DNA of 64,000 nucleotides from Chaetoderma sp. LZ-2023a. Taxonomy: Eukaryota; Mollusca; Caudofoveata; Chaetodermatida; Chaetodermatidae. Below are positions 1 through 64,000 of this stretch, piece after piece. The notes below the pieces were generated by a model. The model worked only from the letters and a program-made list of their open reading frames with translations, was not told the DNA's origin and did no database searches. How positions within the stretch are numbered: position 1 is the first letter of the stretch; each line of letters begins with the position of its first letter. The DNA is taken from assembly GCA_034401795.1 (NCBI GenBank), contig CM067367.1, positions 34,634,880 to 34,698,879 on the forward strand, in the 5' to 3' direction. Position numbers and translations under genes: made by a program.

Positions 1-6
1 ATTATT

Positions 7-68
<62 letters not shown>
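1..68. repeat. (ATT)n microsatellite at the acceptor of the first visible EGF exon
   Basis: Near-perfect ATT trinucleotide run from the window edge to about 68. The acceptor AG of the first EGF exon is at 72-73, so the repeat replaces much of the usual pyrimidine tract. Confidence 0.95.
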
Positions 69-71
<3 letters not shown>

Positions 72-73
72 AG

Positions 74-208
74 AATGTCCGGATGGCACGTTCGGCTACA
101 ACTGCAGCTCAACATGTCAATGCAAGGACGATGTCGCTTGCTTAAAGAGCGATGGCCGGTGTCCCAAAGGCTGCAAAGCTCACAGGACGGGGATTGATTG
201 CCAAACAA
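74..208 (+). CDS. EGF-like exon 1 (visible) of a CED-1/Draper/MEGF10-like receptor
   Basis: The exon is 135 nt, phase 1 to phase 1, with acceptor AG at 72-73 and donor GT at 209-210. It encodes one laminin-type EGF-like module with eight cysteines, starting CPDGTFGYNC and ending near GIDCQ. Its phase matches the next EGF exons, so each exon adds one module without changing frame. Such modules build the extracellular stalk of CED-1, Draper, MEGF10/11 and SREC receptors. The gene starts upstream of the window, so the signal peptide, any EMI domain and the number of modules are unknown. It was too short to stand out as an open frame; the call rests on the cysteine spacing and splice sites. Confidence 0.8.
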
Positions 209-352
209 GTAGGGACTTCACTCTGAAGCTAAAGATCTGATTCTATATCTCTTTCCGTATTAGTGTGGTATGTTCATGGAACAAATCCACCACGTGCTCT
301 AGTTAAGAAATATGTTGCCTACCTATAAGCTTGTTTCGATGATACCACAACG

Positions 353-460
353 TACCCATCGTCCTATCGCGCGGTATCGCCCTCCCATTAACTTACTCGT
401 ATCGTGTAACACGCTTACGCACTTTTGATGTCTGTGCTAAGTTCACGAAACTTCATAAAT
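353..460 (+). repeat. Dispersed repeat, copy 1 (also at 15385-15491)
   Basis: Both segments begin near ACCCATCGTCCTAT and end near GAAACTTCATAAAT, in the same orientation, with patchy similarity between. Family unknown. The rest of the 209-780 intron shows no other feature. Confidence 0.45.
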
Positions 461-780
461 GAGGTCAGTCAACTACCTCCCAATAAAATTGCCCGGTTAT
501 TATCATACTACTAACATACGCCCAATCACATCGCTTGACATTCGTGTTATTAGGTGTAAAACCTTAATTTATGTGTCTACTCAAAGGTTTTAAGGCTCAA
601 GGAATTCATTGGCACACATGGAATATCGATTTAGCCCTGTCTAATTCGTAAAGCGTGGGTAACGCAAAATCTGTGTCTTAAAGGAGCAGTCTCGATATTC
701 AAATCTGGGGGAAAAGTTTTCCATATACGATCACATTCATGTCTTGGATCGTGATAACCTTGTGTTTATTCCTGTTTTAG

Positions 781-915
781 AATGTCCGGCCGGGACGTTT
801 GCCAGCTGTAGCGGCACCTGTCATTGTTCTGGTGGGCCTGAGGAGTGTAACGAGGAGACAGGAGAATGTTCGGACGGCTGCTCGCCGGGGTGGCTGGGAG
901 ATGCCTGCCAGGAAG
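781..915 (+). CDS. EGF-like exon 2 of the engulfment-receptor-like gene
   Basis: The exon is 135 nt, phase 1-1, with acceptor TTTTAG ending at 780 and donor GTACGG at 916. It encodes one eight-cysteine EGF-like module, CPAGTFASC to GDACQE, of laminin/Draper type with the pattern C..C..CxC..C..C..C..C. It is the same length as the previous EGF exon. An open frame runs across it from 744 into the intron, but the splice sites and module boundaries define the true exon. Confidence 0.85.
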
Positions 916-927
916 GTACGGGAAAAT

Positions 928-1312
928 TGATTAATCCAGTTTTTACTATGCCCCACCCATCTCTAGCTAAGCTCCGCCCATGCTTTGCCCGTGTTGTGAT
1001 CGATCGAACTTTGAAATCCCTGAACTTCAATTTCCAGAAAACTATACAGGTAAACTGTTAAATATTTTGAAACTAATTTGACTGGGTGCTGTTGCTCCCT
1101 ATGCCAGCAACAGCGCCAAGTCAAATTAGTTTCAAAATATTCAACAAATTGTTTATTAAATAATAAAGACATACAATTCTTACAACTTGACGGACTATTA
1201 AGCGTTTATGACGGACTTAATTACGTCATTCATGACGTAATTCATTATGACGTCAGCCTACACGTGACTTTGTTGATTACAACGTCATGTGATTGATCGA
1301 TAGACTGCATTC
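928..1312 (+). mobile_element. MITE-1 copy (forward), in intron
   Basis: A diverged copy of the main MITE family. It starts near the CAGTTTTTACTATGCCCC block, has the central hairpin (stem words TTGAATATTTTGAAACTAA and its complement) around 1055-1145, and then the TGACGT-rich half. The terminal inverted repeats are eroded. It follows the EGF exon by about a dozen bases. Confidence 0.8.
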
Positions 1313-1489
1313 CTCTATTGTATGTATGCTAAACCAAGATAATAACGCGAGCAATCAGAGATTGTATTCCCTTGCTCTCCAGGTTTTGTCACGTCCCACA
1401 AATTTCGGATTTTAATGACTTTGGTTTGGCTTTATCCGATTTTCCAGCTTTGTCTGGTCATGATAACAGTTGTGATATTCGTGTGTGCA

Positions 1490-1637
1490 GTCACCCCCTT
1501 TCTTGTGCTAGAATCTGAGCCAAACGGACAAGTAGTTTCTCTGATATCCATAGATCCGGAATCGTAGCCGACAAGGATCCGGGGAATTTTATCCGGATCA
1601 CAGCCAAAGTCTGGAAATCCTCTTTCCCTATAAGATC
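1490..1637 (+). repeat. Dispersed element, copy 1 (related to 35749-35940 and 55113-55350)
   Basis: The segment runs from TTTCTTGTGCTAGAATCTGA through GATATCCATAGATCCGGAAT to CAAAGTCTGGAAATCC. The 35.7-kb and, inverted, 55.2-kb copies carry the same ordered blocks. The other two copies end in tetranucleotide satellites; this one does not. Confidence 0.6.
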
Positions 1638-1754
1638 ATTTTGTTGTGTTAAAATGTGAGCCTAATCGGACCAGCTGACACATAGATAGACGTGAATTCA
1701 ATACCGCTTCCCCTTACTGGTGGTACGGTAATTTTCGACTAAATTTCCATGCAA

Positions 1755-1758
<4 letters not shown>

Positions 1759-1799
<41 letters not shown>

Positions 1800-1840
1800 A
1801 GTACACACACACGCACACGCACGCGCACGCGCACACACAC
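1759..1840. repeat. (AT)n then (CA/CG)n microsatellites
   Basis: An AT dinucleotide run at about 1757-1796 is followed by alternating CA/CG dinucleotides to 1840, directly before the long palindrome. Confidence 0.95.
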
Positions 1841-1918
1841 ATACCCGCCACGCCCACTTATCGATATCATATATATATATATATATGATATCGATAAGTG
1901 GGCGTGGCGGGTATGTGT
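1837..1918. repeat. 82-bp perfect palindrome
   Basis: ACACATACCCGCCACGCCC and the rest of a 41-nt arm are repeated exactly in inverted orientation with no spacer. The centre is an (AT)n tract at 1877/1878. It could extrude as a cruciform. Confidence 0.95.
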
Positions 1919-1975
1919 ATAAGAAGTGTGGGCGACAAAGTTTGTTTTATAGCAAATTATTATCCTCTACTTTAA

Positions 1976-2170
1976 CCCTCTCATGACGAAAGCGGCCAAA
2001 ACCAGCCTCTTGAGGAGTCTAAATTTACAGGCCAAGAGACGACTTTTTTGAAAATTTACCAATGGAATGTCTTGTTCAATAACCGAGCCAGTCATTCAAG
2101 TAGTAAATTTTCAAAAATAGTCTTCTCTTGGTCTGCAAATGGACATTCAAAAAGTAAATATTTTAATTCT
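1976..2170. mobile_element. MITE-2 copy (palindromic), in intron
   Basis: A diverged copy of the near-palindromic family. The arms read GGCCAAGAGACGACTTTTTT and AAAATAGTCTTCTCTTGGTC around the central AACCGAGCCAGTCATTC. It is flanked by the family's TTAACCCTCTCAT-like left margin. Confidence 0.75.
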
Positions 2171-2225
2171 TTTAACAAATTTAGCCCTAAAAGGGTTTTT
2201 TTAAATTACTATTCAATCTACTAGA

Positions 2226-2632
2226 GGGGTCCATTTCTAGCTATGCCTCGCCCATTACTAGCTAAGCCCATCACACCTTTTGCGGGTGTTGAGATCGGTT
2301 TTAACCATTGACACCTGAATTCACAGAATGTAATTTTCAAGGTAACTCTAAAGGTACCCGGTTGAATATTTTGAAACCAACATAACTAGGTGTTGTTGCT
2401 GTTTATGGCAGCAACAGCGTCAAGTCAAATTAGTTTGAAATATTCAACGGCGTGTTTATTAAATAATACAGACATACACTTCGTACAACGACGCTTATTC
2501 CGTCATCAATTAAGCGTTCATGACGAACTTAGTTACGTCATTCATGACGTAATTGATTATTGCCGCGTCATACACGATACGTAATTGATTATGACGTGAT
2601 ATGATTGATGAATAAACTGGCATCCCCCCTTG
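2226..2632 (+). mobile_element. MITE-1 copy (forward), in intron
   Basis: It starts at GGTCCATTTCTAGCTATGCC and ends near GATGAATAAACTGGCATCC. The central hairpin at 2365-2450 and the TGACGTAA/TGACGTGA half-palindromes are retained. Confidence 0.8.
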
Positions 2633-2787
2633 ATTATGACGTCAAATACGCCAGTGCCACATCGGATCCCTCCATTATCGTAGAAATGCTCAAGAAGACA
2701 AGTGGGCAATATTGAGAATGGAAATCCGGGGTTAGGTTTTGCCCATTTCGCAGCGGAATTAAATAACTAGCTCTGGCATTATTTCAG

Positions 2788-2925
2788 CGTGCCCAGAAGG
2801 TACATTTGGCAGTAACTGTTCCGACACCTGTCACTGCGCATATGAGACTTCCCCGTGTGACCCGCAAACTGGATACTGCCCAGGAGGATGTCAGTACGGG
2901 TGGCACGGCGCTACCTGTCATGAAG
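2788..2925 (+). CDS. EGF-like exon 3 of the engulfment-receptor-like gene
   Basis: The exon is 138 nt, phase 1-1, with acceptor TTTCAG ending at 2787 and donor GTGAGA at 2926. It encodes one eight-cysteine EGF-like module beginning ACPEGTFGSNC and ending HGATCHE, with the GxC...WxG.xC ending common to Draper/MEGF modules. The 7.1-kb intron that follows contains a decayed nuclease transposon gene and nested inserts. The stretch 2926-4998 shows no exon or repeat I can name. Confidence 0.85.
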
Positions 2926-4998
2926 GTGAGAGATTCGTGGATGGGACCGTTTTACACTTTAATCCTTGAAATTCCAGTATTACAATTTCAAGGCAACTAT
3001 ACAAGAAAGCCGTATATCCATGCATAACATCAGTGGCTAGAAGTTCTATGAATTTCAAGACAAAGCATCAGCTATTTATGTCGTGGGATCACAAAGTGCA
3101 TATTGGCATACACACTCTAGAAAGCAATAAGATAGAATCACCAGATTTAGCACACACCTTGATATTATGGCGGCTTATGATTGATTTGACTTTATGGGCA
3201 ACGGATCAACTATCTTGGTCACTAAGTGCATCATCAAGAAAGCGTGCAAAGGCGTGAGACAGTATGTCACTGGAGTGCATTCTAGTTTAAAAGACAATTC
3301 TGGGATTGGTAAAAGTGTACTTTATTTGAAAGACTATTATATGACTAACAGATTGGATCCTAAATAAAAACAATAGTCAAACAATACGAGTAATTATACC
3401 ATCGTAAACATAGGATTATTTTTATCTCCTGGGCGGCGCCATTTTCTTGCAACGAGAGCGAGATTTCACGAGATCCTGACGTCATCCCCACACCAACGCT
3501 ATTTTTGCCGAGCACGAACGATGTACAGTAAATATGTATATGCATGGAGGCCTAACACGTGCTAATTTGTAATCGTTAAGACATTGTCCAGTTAAGCTAA
3601 TAAGTTTTTCAAGTAATTCTAGTGTCCGAAGTCGGCGGGGAATCGTTAACCCCTAGACCGCTGAAGCATAGATTTCATTTTCTCTATCCTATCAGAATGC
3701 GTTCATTTTGGTAACAATGCTGCTGTAAGTCATTGCTGTGCACGACAGCAACACGTTTCAGCAACATTTTTTTTCAAAGTGTACCCGGGCACTATCTCTG
3801 TAAGTAGGCTATTACGCATTTTACACCATGCTATAAGGGTTAAATGAAGTGGCACACTTGACACGTGCGTATTGTCAAATTACTTAGCCGACTCAAGATA
3901 CCGTTATAGCGTGTGTCGCAGGCAGTGTAAATATATATTCCAAGAAAACATGATATGATAATATTGCCGGAACCACAAGACCGATTGTAATAATTCTAAT
4001 GCCTCTCTGTAGCTGCAAATTCGAAGATGTATCCAATGCTAGGGATGTTAGAATCGGCCTAGCGGTTCAAAAGATACACTCTGCGTGAAAAACTATAATC
4101 CAGCAAAATTTCCAACAAAAATTCCAGGATGCGCTCTATCCATCATCCCATATCAGAATGTGTATTACAGGTACCATGACAGAATTTGTTATCACATAAC
4201 GGGAAATATTCCATCAAAATATCTTAATTATCGAAATTATTACAGTTTGCCGGGCAATATTGATCGGCGAAGCAAATTCCCCGATTTTGTCAAAATATTA
4301 ATTCATTTGGTGATATCTCTGGCAATATTCATGTGAGCAAAATGATAATTGGTCGGACAAATAGCCATTTCTTTCAGCTTTAAGCACACTCCAATTTAAT
4401 GACAATACGTAAAGATAGAGTCTGCGAGACAAAAACCATCTCATGGTGAATTTTACCAAAAAAAGGATAACATATTCTCAGATCGTATTTTAGATGAACA
4501 ATTCTTTTTATATATTCCAGTCTTTTGAACCCCTTGCCAATATTAACATCCATTATATCATATTAATCCCGAGGTCGGCACCTATTTAGAGATCCTAGAA
4601 TCATTGGAATCGCACCAGCGGTACGTTTGCTATTATCATTTACATATACTTCCTTAAAATAGATACCCACATCTATTGGCCTCACTCCTCCCGTCATAGC
4701 AATAGCGGTGGTGAGAGGCTGATGTCGCTAGACGCGATAAAATGGCACCGCCCCGATGTGCGAAAAATTGTAAATTTTACCGACTTTATCTAGCGATAGT
4801 TGGTTACGCTATTTCTATCTGGTTATTAGTCTGGTGCATTTTCATTAAACATGTAATAATCTTTCAAATAAAGCACCCTTTTTATCATCCCGGAATTGTC
4901 CTTTAATATGTATTGCCTATGACGATATGTATTGTTAACAGTCCTGTCAAACTGTAGATGACGCTGGAACAAATTGCAGCATAAATTTTTTCAATTTA
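2926..4998. other. Intron sequence, nothing recognised
   Basis: Short open frames here (for example 3033-3257 and 4085-4336) have no recognisable motif or splice context. No repeat family identified in this window is obvious in it. Confidence 0.5.
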
Positions 4999-5304
4999 CC
5001 TTTCCAGGGTAGCCATCCATCATCTGACCTCGTATAACGTCATAATCAGTTCAGCGCGTGTATGATGATGTCACAATTATTACGTCACAAAGGGTTCCAT
5101 ATAGACGTCATCAAATCTCAAATAGTCCGACACGTTGTATGAATTGTATGTCTTTGTAATTGTTTTCTATTTAATAGGCAGCAACAGCACCCAGTCAAAT
5201 TAGTTTCAAAATATTCAACAGCTTACCTGTGTAGTTTATTTGGAAATTGATAGTCAGGGTGTTCAGAGATCAATCGATCCCAACACGAGCGAAGTGTGTG
5301 TGTG

Positions 5305-5336
<32 letters not shown>

Positions 5337-5396
5337 TGCGTGTGTGTGTAGATTAGCTAGAGATGGGTGGGGAATAGCTAAAACCGGAAAGGTCCA
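4999..5396 (-). mobile_element. MITE-1 copy (reverse), with GT/GTGC microsatellite inside
   Basis: It runs from CCTTTCCAGGGTAGCCATCC to AAAACCGGAAAGGTCC, inverted relative to most copies. One hairpin arm is missing, and a (GT)n/(GTGC)n tract at about 5296-5348 has expanded within it. Confidence 0.85.
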
Positions 5397-5603
5397 TTGT
5401 ATGAGGGTTTAGCGGAACCCCATCTATAACACATCAAAAGTCCGCCAAAATCCAATTAGGGGAAAGGGGTCAAATTTACATAATTATTCTAATTCCTGCC
5501 ATTATCTGAAATTTGCTATGCTCTTCAGAAAGAACGTTACTTACTTTTCCTTACGTGATAGCCATAGACCATAGCAACATGACCTGCTTCTTCTCAACCT
5601 TTT

Positions 5604-7028
5604 ATGCGGAACTCAACTGTCAGACTGTCCAGGGAAGATAAATTACGTGTTTCCCGAGACAAATTCAATGCTAAGAAGGATTCCATGAAAGATTATACGA
5701 CTGCTAACATTTGGCTTCAGTATTTGGAGATGGTAGAAATTCTACGGAATTTCAAGAGGCGGACATTGGAAATTGTAACTTGCACCTCCAGGCCGTCGCA
5801 AGATGCTTACATATCTTTCCGCGGCTGGCCATAGTCTTTACATCAAGTCTGCATATATCTATTTATAGAACATGCAAAGACTGCCTGAAAGCCATCCAGA
5901 TATCAATGCCAACTTCATGAATGGCTATCACGTTATTCGTCAAATCAATAGGTATTGAGTAGGACTCTCCTGATCTTGTGATCGAGCATGTCCTTATCAG
6001 GCGTATCAAGACCGCCGGTGATCTAACAAAAGGCAACGAAATAACAGAGATTCGGCATTTTATTTGTTTGTTGCCCGTGCCTTGCTGCGCCGACATCAGC
6101 CATAGCATTCAAGGGCTCATCCCTTTCAGAAACTCAGCTTGACACCAACGGATGAATCAAGGGAGAACACAGCATCCTACTTCGAGTACATAAACTTCAT
6201 CTGCCGGTTCTCTTTGACCACTAATTTCTTAAATGGGAAGCAACCCCGCCAACACTTACAGATGTACTATGGAAACTAATTGAGAACGAATGTGTCATCC
6301 TTTCCGATTCTGTCCACTATGTACCTGATGGAGGTTCTCTAATACAATGCATGGTGTGTTCAGGTGAAGAGACATTTGAAACTGTTTGTGAGAGATAGGT
6401 GAACTATGTCACAAGCAAATATGACAACGCTACAATGGTTTTGATGCTGATGACACAAGTTCAGATATTAAAGATGAGCAAAAAGCAAGGAAACTTTGAC
6501 TGTGGAATCTTACAATGTCTAAGGAAATGCTCGGGTCCTGTATTTGCTCAAGATTGTTTTTGATCCATACTATTCTTGGATGTGATTCAAACTCTAGTCA
6601 TTATGGAATTGAGCAGCCTGTATCTCTTACTAAAATACAATTCCATGGCGAACTTTCCGAAATTGCCGATGTTATTATCAAGGACAACACAAATGAGGAT
6701 GATATAGCCAAACCTGCAGAGAATGTACTTGTCCTTCTCTGCAATGGTGATTCAGAGGAAAGTCTTGTTGCGTTATGGTATACACGATTCAAAGGAAAAG
6801 GTACGACAAGTTCACAATACATGAGGCACATGATTTCCCACCAACATCTGCATCCGCTAAGTTCCACAGTGTTCAGGTGTACTACCAAATTCATGTTTGG
6901 AGGGGCGATGTTGGATATCTGGATCCAGTGGAAAGGGGTGAAAAGTCATCAACCAACAGACGCTGCCTGTAAAAACTGACACGGCAGCAGCCCCTAAGGA
7001 CATACTGCATTCATTAGGATGCAATTCA
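5604..7028 (+). pseudogene. Decayed transposon nuclease gene A, main part (Academ-like)
   Basis: Stretches in shifting frames belong to one long protein family widespread in invertebrate genomes. In order I see SMKDYTTANIWLQYLEMVE (about 5680), SPDLVIEHVLIRRIKTAG (about 5970) with ITEIRHFICLLPVPCCADI, then YVTSKYDNATMVFDADDTSS (about 6410), a GCDSNSS nuclease-type motif with HYGI (about 6583) and LPVKTDTAAAPKDILHSLGC (about 6965). Several frameshifts and stops break it, and the segment that should carry the EADTR/DTD motifs seems deleted near 6490. The cysteine tail is displaced to 9599-9760 by a MITE-1 insertion. It lies inside an intron of the receptor gene. Family recognition is from memory of repeat proteins with an XPG/PIN-like nuclease core and CXC tail; the superfamily name Academ is an inference. 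Confidence 0.75.
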
Positions 7029-7200
7029 TCTTTCCAGAATATCCATCTATCGTATGACATCATGTGACGTCATAATAAGCAAAGTATAATCATTACTTTA
7101 ACCTTTAATAGCCGACATGGTGTACGAATTGTATGTCGCAATTTAATAAACATGCTGTTGAATATGTTGAAACTAATTTGACTGGGCGCTGTTGTTGCTG
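7029..7200 (-). mobile_element. MITE-1, first half, inserted in pseudogene A and split
   Basis: It begins CTTTCCAGAATATCCATCTA, continues through TGACGTCATAATAA and reaches the first hairpin arm (GAAACTAATTTGACTGGGCG), then stops abruptly at about 7200. The matching second half, same orientation, is at 9435-9598. Confidence 0.85.
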
Positions 7201-9434
7201 TAGCTCGCGTGGGTATGCGCTGGTCCGTTCTACTGCTCCACTCCATTGCACCGCATGTACAGGATGTGCAGGAGGGCTGGTTAGCTATGGTTCTCAGGGT
7301 TACGGATCGCGTATAGTGAATCTCAGAAACGTACAAAGACCAACGTCTAGAGCCAGTGGAACGATAACGTTCCAGTGGGGCCGTGCGACCATTGCCGCCA
7401 AGATTGAACCTCACCGTCACGTCCCAACTATTAGTGTCACCGGTATGACGGTCCATGACTCAATTTAGGAGCCCAGACATGATGATTAAGAAAAATATAT
7501 ACCACACAAACAATGATACTCGTTTGTTAGCACGAGAGAGAAAATGTACAGTACATAGAACTAAGTTGGTGTCTTGTTAACGTGGATTCGCCAGAGTACC
7601 TCACCGATACGTATATATTAGTGAGGTATCCCTGCAAGGGAGCGTCCTAACGAGGTCACTTATGTAGTTTAACATAAACCATTATACCCCTAACAATAAT
7701 ATTATTGTTGTGAGAGGAAAGTGCCCCGTGCGGGCCTCCATCACAGGAAAATGCCTTCAACGCTGAAGCGGAGGAGGAGAGCTGTCTAAAAGGGCCACTC
7801 TCGTTCAAACATATGCTAAGTGTAGTGTGAGTCAACCTAGTGAAATTATAATTAATGTGATGCACGCTGTTTTACGTGAACATAGGGTGGATGATTTCCA
7901 TAGAATTCAACACCGTCATCTTATGTAAGTCCAAGATACTGTATTGGTTGTTGCCACTTTTATTTATGCGGTCCTTCTGCTAAATCTTAAACTAACAGTT
8001 AGGTGTTAGATTTATATACTAGCTTTGGCTGCAAGTGGCAGAATTTCTACCTATCTTTTGACACATGAGCCTGACTGGGGAAGATGCTCGGTTTCCCTAA
8101 GGTCACCTTCCGGAGCATCTCCCTCAGACAGGCAGCAAGTGGACATGTTACGGAGTGGCAGCTTCAGAATCATATAACGATCTGGTTACATATCACACCA
8201 CAACCATATATAACATCACTAGGACAAGTCAATATTACACAAGCAATTTGAAAAGTGCATAAAAGTTTATGGTGGGGAGTAAGAGGCAGATATCCATCTC
8301 TCGTGACCTTCCCGTAAGGGCGTTAAATGGAGATCTGCGTCCCATCCGTCACCCGGTGTCGGAGGCAGATTATTTCGAGATCCGGCTCCGGTGGACTAAT
8401 GTTTGCCTGTCGTTAGGGTTAAGTTCCAGGGTGGCCAGAGATGCACTATTGGTCAGTTTGAAATAATATATTTTCGCAGTGCTTCCTACTTTAGCGGGGT
8501 TTTCTATGCTACCTGGTATCCGAAGATACAGAGGGGGTGGGGGGGGGGGGTATGCGAAATCGACACTTTGGTTTTCACCGCATGGAAACACCAATAGTTT
8601 CCCAAGTCGGATCATGTCAACGTGTAGATGGGAGTTCCAGACAATTAATAAGCCTTGTGGCTGGAGGAGCGTAGAAAGAGACAATCACTAAATATAATAA
8701 GAGGCCCTAAGGTATCTGGCCAATTTTACACAATCTAGCCGGTGTGTGGTGTTAGATATCCGCTACATCCGGAAAAGAGGCTTACGCAAATGTCTCCTAA
8801 AGAGTGGTTGTCCCTAACTACTTTGAAACCTATCCTATCGAGCTAAAATAGCCAGGTTTAGTCGATCACATGTCAGGTTCGCACAATGAGAACGTGAACA
8901 GCGACCTCAGTGTAAAATTGGTGCTGGGGGAAAAGTGATGCAGATTTATTGTTGCTGTATAGTATAGTCTAGCGTACTGCGGTCCTTGTGTTTTATATAA
9001 AATAAACAAAACAAGTAATTAGGATGGCTGCTGCCATATATAAATAACTATCACAGTATTGAGAATAAACAAAGTCCGAGGACCTTGCGGTTTATAATAA
9101 AACAATGCGTGTACATTCCCTGGGTACACTGTGCATGGTACACGACATAGCTCTTGAGGCATACCAGGCAGAGTCCCACCAGACTGCGGCCTAAAAATTA
9201 ATTAACACACGGCATGCTGTGCGGAAGTTTGATCGCCACTTTTGCGTGGTTCGGAAGATCTGACGAGTTGTCCACCAAGATTCACCACTCGTTCTACATA
9301 CTGGAGAAATTACATCGGGGCCACGAGGCCCATCCACAGGAAGGCTCCTCTGAAGTGTTGGTAGTGAGGGACTCTTCTATTTAATTGGTTGGCCCCGACG
9401 GCCATCCGAGGGCTTATAAAAACTTAGATGTGGA
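7201..9434. other. 2.2-kb insert splitting a MITE-1 hairpin; identity unknown
   Basis: The insert sits at the loop of the MITE-1 hairpin. Its left edge is near TAGCTCGCGTGGGTATGCG and its right edge near CTTAGATGTGGATG. An open frame at about 7200-7468 (+) encodes part of a Cys/Ser/Arg-containing sequence with no family I recognise. An imperfect inverted pair lies at about 8068-8135 (AGCCTGACTGGGGAAGATGC / GAGCATCTCCCTCAGACAGG). I see no transposase, clear TIR or clear target duplication. Confidence 0.5.
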
Positions 9435-9598
9435 TGCTCCAGTCAAATTAGTTTCAAAATATTCAACAGCTTACATGTATAGTTTTCTGGAAATTGAGTC
9501 AGGGAGTTCAGATACCGATCGATCCCAACACGGATGTGGTGTGGGTGGAGCTTAGATTGAGATGGGCGGGGCATAGCTAAAACTGGAAAAGTCTATTA
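9435..9598 (-). mobile_element. MITE-1, second half of the split copy
   Basis: It resumes at CCAGTCAAATTAGTTTCAAA (second hairpin arm) and ends GGGGCATAGCTAAAACTGG plus AAAAGTC. Joined to 7029-7200 it makes one standard MITE-1. Confidence 0.85.
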
Positions 9599-9760
9599 TA
9601 AAACTGACTGCGACTCAAAGAGATGCACCTGCAGGAAACATGCATTTAATTGCACATCTGCCTGTGATGACTTTAAAGGTATCAATTGTTCTAACTCCAG
9701 AAAACCACTTGATGAAGATGACTTGTCAGCTTTGTGGTGCAGTCCCCTTAAATCATATAC
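9599..9760 (+). pseudogene. Decayed nuclease gene A, C-terminal CXC tail
   Basis: An in-frame stretch reads CDSKRCTCRKHAFNC then SACDDFKGINCSNS, the C-x4-C-x-C-x6-C-x3-C...C-N cysteine cluster that ends proteins of this family. It directly follows the end of MITE-1 and continues the LGCNS stretch left at 7028, so it is the displaced 3' end of the pseudogene at 5604-7028. Confidence 0.75.
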
Positions 9761-10079
9761 AAATGTCTATTTCTCCATGCTAACAGTTAGAAGAATCATT
9801 ATACCGCGAGAACCATATTTAGGTAATGGTGGTACAGGGAGGATGATAATGTGCGTAATTGGTGCTATGTAATACATTTAAAAGATAAACAATATCCTCA
9901 TTGTATTCCTTGACACTGAAAACATGTGTATATATATATATACGGACGTTTGATATGTTATACTTGGGCGTCCCCTGAACCCCATACACGTGAACAATAT
10001 TATGTTGCAAGTTATTCCAGGTTGAGCCCTTATTTGATGTAGATTGCCTGAACAATAATTGTTTATTATTTATTGGCAG

Positions 10080-10187
10080 CTTGCCCCGATGGTAAATTCG
10101 GCAGAGACTGCAGCAAAACATGTAGATGCGGCCCATCAAACAGATCATGCGATCCAATCACTGGTGTCTGTTTGATACCTCCTCCCG
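10080..10187 (+). CDS. EGF-like exon 4 (short) of the engulfment-receptor-like gene
   Basis: The exon is 108 nt, phase 1-1, with acceptor GGCAG ending at 10079 and donor GTAAGA at 10188. It encodes ACPDGKFGRDC to TGVC followed by a proline-rich LIPPPG linker: six cysteines of an EGF-like module rather than eight, so the membrane-proximal module is truncated. It joins in phase to the transmembrane exon at 12315. A further exon between 10188 and 12314 is possible but I do not see one; that stretch holds a GTGA/GTGC microsatellite (about 10240-10310), C-rich sequence (10370-10430) and a MITE-1. Confidence 0.75.
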
Positions 10188-11720
10188 GTAAGAAACGTGT
10201 GTATTCATTGTCCTCGCCCAGTCAAATGAAAAGAGGATTGCATTGGTGTGCGTGCGTGAGTGAGTGAGTGAGTGTGTCCGTACGTGCGTGCGTGTGAACG
10301 TACGTGTTGTTGTTTTGAAATTACTGATCAGAGTTACCTAATATTGCAACGCATGTTACGCACTAGGACACGCACACCACACTACGCCCCACCCCACCCT
10401 AACCCTTCCCTACCCCCACCCCTTTGGTCTTGATCCGAAAGAAGAAATCTGGAATATTCAGAAAATCGGAAATTAAAAAAAATGTGACAAAGAACGGGAT
10501 GCTGAGCTCCTCAATCTCTAATACCGTTAGTTTGCCTATGCATCGGGATCTTTCATCTGGCCGGTGAGATAACACATGCGCGTCTTTGTAGTTACGGTAA
10601 TACCTTATTTATATGCAGCTTACGCTGGGACACTGTCACTGGTTCGTTTGCACAGTTGGCCACAACCACAGTTTGATATTCACGTCGTAGAGTGGGACCA
10701 ACTATCCAAAACTACGAGTGACCGTGCCCAACGCCAAACTCCAACTGACTGCCGTCCCATGTGACGTCAGTCCATAATCACAAACCTTGGTGACAAACAG
10801 TTTCACTTGATCCGTGACAGCACATTCAGTATGCACAGTACATATGTATAGATTAAGTACAACATTAAAGCGTGGACACAATATATTTGACAATCCTCTT
10901 TCGTATAGGCCTGGGTGTATATAATCCGTAGTAGTGTGTGTAAGTCAATGGCGGTGTGTGTCACTGTCGATGTATGTTAGTTCGCTTGTGTGTTTATCTG
11001 TGGGCGTGTCCTGTTCATTTATTCATGCATGTGATGTGACTATCCTGTGCGCGCGTGCCTGGTGTTCTCTGTGTGCTCCTTTATGGGCGTGTGTGTATAA
11101 CCATTTCTGTCCTGGAGTGTGATGTACATATTCTGTATCCTGGTGCGCATGTGGTATATGGCTGTTTATGAATCGTGTGGTCAGTTCTGTGTTCATGTGC
11201 GTGTGCTGAAACTTTCCCGTCCTCTGTACCATAAATCTTTTGTTCGTTCGTCCATTCGACATTCGTTGGATCGTTCGTTCGTTCATTCCTTCATTCATTG
11301 GAGTAAGTAAGAATAAATAGTTGTTATTCTGATTGTTTCACTAATTGTACATACATTTCTTGCGTAGCAATATTGAAAGCTCGGAACTAATTATTCTGAA
11401 AGCATTGGCCAAATTTGTTGCTGCCTTAGTCAGCAACAACTTTCAATCAAATTGCTCGAAATATCTTCCTCAAGTGTTCACTACATTTAAAGTCCTGCTG
11501 AATATTTTAGAACAGTTTGGCAGAAAGTTGTTCCAACAGCGATTTCCGGTCAACTCGTTTTCGAAACATTAGCTAGTGACACTTGTGTTGTCTACTGCGG
11601 ATTTGGAAAACAATTTGAAAGAAAGTTCTTTCTGTTATAACCAGTAACAATTTTCAGTAAACTTGTTATATAAATATTTAACCTAGCACGTTTCACCTCG
11701 ACCATAGGAAATACACAACT

Positions 11721-12127
11721 GACCTTTCCTGTTTTAGCTGTGCCCCGCCCATCTCTAGCTAAGCTCCACCCAAACCTCGCTCGTGTTGAGATCGATCGAT
11801 CTCTGAACACCCTGACTATCAAATTCCAAAAAACTACACAGGTAAACTGTTGAATATTTTGAAACTAATATGACTGGGTGCTGTTGCTGCCTAAGGCAGC
11901 AACAGCACCCAGTCTATTTAGTTTCAAAATATTCAACATCATGTTTATTAAATTGCAAAGAATTACAAAGACATACACTTCATACGACGTGTCGAGGTAT
12001 TTGAGATTTGATGACGGTCTATATGGAACCCTTTTGTGACGTAATGATTGTGACGTCATCATACACGCGCTGAGCTGATTATGACGTCATATGAGGTCAG
12101 ATGATGGATGGATACCCTGGAAAGGTC
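11721..12127 (+). mobile_element. MITE-1 reference copy (forward), complete
   Basis: The best-preserved ends: GACCTTTCCTGTTTTAGC at the left and CCCTGGAAAGGTC at the right form the terminal inverted repeats. In order it has a GCCCCGCCCATCTCTAGC block, GATCGATCGATCTCTGAAC, a hairpin of about 100 nt (11840-11940), TTTATTAAAT..GACATACA, and three TGACG(T)-type palindromes. It has no coding capacity. Confidence 0.9.
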
Positions 12128-12314
12128 TATTAGAATAGACGTACTGCTCACATACTGTTCAGGGGGCGAGGCATTGCGCAAGAGTGAGAACAATAAAATC
12201 CAAATATCAAACAAAAATGGCCGCTTCGAAGAAGTCAATCGTCACTGAAATTTTCTAATGATTTCTTTCTGCCCTTAATACGTCAAGGTAACTTTAAGTG
12301 TATTGCCGTTTCAG

Positions 12315-12411
12315 TGCCAAAAATGAGATTATCTACCGTACAAATTGCTGGAATTGCTATAGGGTGTGTAGCAGTGTTGCTCATCGTTCTCTTCATATTC
12401 TGGTGTTACTG
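12315..12411 (+). CDS. Transmembrane exon of the engulfment-receptor-like gene
   Basis: The exon is 97 nt, phase 1 to phase 2, with acceptor GTTTCAG ending at 12314 and donor GTGAGA at 12412. After VPKMRLSTVQ it encodes a hydrophobic helix of about 21 residues, IAGIAIGCVAVLLIVLFIF, then WCY. The next exon begins with a basic RRRLRHRK stop-transfer run, placing the N-terminus outside the cell. An (AAT)n microsatellite begins six nucleotides into the following intron. Reading through the donor would give an immediate stop, which supports splicing here. Confidence 0.85.
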
Positions 12412-12415
12412 GTGA

Positions 12416-12517
<102 letters not shown>

Positions 12518-12518
12518 G

Positions 12519-12752
12519 GTGTTGAATATTTTGAAACAAATTCGACATTAACCTGTTGCTGCCCTAGGAAGTAACAACTTCCAGTCAAATTGGTTTCAAA
12601 ATATTCAACATAATATTTCTTACAGTGTAAGCGATTTATCATATTTGCTCTTTCGGGTAATAATACAAAGGCGATTTAAAACTTTGAACCCTGAATTCCC
12701 ATATAGGCAGCAACATCTCCCAGGCAAATTGGTTTCAAAATATTCAACAGAT
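12519..12752. repeat. MITE-1-type hairpin remnants
   Basis: A hairpin GTTGAATATTTTGAAACAAA..TTGGTTTCAAAATATTCAAC spans 12519-12612. A single arm CCAGGCAAATTGGTTTCAAA is at about 12720-12750. The ends of the full element are missing. Confidence 0.7.
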
Positions 12753-12951
12753 TAAGTATAAACTGTACATGATTTTGTTTTTGGTTTTTTTTGGCCTTTC
12801 GAGTTAATATGGTTAATGTGTCTTTATAAGATAGTTAAAGGTCTCTGCACTATGTAAATTCGCATATTGTAGATCAGATCTACATTAATATTACAGAAAA
12901 TCTAGGTCAGTGCGCTCTCGGTTAATATCAAGCATGTCGCGCTATTGTTGC

Positions 12952-13025
12952 GACAGGCAGACAGATGGACAGGCAGGCAGGCAGGCATGCAGACAGGCAG
13001 GCGGGCAGGCAGGCAGACAGACAGG
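12952..13025. repeat. (CAGG/CAGA)n tetranucleotide repeat
   Basis: A degenerate CAGG/CAGA run in the intron after the transmembrane exon. Confidence 0.9.
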
Positions 13026-13352
13026 CTTATCCTAGTTGCTATTCGAAATTAAAAACACCGAATGTATTCGATATTTGCCAATCTACCTTGGCGGTAGGTC
13101 TGTAGAATAAAGTTTGCATCCAAGGGGACACAAGTACGGTTAATTTTGTATCTCATAATAGAATGATTATCTCCCTTGAACGCGAATGTAGATTTTATGG
13201 AATTTGACACTACCGAAGTTGCTTCTCAATTTGAGATGTGTAGAGGATCTCACTCGAGTTGTTATTTTGTAGCAAATGTATCATGTGCACTTAGAAGTAA
13301 CTTGGAATGCTTTCAAAGCAATAAAATGTACTGTTAAATATGTTTTAATATA

Positions 13353-13742
13353 ATGGAGGAATTCAGTTTTAGCTATTCCCCGCCCATCTTGAGCGGGGCT
13401 CCACCAACACTTCAAGCGTAGTGGGATCGATCGATCCCTGAACTCCCTGACTATCAATTTCCAGAATATGATACAGGTAAGTTGTTGAATATTTTGAAAC
13501 TAATTTGCCTGGATGCTGTTGCTGCCTGTGCTGCCCAGTCAAATTAGTTTCAAAATATTCAACCGCATGTTTATTAAATAGTAAAGACATACAATTCGTA
13601 CAATAGTGTTTAGTCCGTCATCAATTACACGTTCGTGATGTACTTAGCTACGCCACTCATGACGTAATTGATTATGACGTCAGTCCACACGTCACGTAGT
13701 TGATTATAGCATCATACGATTGATAGATAAACTGGAATCATC
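13353..13742 (+). mobile_element. MITE-1 copy (forward), in intron
   Basis: It runs from GGAGGAATTCAGTTTTAGC to GATAAACTGGAATCATCC. The hairpin is at 13480-13563, followed by the TGACGTAATTGATTATGACG half. Confidence 0.85.
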
Positions 13743-13910
13743 CATTGAATTGGAAGACAGTGGTGTTACCTATCAGATTATGTTCAAAATACTCAACAGA
13801 ACATTTATGACTTGCAAACACGTTTCTGTTTTTTCCTTTGGAAACACGTAAAGTTATCGCACTGTAAGATCTCATTTGGAACATGCACTAGCGCTTTAGC
13901 GGCTTCCAAT

Positions 13911-14252
13911 GGACCTTTAGCTATGCCCCGCCCATCTCAATCTAAGCTCCACCCATACCACGTCCGTGTTGGGATCGATCGCTCTCTGAACTCCCTGACT
14001 ATCAATTTCCGGAAAACTATACAGGTAAGCTGTTGAATATTTTGTAATTAATTAGTATGAAAATATTCAACAGAACGTTTATTAAATAGTAAAAACATAC
14101 AATTCGGTCAACGTGTCGGACTATTAAGCGCTAAAAACGAACTATATCGAATCATTCATGACGTAATGATTATGACGTCATCGTACACGCCACTTAGTTA
14201 ATTATGACCTCATATGACGTCAGATAATCAATGGATAAACTGGAAAGGTGAA
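13911..14252 (+). mobile_element. MITE-1 copy (forward), hairpin partly deleted
   Basis: It runs from GGACCTTTAGCTATGCCCCG to GGATAAACTGGAAAGG. The central hairpin is shortened (14027-14072). The TGACGTAATGATTATGACGT block is intact. Confidence 0.85.
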
Positions 14253-14337
14253 TTAAGTCAAAAATATTTAACAGCACGTTCTGTCGGGCTTTGGAAACAA
14301 GAGCTGTAGTGTACATTTAAAGCTGGATTGATGTGGT

Positions 14338-14460
14338 TGCATTGAGATGGGCGGGGTACAGCTAAAAGTGGAAAGGTCAATTGCATAAGAAGCCATTTTG
14401 GGCTAAAGCAGCAATGGTCTCCAGTCAAATTAAGTCTAAAATATTCAACAGAACATTTTT
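14338..14460 (-). mobile_element. MITE-1 fragments
   Basis: The terminal piece GATGGGCGGGGTACAGCTAA..GGAAAGGTC is at 14346-14379. A single hairpin arm CCAGTCAAATTAAGTCTAAA is at about 14420. Confidence 0.7.
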
Positions 14461-14583
14461 ACAAAGTGGTCAAAACTGTACTAAATAATATATTTCGGGG
14501 GATTTCTTTTGCTTTGTAAATATTTTAACTTATTTATGAGCTGTACCGCATTGTACTAATATATTGTTTTCATGTTTTTGTAG

Positions 14584-14705
14584 CCGGCGTCGTTTGCGTC
14601 ATCGAAAGGATGAAGCTATGAAAAAGGAACACGCTGCGGCCATGGGGAGAATGTGGCCACCTCGACTGAGCCAACTCAGCCAGATGGACAGAGATATGTT
14701 ACTGA
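14584..14705 (+). CDS. Juxtamembrane cytoplasmic exon 1 of the receptor gene
   Basis: The exon is 122 nt, phase 2 to phase 1, with acceptor TTTTTGTAG ending at 14583 and donor GTAAGT at 14706. It completes a Cys codon from the transmembrane exon, then encodes RRRLRHRKDEAMKKEHAAAM, GRMWPPRLSQLSQMDRDMLL and the first base of a Lys codon. The basic start is a normal stop-transfer signal. The rest is a charged helix-prone segment with no named domain. Confidence 0.8.
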
Positions 14706-15194
14706 GTAAGTATCTACCTTCTCCATAGCACCCGGTGCTTGCGCATAGTGAAGGGTGTGGTATGGTAATAAGACACATGCTAATGGACGGATCCGACGTG
14801 TCACTCAAAAGTCATAATCAATTATGTCACTATTATTTTAGCTGACGTCATAATTATAATTGCATAGAACTCTCCGTCAGGAAGGTCAAAAAGTCCATTA
14901 AATATACGAATTGTATGGCTTTGATGAATTTACAATTTTATAAATATTCACACACATAGGCCTACACACACGCACGCACACATGTACCCTTACTTATCAC
15001 TGATTTACATGTTTCCAGACCTATGTAGACTCATTTCCATCTTATACACCTGTGCACACTCGTATAGTGCCAATGATTACGGTATTCATTATGAGCCAAA
15101 GTTATTGGTTTGATTGGCGTCTATCGAATCCCTGATTCCAAGTCCCATTCACGCCATATCTAGACTGGTTTTATTTCAGTCTATTGTTAGGTAA

Positions 15195-15345
15195 CCTCCC
15201 CAGTTTTTTTACACTGGATCCCATTTATACTCTTGGGTGGAGAGAGGCAACGAGGAGTGAATGAGATTGCCTACGTTTCCACCGATTGAACCCCGCCCAG
15301 CTGATTACCAGTCGGCCACGATAACACCACAGCCAATCGTCTCCT
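15195..15345 (-). repeat. Possible tRNA-derived SINE fragment
   Basis: On the minus strand, GGCCGACTGGTAATCAGC followed by GGGGTTCAATCGGTGG resembles pol III A and B boxes at roughly tRNA spacing. The block ATTTATACTCTTGGGTGGAG on the plus strand is reminiscent of SINE bodies in lophotrochozoans. This is a pattern call only. Confidence 0.35.
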
Positions 15346-15384
15346 CACTTAATTATAAGCCAGAATGTAGTGTGGGCATTTATT

Positions 15385-15491
15385 AACCCATCGTCCTATT
15401 GCACAGGCCTCACTAGCCCGCTCCACTCCCGCATTGGGTACCGAGCTTACAAGCTTGGATGTATGTGCTAAGCTAATGAAACTTCATAAAT
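15385..15491 (+). repeat. Dispersed repeat, copy 2 (also at 353-460)
   Basis: It shares the ACCCATCGTCCTAT start, GTGCTAAG and the GAAACTTCATAAAT end with 353-460. Confidence 0.45.
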
Positions 15492-15871
15492 ACAAACAAT
15501 GCTGGGGTTGGTCAGCTTCCGTCAATGAAATTGCTCCATAAGAAATAAGGAAAATCTGATTGACAGACTGAAAATTGTGGCATTGGATAGCAGGTCTGCT
15601 TCTGTTACATCATTGACTTCTCGGTAATCAGCAAAGAAATGGGATGTTAAACGTAGTTTTAAAGCAAGATGTATGGACTGCTCGATTGGCTCATACTCGG
15701 TCCAATGACATGATGTAGACAATCACTTTCATTATTGCGTCATACTTGAGTTGTCGGTTTACTATGTTTTGCACATCCTACCTAAGTACTGTGACTGATT
15801 GTCACAGTTCAAGAAGCAAAATCCGGGAATAAATTATCATATGTATAGTTCAAACTAAGAATATCTTCCAC

Positions 15872-15925
15872 AATTGCTGCTGCTGCTGCTGCCGCTGCCG
15901 CTGCCGCTGCCGCTGCTGGAACAAT

Positions 15926-15999
<74 letters not shown>

Positions 16000-16009
16000 T
16001 TTTTAAATA
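15872..16009. repeat. Compound trinucleotide array (GCT/GCC)n(CAA)n(AAT)n
   Basis: CTG/CCG units to about 15920, CAA units to about 15966, then AAT units to about 16000, only 20-30 nt before the acceptor of the NPAY exon. Long Leu/Ser open frames on the minus strand are artefacts. Confidence 0.95.
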
Positions 16010-16028
16010 ATAAATTGTTTTTTACTAG

Positions 16029-16096
16029 AGCGCAACCCAGCATATGAGAAGCACAAAGATTCAATTGCAGGGTTGTCCAAAATTTCATTCAACACA
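16029..16096 (+). CDS. Juxtamembrane exon 2 with NPAY motif
   Basis: The exon is 68 nt, phase 1 to phase 0, with acceptor TTTTACTAG ending at 16028 and donor GTACGT at 16097. It encodes K-RNPAYEKHKDSIAGLSK and ISFNT. NPAY (codons 16034-16045) is an NPxY motif. In CED-1, Draper and MEGF10 such a motif recruits the PTB adaptor CED-6/GULP during engulfment; that role here is inferred. Using the alternative AG two bases downstream would create an early stop, which fixes the acceptor. It joins in phase 0 to the last exon at 22619. Confidence 0.8.
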
Positions 16097-16223
16097 GTAC
16101 GTATCGATTTGTAAATGTCATCTATGCCCCAGGGCATACATTATGCAAATAATTTGACTACGAATTGTTGCTGCCTATGCCAGGTTCTATTAGTCGATGA
16201 CATATCACTGGCGTATCTCATAA

Positions 16224-16618
16224 TGGACCTTTCCAAGTTTATTCATCGATCATATGACGTCATATGACGTCATAACCAACTAAGTGACGTGTAGGACGAC
16301 GTCATAATCATTACGTCATAGATGATTCTATTTGGCCTGTCTTTAGCTCGTAATAGTCCGACAGGTTGTACGAATTGTATGTCTCTACTATTTAATAAAC
16401 ATGCTGTTGGATATTTTGAAACTAATTTGACTGGACACTGTTGCTGCCATAGGCAGCAACAACACTGTTGCCATAGGCAGCAACAGCGCCCAGTCAAATT
16501 AGGTACAACATATTCAATGGCTTATCTGTATAATTTTCTGGAAATTGATAGTCAGAGAGATCAGAAATCGATCGATCCCAACACTAGCGAGGTGTGGGTG
16601 AAGCGTAGCTAGAGATTC
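16224..16618 (-). mobile_element. MITE-1 copy (reverse), in last intron
   Basis: It runs from GGACCTTTCCAAGTTTATTC to the GTGTGGGTGAAGCGTAGC block. Near the start it has two adjacent CATATGACGTCATA palindromes. The hairpin loop carries a duplicated GCCATAGGCAGCAACA segment at about 16445-16485. Confidence 0.85.
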
Positions 16619-16714
16619 CCAGATTCTACATTCTTTCTTGTAACAAGTATTGGATCTGTCTAGTCATTTGTATGATACATATGACGATGTGAGTACGGAT
16701 CCAAATTGTGGATT

Positions 16715-16911
16715 CCAGTTTATCCGTCAATCATATGATGTCATAATCAACTATGTGACGTGTAGAATGGCGTCAATTACATCATGAATGACGTCACCAA
16801 CACTTACTCGATGACGGACTAAGCATTGTCGTGCGAATTGTATTTTTTTACTATTTAATAAACACACTATTGAATATTTTGAAACTAATTTGACTGAGCG
16901 CTGTTGCTGCC
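16715..16911 (-). mobile_element. MITE-1, truncated (reverse)
   Basis: It runs from ATTCCAGTTTATCCGTCAATC to the first hairpin arm ending GCGCTGTTGCTGCC, then breaks into unrelated sequence. Confidence 0.8.
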
Positions 16912-17080
16912 GTCGGTTTTATTGTATGTCTGGCGTGGAAGATAATACTAATTTAAGCAATGTAGCGTGCCGGGTACAGCAACTGCTCTCTTTAGGGCTT
17001 TACAGTGCTGATGTTTATCCTGTGTCAAATAATATAACGAGAGTGTCCACAGCCGGCCGCAAAATCCCCGCGTAGGCTCT

Positions 17081-17331
17081 AGTAGTAGAATATTTAGGGT
17101 TGCGATAACAGAACATGGTGGGAGCCGCCGATCCGCGAACCATGGCTACAGGAGGGGAGGTGGGCTGTCAGAACAGTAAGTATGCACATACATTCCACAC
17201 ATCCCGAGAAAATATGCGATGCGCCAAAGCACACAAAATAGCTAACGCTTAAAACACTATCTCGCCGTTGTTATCTGTTAGATGTAATATGCCAGTTATC
17301 AGTAGGTCTGCCGCTAATAACTAGGACATAA
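17081..17331 (+). repeat. Left terminal inverted repeat of the 4.9-kb element
   Basis: It matches the reverse complement of 21734-22003 nearly base for base from AGTAGTAGAATA to CTAGGACATAA, apart from an insertion of about 18 bp and scattered substitutions. Confidence 0.9.
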
Positions 17332-17461
17332 CGTCTTATCTAGGCGGTGAACTAGGACATAACGTCTTATCTAGGTGGTGCTATATATAGTGATTGAATG
17401 TCAGTGGACCGTCTGTCTGTCTCTCTGTCTGTCTGTCTGTCAGTTGTCTGCCGCCAGGCTG

Positions 17462-17755
17462 GCCCCACCCCCAGACCGCCCACCACCACCCTACCTGCAC
17501 GTGATACCATCAAAATCCCCATATTAGAGAATCGCAACTGGATAGGTATACACGTATGCGGTGTAAACATGAACATAAAATCCCTATATTAGAGAAACGC
17601 AACTGGAGCCCCACCCCCAGACCGCCCACTACCACCCTACCCGCACGTGATACCATCAAAATCCCCATATTAGAGAATCGCAACTGGATAGGTATACACG
17701 TCTGCGGTGTAAACATGAACATAAAATCCCTATATTAGAGAAACGCAACTGGATA
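17462..17755. repeat. Two tandem copies of a 146-bp unit
   Basis: The units begin GCCCCACCCCCAGACCGCCC at 17462 and 17608. Each holds two TTAGAGAAxCGCAACTGG words. A further copy of that word lies at 20886, across the (ATC)n array. Confidence 0.9.
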
Positions 17756-17765
17756 GGTACATACG

Positions 17766-18052
17766 TCTGCTATTGGCATTGATGAAGTACTTCAAAATTT
17801 GGTGAGATTGTTGGAGCAGGGGCTTATTAGCCATACCACTTATGCCGAGAACCTGACAGCTCTCCTTCCCGAGAAGCCAACTCCAGCCCCACGCAGGAAG
17901 CTACCAACCACTCCCAAGAAGCCAACCCCAGCTCTCCTTTCCGAGAACCCCACCCCCACCCATAGCTAGAAACTCCACCCAAGTTCACAGATGAGGAGCT
18001 CGACAGGTTTCTTGATGCTATAATCCAGGACACTGAGGATCAGATGCCATGA
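17766..18052 (+). pseudogene. Element gene fragment 1, TDEEL-type C-terminus
   Basis: Reading from 17766: SAIGIDEVLQNLVRLLEQG, then a Pro/Lys-rich linker (LLPEKPTPAPRRKLPTTPKK). After a frameshift near 17950 come KFTDEELDRFLDAIIQ and DTEDQMP-stop. A similar ending (LTDEALAFLFDCLIDD) is encoded on the minus strand at 21292-21465, near the other TIR. Function unknown. Confidence 0.5.
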
Positions 18053-18080
18053 CTTTCTTCTTCTGAAACTTCTCGCGGTT

Positions 18081-18236
18081 ATGGTCGAGGTACTTTGTCA
18101 GAAGCTTGAGGAACTTCTTCAGAAGCGTGAGGAACTTCTTCAGAAGCTTGAGGAGCCTCTTCAGAAGCTTAAGGAACTTCGTCAGAAGCTTGAGGATGTT
18201 TCGGAAACTCTATCCACTGAGGATCAGATGCTATGA
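18081..18236 (+). CDS. Short coiled-coil ORF (51 aa) in the 4.9-kb element
   Basis: ATG at 18081, stop at 18234-18236. After MVEVLC the product is built from near-identical units of 6-12 residues (QKLEELLQKREELLQKLEE and so on), a Leu/Glu/Lys amphipathic repeat expected to form a coiled coil. At the DNA level this is a tandem repeat of AGAAGCTTGAGGAACTTCTTC-like 18-mers. The same sequence (GAGGATCAGATGCxATGAC and TTCTGAAACTTCTCGCGG) flanks the array on both sides, so the ORF probably arose by local duplication of the preceding gene's 3' end. It may not be expressed. Confidence 0.35.
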   Translation: MVEVLCQKLEELLQKREELLQKLEEPLQKLKELRQKLEDVSETLSTEDQML

Positions 18237-18390
18237 CTCTCTTCTTCTGAAACTTCTCGCGGAAGACCCACTTTGGCCATGCCTTCTTAGCATTTGCCTT
18301 GAGAACAGGTTTGATGAGGTAGTCTTGGTAGTTCTTGGCAGGGAAATTTAGAAAGTCCGCCAGATTACTCTCTAACTGCTCACGCCCTCT

Positions 18391-18970
18391 TTAATTGAAT
18401 ATGTGCTCAAAGGCCTCCTTGGGGCCGGCGGCCAACCCCTCCTCTCTACCTTCAGTATGACCAGTGGCATGCCCAACCTCATGGCCCTCAGTCATGGCTG
18501 CACCGATATCCTCTCGGAAGTAATCTGTGGCCCCAGCCTGTATAGCATCCAACATCCGGTGTTCATCATCAGTGTGGAGACTGAATAAGCCAGCCCACTT
18601 CCCGACCGTTAGTAGAACGTTGGGATCAACCCTAGTCTTCTGGAGAGCTAGAATTACAGGACTCTTAGTGGGTGTCCTGGGGAGATCTAGTGATCTGCCC
18701 TGGGCACTGTCAAACTTCCGGTAGAGAATCCGAGTCAATAATTCCTTCATACTACGGGCCGATGTGGTTTCTTCTATGGCAGTCAATATCGCCACATCAG
18801 GTGGAGGTGGGACCTTGGCTCGCTCGTGGATAATGTTGACGTCACGAAGTAGTCGTCAGAGCCTGTCAATCGGTAGTTCTACTGGTTTCTTCTTGGAGGG
18901 TTGCACTGGTTTCTGCCCTCCAAAGACGATCTGCTGGAGAACGTTACCAAATATCGCTGTTTAAACCTGT
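18391..18970 (-). pseudogene. Element gene fragment 2 (minus), one internal stop
   Basis: The frame reads from about 18965 (AIFGNVLQQIVFGGQKPVQ) through a TGA near 18855. It continues as an open frame of 134 codons from 18795 to the stop at 18391, with TTSARSMKELLTRILYRKF, LLTVGKWAGLFSLHTDDEH and a Gly/His/Glu-rich end (EGHEVGHATGHTEG). I do not recognise a family. It is divergent from the plus-strand gene starting at 18981, so both could share the region near 18970 as a start. Confidence 0.5.
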
Positions 18971-18980
18971 ATATAGCTAG

Positions 18981-20080
18981 ATGTTAAACATGCAGCAGTA
19001 CGTACGGCATCCTGATGGAGCGGTTGAACCCACGACCTCGTACCACACCGATCCTCGAAGGGACTGCTTGACAGTCATTCGACCTAGTAGCCAAGATGCA
19101 AACCCTCTCTCCGCTGCAGGGAAGTACATCGACTTCACTATTTCCGGACAGATCTGTGGGATTAGGAGTATGGTGCTCAAGTTTAAGCTCAAGAGCACTG
19201 AGGAGAAGGATGTAGAGCTCCTGCAGATGGTGAGCAGGTGGGAGATTGTGCAGAACAACACCACCTTAGACACCACCTACATGAACGATGAGTATCGACT
19301 CCTGGCTCCTCTAGCTCGTGGGCCAGCCTACTATGCGAAGGGGAAGAGGTACTATGCTTATGTAATGAAGGTTTCAAAGAATTCAACGTACAGTCAGACA
19401 TAAAAATGCCTGTCGCGGTGCTACTTTTCTCCTTCCTCGAGAACACACATGTGAACCTGGCCTTGATGCAGGACAAGCTGTTTCTCTGGGTGTACACTGA
19501 ACATCTTCCGGATGTAACGATGAACTCTCCACGACTTCATGTATGGCATGATGAGAACGAACAGGAACTAAAACGGGAGGGTTCTAGACAACGAATCCTA
19601 CATGTAGCGTAAGAGTACCGGCAGGTCCAGGCCACAGATAACCAGTGCCTAGAGTTGATATTGTAACGAGGTGCCTCAGATTCTGTAGCTGTGGCAGTCT
19701 TGGTTCAGAAAGGAGGGGTGGTCCAGCAGGTGGGTGAGCTAAATGACTTCAAATTTATAGTGGCTGGTACAGTGTTCTCGGTGAACTACGCAATCGGGCT
19801 GATTGGTGTCTCTATCAACAGGAGATAAAGTCGTATGCCTTACTGCGTCTAACCAGTGGCCCTGAGGATCTGTAGATGGCACTTGAGGTACCGCCTCGGA
19901 GGTAAGAATATCTCACCTGATAATGGCAACCAGCTCAGCTTTTATGTTGGGAACTTGCTTGGGGAGTGAGTGGGCACTCGCACAGTAGGCGTGACAGTAC
20001 TGTACATCAGCTATGCCAAGGTTTGTGTATCTCACACCGCTGGTATTCAGCTTGAGCAGACGTAGAGCATGATTCCATCT
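18981..20080 (+). pseudogene. Element gene fragment 3 (plus), decayed; possibly a structural protein
   Basis: An open frame of 140 codons starts at 18981 (MLNMQQYVRHPDGAVEP) and includes GKYIDFTISGQICGIRSMV and VSRWEIVQNNTTLDTTY. After a stop at 19403 similar-quality sequence continues in another frame (VLLFSFLENTHVNLALMQD at 19412). It then has repeated stops to about 20070 (for example VAGTVFSVNYAIGLIGVSI, ISPDNGNQLSFYVGNLLGE). The beta-rich, hydrophilic-hydrophobic alternation would suit a jelly-roll capsid-type protein of a virus-like transposon, but this is a guess from composition. It is clearly inactive. Confidence 0.5.
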
Positions 20081-20128
20081 CTAAAGATAGGTGATCACTA
20101 AAGACAGGTCAGCACCTACCATAGGTCT

Positions 20129-20296
20129 CATCAGCTACAGCTAGGTGGTCAGTAATGCAGGTGGTCATTAAGGCAGGTGATGCGGCACCAGATCCTCTGT
20201 GCTACATGTGAACATCAGCTACAGCTAGGTGGTCAGTAATGCAGGTGGTCATTAAGGCAACTGATGCAGCACCTGATCCTCTGTGTCACCTGTGAA
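20129..20296. repeat. 84-bp tandem duplication
   Basis: CATCAGCTACAGCTAGGTGG starts at 20129 and again at 20213. The two units differ at a few sites. Confidence 0.9.
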
Positions 20297-20491
20297 CATG
20301 CCAGAGTCCGCCATTGTGCAGATGGTAGGCACTTTAGCATTCTGCCAAGTGAGCGTTGCCAAGGCAGCTGCAAAAAGCCTGTGGGTAATCCCCTCATGCC
20401 GATGTGACACTGGTCATGACTACGTGTTTGTTTGATTCAGTTTGTTTGATATGAAGACATGAGACTGGGCATGTATTTGTGATCCAACATC

Positions 20492-20566
20492 ATGTCTATC
20501 ATCATCATCATAATCATAATCATCATCATCATCATCATCATCAGCAGCATCGGCATCATGTCTATT

Positions 20567-20622
<56 letters not shown>

Positions 20623-20678
20623 TATGTCTATCATCATCAGCATCATCATCAGCATTATGTCTATCATCATCATCATCG

Positions 20679-20714
<36 letters not shown>

Positions 20715-20737
20715 GCATCATCATCAGCATTATGTCT

Positions 20738-20791
<54 letters not shown>

Positions 20792-20832
20792 AGCAGCATT
20801 ATGTCTATCATCATCATCATCATCATCATCAG
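20492..20832. repeat. (ATC)n array with interspersed ATGTCTATC units
   Basis: Trinucleotide array broken at intervals by TTATGTCTATC and AGCAGC blocks, giving a loose higher-order pattern. All three poly-His, poly-Ile and poly-Met frames are artefacts. Confidence 0.95.
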
Positions 20833-21291
20833 TAGTTATAAAATAAGTGTTTCAGAACGGGCCCCCACCATCAGTTGATGCCCTATTAGAGAAACGCAAC
20901 TGTATAGGTAACAGAATCGCTCACTCAGTCGAGCTAACTGAATCTGAAACTCAGTCATGGGTTACCCCGAAGAACTATGGCGTTACATCAATGGTGTAGG
21001 CTGCGCGGCATAGCGGGGGAAAGTGGTAAGATCATTACATGACTGGGCGACTATGCAAATAAATCACTTGAGTTCTGGAGAGCTTCTCCTGACCTATCAT
21101 TCGCAATAGTAGTAGACGAGGTACCAACCTGAAAACCCCACCAGGCACCAAGTTAGGGGTTAGACGATGTGGTATCCAGTGACAGCAATGGCAATGACAG
21201 AACTAGGACAGTATTTAGATCATCTGCTAACGATCCACAGTATCAATATGGATGATGCTATCGAACCAAAATAAATGTGGTGCTAGATTTT

Positions 21292-21465
21292 TTATTTTAG
21301 AGTAATATCATCAATGAGGCAGTCGAAGAGGAAGGCGAGCGCCTCATCTGTGAGATTCTTGTGCATGTGTGTCTCTGCTTTGGGCTTCCTGTAAGGGTGC
21401 AGGCGGGTCTCTACTGTGGGCTTCCTGTATGGTGCTGGAATGGGTGACTCGCTGTGAGGGAGTCT
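21292..21465 (-). pseudogene. Element gene fragment 4 (minus), TDEAL-type C-terminus
   Basis: Minus-strand frame ending at the stop at 21292-21294. It shows duplicated PYRKPTVETRLHPYRKPKAE, then LTDEALAFLFDCLIDDITL. It mirrors the 17766-18052 ending in motif, orientation and position relative to its TIR. Start not visible. Confidence 0.45.
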
Positions 21466-21733
21466 TATGAATAAACCTGTAGTGTACTACAGTTTGTAGT
21501 GGAAGTTTTGTACTTGCCTGACGTAAATACACTTATGATGTCGTAGGTCTAAGTGGTGTACTTGTCTGGCATGGTCTGAACAATGGATGGGGGCCCACCT
21601 GTGGGTTGGGGTGGGCCCTACGTTGTAAAACACATCGCAGGCAGCCATCCCTCTGTTCTGGCAGCCCACCTCACCTCCTGTAGCCGGCGATCCACGATCC
21701 ACGGCTCCCACCACCCTCTGTTCTGACAGCCCA

Positions 21734-22003
21734 TTATGTCCTAGTTATTAGCCGCAGACCTACTGATAACTGGCATATTACATCTAACAGATAACAACAG
21801 TGAGATAGTGTTTTAAGTATTAGCTATTTTATGTGCTTAGGCGCATCGCATATTTTCTCGGGACACAATCCCGAGTTGGAATGTGTGGAATGTATGTGCA
21901 TAATTACTGTTCTGACAGCTCACCTCCCCTCCTGTAACAACGGATCGTGGATCGGCCTTCTCCCACCACGTTCTGTTCTAGCAAACCTAAATATTCTACT
22001 ACT
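21734..22003 (-). repeat. Right terminal inverted repeat of the 4.9-kb element
   Basis: Mirror of 17081-17331, ending TATTCTACTACT at 22003. Partial inner copies of the GGCTGTCAGAACAG..GGTGGGAGCC block lie at about 21655-21735. Confidence 0.9.
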
Positions 22004-22074
22004 GCTCGGGTGTGGACATTATATCTGCGTGGCATGCCGGGGTGTCTGCCGTTTAGATGTGGTCAGTGATCTCA

Positions 22075-22215
22075 TACCTGAAGAATTCTATAATTCTTTG
22101 ATCCCTGACATTTCAGAATCTCAATTTCAAGGTAACTGTACAGTTAAGCTGTTGAATATTTTTTAAACTAAATTGACAGCAACCATATAGCCCTACACAG
22201 CAACAACTCCCAGTC
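22075..22215 (+). mobile_element. MITE-1 fragment
   Basis: Only GATCCCTGACATTTCAGAATC through the first hairpin arm and a decayed second arm (CCCAGTCAAATGAACTT) remain. Confidence 0.65.
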
Positions 22216-22359
22216 AAATGAACTTAATTAAAGGATAAACAGAATAAACTTTGCATTTGTGAAGGAATTCTTTCATATTTGATCGTTCTTGCTCATTCAA
22301 AGTCTTAATGCACCCACTCATGTACGTATTATTTAACCATTTAATGCCTAAATTTGGTC

Positions 22360-22530
22360 ATGAAAAGCAAAATATTTGCTTATTGAATGTCCATTTGCAG
22401 GTTAAGAGACTATTTTTGAAAATTTACCACTGGAATGGCTGGCTCGGTAACCCAGCCAGTCATTCCAGTGATAAATTTCACAAATAGTCTTCTCTTTCTC
22501 TGCACATGAGCGTTCCTTAACACCACCTGA
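22360..22530. mobile_element. MITE-2 copy (palindromic)
   Basis: GTCCATTTGCAGGTTAAGAG..TTACCACTGGAATGGCTGGC and its complement (GCCAGTCATTCCAGTGATAA..) form a stem of about 60 bp. It lies about 90 bp upstream of the last exon's acceptor. Confidence 0.85.
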
Positions 22531-22618
22531 AGAGGGTTTTGGCTGGCTTCGTCGTGATAGAGTTAATTAATTACTTATCCTAGAACTAAATGTACTAAAT
22601 ATGTATTTTGTCTTTCAG

Positions 22619-24703
22619 GATAAAAGAGACTCGGGCATCTTTGACGCGATTGAAGAAGATCCGGGATATATGACAGTGTCAGAGATAGAACGATCTCTGG
22701 CTAGAAGCATAAGCAGTAGTACAAATAAGACTGGCACCATCAGTAAGAACCACAAACCTGGGGCACGAACTATAAGCGCGTCCACAAGTCAATATGACCA
22801 ACAGTACCCTGTATTTTCTAGCATTTATCTTAAGGATTCTGATTACACTGACTGTGACGGAGCTGGCGGGCATATGAGTATGTCCGCCATTGATTCGGAT
22901 GTATCGAGTAGATGCTCGCAAGGTGCTAATAGTTACCTGAGTGTTCATGGTGATGACAAGGAGTCAGATGATGGCGGCTACCCACCTGAAACAGTTTATA
23001 ATCCCGAATCCAGTTGTTATAGTCCCTACTCAATCTCGTCCGATTATCCAGACTCAGGGGGATCATGTTATCTGCCTCAAAGGGTATTAGAAGCTACCGA
23101 TTCCGGTGTGTTGCGTAATCCGCGTGATTTGTTCGGTGGGAAAGATGTGGTTCGTGAGAGTTATGTGTACCCATCTAGTGTATTTAGTGATACTGATGTA
23201 CAGTCGGGAGATGAAACCGAATATGACATGAGCGACAACTACACAACTGAAGACCATGAGTATACAGGGATAGAGGCATTAAGAAGAGGGCTTTCTTCAC
23301 AACAGTCGATTCCTAACAAGGATAGTGGGGTTGCTAATCAAGGGAGGGGAGGAAATTTAGAGCAAGGCCACGAACATACACGAGTAGTTGATAAGAGTGA
23401 AATAATTGACTCAGTTCCCAGTGATGCTGATTGTAGAAAACTTAAGTCGCAAGACAGTTACTTTCTGACCTATGAAGATCTGGTGCGGCCAGATATAACA
23501 ATTGACGATGACAGTGATTCCAATACGGAACCAGAATATGATATGAGTGAGGACCACGAGCACATAGCGATGCAAAATAAGAAAATAAATCGTTTGTCTT
23601 CACTGTCGATTCCTGACAATCAGACCAGTGCTGCTAAGCTATGCATATCTGCGATCGCGGGTGAAGATCGTGCCGAACAGGCACCAGTAACCGAACAGGC
23701 ACCAGTAACCGATGAGAGTAAAATAGTGGACTCGGTTCCCAGTGATGCTGATTGCCGAGAATTTAAGTCGCAGGACAGTTACTTTCAAACTTATGAAGAT
23801 CTGGCACGACCTGGTATAACACTAGACGATGATAGTGATTCGAATAAGGAACCAGGATATGATATGAGTGAGCACATAGCGATGCAAAACAAGAAAATAA
23901 ATCTTTTGTCATCACTGTCGATTCCTAACAATCAGACCAGTGCTGCTAAGCTATGCATATCTGCGATCGTGGGTGAAGAGCGTGCCGAACAGGCACCAGT
24001 AACCGAACAGGCACCAGTAACCGATGAGAGTAAAATAGTGGACTCGGTTCCCAGTGATGCTGATTGCCGAAAATTTAAGTCGCAGGACAGTTACTTTCAA
24101 ACTTATGAAGATCTGGCACGACCTGGTATAACAATAGACGATGATAGTGATTCGAATAAGGAACCAGAATATGATATGAGTGAGCACATAGCGATGCAAA
24201 ACAAGAAAATAAATCTTTTGTCATCACTGTCAACTCCTGACAATCATACCAGTGCTGCTAATCCTTACATATCTGTGTCTGTGGATGAAGATCACGCCGA
24301 ACAGGCACAAGTAACCGATGATAGTAAAATAGTGGACTCGGTTCACGGTGATTCAGTTCACAGAACAATTCAGGCTCAAGATAGTTATTTTGAGACGTAT
24401 GAAGACCCTTCCAGATATAGTATAACGATTGACAAGACTTTTCCATCGCGGAATATGGCTAATGAATATGACAATGCCACTACAGAGGACAATTTACCGG
24501 TACTACGTCCGGTAAAAGTTCACAAACATGATTTGCTACCCGTAGTTGATTTGGGTCGAATAGACTTGGTTGCGGATCATTCTACGCATGAAGTCCTGAC
24601 TCCACCTGTATCTATTGACAATGAACGGGAGTGTAATGAACAATCGGGGCATCCAGAATACGACAATAACTTTACGGACGATTATATGAACACACACATG
24701 TAG
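22619..24703 (+). CDS. Last exon: repeated tyrosine-motif cytoplasmic tail of the receptor
   Basis: The exon is 2,085 nt (694 codons plus TAG at 24701), phase 0, with acceptor GTCTTTCAG ending at 22618. An open frame extends 18 nt into the intron, but the splice site sets the start at DKRDSGIFDAIEEDPGYM. The tail is acidic and Ser/Asp-rich with no catalytic domain. It holds many tyrosine motifs: YMTV near the start, YDMS and YTGI around 23222-23272, and three YEDL (23471, 23792, 24104) plus one YEDP (24398), each inside a tandem unit. YxxL/I motifs, like the NPAY in the previous exon, are docking sites for SH2 or PTB proteins in CED-1, Draper and MEGF10. Here they would form a multivalent array. 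The length, nearly 700 residues, far exceeds typical tails of that family. Downstream signalling is inferred. Confidence 0.85.
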   Translation, partial: DKRDSGIFDAIEEDPGYMTVSEIERSLARSISSSTNKTGTISKNHKPGARTISASTSQYDQQYPVFSSIYLKDSDYTDCDGAGGHMSMSAIDSDVSSRCSQGANSYLSVHGDDKESDDGGYPPETVYNPESSCYSPYSISSDYPDSGGSCYLPQRVLEATDSGVLRNPRDLFGGKDVVRESYVYPSSVFSDTDVQSGDETEYDMSDNYTTEDHEYTGIEALRRGLSSQQSIPNKDSGVANQGRGGNLEQGHEHTRVVDKSEIIDSVPSDADCRKLKSQDSYFLTYEDLVRPDITIDDDSDSNTEPEYDMSEDHEHIAMQNKKINRLSSLSIPDNQTSAAKLCISAIAGEDRAEQAPVTEQAPVTDESKIVDSVPSDADCREFKSQDSYFQTYEDLARPGITLDDDSDSNKEPGYDMSEHIAMQNKKINLLSSLSIPNNQTSAAKLCISAIVGEERAEQAPVTEQAPVTDESKIVDSVPSDADCRKFKSQDSYFQTYEDLARPGITIDDDSDSNKEPEYDMSEHIAMQNKKINLLSSLSTPDNHTSAANPYISVSVDEDHAEQAQVTDDSKIVDSVHGDSVHRTIQAQDSYFETYEDPSRYSITIDKTFPSRNMANEYDNATTEDNLPVLRPVKVHKHDLLPVVDLGRIDLVADHSTHEVLTPPVSIDNERECNEQSGHPEYDNNFTDDYMNTHM
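23393..24460 (+). repeat. Four tandem ~100-residue units in the receptor tail
   Basis: The units start at SEIIDS/SKIVDS (codons at 23396, 23717, 24029, 24323), with spacings of 321, 312 and 294 nt, all multiples of three. Each has DSVPSDADCR, QDSYFxTYEDL, IDDDSDSN and EYDMSE. Units 2 and 3 are almost identical in DNA; unit 4 is degenerate (TYEDPSRYSITI). A shorter EQAPVT duplication sits at the ends of units 1 and 2. Confidence 0.9.
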
Positions 24704-25004
24704 CACAAGAAAATTCAACGCCATTCGTTTGTCATAATACGGATTCGTAATGGGGATTACATTATGGATGAAAAATCCAACCAATGTGATCCAAAAATCA
24801 TTACCTCATCGCAATGTCATCTCTAACACTCTGCTGTGTTAAGTCTGCTTCTCTCTCACTGCTATAGCGTTATAAGTCTGCTAGCTGATGTAATTTGCTT
24901 GTAGTTTTAGAGATACCATCATTAGCGAAAACCCCAGTTTAAACAAATATCACACATTTGCCATACCGTTAAGTTAGAGTAAATATATTTCAGTTGGGAT
25001 AGTA
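24704..25004 (+). other. 3' flank of the receptor gene
   Basis: Probable 3' UTR. No canonical AATAAA was found in the first 300 nt; AATAAATAAA lies further on at about 25450. No other feature. Confidence 0.5.
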
Positions 25005-25145
25005 ATGGAGGAATCCAGTTTTAGCCATCGCCCGCCCATCTGCTTCACCTACAATATTAGTTTCAAAATATTCAACAGAATGTTTATTAAATAGTAAAGA
25101 CATACAATTCGTAGAACTTGATGGACTATTAAGCATTTGTGACTG
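25005..25145 (+). mobile_element. MITE-1 fragment
   Basis: Left end (TAATGGAGGAATCCAGTTTT, CGCCCGCCCATCT) fused to the second hairpin arm and TTTATTAAATAGTAAAGACA; the middle is deleted. From 25146 to 26030 I see no gene. Confidence 0.7.
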
Positions 25146-26034
25146 ACTAAATCTATTGAAATCCTCTTCCGTAGATAAAGGGTAACATATAATAATCTCA
25201 CAGCCAACTGAGTGTCCATTTTACCTGCAGGAGATGCCATCTGAGAGAACCTGATTCCAAATTATTTCGGGAAAGAACTCCCGACACTACATCCCCACTT
25301 GCGGACCTCTCAGACACCCCCAATGTACCATCTCTGAATTTATCCGGGAAAAACGCATTTTTAACAGGCCTCCGGATTTCCGGATTTTTATCATCCAACT
25401 ATCAATGATTTTTTTAGTAAAATAGTTAATAATATTAACTGTTAAGTGCTAATAAATAAATCTGTTGTATTAAATTTATGCTTTTGCAATATTTAATAGA
25501 CAGGTTATCGTTTAAATTGATGATTTGTATGTACTTCTGCATGCTCAAACACTGGAAGAGATAAGTCGCGCGGAAGAGACAAGTCGCGCGCTCACACACT
25601 ACGTCCGAAAAAGGGCAAACTGCACACTCGTGCTTGTCCAAACTAATTTTCCGGCCATAAACCATGACAAGCTGGTCGCCATGGATGTACAGTGATCTTT
25701 TTTCTTATTCTATTCCCTGGATTCAGGGGTGTACATATTGTGGATGGCATTGCACAGATAGCAACATAATATAGTATTTAACTGGTATATATTACCTCAC
25801 CTAGAACCAGTTTAGAGGGATCCGATCTGTAGCTCAAGCGTCTGACGTCATAATTAATTACGTCCCTATGCAGCTGCGGTCGCAATCATAATGATGTATT
25901 ATTAAACCATCATTAACATCGAAAGGTTCGTCAAGTACACGAATTGTATGTCTGAATGGCCTGAAAGTAATTTGACTGTACATGTAGCTGCCAGTCAAAT
26001 TAATTTCATGATATTCAGTAATTTACTTGGATAA

Positions 26035-26282
26035 TGTCCCTTTCCAGTTTTAGATATGCCCCGCCCATCTCTAGCTAAGCTTTACCCACACTTCAACAGC
26101 GCCCAGTCAAATTAGTTTCCAAATATGCGATAGAATGTTTAATAAATAGTAACAGTATACAATTATTAAGCGTTTAAGACAGATTAAATTATGTCATTCA
26201 TGCTGTGATTGATTATGACGTCATCCTACACGCCACGTCGTTGATTATGACGTCATATGATGGATGGATAAATTGGAAAGGT
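26035..26282 (+). mobile_element. MITE-1 copy, one hairpin arm deleted
   Basis: It runs from CCTTTCCAGTTTTAGATATG to ATGGATGGATAAATTGGAAA. The left block passes straight to CAGCGCCCAGTCAAATTAG, so the first arm is lost. Fragments of a reverse copy follow at 26300-26400 (GAAATGGGCGGGGCATAGC). Confidence 0.8.
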
Positions 26283-26485
26283 ACATTACTTGAAAAATTG
26301 ATTCAGGGAATTCAGGATTCAAAGGATATAGAAATCGATTCAAACACCAGTACCTCAGTGGACGGAGCTTAGCTAGAAATGGGCGGGGCATAGCTAAAAA
26401 TGTGTCTCTATTTCTAGCCTATTTCCAAGCAGTTAAAAAGGCGGGGGAGTGGGTGAGGGAAGGAGGGAGAAGAGGAGATGAGAGA

Positions 26486-26491
26486 GAGTGA

Positions 26492-26522
<31 letters not shown>

Positions 26523-26668
26523 GAACGAACGAACGAACGAACGAACGAACGAACGAACGAATGAACGAACGAACAAACAAACAAGGAGACTCTCTCTTTG
26601 TTTGTTTGTTTGTTTGTTTGTTCGTTCGTTCGTTCGTTCGTTCGTTCGTTCGTTCGTTTGTTTGTTTG
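26486..26668. repeat. Tetranucleotide inverted repeat (GAAA/GAAC/AAAC then GTTT/GTTC)n
   Basis: GAAA then GAAC units (26490-26585) face their complements GTTT and GTTC (26598-26668) around AGGAGACTCTCTCTT, forming a long potential hairpin. The open frames on both strands are artefacts. Confidence 0.95.
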
Positions 26669-27020
26669 TAGTCGAGGAAGAAGAGGATTTAAGGAGGGAG
26701 GATATATGGAGAAAAGAGAGGGGTGTGTCTGAGAGAGGGGTGGGTGGGGATAGGGTCGGTGAGGGAGAGAAAGCATGGGACACGGGTGGGGGTACATTAT
26801 CTTACTTGTGCATTTACTTCAGAATAGTTCATTCGCGCACTCACTTACAGTTTGTAGTAGACGTATCCCTCAATCTCAGCGGTTAATGTGTGTACATATG
26901 TACATTAGAACAGTTGTAAATTATTCTGTAAATGATATAATATTTATGATTTAGCAATTTTACAATACAACACACCTTGTATTATTATGTATTATACGCT
27001 AAGTTGCAAACGCGCCTAAA

Positions 27021-27023
<3 letters not shown>

Positions 27024-27079
<56 letters not shown>
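27024..27079. repeat. (AT)n microsatellite
   Basis: About 56 bp of alternating AT. Confidence 0.95.
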
Positions 27080-27080
<1 letters not shown>

Positions 27081-27496
27081 CGTTTTGGTGTTATAATAGC
27101 GTGTTGTTATTTGATACTAATTTTTATGCAGAAATCCAGGTTCTGTCACGAATATTTTTATTAATTGTTATTCTTCCGTAAACTAGAGTGTACAGCCCAG
27201 GTTCATCTCATGTGGACCATTTAAAGGATAACTAATCCCATCTCTTGATAGCTATTCTGGTGATCTAACGCGCCGGTCTTAAACTATCCAGGTAATTTAA
27301 AACCTTTTATCACGCCGCTAAGGAAAGATATTCAGGATTTAGTAGTTAAATGTTGTTACATTTCTACACCCTATGACGGCTGTCATGATTTACTTTTCAA
27401 CCAATCAGAAAAACCCTAGTGTGTCTGCCTCGGTATATACGCTCAGTCATAGAGGCTCCAGCTATAGTTTGACAATGTGGTATAAAAACAATACTA

Positions 27497-27600
27497 CAGG
27501 TAAGCTGTTGAACATTTTGAAACCAATTTGATTGGAAGTTGTTGCTGCCATAGGCAGCAACAACTTCCAGTCAAATTAGTTTCAAAATATTCAATGGGAT
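27497..27600. repeat. MITE-1-type hairpin remnant
   Basis: The stem CAGGTAAGCTGTTGAACATT..GTTGTTGCTGCC/GGCAGCAACAACTTCC..TTCAAAATATTCAA is nearly perfect over about 45 bp. The flanking parts of the MITE are missing. Confidence 0.8.
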
Positions 27601-27764
27601 GAGCATTACATAATAAAGAGACAAAATGGTGTCGATCACTGTTCAACATTTACTCGATATTACAAAATAGATAATTGCGACAGAGATCAGGGAATGTGAC
27701 AGGATATGAATGATATGGAATCTATAAACCATATTCTATCGGTGCAATACAACATTTGAGATGA

Positions 27765-27890
27765 GATTAGCATCGCTTTAACACTCATATCAGCCAAAAA
27801 TGGCTTCTGCAGTTGTCTTGAGAAGTGATTCCAGTGGTAAATTTTCAAAAATAGTCTTCTCTTGGTCTGCAAATGGACATTTTCTATAAG
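27765..27890. mobile_element. MITE-2, half copy
   Basis: Left margin ACACTCATATCAGCCAAAAA then directly the second arm CCAGTGGTAAATTTTCAAAA..CTGCAAATGGACATTT; one arm is lost. Confidence 0.75.
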
Positions 27891-27900
27891 AAAGGAGGCA

Positions 27901-28530
27901 TCTAGTTTTAGCTATGTCCGCTCATCTCGAGCTAATCTCCTCCAACGGTTTGCCCGTGTTGGGATCAATCGATCCCTGCACTCTATGAATCTCAATCGAT
28001 CCCTGCACTCTCTGAATCTCGATTTCCAGAAAATTATACAGGTAAGCTTTTGAATATTTTGAAACTAATTTGACTGTGTGCAGCATGTAGGTTGATGTCA
28101 GAATCAATCACCTCACATTTGGCGCGATTTAGTCCCTCATATACGCTTAATAGTCCGTCAAGTTGTAGGAACTGTATGTCTTTATGGCCGAGTTTACGTC
28201 CCTGGTAGGGTAGCTACTCGAGTTACTAGAGTAGCGCCTAAACGGCTGGAGTACGTACTCTAGTACCTACTCGAGGATACCCACCAATCAGCCAGGGTAA
28301 GTCGAGTAGGTCATGTGTTTGCATTGAAATCAATGTAATTTAAACACGTGGTTATTTACCCGAGTGTAACTGATCACATGCTGATCTACCCTAGAGTACG
28401 CACGAGAGTTTTCGCCTAAACTCGCTATATTATTTAATAAACCCGCCGTTGCTGCCATAGTCAAATTCGTTTCAAAATATTAAATAGCTTACCTGTACAT
28501 CTTTCTGGGATCGATTGATCCCAAAACGGG
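27901..28530. mobile_element. Two MITE-1 parts with a nested small element
   Basis: A forward left half (27905-28090, with an internal duplication of TCAATCGATCCCTGCACTCT) is followed by a reverse copy beginning near 28095. The latter is interrupted at 28190-28436, inside its GTATGTCTTTA..TTTAATAAAC block, by a 245-bp insert. Confidence 0.7.
28190..28436. mobile_element. Small nested element, ~245 bp
   Basis: It interrupts a MITE-1 exactly between GTATGTCTTTA and TTTAATAAAC. The ends are imperfect inverted repeats (TGGCCGAGTTTACG on the left, CGCCTAAACTCGCTA on the right). It contains several TACTCGAG/CTCGAGTA words. No coding capacity. Confidence 0.55.
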
Positions 28531-28536
28531 CAGTTC

Positions 28537-29545
28537 CTCCATTTTATGTGCTAATTTCGTATATAACAATATAATCCTTCCATTACTTTGAATGCATTAC
28601 TATTTTAAAGTATTGTTATATATAGTGTTGAAATGTTATATAGGAAAGTATAATGTCCACAATTATCGTTTGCAATTCATTCAGCCACATAGTGGCAGTA
28701 TCTACATGGGCGATATTTTACTGCCATCGCTTACAAGACTGTATGTGATATATCTTCTTATAGTAATAAAAGATTTGAATACAAGATGACGTTTCATTTA
28801 CAACAATGGAGGAATCCAGTTTCCCAATCAATCATAGGCTGGGTACAAAAAGATCGTCCGGGCATAACCCCACCACCCTCATGATCCACTGTCATCATTA
28901 GGTCTTTTGTTATTTAGTAGTTTATAATATAAATAAAATAGGTCGACGTAGTCCCAAAGAAAAGGAAGCGTCACTGGCCTTCTTTTCTAGGCTCAAACCG
29001 GGGGCGTGTTCGTCACAATCTACGATTTTAGGAGATGAGGGAAACAACTCCAATATATTTGGAAAACCATCATTCTTGATTAATCACTAGAAAAGAATGA
29101 CGACTCAAAATGTTGCTTATTGTATCCGCTACAACTTTCACAAATAGTCAGGGAGCCAAAGACTCATTTTATGGGGAAAAACGGCCCTCACTGATATACA
29201 ATTTCTGAGTTTGGTTCTGAGTAGATGACCATCTTGGGGATTAGGAAACCAATGTTGGACAACTTGATTCTCTTGCGCAACATTGTGGTGGTGATTTTAA
29301 GGACACTACCCTCAAGGTAAAATCTAGCATTTTCGAGCATATATGAAAAACAACAAGGCATTTGTTTTATTTTCGATGCTTAAACTATACTTCTGTTTCA
29401 ATATCAACGTTGAAAAAACATTACCAGTTCGCCAAATAAATAAGTTAAGAATAATAAATAACAAATATCCATTTTTGTTTCGCCTGTAAAACAAAAAGCG
29501 AGACATAGGTATTACTTTTCCGAGGCGGCGGCGTCAACATTATGG
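28537..29545. other. No feature recognised
   Basis: AT-rich sequence with short open frames only; no repeat family from elsewhere in the window was detected. Confidence 0.5.
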
Positions 29546-29665
29546 TTCTACGTTTAGCAAAACTTCTCAACTTATATTTTAGGATCGGTTAAGCCTATTG
29601 CAACTAAACGTGGATACGTGGTTACCTATAATGATAGGAAACAGCATGATAATGTTGGGGTCACA

Positions 29666-29680
29666 AGGTCACTGTGACCT
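29666..29680. promoter_or_regulatory. Palindromic AGGTCA-CTG-TGACCT (estrogen-response-element-like)
   Basis: Perfect inverted AGGTCA half-sites spaced by three, in tandem unit 1. The match to the vertebrate ERE consensus is exact, but regulatory activity is not implied. Confidence 0.4.
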
Positions 29681-29832
29681 TGATACAGAACTCTGTTATT
29701 TCAACATTAAGTTTTTGCGTTTAGCAAAACTTCTCAGCTTATATTTCGTGATTGGTTAAGCCTATTGCAATTAACTTGGATAGGTTGTTACCTATGATGT
29801 TAGGAAGCAGCATGATGATGTTGCGGTCACCA

Positions 29833-29860
29833 AGGTCAAAGGTCAAGGTCACTGTGACCT
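29833..29860. promoter_or_regulatory. DR1 plus inverted AGGTCA cluster
   Basis: AGGTCAAAGGTCA (direct repeat, spacer 1) runs directly into AGGTCACTGTGACCT (inverted, spacer 3), giving four half-sites in 28 bp inside tandem unit 2. Confidence 0.4.
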
Positions 29861-30190
29861 TGATACAGTACTCTGTTATTTCAACATTACGTTTTTGCGC
29901 TTAGTAAAACTTCTCGGCTTATCTTTCAGGATTGGTTGATCTTATGGAAACTATAAACTTAGATATAAACCATGTCAAAGGTCAAAGTCATTCTAATATT
30001 GCTATTTGACCTCTGCTTTTTCAACCTTAGGTTTTTCCATTCAGCAAATCAATTATCTTTCAGGATTGGTTAATCCTATTGGAACTAAAATTGAATACAG
30101 TTACCTATAATGTTGGACGCAGCATAATAACACGGAGGTCACAAGGTCAAACGTCAATGCCACTGTGATAAACAGGAGACAGGCGAGACA

Positions 30191-31025
30191 GTTAATTCCG
30201 CCGAATTCTTGTTTACACAATATCGGATTTCAAACGTGCCGTCTTATGAGCAGTCATGAATTAGACTATACTGAACTAATGCGTAATCGTGAAGATTCCT
30301 AGAAGTAATTATTATCTAGCATTGTAAGATAAGCAAGACCTATGATTAATTTTAAAGAAAATGAGCGTTAACACAAGTAATATAAGTGAATGTAAGTATA
30401 TACCTTATATAAATCATAAACAACTATTTACAGTCACTTATACGTTACATGCAGATTGTGTATAATCTGAGAAGATAACTATCTTTAATGCTAATTCTTA
30501 AAGGAACGAGTCATTTAATGGCCAAGATTGTTTTAAGACAATCACCGTTTTTAATTATCAAAAGCTCATTTACAGTTCAAGATATGATATTTCGGACAAT
30601 TTGTCATACCAGATATGGAGCCATGTATCTGTATCTGCATCTATATTTGGAATGCCGACCTTGATCGGCTTACTCATAGTCTCCTACTATAGCAGTGTAA
30701 ATGATGATGGCAGAGCCCTGTTTTCGCCGACTTGTCTATTAAAGAGTTACTCACTAATTCAAAAATTGTGAATAGCTGTTTATGCAGATATATACCGTAA
30801 ACATAAAATAATACACAATATTTTCAATCTCATTGCTTAGTGTTAAATAAAGAAAGGTTATTTGCGTACAGTTATTATAAAGAAATTACTATTTAATGTT
30901 GCGAAAGTTACAAAAAAATATTTAGCATACATAGAAATACATTATCAGATAAAACATCATATTCATTTGCTGATGAATCATAAACAGGTATATCGCACGG
31001 TTTTCCGATTTTCTGAGGCAGGCAC
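30191..31025. other. No feature recognised
   Basis: AT-rich, short open frames only. Confidence 0.5.
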
Positions 31026-31029
31026 AAGC

Positions 31030-33100
31030 TACAGAGCAAGGAAGATATGCTTTTGAGCAAAAACAGCCTCACAGACATTTAGATTTCTTAGATTTGCAAC
31101 CACCAGGCAAATTGACACCAAGCTTTGTTGGAAGGGACATCAGGACAGGTACAAGTCTATTATCTTGCGACCAAATTCTGTGGTTGATGGTAATGAAGGC
31201 TGATATAAGCCAGATCGCATTACAAGGCTATTTAATGTAATTCTCCCAGTAAATGCAGTTGGAATGCATGTTCAGTTGGTCGCAGCTTCCTCAAATCTGA
31301 TTTGGTTGTTGCAAATATCTGTTGAAGAAGCAGGTTCATCCCGTCAGTACCACATCGACCATAGAGATTGGCAATGTATTGCCTGGCTTCATTTGTTACT
31401 GTTGCTGTCACTTTCAAGGTAGTATCAAATGTTGCCAATTCTCGTGCAATGATTAGAGATGCTGCTTTCCGCTTAGCCCTCCTGAATGGATAACTTGCTG
31501 TGTCACGTCCACTTAACAGATATGTACACAGTAGTGTGGCTGCCAGTTCTTGAGGCTCCTTGCCATACTTCTCACTCAAAGGTTTGATGACATCATGGAC
31601 ATGAAATTAAGTATCATTTCTCTGAATCCAAATTTCCTTTAGAGAATCTATGCAACAAGAGATGCATATATATTATGGTTGTCAGTATCTATATCATGAA
31701 CAGCCCATGCATATCTAAAATAACTCACATAATATGCCCGGTGAGCCAGAATCCTTGTGTCTGCTTCTTCACACTCTCTGCACGACAGATCAATAACAGT
31801 ATTTGACATGTTCAAAAACAGCGACAATGTATCCTCCGTCTTTGGCCAATATACCTAGAAGCATAGTCATGTCAATAGGAAGAGGATCAACACTTCCACT
31901 AGTTGACAATCAACTCTTTGCAAATTACCTTTGTTCTTGGGGGTTGGACAGTTTCTACTCAGGAATGTTTAGATTATGTGATACATTAAACTCCCTGGAT
32001 CTGTCAGACTGAACTCTTCTGCCTGTCATCACCTTTAAGAGTACTATCTTCAATGAAACCATAGCAATCATCTATAATGTTGACAATTAACAAATGCTGA
32101 GTTTCAACGTGAGAATTTTCTGAATGCAGCATTTTTCAATATCACAGAATGTTCTCGTAGTTGGTTGAATCTATTGACAAAAGCCATTATATCTATGAGA
32201 TATATACTGTTGACACGTGACTGTCTGGTAAAGATTGTGAGTGTATTCACGGCCAACCTTTGCTATCAGAAAATCAGACGTGCTGCCTTTCAGCATTGTA
32301 TATCCTTGTTGAAGTTTCCGATTGACCTATTGGGCAATTTGTCCATTCTTATGAAAGCATAACGTTTCTGGTATTGTCATCAGCACTTTGGAAAGCAACG
32401 TGCCTATGTAACTGCACTTTCGCCTTGATAGATTTAATTTGAATAATGTTTTGCTGCTTGGCATAGATGCGTGGCCCTGCTTCTTGGATGTAAATATAAT
32501 GAGCTTCGGTGGTTCTATCTTACTGGAAACATTATCCGCTGTAATTTTGATTGCCTCTATGCCCTTCCATTTTGCTTCTCTATCACGATATAGTGGCAGC
32601 TTTCTCCCCTGTAACTATATTCATTGGATATAAACAGCAGAATGTATTTATCATGTTCTCTGTGATAGACCTTTTGATTTTCTCAACTACCATCTGCTCC
32701 TCTAGTGCCTGCTTCATTGATAACTTGCATGATGTTCATCCAGCTTCGCCATTAACAGTACACTTTGTGAAACTCATAACCGGAAACGGTTTAGTCTTCA
32801 CATGCTTTTATCTAGCAGTTGGAGGCTTGCATATCCTCTTGAATAATGATGTTTTTCCTTCTGTGTTGTAGGTTTGTTCCAGTGCCATGTTTGTCCACAC
32901 ACCATTTAATTTGCCATGTCATCAATGTACAGTAAAATTGCCATTCATAAGGTTATCATGAATTGTTGGGTGTTTTCAGGCAGATCGTGCACTTCTTGAG
33001 GCAAACACAGCATGTACTTAGTATGGCACCTCGATACAATGTATGGTAGCATATCTTGAACTTCTTGAATATGCTCATTACATAGCCCTAGTCTCTCTAA
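31030..33100 (-). pseudogene. Decayed transposon nuclease gene B (Academ-like), minus strand
   Basis: Read on the minus strand from about 33060 downward I see YIVSRCHTKYMLCLPQEVHD, a MNGNFTVH..HGKLNGVWTNMALEQTYN segment (about 32970-32870), and EEADTRILAH (about 31770-31745) with IDTDN shortly after. Next is a 115-codon open frame 31579-31232 with LLSGRDTASYPFRRAKRKAA and LRKLRPTEHAFQLHL, then PSTTEFG and a cysteine tail (CKSKKSKCL, stop, GCFCSKAYLPCSVACAC) to 31030. The order of the EADTR, DTD and G-x-D-T motifs and the CXC end is that of the nuclease core seen at 46-48 kb, with multiple stops and frameshifts. Plus-strand open frames in 31800-32900 are its antisense shadows. It may extend to about 33700, where matches fade. 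Confidence 0.7.
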
Positions 33101-34110
33101 ATGCATGTCTCACTTTAAGATAGGGATCATTGTTGCTAGGTTTACCTTTATCTGTCTGCTGTATGAGCTGACTATTTCAGATTTCTTATTCTTCAATGTA
33201 ATACATAGATTGTTCAGATGGCTGTTGAGTTCCAGTTTGTCCATTAGATGTTCTGAGTCTAACCAGATTTCAAATGTATTCCAAAATACATATTAGGCCA
33301 AACATTTCTTACTACTCAGTGAATGGTATATCAGTATCCTATAATAATTCTTTCTCCTGTTCACTTTGTTTGTAGTGCCCGATTTATAAATGTTACTTTC
33401 AGCAAATTTCAATGCAAGTGTCATTCAGGGAAAATCATTTAATACTTATAGAGCACTTATAAAATCCACCAAGTATGGCAGCCAGATTGGTATATCCGTG
33501 CCAATGTTTGTTTATGGTGTCTTTCACGTCTTTCACGAGTCACAAATGGCTTGCATCAGATGTTTTCATCATCGTCATCATCAGCACTACAATCACCACC
33601 AACCGTTGTCACCTCCCTCCATGTTCTCTCACATCATGCCATCAGCTTTCTTCTCTCAAATCCTCGAAGATGGTATGATTTTCCACTACTATCTCATGTC
33701 CAGATATGGGTTTGTGTTATAAAGACGGATTGCTATCGGGTATGTATTTGGAAGTCAGCTCGTGTGTCAAAAACAGATATCCCTTCACCAACCTAGGACA
33801 ATGGTGGACTGTAAGGGATGAATAAAGAGTATAACCTAAGTGGTGTGAGGGAGAGCCATTGCCCCATATGCTGCCTGGTATTTTACAGAGTGAACGAGAC
33901 AAGATAGAAATGAACGTCAATTCAGTTCAACTAAAGTTGATAACAGAAATGAAGTTGGTGAATTAGCCACTGATAGTGGCAATGATTAATTGAGAGATGA
34001 TATGCTCAAATGCATTTAGCAGATTTATTGTCTGGTTTAAGAGGACATAAATAAATAAAACGATTTAAGTGGTAGTTTATTTACATGCACAGCTATGTTC
34101 AATTCATTTG
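33101..34110. other. Unassigned; possible decayed 5' part of gene B
   Basis: No clear motif. Plus-strand frames at 33390-33796 are probably chance. Confidence 0.35.
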
Positions 34111-34114
34111 TCAC

Positions 34115-35400
34115 TACCCAATAATTGCATTCCTTCCGCTACATTCAAAAATGGACATTCTGACAGTTGACACTTGACATAGTAACGCAGTCCCAAGAAA
34201 TAAAAGGACATTGGCGCTTTAGATTTGTCAGAGGGTGCTTATCATTCACTTTTCAAGCCGTAAACACCACTACATTTTATCCATCACAACAATGCACAAT
34301 TTCACGATTATAAGCAGTGGAAAAATTGTTTGGCTTCTGACCTCTGCTGATCTAATTATTCAATGATTTGCGTGCGAGTTTTCGTGTAAAATGTATGCAA
34401 TTGTAGAACCCTGACCAAGGGATATTTCAGTCATTACTCTAGATCATTTCAATATGTTGTAGTGCACATTTCACTTTTCAGAATATCGAAATATTCTTTA
34501 ATTAACACATTATCTGTCACAAGAAATCAAATTTGTCTGATTTTAAGCAGATTTTAAGAAGCTTGGGTAAAATTTGTGAACTTTTGACCTCTAGTGCCCT
34601 AATTATTCAACTGACTTGCATATAACATTGATAAAATGATAGAGACCACAATAAAGAACATTGTGAGTGGTTAGTCATTACGATCGGTTACGTAGATGTT
34701 ATGCCATGCACATTTTATTTTCAGTACCTATAATTGCATTATCTTCAGTTGTCTTTAAAAATGGACATTCTGTCAGTTGTCATAGTACAGGCATGAACAT
34801 TGGCCTTTTTGGATTTGTCAGATAGTGTCTAATTCTCACTCTATGAGAGGCTAACATCAAAATAGTATTTTATTAACACATTGTCTGTCACAACAAATCA
34901 ATTAAGAAGCTTGGGTAAAATCTGTGACCTTTTGACCTCTGGTGACATAATTATTCAAATGGTTTGCATATAGCATGGGTACAATGATAGAGGCTACAAT
35001 AGGAAACATTTTGAGTGGTTAGTCAATACGATCGGTTATGTAGATGTGATGCTATGCCCATTTCATTTTGCAGTATCCCATAATTGCATTTTCCCGCTAT
35101 TTTCCAAAATGAACATTCTTTCAGTTGTCATAATAACAATATTTCATGAAATAAATTAACATTGGCCCATTAGATTTGTCAAACTCTGTCGAATACTCAC
35201 TTTTGAAGATGTGCTAATAAATGAATATTTTGATGTTAACTTTGTCAGTTACAACAATGTATAGTCGCTCGATTTTAAATAGCGGACAAAATTGATGACC
35301 TTTTGACCTCTGCTGACCTAATTTGATAACTGATTTTCATATAACTATAGGAAATGGTAATGGGCTATCAGAGCAATAATTGGAGTGGTCATTTGCTAGA
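34115..35400. repeat. ~350-bp tandem repeat, 3-4 diverged units
   Basis: Recurring ordered blocks: CxxATAATTGCAT..GGACATTCTxxCAGTTG (34119, 34727, 35077), then TTTGTCAxA, then TTTTGACCTCT..CTAATT (34340, 34582, 34926, 35298), then GAGTGGTTAGTCA.TACGATC. An inverted fragment is at 37845-38060, beyond the CTGT satellite. No coding. Confidence 0.75.
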
Positions 35401-35748
35401 CTACTATGATAATACCCAAAGTTATGTGTATTTTTCTTACCGATAGCCCTTAATATAGACGGCCTCGCTGTTGTGTATACCATCCTCATAAAATCCCAAT
35501 AATTTACTAGTGCAAGAGTATTATGACATCCAACATTGGTTTTCTTATACTTGTGTATGGCTTCTATAGTGCCATCATGTCAAAATTTTATATCAGACAA
35601 CTGTGCATGACTGGACCTGACAAAGCACTTATAAAGGAATTTTTGGTCTTAACATCTTAACAGGGTCGATAGAATCGCGGTAGCGGCGGGTTCCGGATTT
35701 TTGTATCTTCCGGATTTTTTTATCACGCCCAACGTTGTGGAATCCTAG

Positions 35749-35940
35749 TGTACCGCCACACCCTTTCCCGTGTTAGAATTTGAACCAAACCCGGACAGTA
35801 CTTTCCCAGATATCCATAGATGCAGAATTTGATCCGGGTTCTTTTACACAGATCAAGGCCAAAGTCCGAGAATCCGCGTGCATGGCTTCCTTCGTTGTGT
35901 ACCAAATCGTATTGGTAGTTTTTAAGATACATCCCGGAAA
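35749..35940 (+). repeat. Dispersed element, copy 2, with satellite tail
   Basis: Blocks TTTCCCGTGTTAGAATTTGA, GATATCCATAGATGCAG, GATCAAGGCCAAAGTC and CTTCCTTCGTTGTGTACCAA match 1490-1637 and, inverted, 55113-55350. The (CTGT/CTGC)n satellite starts five bases after it. Confidence 0.7.
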
Positions 35941-35944
35941 AAGT

Positions 35945-37790
<1,846 letters not shown>

Positions 37791-37844
37791 AAACATGATG
37801 GTTTATTGTGCCGCTACCCACAGCTAAAAAGTTACTGATTGACA

Positions 37845-38060
37845 CAATCTGAGAAAACTATAAAGGGTCAATGTGCATTTATTTCATGAAATGTTGTTAC
37901 TATAACAGCTAACAGAATGGCTATTTCTAAAAGTAGTTATAAATGCAAAATTATGAGGAACTGCTGAGTGAAATGTCATAGTATCGCATCTAAATAACTT
38001 AGAATAACAAATGGCCACTCAAAACAATAGCATTTGTACCCTCAACGTAATAGGCAATAC
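37845..38060 (-). repeat. Inverted fragment of the 34.1-35.4 kb tandem repeat
   Basis: On the minus strand GTAACAACATTTCATGAAAT, CATTCTGTTAGCTG and TTTTGAGTGGCCATTTG follow the order of the left array in reverse. The satellite is thus bracketed by inverted copies. Confidence 0.65.
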
Positions 38061-38114
38061 AATTGCCAGTAACATTTGACAATATCATCTCACACTTATC
38101 CCAATAGCGACTTT

Positions 38115-38370
38115 TAGCCCTAAATTAACAGAATCTTAATTTCTAGGTAACTATACAGGTAAGTTGTTGAATATTTTTGATGGCAACAACATCTCCCAGT
38201 CAAATTTGTTGAAAAATATCCAACAGACTGCTTATTAAATAGCAAATACATACAATTCGTACACTTGGCGGACATATACATGTTCATGACGGAACTAGAC
38301 GCGTCATTGTTTACGCATTCTGATTGTGACATCAGCCCACATGTGACGTAATTGATTATGACGTCGTATA
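38115..38370 (+). mobile_element. MITE-1, truncated
   Basis: From CAGAATCTTAATTTCTAGGT through a shortened hairpin (38165-38225), TTATTAAATAGC and a TGACGTAATTGATTATGACG block. Left end missing. Confidence 0.75.
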
Positions 38371-38808
38371 CTTCAGCGACATTTCAGATATCTCGATTTG
38401 TCGATGTTACTATTAGATGCAGATTCATTATCACCTTCAGTGCTTCCCTGCTCGTTCTCTACCTTGTCACGTTCTGAGGAATATCTGCTAGTACAGGGCC
38501 AGTATCTCACCCTTACACCACATGGGCTCCATCCTTTTTTCACACCTACCGTTCAGCCATTATGTCTGTTTCGTTCAGGGATGTCTGATTTTAGGAAATG
38601 GACTCTTCCAAATATCTACTTAATATTTCCGTATTTTGTATGCGCCCACGAAGACAAACTCTGTGGAAATATGAGAAAAATACTCAACCCCTGAGAGTTG
38701 TAATCACATCTTATGGTGGCGGGTTGCTAGAAGAAAGCGCTATGACGAGTTCATATTATCATCATAAGGTGGTCTATTTAGTGCGGATATAATGGTGAAG
38801 TTGTACCA

Positions 38809-39066
38809 ATGCGTGGAGAACTCCTAGCTGGAGGTTTAGTAATGAATGACATGCTGAAGGGATTTTCCGATTTGAAAAATGAATGCGAGGCTAAACACAG
38901 TCTATCTTTCAGAATGGCTGGCAATTTATATTTCGCAGAATCAGTGGATAAGCCAGCATTTATTACCGTAAAACATGGAATAAAAACAGGGAAGAATAAA
39001 GATACAAGAAAAATATATGCATTGATACGGCAAACTGCTCATTATAGAGCAAAATTAAGTAAATGA
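38809..39066 (+). CDS. Hypothetical ORF, 85 aa, unsupported
   Basis: ATG at 38809, stop at 39064-39066. The Lys-rich product (ending LIRQTAHYRAKLSK) has no motif I know. It is outside any repeat identified here, and a GAAATAAATA word follows about 45 nt downstream. It could be a chance frame or a piece of an old transposon. Adjacent 38371-38808 holds only another unrecognised frame (38398-38694). Confidence 0.2.
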   Translation: MRGELLAGGLVMNDMLKGFSDLKNECEAKHSLSFRMAGNLYFAESVDKPAFITVKHGIKTGKNKDTRKIYALIRQTAHYRAKLSK

Positions 39067-39253
39067 TTATAAACTTTGAATTGACTCCGTTTACCGGACT
39101 ACTGTATTGAAATAAATACGACAGACGAGTCTGATCTCTTTTATACTGATTTTATTCATAAATACAACTTAGACAACTGACGAAAACGATATCGATAACG
39201 ATAATAACGTCATATTCTCGATATTATCGGGAAATCTCCGGCTCTAGTTTGGT

Positions 39254-39880
39254 CTTGTGAAACTTTCCCGCACTGATTTCAATGCAGCAGCAAAGTAACT
39301 GGTGAAAAGCACAGGAGAGAGACCATCTCCCTGTCGGGAGCCAATTGATGTCTCAAACGCTACAGACTTCACTGACTTGACACGTACTCTTACCTTGGTG
39401 TCTGCAAGCAGTAGTCTCACTAGTCGTAGCTCATCTTCATTGCAACTGGCCTGATGTAATACATTTAGGATCTTTGAGCGTTTAATTGCGTGGAAGGCTC
39501 ATGACATGTCAATGCCCATTTTGTGGAAATCCCAGTGTTTGGACATGACTACCGACACAAGAGTGCGTTGAGCCTGTACAATGTCTGCGCAGCTGCGTCC
39601 ACATTTAAAGCCCCTTTGACATGATCCGGTGAAGTCATCGATCTTGTCTCGGATGCGGCATAGAGTAACATTGGATAGGATTTTCCGTATGCTGTTGAGG
39701 AGCACAATATGCCGTATATTGGTTGGGGGAGCAGGTGGTTTCCCGGGCTTGGGTAGTGCGATAAGGGTGCCTTGGCCTACAGCATCGATGGGAAGGTGGT
39801 GCATAAAGGCTGACTAGCTTAGGTGGCTTGTGGTCAGAAGTGAGGTCTGTACCTGCATATGAACGAGCATTCCGAAGTAT
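39254..39880 (-). pseudogene. LINE-type reverse transcriptase fragment
   Basis: On the minus strand: ALPKPGKPPAPPTNIRHIVL, LNSIRKILSNVTLCRI, GSCQRGFKCGRSCADIV, KMGIDMS-stop-AFHAIKRSKIL, ELRLVRLLLADTKVRV and SIGSRQGDGLSPVLFTSYF. These correspond to reverse transcriptase motifs of non-LTR elements: the PKPGK/RPIxL start, SQ.GFRxGRS, the D of DxSxAFD, and the PQGD.LSP block. The catalytic YxDD block is not reached; the copy ends near 39250 and begins near 39880. It has at least one internal stop, next to the DMS motif, and is inactive. Clade undetermined. Confidence 0.8.
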
Positions 39881-40350
39881 GGGTTTTGCTTCTGTCTGCA
39901 TAGTATGACGTCTATTTGGTTGAAGACAGCTGTTGTAGCCTTAGAACCTTTTGAGACTCAGCAATATGTCTGGTCAATGTTGTCCCGTGACGGCATGGTA
40001 GTTTGAAAGCCGTATTTGTGGCAAATAGGCCATTGGAACTAAGGAATACGTGTAGAATGCAGACAAGTTATAACGGGTTCGGACATGTTTGTTTCTGGCT
40101 GACCATATGACGGTACGGTCGATCCAAACACAGGGAGTGATGTAGGGCAGTGTGGAATCATTGCAGGGTTAAGTTTTCAAAAATATGTCTCTCGGTTTGC
40201 ATATGGCTGACAATGTCAATGACAGTTCGCTTTCACGAGTATGAACGTGTTCGTAATTAGAACAAGGAGACAACAACAGTAGAATCAGCACAGCAGCAGC
40301 AACACCAGCAACAACAGTTGCGAAAGACATCCCTACTACAATCATCACCA
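39881..40350. other. No feature recognised
   Basis: Unassigned sequence between the LINE fragment and the TGCG array. Confidence 0.5.
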
Positions 40351-40352
40351 CT

Positions 40353-40880
<528 letters not shown>

Positions 40881-41109
40881 TGCATGCGGGCATGGGCACG
40901 CGCATGCCTACAATCCTATAAACCGTCTTAAACGCAATACCTTTTATCGCTCTAGTTTAAACAGCCAAAGGTGTTGGGCGTGTATTTTATCTGCAGAGAA
41001 GTTAGAGAGGCTTAGGCATTAATAACATTTCTCCAACTACAGCATCAAAAAAACTCATTCACAAATAAAAAAGGTCTCTTGACTTGTAACTTGAATGATT
41101 GCTAGATTT

Positions 41110-41342
41110 AAGGCAGCAACAGCGCCCAGTCAAATTAGCTTTAAAAAATTCGACAGACTATTTATAAAATAGTAAAGACATACAATTCGTACAACAACGC
41201 ATAGTCCGTCTTCAAATATACGTTCGTGACGTACTTATCAACGTCATTCATGTCGTCATAATGACGTCATTCATTATGATGTCATTCCACACGTCACGTA
41301 GTTGATTATGACGTCATATGATGGATGGATAAAGTGGAAAGA
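41110..41342 (+). mobile_element. MITE-1, right part
   Basis: From GGCAGCAACAGCGCCCAGTC (second arm) to ATGGATGGATAAAGTGGAAA. It has four TGACGT/ATGACGTCAT words in about 80 bp (41238-41320). Confidence 0.8.
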
Positions 41343-42377
41343 TCCATTATGGTCTTCCAAATACGTTGTTTCCTAATCCACTTAGAAAATGGCTGATTTG
41401 GACTACCTTGACGCGGTTTTGTTTTCAGTCTATTGTGACGCTTATGTTTCTGGGAACATGTCCAGATCTTTTATATAGACGGCGATAATTTAACAGATAA
41501 TGATAATGGTGGATCCTGAGAATGTGCATACTTGGTATTAATTGTCCATCAGACTACTTTCCTTCAACGTTTCCATCAATGATCATGCACATTATGAGTC
41601 ATTCAGGTTGCCGTTTCCAGTGATATGATTTGGACAGCATTCTTTGTAAATTGTTGCAATGCCGCGGTAAGGATTGCGTGTTCCACAACATCGGCTTGCT
41701 ATATAGCCCAGACACTACCAATGCATAGCCACACGCACATATCAACGGCATGTTGTCTTTTTCATGTGAAGTTTTGAGAGCGTATTTTATTGTATTAACA
41801 GGGGTGAAGGTAGTTCTTTGGAAATATTGCTCAAGTTAGAAGTGTTATCTTTTTGCCACAGAAATTAAGCACCGTTTGTAGCAAGAGGCAGTTTGATTCT
41901 TTTTTCAAAATGCAGTTGCATGATCGTGCAGATATCTGACGAACCAACATAGTGGCTGTGGCACTCCAAATCATGATAATGTCAACCAAAGCATGGTATA
42001 TGATAATATGTCAAAGTCAATATATAAACTCCAGTGGTAACCGTCAACTTTCTCCAGCCTTTTCCTGCACCAAAAATCTCAAGGGAGTTAACTCTTGAGA
42101 ATGGGCCACCAGCAGGTAAGTAAAAAAAGAATTGACAGCCCTGGTGGGGTGGGGGGTGGTCTCGTCCTGGGTCCGCCACTGCTCTAGCTAGCTGTCAGTT
42201 GATCTGCTGAGAAATGACAAATCGTGGATTGGGATTTAATTCATTTTCTCATACCTACAATAAGCAGAATAATAACTGGCGACGGTTACACGGATTGTCA
42301 TGCTAGGTCATTTTGTATGTCAGATCATTTATAACGATAATATTTTTCGAACCATTTCGATATTATATTGTTGGCCT
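41343..42377. other. No feature recognised
   Basis: No gene or named repeat; a G-rich block lies at about 42140-42165. Confidence 0.5.
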
Positions 42378-42417
42378 TCTTCTTCTTCTTCTTCTTCTTC
42401 TTCTTCTTCTTCTTCTT
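42378..42417. repeat. (CTT)n microsatellite
   Basis: About 13 CTT units. Confidence 0.95.
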
Positions 42418-44160
42418 GTCTACATACAGCAGATGGAACACCACAACCATGACAAAAATATGCTACTGAAGGTCGTTGCTGACTTAACAGTCATTGTGAT
42501 TCTTCTCAGAAAATTCATGAGTAATAGATATTTATGATTCTTAACCACAGAATTAGAGACGTGTGCCCAAAGGGGGTGGGAATTGTTACGGATTTACCTG
42601 TTTCGCTTCCCTGAACCCTTTCATACTTTGGTATGCCTGCACAGCATTGTTATTTTATGACCGAGTAAAGGTTTAACACTATCGTACATTAAGGACCTAT
42701 TCGAGCCGCCTTAAAGAGTCATCGTCGAACACCGTCAAGTATGTACTGTAGGCTAACGAGTGGCTAGGTTTTGTGGCCGTGGCTTTTTAACAAATGGATG
42801 GGCAAATTAATGGACAGTAGGATGAAAGCCCAGGTGGGTGGGCGGATGTGTGTGTACACGAAAGATTGGCGGGCGGGCGGATGGATCAATAAATGGATCG
42901 TTTGTTTGATCAACTCTGGTTGTCTGTTGTTGTTTGGTTGGTTGGTTGAGAGGGTGGGTGGCGGGCTTTGATGGGTGTTGGTTGGGTGGATAGATGGCTG
43001 GGTGGGAGGACGGGTGGAGCTGTGGTAGGTGACTATGTTAGTGGGTGTTTTGCTTGCTGGTTTGCTTACTTGCATGCTTGCCTACTTGCTCGTTCGCTTT
43101 TCCGTCGGCATATTTTCTCGCTAAAAACTTTAAATAGACGTTTGTCTAAAAATAATTGCATGCTCTTGTGCCTGAAGATATCCCTTTAAATTCATTCTCT
43201 CTATTCAAGCGTCACGATCTGGGCGTAAATAAAGACGTTTATACCCAACTCCATTATTTGTATTGATCGGGTCCATAAAATCTACCCCCACTCCATCCAC
43301 CAACTCCCTCCCTCTCCGGATGTGGCTCTCTATACGCACCCTGGAACCTGAACTAGGATCAGCTAAAGCTTTTATACCAGAACCCATTGCGAAATCGTCT
43401 ACATATTATCCCAATGCGCATAATATTGATAGTTCAGAACGTGGTTATTACCTGTCGCGCCCGTGCCTGTATAACTCCCATAGCTATTGTATCAGAAACT
43501 AACTGGTTAGATTTAGCCATGATCACATTGGAAACTATCCAATAACGTGAAAGCCTTGCAAATAATATATCTAGATTTAAATGGCAGTTCCGATATAGAA
43601 AAAATCAGGCGAGTTTATAAAGGTGATTAATAGGCCTCTTGCTCTCTACGTTCTGTACAGTCGGCGTGTGTAGACTTCGACATTTGTGTATGTTACGATT
43701 TTAAAATACAAAGATTAGAATTCATGGTGCCATATTTTTAATACTTATTAATATTCAGGAAAACAATGTATGTTGTTGGTGGAAGTAATAACACTCAGGC
43801 AAATTATTTTCAAAATATCAGGCCGATTATACAATAATTCTACCTTTATAAGCGGAAGATGTTAGTGTAATGGTTAATTCCCATATAAATGTGGAATAAC
43901 TTGAAACGTTGATATAACTAACCGCAGAATCTTAATTACAGTGAATCGTGCTACGGAAATTATGTATACCCGGGCGTGTGTGTTTGGTCACGTCAAGTTG
44001 TTCAACAACAAAATGGCTTTCGCTACACATAGTTAATCAACTAGAAACATGTTTACACAATTTTGTATTTAACATAGGCAACAAGTTGAAATATTTGTAG
44101 TGGGAATCGTAGAAACAACATAAATATACGGATGTGTGTGATAACAATGTTGATTATTTA
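42418..44160. other. No gene; degenerate GGTG/GGCG low-complexity at 42825-43060
   Basis: Low-complexity GGTGGGTGG-type sequence in the middle. A decayed MITE-1 arm (CAGGCAAATTATTTTCAAAA) lies near 43796. Short frames at 43205-43502 are not recognised. Confidence 0.5.
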
Positions 44161-44164
44161 ACAC

Positions 44165-44395
44165 TTTAACCATCAAATTTGTCCAAGAAAATTTTAATTT
44201 TCTCAAAGAAAATCTCCATTTGCTGACCAAGAGAAGACTGTTTTTTGGAAAATTTACCACTAGAATGACTGGCTCGGTTATCGAGCCAGTCATTCTAGTA
44301 ATAAATTTTCTAAAGTAGTCTTCTCTTGGTCTGCAAATGGACATTCCTCACGACCACTGAGGAAGCCGTTTTGGAGACGCTCGAGAGTTAAATGT
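44165..44395. mobile_element. MITE-2 copy (palindromic), complete
   Basis: TTAACCATCAAATTTGTCC margin, stem TTTGCTGACCAAGAGAAGAC..TTACCACTAGAATGACTGGC and its complement, centre GGTTATCGAGCC. The right margin CACTGAGGAAGCCGTTTTGG ends near GAGAGTTAAAT. Confidence 0.85.
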
Positions 44396-44447
44396 TTTAC
44401 CACTTGAAAGTCATATATCTCAATTTTAAGACAACTAGGTGCTACAG

Positions 44448-44592
44448 GAAAGCTTCTGAATTTTTGGAAAGTAATTTGCTTGGATCCTGTCGCTGCCATA
44501 TGCAAGTTAATTTATACGGGTGATTAGTGTTATTCTTTGCGTAGGCAGAAACAGCGTCCAGTCAAATTTGTTTCAAAATATTCAACGGAATA
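44448..44592. mobile_element. MITE-1 hairpin remnant
   Basis: GGAAAGTAATTTGCTTGGATCC..CTGCCATA and GGCAGAAACAGCGTCCAGTC..TTCAAAATATTCAACG, separated by about 50 bp. Confidence 0.6.
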
Positions 44593-45282
44593 TTCCTTAC
44601 ACCTTATTGGAATTTGTCGCGTCTAGTCTACCCTAATAACGCAGCTTACTGGGCCGATATCGTATCGGCCCACCATCTGCCCAATAAGCTGAGTTATTTG
44701 TGTATCGGGGTCAAATTGTTAAAATAAGCTACCATTTCTCTGAACTTCTTTTTAAATTGTGTTGATTTAGTAACAAAAGTGATAACAGATTAGCCTGATT
44801 CTAGGTAGCCGTGATATTGCCAGGTTTTTTGCTTTGACAATCTGTGGACGCTAATGTAGTTTTCGCGCCGCTTAATACATGTGTCAACTTTCAGATGAAT
44901 CCATTCTTAAATACTTAAGTAAACATACAATGGTTGTTGGATAAGTAACGGTAGACGTATGTTACACCTGTGGTTAAATCAATGATCGGCGATACTGTAC
45001 TGGCGAGGGACCAGTCCTAGACGAGCGACCAACAAGCTAAACACGATTACATAGACTCATAATCTCCCACGGTAATACTTAACTCTTACTAAAATTAATT
45101 AATTATGTAATTTATGTTGTATAATTAATTATCGTTATCCATCAAGACCATTTTATGAAACTTTGTCGCGGAAACTATATGTCGTGACTCAGCCACGGTG
45201 ACTGTGTCACCGAATATGTAACGGAAATTCTGTGAAATTTAGTTTCTGGGACGCTTTGTAGTTCACGAAGGCTCATTCGAAC

Positions 45283-45365
45283 TTTAAAATTCAACATTCA
45301 AAACTCGACTTCGAAATTAAAAAGTCGATTTCGAAATTCAAAACTCGATTTCGAAATTCAAATCT
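45283..45365 (-). repeat. ~21-bp tandem repeat (TTTCGAAATTCAAAACTCGA)n, copy 1
   Basis: 3-4 units preceded by CACGAAGGCTCATTCGAA. The same array and the GCTCATTCGAA margin occur in inverted orientation at 52482-52595. Confidence 0.8.
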
Positions 45366-45390
45366 TAAATCAGTCTATTACAAATAGTGG

Positions 45391-45682
45391 GGCGGATATG
45401 TAACAAATTTGAGGTAAGATGTTCTATTCTGGCAGAAAGCATGACATTTGGCATATAGGTGGTGTAAGGTATGCTGAACATAATTAGATGCGGTGCCACA
45501 TGATTCTACCAAGGGAACCCATTCAAAATGGCGGATTCAAAATGGCCGCCTTCCCAGCGGAAAATCTGCATTACTCAAGTTCTAGATGGAGTAGAGGGCT
45601 GGAATTGATGTCAAATTAAGGGTTTCTTGGGTCACTGGTTATGATTTTATCCATTACAATACTCTAAATAGATAAACATGCT
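45391..45682 (+). repeat. Left TIR of the 3.1-kb transposon
   Basis: Aligns along its length to the reverse complement of 48225-48503, about 85-90% by eye. Confidence 0.85.
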
Positions 45683-46106
45683 GAAAAATATATTATTATT
45701 CTTATTATTATTAATAATTATTATTATTGTTGTTGTTGTTGTTGTTGTTGTGGTCGTCGTCGTCGTCGTCGTCGTTGTTGTTGTAACATTTGTAAATTGG
45801 TAGTATTATTGCTAAACGTTTGTACACACATGTTCCGGGCGGAACATTTTAGAAACAAGTTTTCGCTACTCAAAACAATTGGTCTACACGTTTTCTCCAG
45901 TAAAGGTAATTGTATGCCAGCCCCTCGCTTCGCCAAGCATTATTTCGTTGCGGATTTCCATATAATTATTGTAGTTTCCTAATCTCACACTGACTATTTA
46001 AATATATCAGGAGAATACATAGCTGCATAGCAATCACGCACACACGTATTGTGCTCTGCTTATAGACAGAGACAATAGCCTATTATATTCTCGCATTCAA
46101 GTCATT

Positions 46107-47985
46107 ATGTCAAAGAAAGTGAAATTGACATCTGATCCCACAGTGGATTTAGCACACACGAACTGGTCCCTGTGTGTTATTTGCCAGCAGTCCACAACGG
46201 AGCATCTCATAGATCCATGTAGTAACACAAATCGTGACAATGTGATTACGAGTTATCGGTCATTAGCTGATAACCTTGATAGGCTACAGCAACTCCATGC
46301 CCTTCCACCATACCTGGATCTATGTAGGTTGAATGATGGATCTGGAAACCCATTTTTAGATGACAGTTTTGACTTAGTGTCTCTAGATACCAAAGTCATT
46401 ATGGCCGAGTCTGTAGTGAATGCGATCCGAACAACAGAAGAACTAGGCATCAGACAGTACCACGCATTCGTCGCAGATCGACTATCTGTATCATCAAAAT
46501 CGGTATATGACCAAATCAAAACAGAGGAAGAGTACCAGAACCAACAATAAGCTTGTTGCAATGAAGAGAGATGCACAGTTATTCTCTAGACTGTACATTT
46601 CCTGCCAATCCAGAGACGGAGACCTTGATTCATTCTTTGAGCATGAGAATCATCCATGGCTCCCATCACTTGCTGAGAGCAACACAATGCGCCAAGGAAG
46701 AAAATCAGATCTGATGGGATGTTTGGAAGCATTAGTAGCTCGTGCAGCTGATTGTCCAGAGGTTGAAGTGAAGCTCATTGACGGAGCAGCTATGATGCAT
46801 AATCTAGAACCCACGAAATCAAACGTGGTTGTGAACACATTTGGAGATTTTGCAGAGCACTTCTTCCTCCCACACATTGCTAGACAACTACAGACGGTTA
46901 AAAGATTGGATGTTGTATGGGACGTGTATAAGGCGGGAAGCTTGAAGACACACGCTAGAGAATTACGGGGACATGCTGAAGCTCTTCGTGTTGCATCGAG
47001 TACAAGACTCCATCAAAATTGGAAAACTTTCCTACGAGTTGATGCAAACAAAACAGGCCTCTTCACCGTTCTCGCACATACATTGGAATCATTCGAGCTA
47101 CCAGAAGGAAAGATACGCGTCACAACATGTGAGGAAAACGTGCTGATGAGGCCAGAGCATGACGTCTCACAACTCGCGCCATGCATGTAAGATAAAGCAG
47201 ATGGTAGAATGTTGCTCCACGCCTTCCATGCATATCACCAAGGTTATCGAACAATAATGATTCTTGCTACAGATACAGACGTCGTAATCCTAGCCATATG
47301 GACAGCAAACTTTCTTCGTGGGTGTGATCTCTTGGTCGCATTTGGCCATGGGAAGACCTTCCGCTATGTATCAGCTCATGGCATTGCAACAGTTTTGGGT
47401 TCAGAAGCGTCACAAGGACTGCTATTTATGCATGCTTTCTCCAGGTGTGACACTGTGTCTGCATTTTGTGGGATTGGCAAGAAGACAGCATGGGAAGTTT
47501 GGAGGACTTCAGATCTATTCAAGTCACTATGTAGGAGACTGTCTGATGCCCCGGTGTCTCTGTGTGACAATGACATGGAAACGCTGGAGAGGTTTGTTGT
47601 ACTACTGTACAAACGCACATCACCATTTTCAAAGGTTAATGAGGCACGAAAACGGCTTTTCGCTTTTGGCAACAGGCAGCTAGAAAACATTCCTCCGACA
47701 AGTGCAGCTCTGCTGCAACACACCAAACGTGCTGTGTTCCAGGCAGGTCATCTTTGGGGCCAACCGCTCCACGCAAATGCAAAAACGCCATCGCCAGCTG
47801 ACTGGGGTTGGGTCAGAGATGGAGACACTTGGTCACCACAATGGAGTTTGCTTGCAGACGCATCTAATGCATGCCGGGAACTCGTAAAATGTCCTTGCAA
47901 AAGTAATTGCACTGGCAGATGCAAATGCCATAAATCCAACTTATCTTGTACACAGTTGTGCTCATGCGGTGCACAGTCCGTGTGA
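46107..47985 (+). pseudogene. Transposon nuclease gene C, near-intact (one frameshift, one stop)
   Basis: Three overlapping frames form one protein of about 620 residues. Frame 46107-46550 (MSKKVKLTSDPTVDLAHTNW, with a CVICQ..C zinc-finger-like start) passes with a +1 shift near 46507-46550 into 46507-47190 (LFSRLYISCQSRDGDLDSFF, VDVVWDVYKAGSLKTHAREL-type core). A single TAA at 47188 separates this from 47209-47985, which stays in the same frame. The catalytic core, in order, is ADGRMLLH just after the stop (EADTR in other copies), ILATDTDVVILAI, HAFSRCDTVSAF (GCD in relatives), ERFVVLLYKRTS and LLQHTKRAVFQAGHLWG. It ends in a CXC cluster CPCKSNCTGRCKCHK..CTQLCSCG. The acidic E-A-D, D-x-D and G-x-D spacing resembles the XPG-I/PIN nuclease fold. 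This is the youngest copy in the window. Confidence 0.8.
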
Positions 47986-48224
47986 CGTCTGTGAATCATG
48001 ATTCAACAATCAACAGCATCATGTATAGCCTTGCATACTCTAATAGGATAATTGAACGTATCTATAACGACAATTACTTGGTTCGATATTAAGAAATCAA
48101 GTAATTTAAACTATTTCTAGATGCTATATTGCTTTTGTTCTCAAGAGATGGATCTTTTAGATAACACATCTTAAAGAGCCACCGTCTTTTGACATCAAAC
48201 ACAGGTGGTCGCTATGGAAGGATT

Positions 48225-48503
48225 GATATTTACTTATTTAGAGTATTGTAGTGAGTAGAAGTATAACGATTGACCCATGAAACCCCTAATTTGACATTAA
48301 TCCCATCTCTCTACTCCGTCTAGAGCTTGAGTAATGCGAATTTTCCGCTGGGAAGGCGGCCATTTTGAATCCGCCATTTTGAATGGGATCCCTTGGTAGA
48401 ATTACGTGGCACCGCATCTAATGATGATCAGGATACCTTAAACCACCTATATGCCAAATTTCATGCTTTCTGCCAGAATGGAACATCTTTTTCACATATC
48501 TGC
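48225..48503 (-). repeat. Right TIR of the 3.1-kb transposon
   Basis: Inverted match to 45391-45682. The outer end ACATATCTGC lies at 48494-48503. Confidence 0.85.
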
Positions 48504-51409
48504 ACTAATAACTGCCATAGGTTACCAACATAGCCTACTAGACTAGATTGCCTAATCTACTCGCTTGCTTATGCGCGTAGCCTGTCATTGCCTACTGGCC
48601 TACCTAGTGGTCTAACTAACTGACAGGTTTAGCATACTATATGACTGGCTAAACATCATATCCCGATCTGGCCTACTGGCCTAGACTATCGAGCTAACCT
48701 AATCGCATAGCCTTCTAGCATACTGGATAGCGCCAACTCACTTACTAGCCTAGCCTAGTGGTCTAGCCTATTTACCAAATCTAGCTTACTGGCATAACCT
48801 TCTAACCTACCGGCCTATCCGTCTACTGACATATGCTATAATGCTAATTAAATACCTTGGTATAGTGTATTATGGCAACCTACTTAGCCTAGCCTTCTTG
48901 CCTAATGGCTTATCTAGTCTACTATCCTGGCCTGGCCTCCCGGCCTACATGTTAATATAGTTTAGTTGTCTAACATACACCTATACTCTGCTAGACCGGT
49001 CTGGGCTATTGGCTTATCATAATAATAGCATAACACACTGACATAGCATACCAGTATCACAGAGTGGAGATTACATAGATATAACCTGTCTTGAGGGACC
49101 ACCCTATGAAGCACAGACAATTAACCACTATCTAGCAGATATAGATGTATTCTGATGTCTAATATGATGTATAATAATCTGGTATAGGCTAGGGGATTAT
49201 ATAAATATGGCCATATGCCCAAAGCCTAGACAAAGTGCAGTTTTAAGTGACCCGCGAATGTTTTGTCAAGTAATCACTATAATGTTGAAGCCTAATTTTA
49301 ATAATTTTCTATATCTATTATGGATATTGAAAACAATATTTTTGAAGTTGTTAGTGTCGAGACAGCACAGTTTACAACAACAACCATTTTCAGAATGAAC
49401 AATTCATAATAATCGCAAGCTCTGAATCTGTGACAAAAATATGTTTCTTGGCATTTATTCAACAATTTTTAAATGTTTGGTAATGCCAACCATCAACCCC
49501 TTCAACCCAATGTAAATAGTGGATTGTAAAATGAGCTTCTATCGATAAATCTTTTCACGTACGCACGCGCACGATCACGAACGCGGTCGCCCGCATGCAC
49601 GCACGCACGCACAAGTTATCGTGAACACGTCAACAGGAAAACTGTATAATTGTGTGGTTTTTCACGATATTCAATGAATTCCATGTAGTCACAAGACCAC
49701 TCAACGTAGCAAGGTTCGGTCACAAGAACACGGAACTTAGAGGAATAGGTATGAAGTAACCGTCTTTGCTTAATATTTAATTTATATAGTCAATGTCAGT
49801 GTTAAATTCTATGTTTGTTAGAAGTTCAGTTTACCATTGTGCAAGTGAAACTTATTTATCTAGTATTTAAATGTTTAACTAAAGTTTATCTTTAACAAGT
49901 AAGTCTGAGCAAGTAAAAGTTGAATATCATTTAGAGAACTCTTCCGTGTTATCAAGTAATTATTGCGTGATTCATCAATAAGAGAACTACCCACCCACTT
50001 CATCCACCATCAGATATCACGCCTGTCAATAGAACTGGCGTGAAATTTGTGTCCATAGACTGTCCAGCTATCCAGCTCTTGTCATACATTAGCTGAGTCA
50101 CAACTGCGGCTTCAGTTGTGGTCAGCCACCTGACCATCTAGCGTATCTAAACGTGATAAATAGGACCTAACCACACGTCGAACAAACCATGTTTTACTAG
50201 CTTGGTCTAGTCTACTGGCCTAGCATATTAGCCTGGTCTAGTACATTAGCCTGGCTTGGTCTACACGCCAACTGATCTAGCATGGTAGCCTGGCCTAGCC
50301 CATAGTATTCTCCAGCCCGCCACGCACCGGTCCACACCTGCCCGCCCTGTCCACGTGTGTGCATGTGTGCACGCGAGCTTGGATACTTCGGGTGGGTACT
50401 TGGGTTGTGGGTTTGTGTCTATATGTAGGTCTATTTGTATCGGATGTATAATTAAGTACTTGGGCGGTGTAGGTATGTATTACAGCTTGGGTTTGGTATG
50501 CAGGCATTTAGGTTTTTGTGTTGGATGGGTGTATTGAAGTAGGGCAATGGGTAGATATATACTCGGACAATATTTGCATCATCGGTGGATATAACTAACT
50601 TCTACATATGCCGATAGTTTTCGCAATGGTTTACTCATAATGTTAGCTATGGGTGTATGAATAGGTAGTTACGGTGTATTGGAGGGATAACTTTGGGTTA
50701 ATGACATGGATATATGTGTGTGCGTGCCTGCGTGTGTGCGTACGTACGTACGTACGTACGTATGTGCGTGCGTGCGTGCGTACGTGCGTTCGTGCGGTAT
50801 TGCGTGCGTGTGTGGATGGTGGCAGCTATGGGGATAAGGCTACCCATAGCAACATAGCTACCGTAGCCACAGTACATACGTAGCTATCAATACTCATATA
50901 TGTAGCTACATATCCAAGCCCACACAGCTAACCATATCCATAATTTACACTACCCAACTCCTACTGCACCCAAATGATGCTAAACTGCACAGCTATCACT
51001 ATCCTAACAGCTATCATAATTACCCCCAAAATCCAGTTAGCCATACCCTACCCCATAGCCACCCACATAGCAACTATTCCCCCGTACTACGTAGCTAAGC
51101 ATATAGCAACCCATACATGTATTCCCATATCACATAGCTGGTGGATATGTCTTAGGATATGCTAGCAGACTATGCTAGTACGCTAGTACGCTAGCACAAT
51201 AAGCTAGTCAGGAAATGGGATAGACCAGTAGGCTTTAGCATAAGCCAGTATGTTAAGTTTGTAGAGTATGCTAGTTCACTATATAAGCAAGTAAGCCAGT
51301 AAGACAGGCCAGGGCGCCAGACCGGGCTATTATTCGAGGAGAGTAGACTTGTATGTTAGATCAGCAGGCTAGGCTAATAGGTAGGCCAGAATCCTGGCTA
51401 GGCGGGTAG

Positions 51410-51590
51410 CCACGCTACCATATTATAACATAGCTACCTCTACCCATGCAACCATAGCTAGACAATCCCTTATACACATAACAACCCAAAATCATATCTA
51501 CACATACCAATAAACGCGCTACCTCTCATTAACCATACACTACAAAGCCATGCCTATGCATCACCACCACTACCCATAACAATACGTCCA
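51410..51590 (+). repeat. Inverted repeat, left arm
   Basis: ACATAGCTACCTCTACCCATG, CAACCATAGCTAGACAA, CACATAACAACCCAAAATCA and ATCTACACATACCAATA are found in inverted order and orientation at 51795-51995. One arm has a short internal duplication. Confidence 0.85.
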
Positions 51591-51794
51591 CCACTACCTT
51601 AGACTAGCCTACTATCCTAGCCTAATGGTCTACTAAGCTAGGCTACTTAGCTAGCCTACTAGTATAGCCTGCTACCATAGCCTACTAGCATAGCCTGCTA
51701 GGATAACTTACCCTACTAGACTAGCCTAACTTATCCTACTAGCATAGCCTACTAACCGACGGGGCTAGGTAGGATAGTAGGTTATTCTAAGGCA

Positions 51795-51995
51795 GTGCTG
51801 GACACATAGTGGTGGGTGTATGGTTAATGAGGGACTGTGCGTGTATTGGTATGGGCATATATGAGTTGAGGGGCTGTGCGTATATTGGTATGTGTAGATA
51901 TGAGTTTGGGTTGTTATGTGTATATAGGGTTGTCTAGCTATGGTTGCATGGGTAAAGATAGCTATGTTATAACATGGTAGCGTGGATATTGGTGT
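51795..51995 (-). repeat. Inverted repeat, right arm
   Basis: TTGTCTAGCTATGGTTGCATGG and TGTGTAGATATGAGTTTGGG are the complements of the left arm. The loop is about 200 bp of TAGCCTAC-type sequence. Confidence 0.85.
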
Positions 51996-52310
51996 ATGTG
52001 TAAGAGCAATTGGCGTAGGAATAGCGGTAGCGATGGGTATATGGTATCTATGAGTGGGTGGATTGGGTAGCTATGTGTGTATAATTGGTGGGCATGTATA
52101 TGTGTGGTTAAAAGCAGAGGTATCGTATAGTCGCGTTTCGTGTATGGCTAGAGTAGTAATTGGTGTATGTGTAGGGGATAGCGATTAGGGACAGAAATAG
52201 GTGTGTATTGCTATAAATAGGTATTGCTAGGGTAGCTATGGCTTTATTTGTGCGGTATTTATGGGTGTTGAGGTAACATTTCAAAACATGTGCAGCATAC
52301 ATACGCACAT

Positions 52311-52399
52311 ATAGTCATACAAGCACATAGTGGCATACATATAGTCATACAAACACATAGTGGCATACATATAGTCATACAAGCACATAGTGGCATAGG
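52311..52399. repeat. 30-bp tandem repeat, three units
   Basis: ATAGTCATACAAGCACATAG begins at 52311, 52341 and 52371 with one substitution in unit 2. Confidence 0.95.
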
Positions 52400-52481
52400 T
52401 TGTGTCAAAAGACCCCAGATGGCAGTCTTTGTGCGAAGTATCCCTGTACACACATAAAATGTGATTGGCTGATGTAAGATA

Positions 52482-52595
52482 TGAATTTCGATGTCGAGCT
52501 TCGAATTTCGAAATCGAATTTTGAATTTCGAAATCGAATTTTGAATTTCGAAATCGAATTTTGAATTTCGAATTTCGAATGAGCTTCGTACTTTG
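52482..52595 (+). repeat. ~21-bp tandem repeat, copy 2 (inverted relative to 45283-45365)
   Basis: Four units of GAATTTCGAAATCGAATTTT, followed by TTCGAATGAGCTTCGTAC, the complement of the margin at 45270. Confidence 0.85.
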
Positions 52596-52754
52596 TCAGC
52601 TACTTCATTTGCTAGAATTTGAGAGACATTCGAAAGTCTCCGAATATCCGGAATTAGAACAGCTGTTTAAACTGCAAGTCTTCGTCATTTGAAATTTCTC
52701 TAAATAGCTTTGTGTCAACCGTAAACATGTACACCTCAGAATGTTCATGCAAGT

Positions 52755-52945
52755 CATTGATGCACACTGCAAATATGATCTGTTGAACATTCTGAAACTA
52801 ATTACTTTCAAAGTATTCAACAGCATACTTGCATATTACCTTGGAATTTAGATTTTGGAAACACTGCTTTCAAACTTATAAATCAATTTCAGCACGCGTA
52901 AAGTGGGCGGAGATTAGCTAGAAATGAGAGGGGCATAGATTGCAA
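52755..52945. mobile_element. MITE-1 remnant
   Basis: Short hairpin TGTTGAACATTCTGAAACTAA/TTACTTTCAAAGTATTCAACA, then GTGGGCGGAGATTAGCTAG and GGGGCATAGATTG; the middle is lost. Confidence 0.6.
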
Positions 52946-54420
52946 TGGATCCATCTTCCCGTTTGTGAACGCGCTCAGCTATCGACGCGGGATCGATCCC
53001 ACAACTGGTAACAGCACTACCTCGGTTTTGTTGTTATTCATTGAAAGCCTTTTACACTCCTCTCTAAATCACGTAATTTGAGAAGGTCCTTAGACTACAA
53101 GGATATTATTGTGTGAGTATTTGGCGACAATGCTCAAGTTCAATTTTAAGGATAGCTGTTAACGTGTTTCAAGAAACCACTACTTCATACCTGAAAGTCG
53201 AAACTGTAATGTATGACTAATTTTAATCCGAGTTCCCTGACCCCGCCCTATGCCGATGCTGATATACATGGTGAAGTCAGAGAACTCGGACTAGACTAAC
53301 AGACCTTTCCCACATTAGCATATTTTGGGGCAATACCTTGCCAAATGCATTGAGCATACCACTTCTGGCTGGTAAGGGCGATAGCCGACGCACGAACAGC
53401 ATTACTTTACCATGGGAATCCAATACAATGCGCTTTAAGCAGCTTATATGAAGAACTAATTTCATAATATTATTGAAGTCATACATCAATGGAAAGCTAA
53501 GCCGATTTTCTATTCATTCCTGTATTCGTTTTTATAGTTTTGTAAAATTTAATACAGTTGATTGTGATTTTAAAATAGCCCCTATTGTCCACTTGATTTA
53601 ATGAATCTCGGTATAATGGTGTATTTTATATATGCAAATAACCCAGTGAAAATTTTACAAAGATATAAAAAATAATGCATTAATGTTTAGACAATTGATT
53701 GCTCTTTCCAATGATGTATGACTTAAATAATATAGTGATTTTAGTTTATCATAGGACCTGTTTAAACTGCGGTGTATTTTAGTGCTATAGTAACTCAATG
53801 CGGGTCAGCTGTTTGTAGGCGGTGTTACCAGCCAATAGTACAGCGCTGAACGTTGATTAAGGGGAATCATGGGGGAATCCCGGCGCAATGACGTCAATGT
53901 GGGAAAGGTGTATTTAGGCTATATTGCCAATTAGACCCAAGAAAGGTCCACTTCAAAACATACTGGAAGAACATAAACAGTCAAATTTGAAGGTAGCTTA
54001 CGTTTCCTTCTTGTGGGATTTACGTTTGTGTTTTATTGGCAATTAGCCAGCCCAGCATCGAACGCGCCTTTCGTAAATTCAGTATTTGTCTCAAGTTACA
54101 CTAAGCGAAGTGGTTCAGCATGTGTACATTCGATGCAACATGTGCGTAGTGTGTTTGTCTACAAACGTTTGTTCACAAATCGCGGACGAACGCACGCGCA
54201 TGCACAAACAGACTGTGTTGGTAAAATGTGTATGCATTTTTGCACGCATGTTTACATTTAATGACAGTTATTGTCGGCCAACGTAGAACGAGTTTAAACC
54301 CCGTATAATGGTATCATAGCTCCAAATCGTCCAAGCTTGGATAATTGCCCATACATTAACTGTTACTAGGTCAAAGTCACTTTTCAAAGCAGTTCTAAGG
54401 ACTGTTCAATACTTTGATGG
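52946..54420. other. No gene recognised; one short inverted repeat
   Basis: CCGAGTTCCCTGAC (53229) and GTCAGAGAACTCGG (53276) could pair. Short frames at 54013-54286 have no motif. Confidence 0.5.
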
Positions 54421-54422
54421 TT

Positions 54423-54495
54423 TTTTACACTTATTTGACTGGAAGCTCTTGCTGCCAGCTTCCAGCCAAATAAGTGTTACATTATTCAATATATT
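54423..54495. repeat. Hairpin related to the MITE-1 core
   Basis: CACTTATTTGACTGGAAGCT..AGCTTCCAGCCAAATAAGTG with a CTTGCTGCC centre. Confidence 0.65.
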
Positions 54496-54750
54496 ATTCT
54501 ATACATACTGAAACACTTGCCGTACAAATTGTTAAGCAGTATATCGCTGAAATTGCGCACCGCCACATAGGGCTAGTTCCTGTTGTGCAAGTTGACTAGT
54601 GTGGCTTTACGCGTATCGACCACGTAATCGATTTATTATGGATTTTGGTCATGAACCATTGACTAGGAACTATTGACCTCAAACAGGTTTGTACTATGAA
54701 ATGTCAAAGTTTGGTGTAAACATTTTTTGCTCTCACTTTGACAACTTAAC

Positions 54751-54751
<1 letters not shown>

Positions 54752-54810
<59 letters not shown>

Positions 54811-54939
54811 ACCAGCCAACCAGCCAACCAGACAGACAGACAGACAGACGGACGGACGGACGGACGGACGGCCGGACGGACGGACGGACGGACGGACGGA
54901 CGGACGGACGGACGGACGGACGGACGGACAGACAGACAT

Positions 54940-54981
<42 letters not shown>

Positions 54982-55112
54982 GGACGGACGGACGGACGGA
55001 CGGACGGACGGACGGACGGACGGACGGACGGACGGACGGACGGACGGGCGGGCGGGCGGGCGGGCGGGCGGGCGGGCGGGCGGGCGGGCGGGCGGACGGA
55101 CGGACGGACAGC
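54752..55112. repeat. Blocked tetranucleotide satellite CCAG > GACA > GACG > GACA > GACG > GGCG
   Basis: CCAG units to 54825, GACA to 54848, GACG to 54927, GACA to 54980, GACG to about 55045, GGCG to 55093, GACG to 55109. One point change separates successive blocks. All frames are open because the period is four. Confidence 0.97.
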
Positions 55113-55350
55113 TGTAAAAGCGTATTTCGGGCTATATCTAAAAAAACCAATGATCCGATTTTACAACGAAGGAACTTGCAAGAGGATTTCGAGACTTTGG
55201 CCCTGATGCGGATAAAAAAAACCTCGGATCCGGATCGGATCAAATTCTGGATCTGTGGATAACTCCGAAACTTCCGGTCCGATTTGGCTCAAATTTTAGC
55301 CCTGGGATTGGTGTGGGTGTATATTCTAAAAATCCCGAACCCTTGTTTTT
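55113..55350 (-). repeat. Dispersed element, copy 3 (inverted), with satellite tail
   Basis: On the minus strand it carries GGCTAAAATTTGAGCCAAAT, GGATCCGAGG, CAAAGTCTCG and CTTCCTTCGTTGTAAAATCG, then runs into the (CCGT)n satellite. This is the same order as 35749-35945. Confidence 0.7.
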
Positions 55351-55987
55351 AAAACATCTACCATTATAATATAGGACATTGGTTCACCATCGGTCAAAAA
55401 CGTTGCATTTAAAATTTCAGCAAAGTTCATCGCGAAAATTATTGATAATTTAATTTGGCTAACTTTCAGAAACTAGACTATAGGCCCCCTAGTCATCAGC
55501 ATCGATGACGCAGACGACAGTTTACAATGCTCAACTAAGCTCATATATCAAATAGCTCTATGGTTGCCGTTACCTCACCGGATATTATCTTGGTATAAGT
55601 ATACAGAAAATACAATATTTAAGTTGGCGCTATGTCACGTAGATCATGCAATACCTAACCTATCTATGTCTACCTGGGTATCCGGTTGTACAATGTATTC
55701 GTGACGGAATGTTGTTATGTGATATTTACCCGCGGTGATGTTCAATTGTAGTATTAACTATGTTAATACAAGAAGTAAATCTATTTTATTTCTACGCACA
55801 CGTATTCGCCATGCGACATGTTAGAGCACGTGTGGTTTCGATTCAAATAAACGCATTCTGTTGATACCATTTGAGAGCATTTCAGCGACATATTATAAAA
55901 TGTTACCTAAATTCGTCAACATTAAGGTCTAACCATTTAAATGTGCATAATCATACCAAAAATGCTTGAAAATAACATAGTACAAAT
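55351..55987. other. No feature recognised
   Basis: No gene or named repeat seen. Confidence 0.5.
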
Positions 55988-56124
55988 TTAAGGCCTGATT
56001 TATAAGTCGAACTTCTCTTGTGCCGTACCAGCTAAATCTGCATGAAAATGGGTCCACTATATAAATCAACCGGTCGTCATTAGCGGGGCGCGACAGAAAG
56101 TTCGACTTATAAAACGGGCCTTAG
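55988..56124. mobile_element. MITE-3, 137 bp with 26-bp TIRs
   Basis: TAAGGCCTGATTTATAAGTC GAACTT at the left and its near-complement AAGTTCGACTTATAAAACGG GCCTTA at the right, two mismatches. No coding. No second copy seen in the window. Confidence 0.75.
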
Positions 56125-56482
56125 ACGCTGAAATCATTTGCCTAGATGTAAGGAAACGAAACAAATCTTAACGTATGATGTTTTCATTACGTATAAATTA
56201 TTATAATGTCTTAAGTTGTGAACTTGAATTAGAGGCACGAGTTTAATTATATTAATTTCTCGGGAATGAAACCATCATATCTTAAGATATATGTCGTTTC
56301 ATTACATCGAGGTACACAATTTAAGCCTATAAAAATAACCAATTTAAAAAAAATTTAATTTCAAGCATTTTAGTGTAAATATGAACCATTAAATCATTTA
56401 ATCAGGAATTTTAATTTCAAGAAAATCATATAGGTAGCCTGTTCAATATTTTGAAGCTAATTTAACAGGAACCTGTTGCTGG

Positions 56483-56872
56483 AATGGACATTTCCAGTTT
56501 ATCCATCCATTATTGACGTCATAATCAACTACGTAACGTGTAGGACGACGTTATAATCAACGACGTCGTGAATGACTTAGATAAGTACGTCACGAACGCA
56601 TAATTGGCGATTGACTAATCGTTGTTGTATGTCTTTACTATATAATAAAGATGATATTGAATATTTTGAAACTAATTTGACTGGGCGCTGCCATAGGCAG
56701 AAACAGCACCCAGTCAAATTTGTTTCGAAATATTCAATAGCTTACCTGTATATTTTTCTGGAAATTGATAGTCAGGGAGTTCAGGGATCTATCGATTCCA
56801 ACACGTATGAGCGAGGTGTGTGTGGAGCTTAGCTAGAGATGGGCGGAGCATAGCTAAAACGGGAAGGATCCA
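56483..56872 (-). mobile_element. MITE-1 copy (reverse), near complete
   Basis: It runs from GGACATTTCCAGTTTATCCA to GCATAGCTAAAACGGGAAGG. Hairpin at 56655-56745, shortened loop. A decayed single arm lies just upstream (56440-56480). Confidence 0.9.
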
Positions 56873-57369
56873 TATTGTTCCACTGTGCTTCTGAAAGATT
56901 AGGGTGCTAATTAGCGCGGCAGGTAAGTGAATATTTCCAGAGGATTTTTCAAAATGTAATACATTGCGCCAACATTGGCAAGGAGATTCCACCCGGGCTA
57001 TTTTCTTAAAATTTTCCGTTAGCAACCTAAAATTAAAAAATGACCGGCATTTTCCAAGAAAATGCTTTTGTCACTGTATAACTTGACAAAATCGTCCGAT
57101 CTGAAAGATCTCGGTATCAAATCACATATTGTTGCTCATGGAGAAACTAAATTTACAACCGTAAACTCTCTTAGAAGCTTCCGTTTACCATTTATAACAC
57201 CTTGTGTGAAAAATATATGCATCTTACTAATAATTAACCTGCATAGTTGCAGTACTGCATCATGGTGTATACGTGGAAGGAACAAAGTGGATGCCATGGC
57301 ACACACTCTGAGAGGGGCAGAATCCGCTTCCATGAATTCACCAAGGGGTAGAAATGGAAGTGGAAAGCA

Positions 57370-57590
57370 CGTTCTTAACATTTTAACACATCAGCCCAAA
57401 TCGGCTTCTGCAGTGGTCTTGAGAACTGTCCATTTGCAGACCAAGAGAAGACTATTTTTTAAACCGAGCCAGTCGTTCCAGTGGTAAATTTTCAAAAATA
57501 GTCTTCTCGTGGTCTGCAAATATTCATTTTCTATGAGAAATTTCTAATTTTCTTGAACAAATTCGAGGGTTAACCGGTTAAGAAGAGCAC
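57370..57590. mobile_element. MITE-2 copy with partly deleted stem
   Basis: Left margin CAGCCCAAATCGGCTTCTGC, GTCCATTTGCAGACCAAGAG, a shortened centre AACCGAGCCAGTCGTTCC, the right arm and the margin AATTCGAGGGTTAACCGG. It ends just before pseudogene D. Confidence 0.8.
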
Positions 57591-58167
57591 GATGGATTTC
57601 TTTCAACACGTACCAGTTCCTGGTGATCCAAAACAGAAGGTGCTGATGAAAGATTGCAAACTCTTCTGCAAGCTTTTCGTCTCATTCTAAACCAGAGAGT
57701 GTGACCTACAAGAGTTTTAGGCATGAGAAGCCGTCATTTTCTGCTGCACTGAGTGACAGTGGAAAGCTTCGCACCTACCAAATGTCTTAGCTTGGTAACA
57801 TTCTTTAGGTTAGTGGTAAAAACACTTAACCAAACGTTGATGGCATCATCATTGAAGGTTCGGCTTTGGTGAACACTCTGCCACAACGAACCTCAGCAAC
57901 TCATACTCTGCTAGGTACAAGGGAACTGATATTACATTTCAGGCTGAAACAGGGTCAAAGCGAGGACAGGGAGCCAGGCACATTGTAACAGGCACGTGCA
58001 AAATTCCAGCAAACTGGTGAAACTTCTTGAAAGACCATGACAACAAAAAGTTAGCTATTCCAATAGCTGACAGGATTGCGGAGAGATATGTACACCAGAC
58101 GCTATGATCGTGACCAAGAAAGACGCTGCAGTCTGTAACCAAGCGATTTCATCGCTACTAGAAGAAT

Positions 58168-58545
58168 GGACCTTTCCAGTTTTAGCTATGCCCCGCCCAT
58201 CGCTATCTAAGCTCCACGCACACCTCGCTCGTGACTGAATCGATCGAACTCTGAACTTTCTGACTATCCATTTCCAGAAAACTACACAGGTAACCTGTTG
58301 AATATTTTGAAACTAATTCGACTGGGTGATGTCTATGGCAGCAACAGCGCCAAGTCAAATTAGTTTCAAAATATTCAACAGCGTGTTTCTTAAATAGCAA
58401 AAACTTCCAATTCGTACAACGTGTCGGACTATTAAGCGTTGAGGACAAGATTAATCGAATCATTCATAACGTCATAATTATGACGTCAGCACACACGTCG
58501 CGTAGTTGATTATGACGTCATATGATTGCGTGAGGAAATGAGTTC
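58168..58545 (+). mobile_element. MITE-1 copy (forward), first insertion in pseudogene D
   Basis: GGACCTTTCCAGTTTTAGC at the left. The right end is eroded after GATTATGACGTCATATGATT. Hairpin at 58295-58380. Confidence 0.9.
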
Positions 58546-59046
58546 ATGAATTGGTTCCTTGTAAGCAGAACGAAGCAGACACGCGAATGTTCGTTCGCAC
58601 ATTCAAGACATGTAGCAAATGGAAGCAATGATCTAATGATCAGATCCAGTTCTGCCATCCCTCCATGAGCCTCGTTTGAAGAAGTTGTTGATTGCTTTTG
58701 GTCAAGGGAGGGACCTTAGGTGGAGTATTGTACATCGTCTCACCAATCTCTCATTCGGACCAGAGATAACCAGCGAGACGTTCCCGTCTTCCATGCCTTG
58801 ACTGGCTGCGATGTTGTTCCCGCATTTCGTGGGAAATGAAAAAGGTCTGCCATGGAAACACGGGATGCATGTGCTGAGGCATCTACTAATGTCTTTATCA
58901 AATTCAGTCAGTACCAGCCAACAGTTGAACGACCTGAAGATCCTCGAGAGATTTGTAGTGACTATGTGTGACAGGTTCAATACAGCTGCGCGTATTGATG
59001 CCGGAAGACTCGTTGTTTGCCAAAAAGCAGAGACCGTGTGAAGCCA

Positions 59047-59366
59047 TTCCTCCATATGACGTCATAATGAATTGCGTGAAGTATACAATGACATCATAAT
59101 GGATGACATCATGAGTGACGTCGATAAGTACGTCACGAACGCATATTTGAAGACGGTCTATGCGTTGTTGTACAAATTGTTTGCTTTTACTATTTAATAA
59201 ATAGTCCGTTGATTATTTTGAAACTAATTTGACCGGGCGCTTTTGCTGCCATAGCTTGCCCGTATAGTTCTCAGGAAATTGATAGCTAGGGCATTTGGGG
59301 ATCCATCAATCCCAACACGGCGAGCTAGTGATGGGCGGGGCATAGCTAAAAATGGTAAGGTCCATT
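59047..59366 (-). mobile_element. MITE-1 copy (reverse), second insertion in pseudogene D
   Basis: CATATGACGTCATAATGAAT at the left, GGGGCATAGCTAAAAATGG and TAAGGTCC at the right. The second hairpin arm is deleted. Confidence 0.85.
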
Positions 59367-59529
59367 CGACCAGCTCTCCTTCAGCGCGCTAAGTGTATGG
59401 CCTACCAAGCAAACTACATATGGAATCAGTCAACAATGTACAAGCCTGATATCCAAAATCCTGCTGACTGAGGATGGACACAGTAAAGGTGGCATGTGAC
59501 AGATTTTCTGGACAATAAACACTCACATC

Positions 59530-59898
59530 AACCATTCCAGTTTTAGCTATGCCCCTCCCATCCCTAGTTAAGCTCCACCCACGCTTCGCCAGTGTTTGGG
59601 ATCGATCGAATCCCGGAGCGCCCTAACTATTAATTTCCAGAACACTATACCGGTAAGCGGTTGAATATTATGAAACTAATTTGACTTGGCGCTGCTGCTG
59701 CCTATAGCAGCAACAGTGCCCAGCCAAATTAGTTTCAAAATATTCAACACCATGTCTATTAAATAGTAAAGACGTACAAGTCGTACAACGTGTCGCACTA
59801 GTAAGCGTTTAAGACGGACTAAATCGAGTCATTCATACTGTAATTGATTATGACGTCACGTAGTCATAAAATGGATGGATAAACTGGAAAGGCCCGTT
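59530..59898 (+). mobile_element. MITE-1 copy (forward), third insertion in pseudogene D
   Basis: CCATTCCAGTTTTAGCTATG at the left, TGGATGGATAAACTGGAAAG at the right. Intact hairpin at 59652-59747. Confidence 0.9.
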
Positions 59899-60021
59899 GT
59901 GTAGAGTTGTCAATAGCTGACAAAGTGTGGCTGCAAAACAGAATGTCGCGGAAGGTGCAAATGCTATCGATTTGGACTCAATTGCACAGCGTTGTGCAGC
60001 TGGTGCAGATGCGAGAATTAG

Positions 60022-60707
60022 CTTTGGATGTGTTAATATCAACACTTATAAATGTGACAAAGTACAAAGTACAAAGTCCAAAGACAAGGATGAAGAAATA
60101 CTTTCATTCTTACCTTAATAGGCAAATAGAACTTTTTGGTGAGAATTGGAATTTTGATTGTAATATCGTGTATTCCTTGTGAAATGTTAACAAAAATCTG
60201 CTAGGAGCGGAATAACACGCTCGATTAATTTTGGTAGCTGTGTGTCTGTGATGGTCAGTGATCCGTGAAATATAGGCCACACTGACCTACTTTTATCATG
60301 CGACACACCTTAAGCCTACAGTGCCAATTTTAATTACTGTATCCGAAAAACTCTGCTCGATGATTTGCTATGGGTTTCAATAGGAAAATTTAACTTTGAC
60401 CTATATTTTTCTAAAACTCGGTTAAACTGACCTAGTTCTTATGTGGGCAGTAACGTATCAGAGGTGTTCACCTAGCAACTTAAATGGCAATAGCAAAATG
60501 TTCTATCAAATTAGTATCTTGGCATATTTGCTGTATGCAATTTCAAAGGGCCATAACTCCACCATTTGAAGGTCGATCAACTTATTTTTCATACCCACAT
60601 AGATATTTTCTATATATTTCTTTATCTATATATATACAAATGTATATATCATATAGAATTTTGTACCAAAGTCATTCAATCGGCATACTGTACCACATTG
60701 TATGTTA
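60022..60707. other. No feature recognised
   Basis: Short unassigned frames only; a TA-rich ATATATATACAAATGTATATA segment lies near 60628. Confidence 0.5.
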
Positions 60708-60945
60708 ACCATTGAACTCTCATATCAGCCAAAAACGGCTTCTGTTGTGGTCTTTAGAAATGTCCATTTGCAGACCAAGAGAAGACTATTTTTGAAAATT
60801 TACCACTGGAATGACTGGCTCGATAACCGAGCCAGTCATTCCAGTGGTAAGTTTTCAAAAATAGTCTTCTCTTGGTCTACAATTGGACATTTTTAATGGG
60901 AAAATTTAATTTTTCGTAACAAATTCGAGGGTTAAAGGGTTAAGC
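60708..60945. mobile_element. MITE-2 reference copy (palindromic), complete
   Basis: The clearest copy. Margins are TTAACCATTGAACTCTCATA and AATTCGAGGGTTAAAGGGTT. Within lies an almost perfect 70-bp stem (60753-60892) that starts GTCCATTTGCAGACCAAGAG and centres on GGCTCGATAACCGAGCC. No coding. Confidence 0.9.
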
Positions 60946-61019
60946 ATAGTATTTCTTTCTCTCAAATAGCAGCCATCTTTAAAAATGGCGGACATTTTGA
61001 ATGTTTACGTGACTAACCG

Positions 61020-61020
<1 letters not shown>

Positions 61021-61067
<47 letters not shown>

Positions 61068-61068
61068 C
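61021..61068. repeat. (ACA)n microsatellite
   Basis: About 15 CAA/ACA units. Confidence 0.95.
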
Positions 61069-61732
61069 CCCTAACTTTTTTGTATTAAACTTGAAAGCCA
61101 CATGCATGCATGACTTGTCGAAAATTCAACATTATCTAACCACACGCATCATGACGCATGCATAGATAAACGTTGTTGATAAGCAAATATTCTATGCGTA
61201 GGCATCCTACCGTGACCAACACGCGATAAAACAAGCAGAATTAAGGTAATAAAATTTCATAAATTTTAAATCATAGTACATACATTTACCCATTGTAATG
61301 CTAAATTTTAACTGCGCCATATTCGAATATGTTTTTGAAAACGGCAATTCTGTTTCGTTTGATAATGGGTCCTGTGTTGCATAGGGCCCAACAAATGTTG
61401 CTAATATTTAGCGTTTCACACAACAGCTTCTGAAAATAACACCACTATTTGTCAAAATTGTAATAAATTTGGCTTTCTCTCCTTTCTCATAGAAATAAAA
61501 GAATAAGTTGGACTAGATCTATATAATTACGTGTAACTATTAGATCAGTAACATAGGCCAATTGCATAGCATATGCGAGAACATTTTGTTTACGCGACTC
61601 GGCCAACAAATTAATTTATTTTACGAGTCGATCACAATCAGATAAATTAGACCTATACAATTATGCTTTTCATTGTCTATGAATTCATATGACTTAACCC
61701 GTCTATAGCTGGCACCTGCTTTCTGGTCAAAA

Positions 61733-61806
61733 GATGGTGATTCTTAAAGACGGGTGAGCAAATGACCTTGGTCTTACGACCATCCGTCTTTAAGAATCGC
61801 CATCAT
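61733..61806. repeat. Stem-loop with 21-bp stem
   Basis: GATGGTGATTCTTAAAGACGG pairs with CCGTCTTTAAGAATCGCCATC (one mismatch) around a loop of about 31 nt that includes GAGCAAATGACCTTGG. The same loop word recurs at about 63253. Confidence 0.8.
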
Positions 61807-62309
61807 TTGACGAGCTGTCTTTAGTGACCGCATTGTGTTAGACAATACAGAGCCCGTTATAGTCAGATTTGACTGTATATAGGCGTAGGCCTATCCGCCT
61901 GAACTCTCTTTAATGTAAATAAAATATGCATTCGCTTTAATTAAGTAATTAATCTATGTATGCGTCATTTGAGAACTAGCCACATATGACTGATGTCAAA
62001 AGATTAGAGCACGGACCACGCTATGCACGTTTATACCGGGACTTGGGTGGGCAATCCTAGCTGTTATAAGACCAGTACCTATAATGTTCTTGTTGAGTGT
62101 AGTCCTCGTGTGTATAGGTGCACCGCTGTTGCATTGGATCATTTACGGTTAGGTAGGTATTCCAGTTAACACAGTATTTGCATCATAAAACGAATTTTTT
62201 TTTAATCAACGGCCAATGTAAACCGTGAACGGATGAGAAAAATAAGCGCAATAACGAAAGAAAATCGTTAAAATGACTGCTGGTAATATGGAATGAGTAA
62301 ATGGTTGAC
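61807..62309. other. No feature recognised
   Basis: Unassigned sequence. Confidence 0.5.
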
Positions 62310-62560
62310 TTAGGTCGGTGGGTTGGTGGGTGGGTGGGTGGGCGGTAGGTGGGTGGGTGGTTGAGTGGTGGGTGGCTGGTGGATGGGTGGGCGGTGAGTG
62401 GGTGGGTGGTGGGTGGTGGGTGGATGGATGGATGGATGGGTTGGGTGGTGGGTAGATGGGTGGGTGGGTGGGTGGGTGGGTGGGTGGCTGAGTGAGTGTG
62501 TGAGTGGATGGTGGATGGTGGGTGGTGGGTGGATGGATGGATGGGTGGAGGAGCGCGCCG
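62310..62560. repeat. Degenerate (GGTG)n/(GGAT)n low-complexity tract
   Basis: G-rich GGTGGGTGG units with a GGATGGATGG section. The Pro/His/Thr open frames on the minus strand are artefacts of the period-4 repeat. Confidence 0.9.
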
Positions 62561-63370
62561 CATCGCACATCTAATACTTAGGTATGAATTTCTGGGGGAA
62601 ATAAGACAACGGTCAATAATCCCCCAGGAATAAATAGCAAAATACTCAACCAGGATGTTGTGCAATTTGAGGGCCATTTTGGGCCTATATGTGACTGTTG
62701 CGATATCTAGATAAATTTAGCATATCAATATCCGCATTGTGAAAATTACGTTTATTTAGGCGCAATAGACATGGGTAAAATTAATACACGATAACGCGTT
62801 TGGTCATGTTTAGAGATATTGACTTCTAACATGACAGGTGATATTGAATGTCCTTTCTGGCATTAGCTGCGGCACAACACGCGGCGACGCACAATTACTA
62901 GATTCGTCTTGACTTCACACAAAAGCTTCACGCAAACCTTGCGTCAATGTAACCACATACTACGCTCCTATGACAGACTTTGTTAACACCGACTTAGCTC
63001 TTACCACTCTGATGTCAATATTTTAGACAGCAACATCGTCCACCAAAATTGCTGAAAAATGTACACCAGATTCTTTGCTATTGACAGAGTAAAAGGTGGA
63101 ATATCGGCATCAGAGTGGTAGGGTTAAAATCGTTGTTTCCGTAGGCAACAATAACTTTCACTCAAATTGCTTTTAAAATAGCCAACGTGATTAAGATATA
63201 AGATGTGGTACGTAGTTCATAAAATGGATGGCATGTATGAAGATGCCGACTTGAGCAAATGACCTTGGATCTGTTGTATAAGATTTTTTGCATATATAAT
63301 TGTGATATGTCATCTAAATACAAAATACCGTTTTATTTAACACTGAGCTTTGACATTCAAGAGAGATAAG
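62561..63370. other. No gene; isolated MITE-1 arm remnants
   Basis: Decayed arms (CAGCAACATCGTCCACCAAA near 63030 and AACTTTCACTCAAATTGC near 63153). TACCACTCTGATGTC (63002) and ATCAGAGTGGTA (63109) are inverted. Confidence 0.5.
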
Positions 63371-63374
63371 CGGA

Positions 63375-63460
63375 AAAGTGGTTAAATATTTTGAAACTAA
63401 TTTAACTGCCAGCAAAAGCTCTTATTCGAATTAGTTTCGAAATATTCAACAGAATGTTCC
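63375..63460. repeat. MITE-1-type hairpin remnant
   Basis: GTTAAATATTTTGAAACTAA..TTAGTTTCGAAATATTCAAC with a short AACTGCCAGCAAAAGC loop. Confidence 0.75.
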
Positions 63461-63837
63461 CCAAGTGGTGATCACATCCTAAAGAAATTGACGTTTCTGT
63501 CGTGTGCGGTTAAAGGGTTAGCAGCGGTTCGATCAATAATATTGTATATTTATATATAGGCCTACGTTCCTGCGCTAACATCACGAATACATCCCTGGGG
63601 GCCTAGCGCACCATAAAGGTGTTTCTTCCCCATATACCTTGTAAAGAGGTCTGTCCGGGTGTAAATATATTCATTCATTGTAAATAAATTCATTCTTGGT
63701 CGGTCGTAAAACCTGTTCTATGCGACCACCTTATCGGACGTTTGACCACGAAAACCATATATAATAGTAAGGCACTTGTATTAACAATATGAGCCCAGAT
63801 GTCTCATACTCTAAATTTTAAGACACTCATACATTGG

Positions 63838-64000
63838 CCGTTGAATATTTTGAAACTAATTTGACTGGGAGATGTTGCGGCCATAGGCAACAACAGCCCC
63901 TAGTCAAATTAGTTTCAAAATAGTGTTTGAATTGAACAGGTGTCTGCTGTTGTTATAGGCAACAGCAGCTTACAGTCAAATGACTTTCCAAATATTCACT
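63838..64000. mobile_element. MITE-1 hairpin, continuing past the window edge
   Basis: Complete stem at 63838-63925 (GGAGATGTTGCGGCCATAGG loop). A second similar arm with a GTTGTTATAGGCAACAGCAG hairpin follows to the edge. Confidence 0.75.

Follow-up and report, generated by a model that had tools for sequence, protein, structure and literature searches.

Does the open frame at 22619-24703 of this locus encode the cytoplasmic tail of an engulfment-type receptor in which tyrosine motifs have been multiplied by tandem repetition, as an earlier note had proposed, and what might such an array do? We addressed this question in a 64,000-nucleotide stretch of DNA from the mollusc Chaetoderma sp. LZ-2023a, analysed over its whole length and termed the window, together with the surrounding genome and databases of protein sequences. 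Splice-site and frame analysis of the forward strand delineated a visible gene of eight exons with GT-AG borders, joining in one open frame. These exons are predicted to make up the 3' portion of a gene for a receptor with EGF repeats and a single membrane pass; the 5' start lies to the left of the window. The product is probably an animal cell-surface protein of the engulfment or scavenger kind.

Three exons encode complete EGF-like repeats: exon 1 of the visible set (74-208), of the C-x3-C type and also recognised by a profile match, and exons 2 (781-915) and 3 (2788-2925), both of phase 1-1. Exon 4 (10080-10187) encodes a truncated repeat without the last two cysteines, exon 5 (12315-12411) a transmembrane (TM) helix (IAGIAIGCVAVLLIVLFIF; mean hydropathy 3.12), exon 6 (14584-14705) a basic juxtamembrane segment beginning CRRRLRHRK, and exon 7 (16029-16096) the sole NPxY of the protein, located by motif scan as NPAY at 16034-16045. 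The cytoplasmic tail continues in exon 8 (22619-24703), a single exon of 2085 nt with 694 codons and then the stop TAG. The array described below thus lies downstream of a TM exon (exon 5) and an NPAY exon (exon 7), the order that the earlier note had given, and the predicted join from 16096 to 22619 proved phase-consistent and bordered by GT..AG, the acceptor TTTGTCTTTCAG falling exactly at 22619 in the phase of the exon-7 donor, with one open frame across all eight exons. A profile built from the gene's own EGF repeats revealed no further EGF-like frame elsewhere in the window above the inclusion threshold. Neither the TM-juxtamembrane-NPAY part (no homologue at E <= 1 among 495 candidates) nor exon 8 alone (no protein homologue among the 7994 scored candidates sharing most words) retrieved a relative, and the join between exons 7 and 8 is therefore without orthologue support; exon 8 also found no relative in IMG/VR, from which records of the source genome may be absent. 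Matches to Cementoin, P27 terminase and other Pfam/NCBIfam families within exon 8 fell under curated cut-offs and were discarded; we think that they are repeat-driven.

Intron 7 measures 6.5 kb, of which about 4.9 kb is occupied by a transposon-like element (17081-22003) that lies outside the protein and carries inverted terminal repeats of roughly 250 nt, with arms within 17081-17331 and 21734-22003; the native intron would therefore be ~1.6 kb. Two ORFs inside the element, of 140 aa (18981-19400, plus strand) and 154 aa (18394-18855, minus strand), gave no Pfam match above cut-off, and the 154-aa ORF gave a weak PHROG match (E 0.0068) to a family of unknown function. Other parts of the window are also repetitive. 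A short interspersed repeat ending GTTGAATATTTTGAAACTAATTTGACTGGG has 23 matches across the window when up to 2 mismatches are allowed (shuffles gave a mean of 0), exemplified by 5190-5219, 13534-13563 and 63840-63869 and including at least five facing pairs, and has no exact copy in IMG/VR, where the source genome may again be unrepresented; long simple-repeat arrays at 35723-37838 and 54663-55288 are open in several frames. The region 46023-47985 contains three ORFs (175, 247 and 264 aa) separated by one frame change and one stop. Together they resemble an animal gene that is broken or split by introns, or else a transposon, and neither the 175-aa nor the 264-aa ORF matched a Pfam family above cut-off.

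The tandem repeats within exon 8 are far beyond chance. Copies start at 23370, 23691, 24003 and 24297, with successive starts 321, 312 and 294 nt apart (each step a whole number of codons), and TRF assigned the array a period of 312, 2.9 copies and a score of 1467. When parsed in codon register, unit U1 (23384-23704) reads YFLTYEDL ... EYDMSE, U2 (23705-24016) YFQTYEDL ... GYDMSE, U3 (24017-24310), near-identical to U2 in its first part, YFQTYEDL ... EYDMSE, and the degenerate U4 (24311-24490) YFETYEDP ... EYDNA. DNA steps and codon register together confirm the four in-frame units originally reported, three of them with YEDL and EYDMSE or a variant, and inspection extended that list by the degeneracy of U4, by a partial older unit and by three C-terminal YxN sites. 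The partial unit, U0 (23162-23383), was recognised by protein alignment to U1-U3, with a score to U1, U2 or U3 that none of 1000 shuffles matched, and has EYDMS while lacking YEDL. The YxN sites fall in the C-terminal stretch 24467-24691 (YDN at 24467, YDN at 24659 and YMN at 24683), and we take them to be of the Grb2-type consensus. YF.TYED accordingly occurs in four units, YEDL in three with YEDP in U4, and YDMS in U0, U1, U2 (as GYDMS) and U3. The near-identity of U2 and U3 in DNA, also asserted in the earlier note, holds over the first 138 nt (98.6%) and gives way over a later 137-nt block (87.6%), in which U1 and U2 are 95.6% identical. Being like U3 in its first part and like U1 later, U2 makes the array a mosaic, as would be expected of unequal exchange or conversion, and the tail appears to be best explained by a unit of roughly 104 codons that was duplicated in tandem several times, each time in frame.

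The dN/dS comparison suggested for the YEDL units was carried out over the first 45 codons of each, in the coding frame and in two shifted frames, and indicated that the older units have diverged under purifying selection, a signal confined to the coding frame: U1-U2 (0.17, p 2e-4), U1-U3 (0.14, p 7e-5), U1-U4 (0.36, p 0.014), U2-U4 (0.36, p 0.02) and U3-U4 (0.32, p 0.009), pairs that are not independent, U2 and U3 being nearly identical over the 45-codon block. In the shifted frames the same five pairs were not significant (p >= 0.11) and met 4 to 12 stops. The U2-U3 pair itself, with a dN/dS of 1.05 over 98 codons, is too young to judge. Confinement of purifying selection to the coding frame argues that the array is translated and constrained. 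All three tyrosine columns are invariant across the U1-U4 block; the motif cores are only modestly more conserved than the other columns, with 10 of 14 conserved in the cores and 26 of 55 overall (p 0.036), so that selection may act on the whole unit rather than on its cores. We read the array, on these alignments, as genuine, selected as coding sequence and novel in its details. Among the titles listed in searches of the open-licence literature, none concerned a tandem array of tyrosines in an EGF receptor from a mollusc.

To which family the receptor belongs is indicated by its extracellular part. Searches with the EGF-TM part found nine proteins: Prorops Draper, an Octopus 'protein draper' (46% identical to the model over the EGF repeats), four bird PEAR1 (marked partial), a Plakobranchus 'MEGF10', a Dictyocaulus EGF protein and a Haliotis 'scavenger receptor class F member 2-like'. 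The C5-C6 spacing of the model is x3, by strict pattern in repeats 2 and 3 and by eye in repeat 1 (CPKGC), repeat 4 being truncated. C-x3-C also characterises the three molluscan hits (Octopus, Plakobranchus and Haliotis), and the six non-molluscan hits have x1 spacing, one of them with a single x3 match beside nine C-x-C. Repeats of the form C-x-C..G[YFWM] number 5 to 11 in each of these six and are absent from the model. An F5/8C domain is present in the Octopus and Plakobranchus hits; the Haliotis record gave no match to F5/8C. The Pfam check of the spliced EGF-TM part returned no EGF model (seven families were listed, all TM-type and below cut-off), so that assignment of the EGF repeats rests on homologues and the cysteine pattern; among solved structures, similarity was limited to weak EGF likeness to TIE2, 6u11 and SCARF1.

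An engulfment-receptor-like character, as first proposed, is in part borne out by the EGF repeats, the single TM helix, one NPxY, isolated YxxL sites as in CED-1 and an expanded, constrained array. Searches with the EGF part do retrieve proteins named Draper, PEAR1, MEGF10 and scavenger receptor F. Placement in the EMI-bearing CED-1/Draper/MEGF10 line is not supported, the EGF spacing being C-x3-C, not C-x-C, and the 80 kb upstream, some of which reads N, yielding an F5/8C half-domain and no plausible EMI match. We consider the best explanation to be that the gene belongs to a molluscan family, variously named Draper, MEGF10 or SCARF, that would be defined by C-x3-C EGF repeats and headed in some members by F5/8C. 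The names 'draper' and 'MEGF10', when given to molluscan EGF receptors, may accordingly stand for a separate family that has expanded and whose tails change fast. InterPro entry IPR011489 we take to be EMI. Two MEGF10 genes of Aplysia are tabulated with that entry in one report (PMC9334734), and another places MEGF10-family transcripts among those differing between oyster families of unequal Perkinsus tolerance (PMC9892467).

Sequences upstream of the window and elsewhere in the genome bear on the same question. About 17 kb upstream on the same strand, a 180-nt exon at window -17449 to -17270 matches F5/8C over the initial half of the domain, with E 8.3e-5 but below the Pfam cut-off, and is putatively linked to the gene. 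The second half was not found in the 80 kb left of the window, where the 5 kb adjoining the window read N; an apparent candidate at window -14689 was discarded, another frame there being a long unrelated ORF. Near the F5/8C exon, at about window -15050 to -14720, we also observed a long ORF, unrelated to the receptor, that by eye has the look of a mobile element. The best EMI match in the same 80 kb, of which the 5000 bases next to the window and another 2500 farther upstream are N, was on the minus strand with E 0.33, and a genome-wide search for the EMI family is uninformative, giving no match either in the genome or in any of its 14 controls.

Interrogation of the organism's own genome (2.44 Gb) with exon 8 at E <= 1 returned a single match, exon 8 itself (32 candidates scored), and thus no second long tyrosine tail by that search. 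With the EGF-TM-NPAY query, scoring of 144 of 258 candidates produced at least 45 matches at E <= 1e-3, seven representing the gene's own exons and 38 lying elsewhere, several in clusters on contigs C4, C8, C11 and C17. Seventeen of these 38 were looked at. Fourteen short EGF matches examined comprised 12 with x3 spacing and two with x4. The best outside match, on contig C1 (135.69-135.71 Mb), is a separate gene with C-x-C repeats of the classic Draper/PEAR1-like type; a reading of its ORFs would place a reverse-transcriptase-like element between its exons. The minus strand of the 20.5 kb around this match contains C-x-C EGF exons, and no TM segment followed by basic residues under a simple hydropathy rule; two other paralogue stretches (6 kb) showed no long tyrosine tail by eye. 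The genome therefore has both EGF types, the window gene being of the more numerous one.

The whole cytoplasmic part comprises 761 aa with 35 tyrosines. The tail is acidic (134 D/E against 58 K/R), falls on the disordered side of the charge-hydropathy line and is probably disordered. The cytoplasmic part contains one NPxY, four YxxL/I, three YxN and eight Yxx-phi, the last made up of the three YEDL and five others. Neither YxxL/I nor YxN is enriched, counts of 4 and 3 being reached by 863 and 370 of 2000 residue shuffles, respectively; what is beyond chance, unlike these raw counts, is the repeated, constrained unit. A canonical ITAM (YxxL/I-x6-12-YxxL/I) is absent from the tail, none of its four YxxL/I being paired at 6-12 residues; the same pattern occurs once in the insect (Prorops) Draper, once in the Haliotis protein and in none of the seven other hits. 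The earlier note had envisaged docking of CED-6/GULP- or Syk-type adaptors along the array. With the only NPxY in exon 7, outside the repeats, and no canonical ITAM, though the pattern detects one in insect Draper, the array does not qualify as a platform for either CED-6/GULP or Syk.

The predicted protein layout is instead that of CED-1, not of Draper, with the isolated site multiplied. We propose, at what we judge to be even chances of being right, that the array multiplies the CED-1 mode of signalling. Ligand would cluster the receptor, whereupon Src-family kinases could phosphorylate tyrosines in YF-x-TYEDL and EYDMS; these phosphosites, standing singly, would each attract an adaptor with one SH2 domain (NCK or Src type) and not Syk, a kinase with tandem SH2 domains; and the single, membrane-near NPAY would bind a CED-6/GULP-type PTB adaptor. 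With more units each receptor would offer more adaptor sites, and actin assembly and uptake might then require less clustering. Both the kinase step and the adaptor step are what we infer, SH2 preferences being the background to the adaptor assignment. YEDL and YDMS are putative SH2 sites and no proven NCK consensus, and the missing YEDL leucine of U4 counts against the docking model. CED-1 is described in one study as having no ITAM and a single YXXL tyrosine that is phosphorylated by SRC-1 and bound by NCK-1; a Y1019F mutant fails to rescue engulfment, and CED-6 binds the NPXY without phosphorylation (PMC9388098). In the same source NCK-1 binding is linked to ubiquitination of the receptor by TRIM-21 and to its degradation (PMC9388098), so that more NCK sites could mean turnover rather than uptake. 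Other work reports that multivalent nephrin-NCK-N-WASP forms membrane clusters assembling actin (PMC4238058) and that in vaccinia A36 the position of Nck and Grb2 sites matters (PMC9333988).

Turnover is at the centre of one alternative, in which the repeats form a sorting module that binds AP-2 mu via YEDL and sets internalisation or recycling, or provide SH2 sites that mainly mark the receptor for ubiquitination. YEDL fits Yxx-phi, with three copies and five further such sites in the tail; AP2 and clathrin are reported to have a role in CED-1-related clearance (PMC3656144), and the TRIM-21-dependent degradation that follows NCK-1 binding to CED-1 points the same way (PMC9388098). Yet the EYDMS half, which is not Yxx-phi, has been kept too, and the first tyrosine of YF-x-TYED is invariant in all four units. 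Acidic context, moreover, suits kinase substrates at least equally well, and we hold this alternative to be possible, if somewhat unlikely. Retention of every tyrosine column in the U1-U4 block, with strong frame-specific purifying selection between older units, also weighs against neutral or nearly neutral growth of a disordered spacer, in which tyrosines would merely hitchhike and unit number would be without consequence. Such growth, clearly unlikely in our estimation, would accord with the U2-U3 ratio, which reveals no constraint yet, with a mosaic such as unequal exchange would give, and with motif counts within the chance set by composition.

That exon 8 stands alone as a gene of one exon, with no part in the EGF receptor, could be argued from its frame, which runs 16 codons upstream of 22619 with an in-frame ATG inside, and from the lack of a confirming orthologue for the exon 7-8 join. 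We consider this very unlikely: the exact acceptor, the phase match and the single frame over eight exons speak against it, the long intron is for the most part transposon-like insert, and the acidic, tyrosine-bearing, tryptophan-free composition of exon 8 is typical of a receptor tail. It is highly improbable that the gene is a true CED-1/Draper/MEGF10 orthologue, headed by EMI and equipped with a Syk/Shark ITAM platform. That view is compatible with the one NPxY and with the likeness of the EGF part to Draper and PEAR1, and molluscs can have an EMI-type MEGF10 if the Aplysia entries are a guide (PMC9334734); C-x3-C spacing, the missing ITAM, the upstream F5/8C half-domain exon and the existence of a separate C-x-C EGF gene in the genome all oppose it.

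On the preferred reading, a multiplied CED-1-type docking unit, the array could make a strong multi-site signalling hub. We further suggest, although we think it rather unlikely, that the signalling strength of a phagocytic receptor evolves by tandem duplication within one coding exon, one Src-kinase/SH2 docking unit being gained with each 104-codon duplication, and that differences in unit number correspond to individual engulfment thresholds. The relation of receptor valency to engulfment threshold has, to our knowledge, been studied mostly with engineered receptors; a natural receptor with a minisatellite-like array of docking sites in one exon, its older units constrained, would, if the reading is true, supply a natural series for that question.

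Several docking tyrosines in one chain, clustering NCK-type adaptors, are a feature of p130Cas. Nephrin has this arrangement too (PMC4238058), and the window protein would share it. Both proteins are unrelated to the window receptor. We know of no evidence that their sites derive from near-identical 312-nt DNA repeats. The Octopus and Plakobranchus proteins resemble the window gene in their C-x3-C EGF repeats and both contain F5/8C, as against the half F5/8C exon found upstream here. No segment of the recorded Octopus protein is convincing as a TM helix (the best hydropathy is 1.09), and its tail is accordingly not comparable; among the nine hits, none has a tail as long as the 761 aa here. 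The Plakobranchus protein has a TM helix and a short tail that by eye bears its own repeated tyrosine sites (NQYDTAVDQNAAAVNPYETAVDQ...), so that a tyrosine-repeat tail is not unique to the window gene. That tail, however, comprises 182 aa and 9 tyrosines against 761 aa and 35 in the window protein, shows no significant similarity to it (best blastp E 7) and, unlike it, is part of a protein without NPxY.

The Draper and PEAR1 proteins share EGF repeats, and each of the five Draper and PEAR1 hits has one NPxY in its tail; they differ in C-x-C rather than C-x3-C EGF spacing and in tail length, which in the one Draper and four PEAR1 hits (PEAR1 marked partial) is 120-241 aa against 761 here. According to a review, EMI is found in Draper, MEGF10, PEAR1 and CED-1, and MEGF10 and Draper combine an ITAM with NPxY where CED-1 has one YxxL and one NPxY (PMC8092387). 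With C. elegans CED-1 the window protein has in common EGF repeats, one TM segment, one NPxY and isolated YxxL without an ITAM (PMC9388098). In place of the one YXXL of CED-1, the window protein presents three YEDL and a degenerate fourth.
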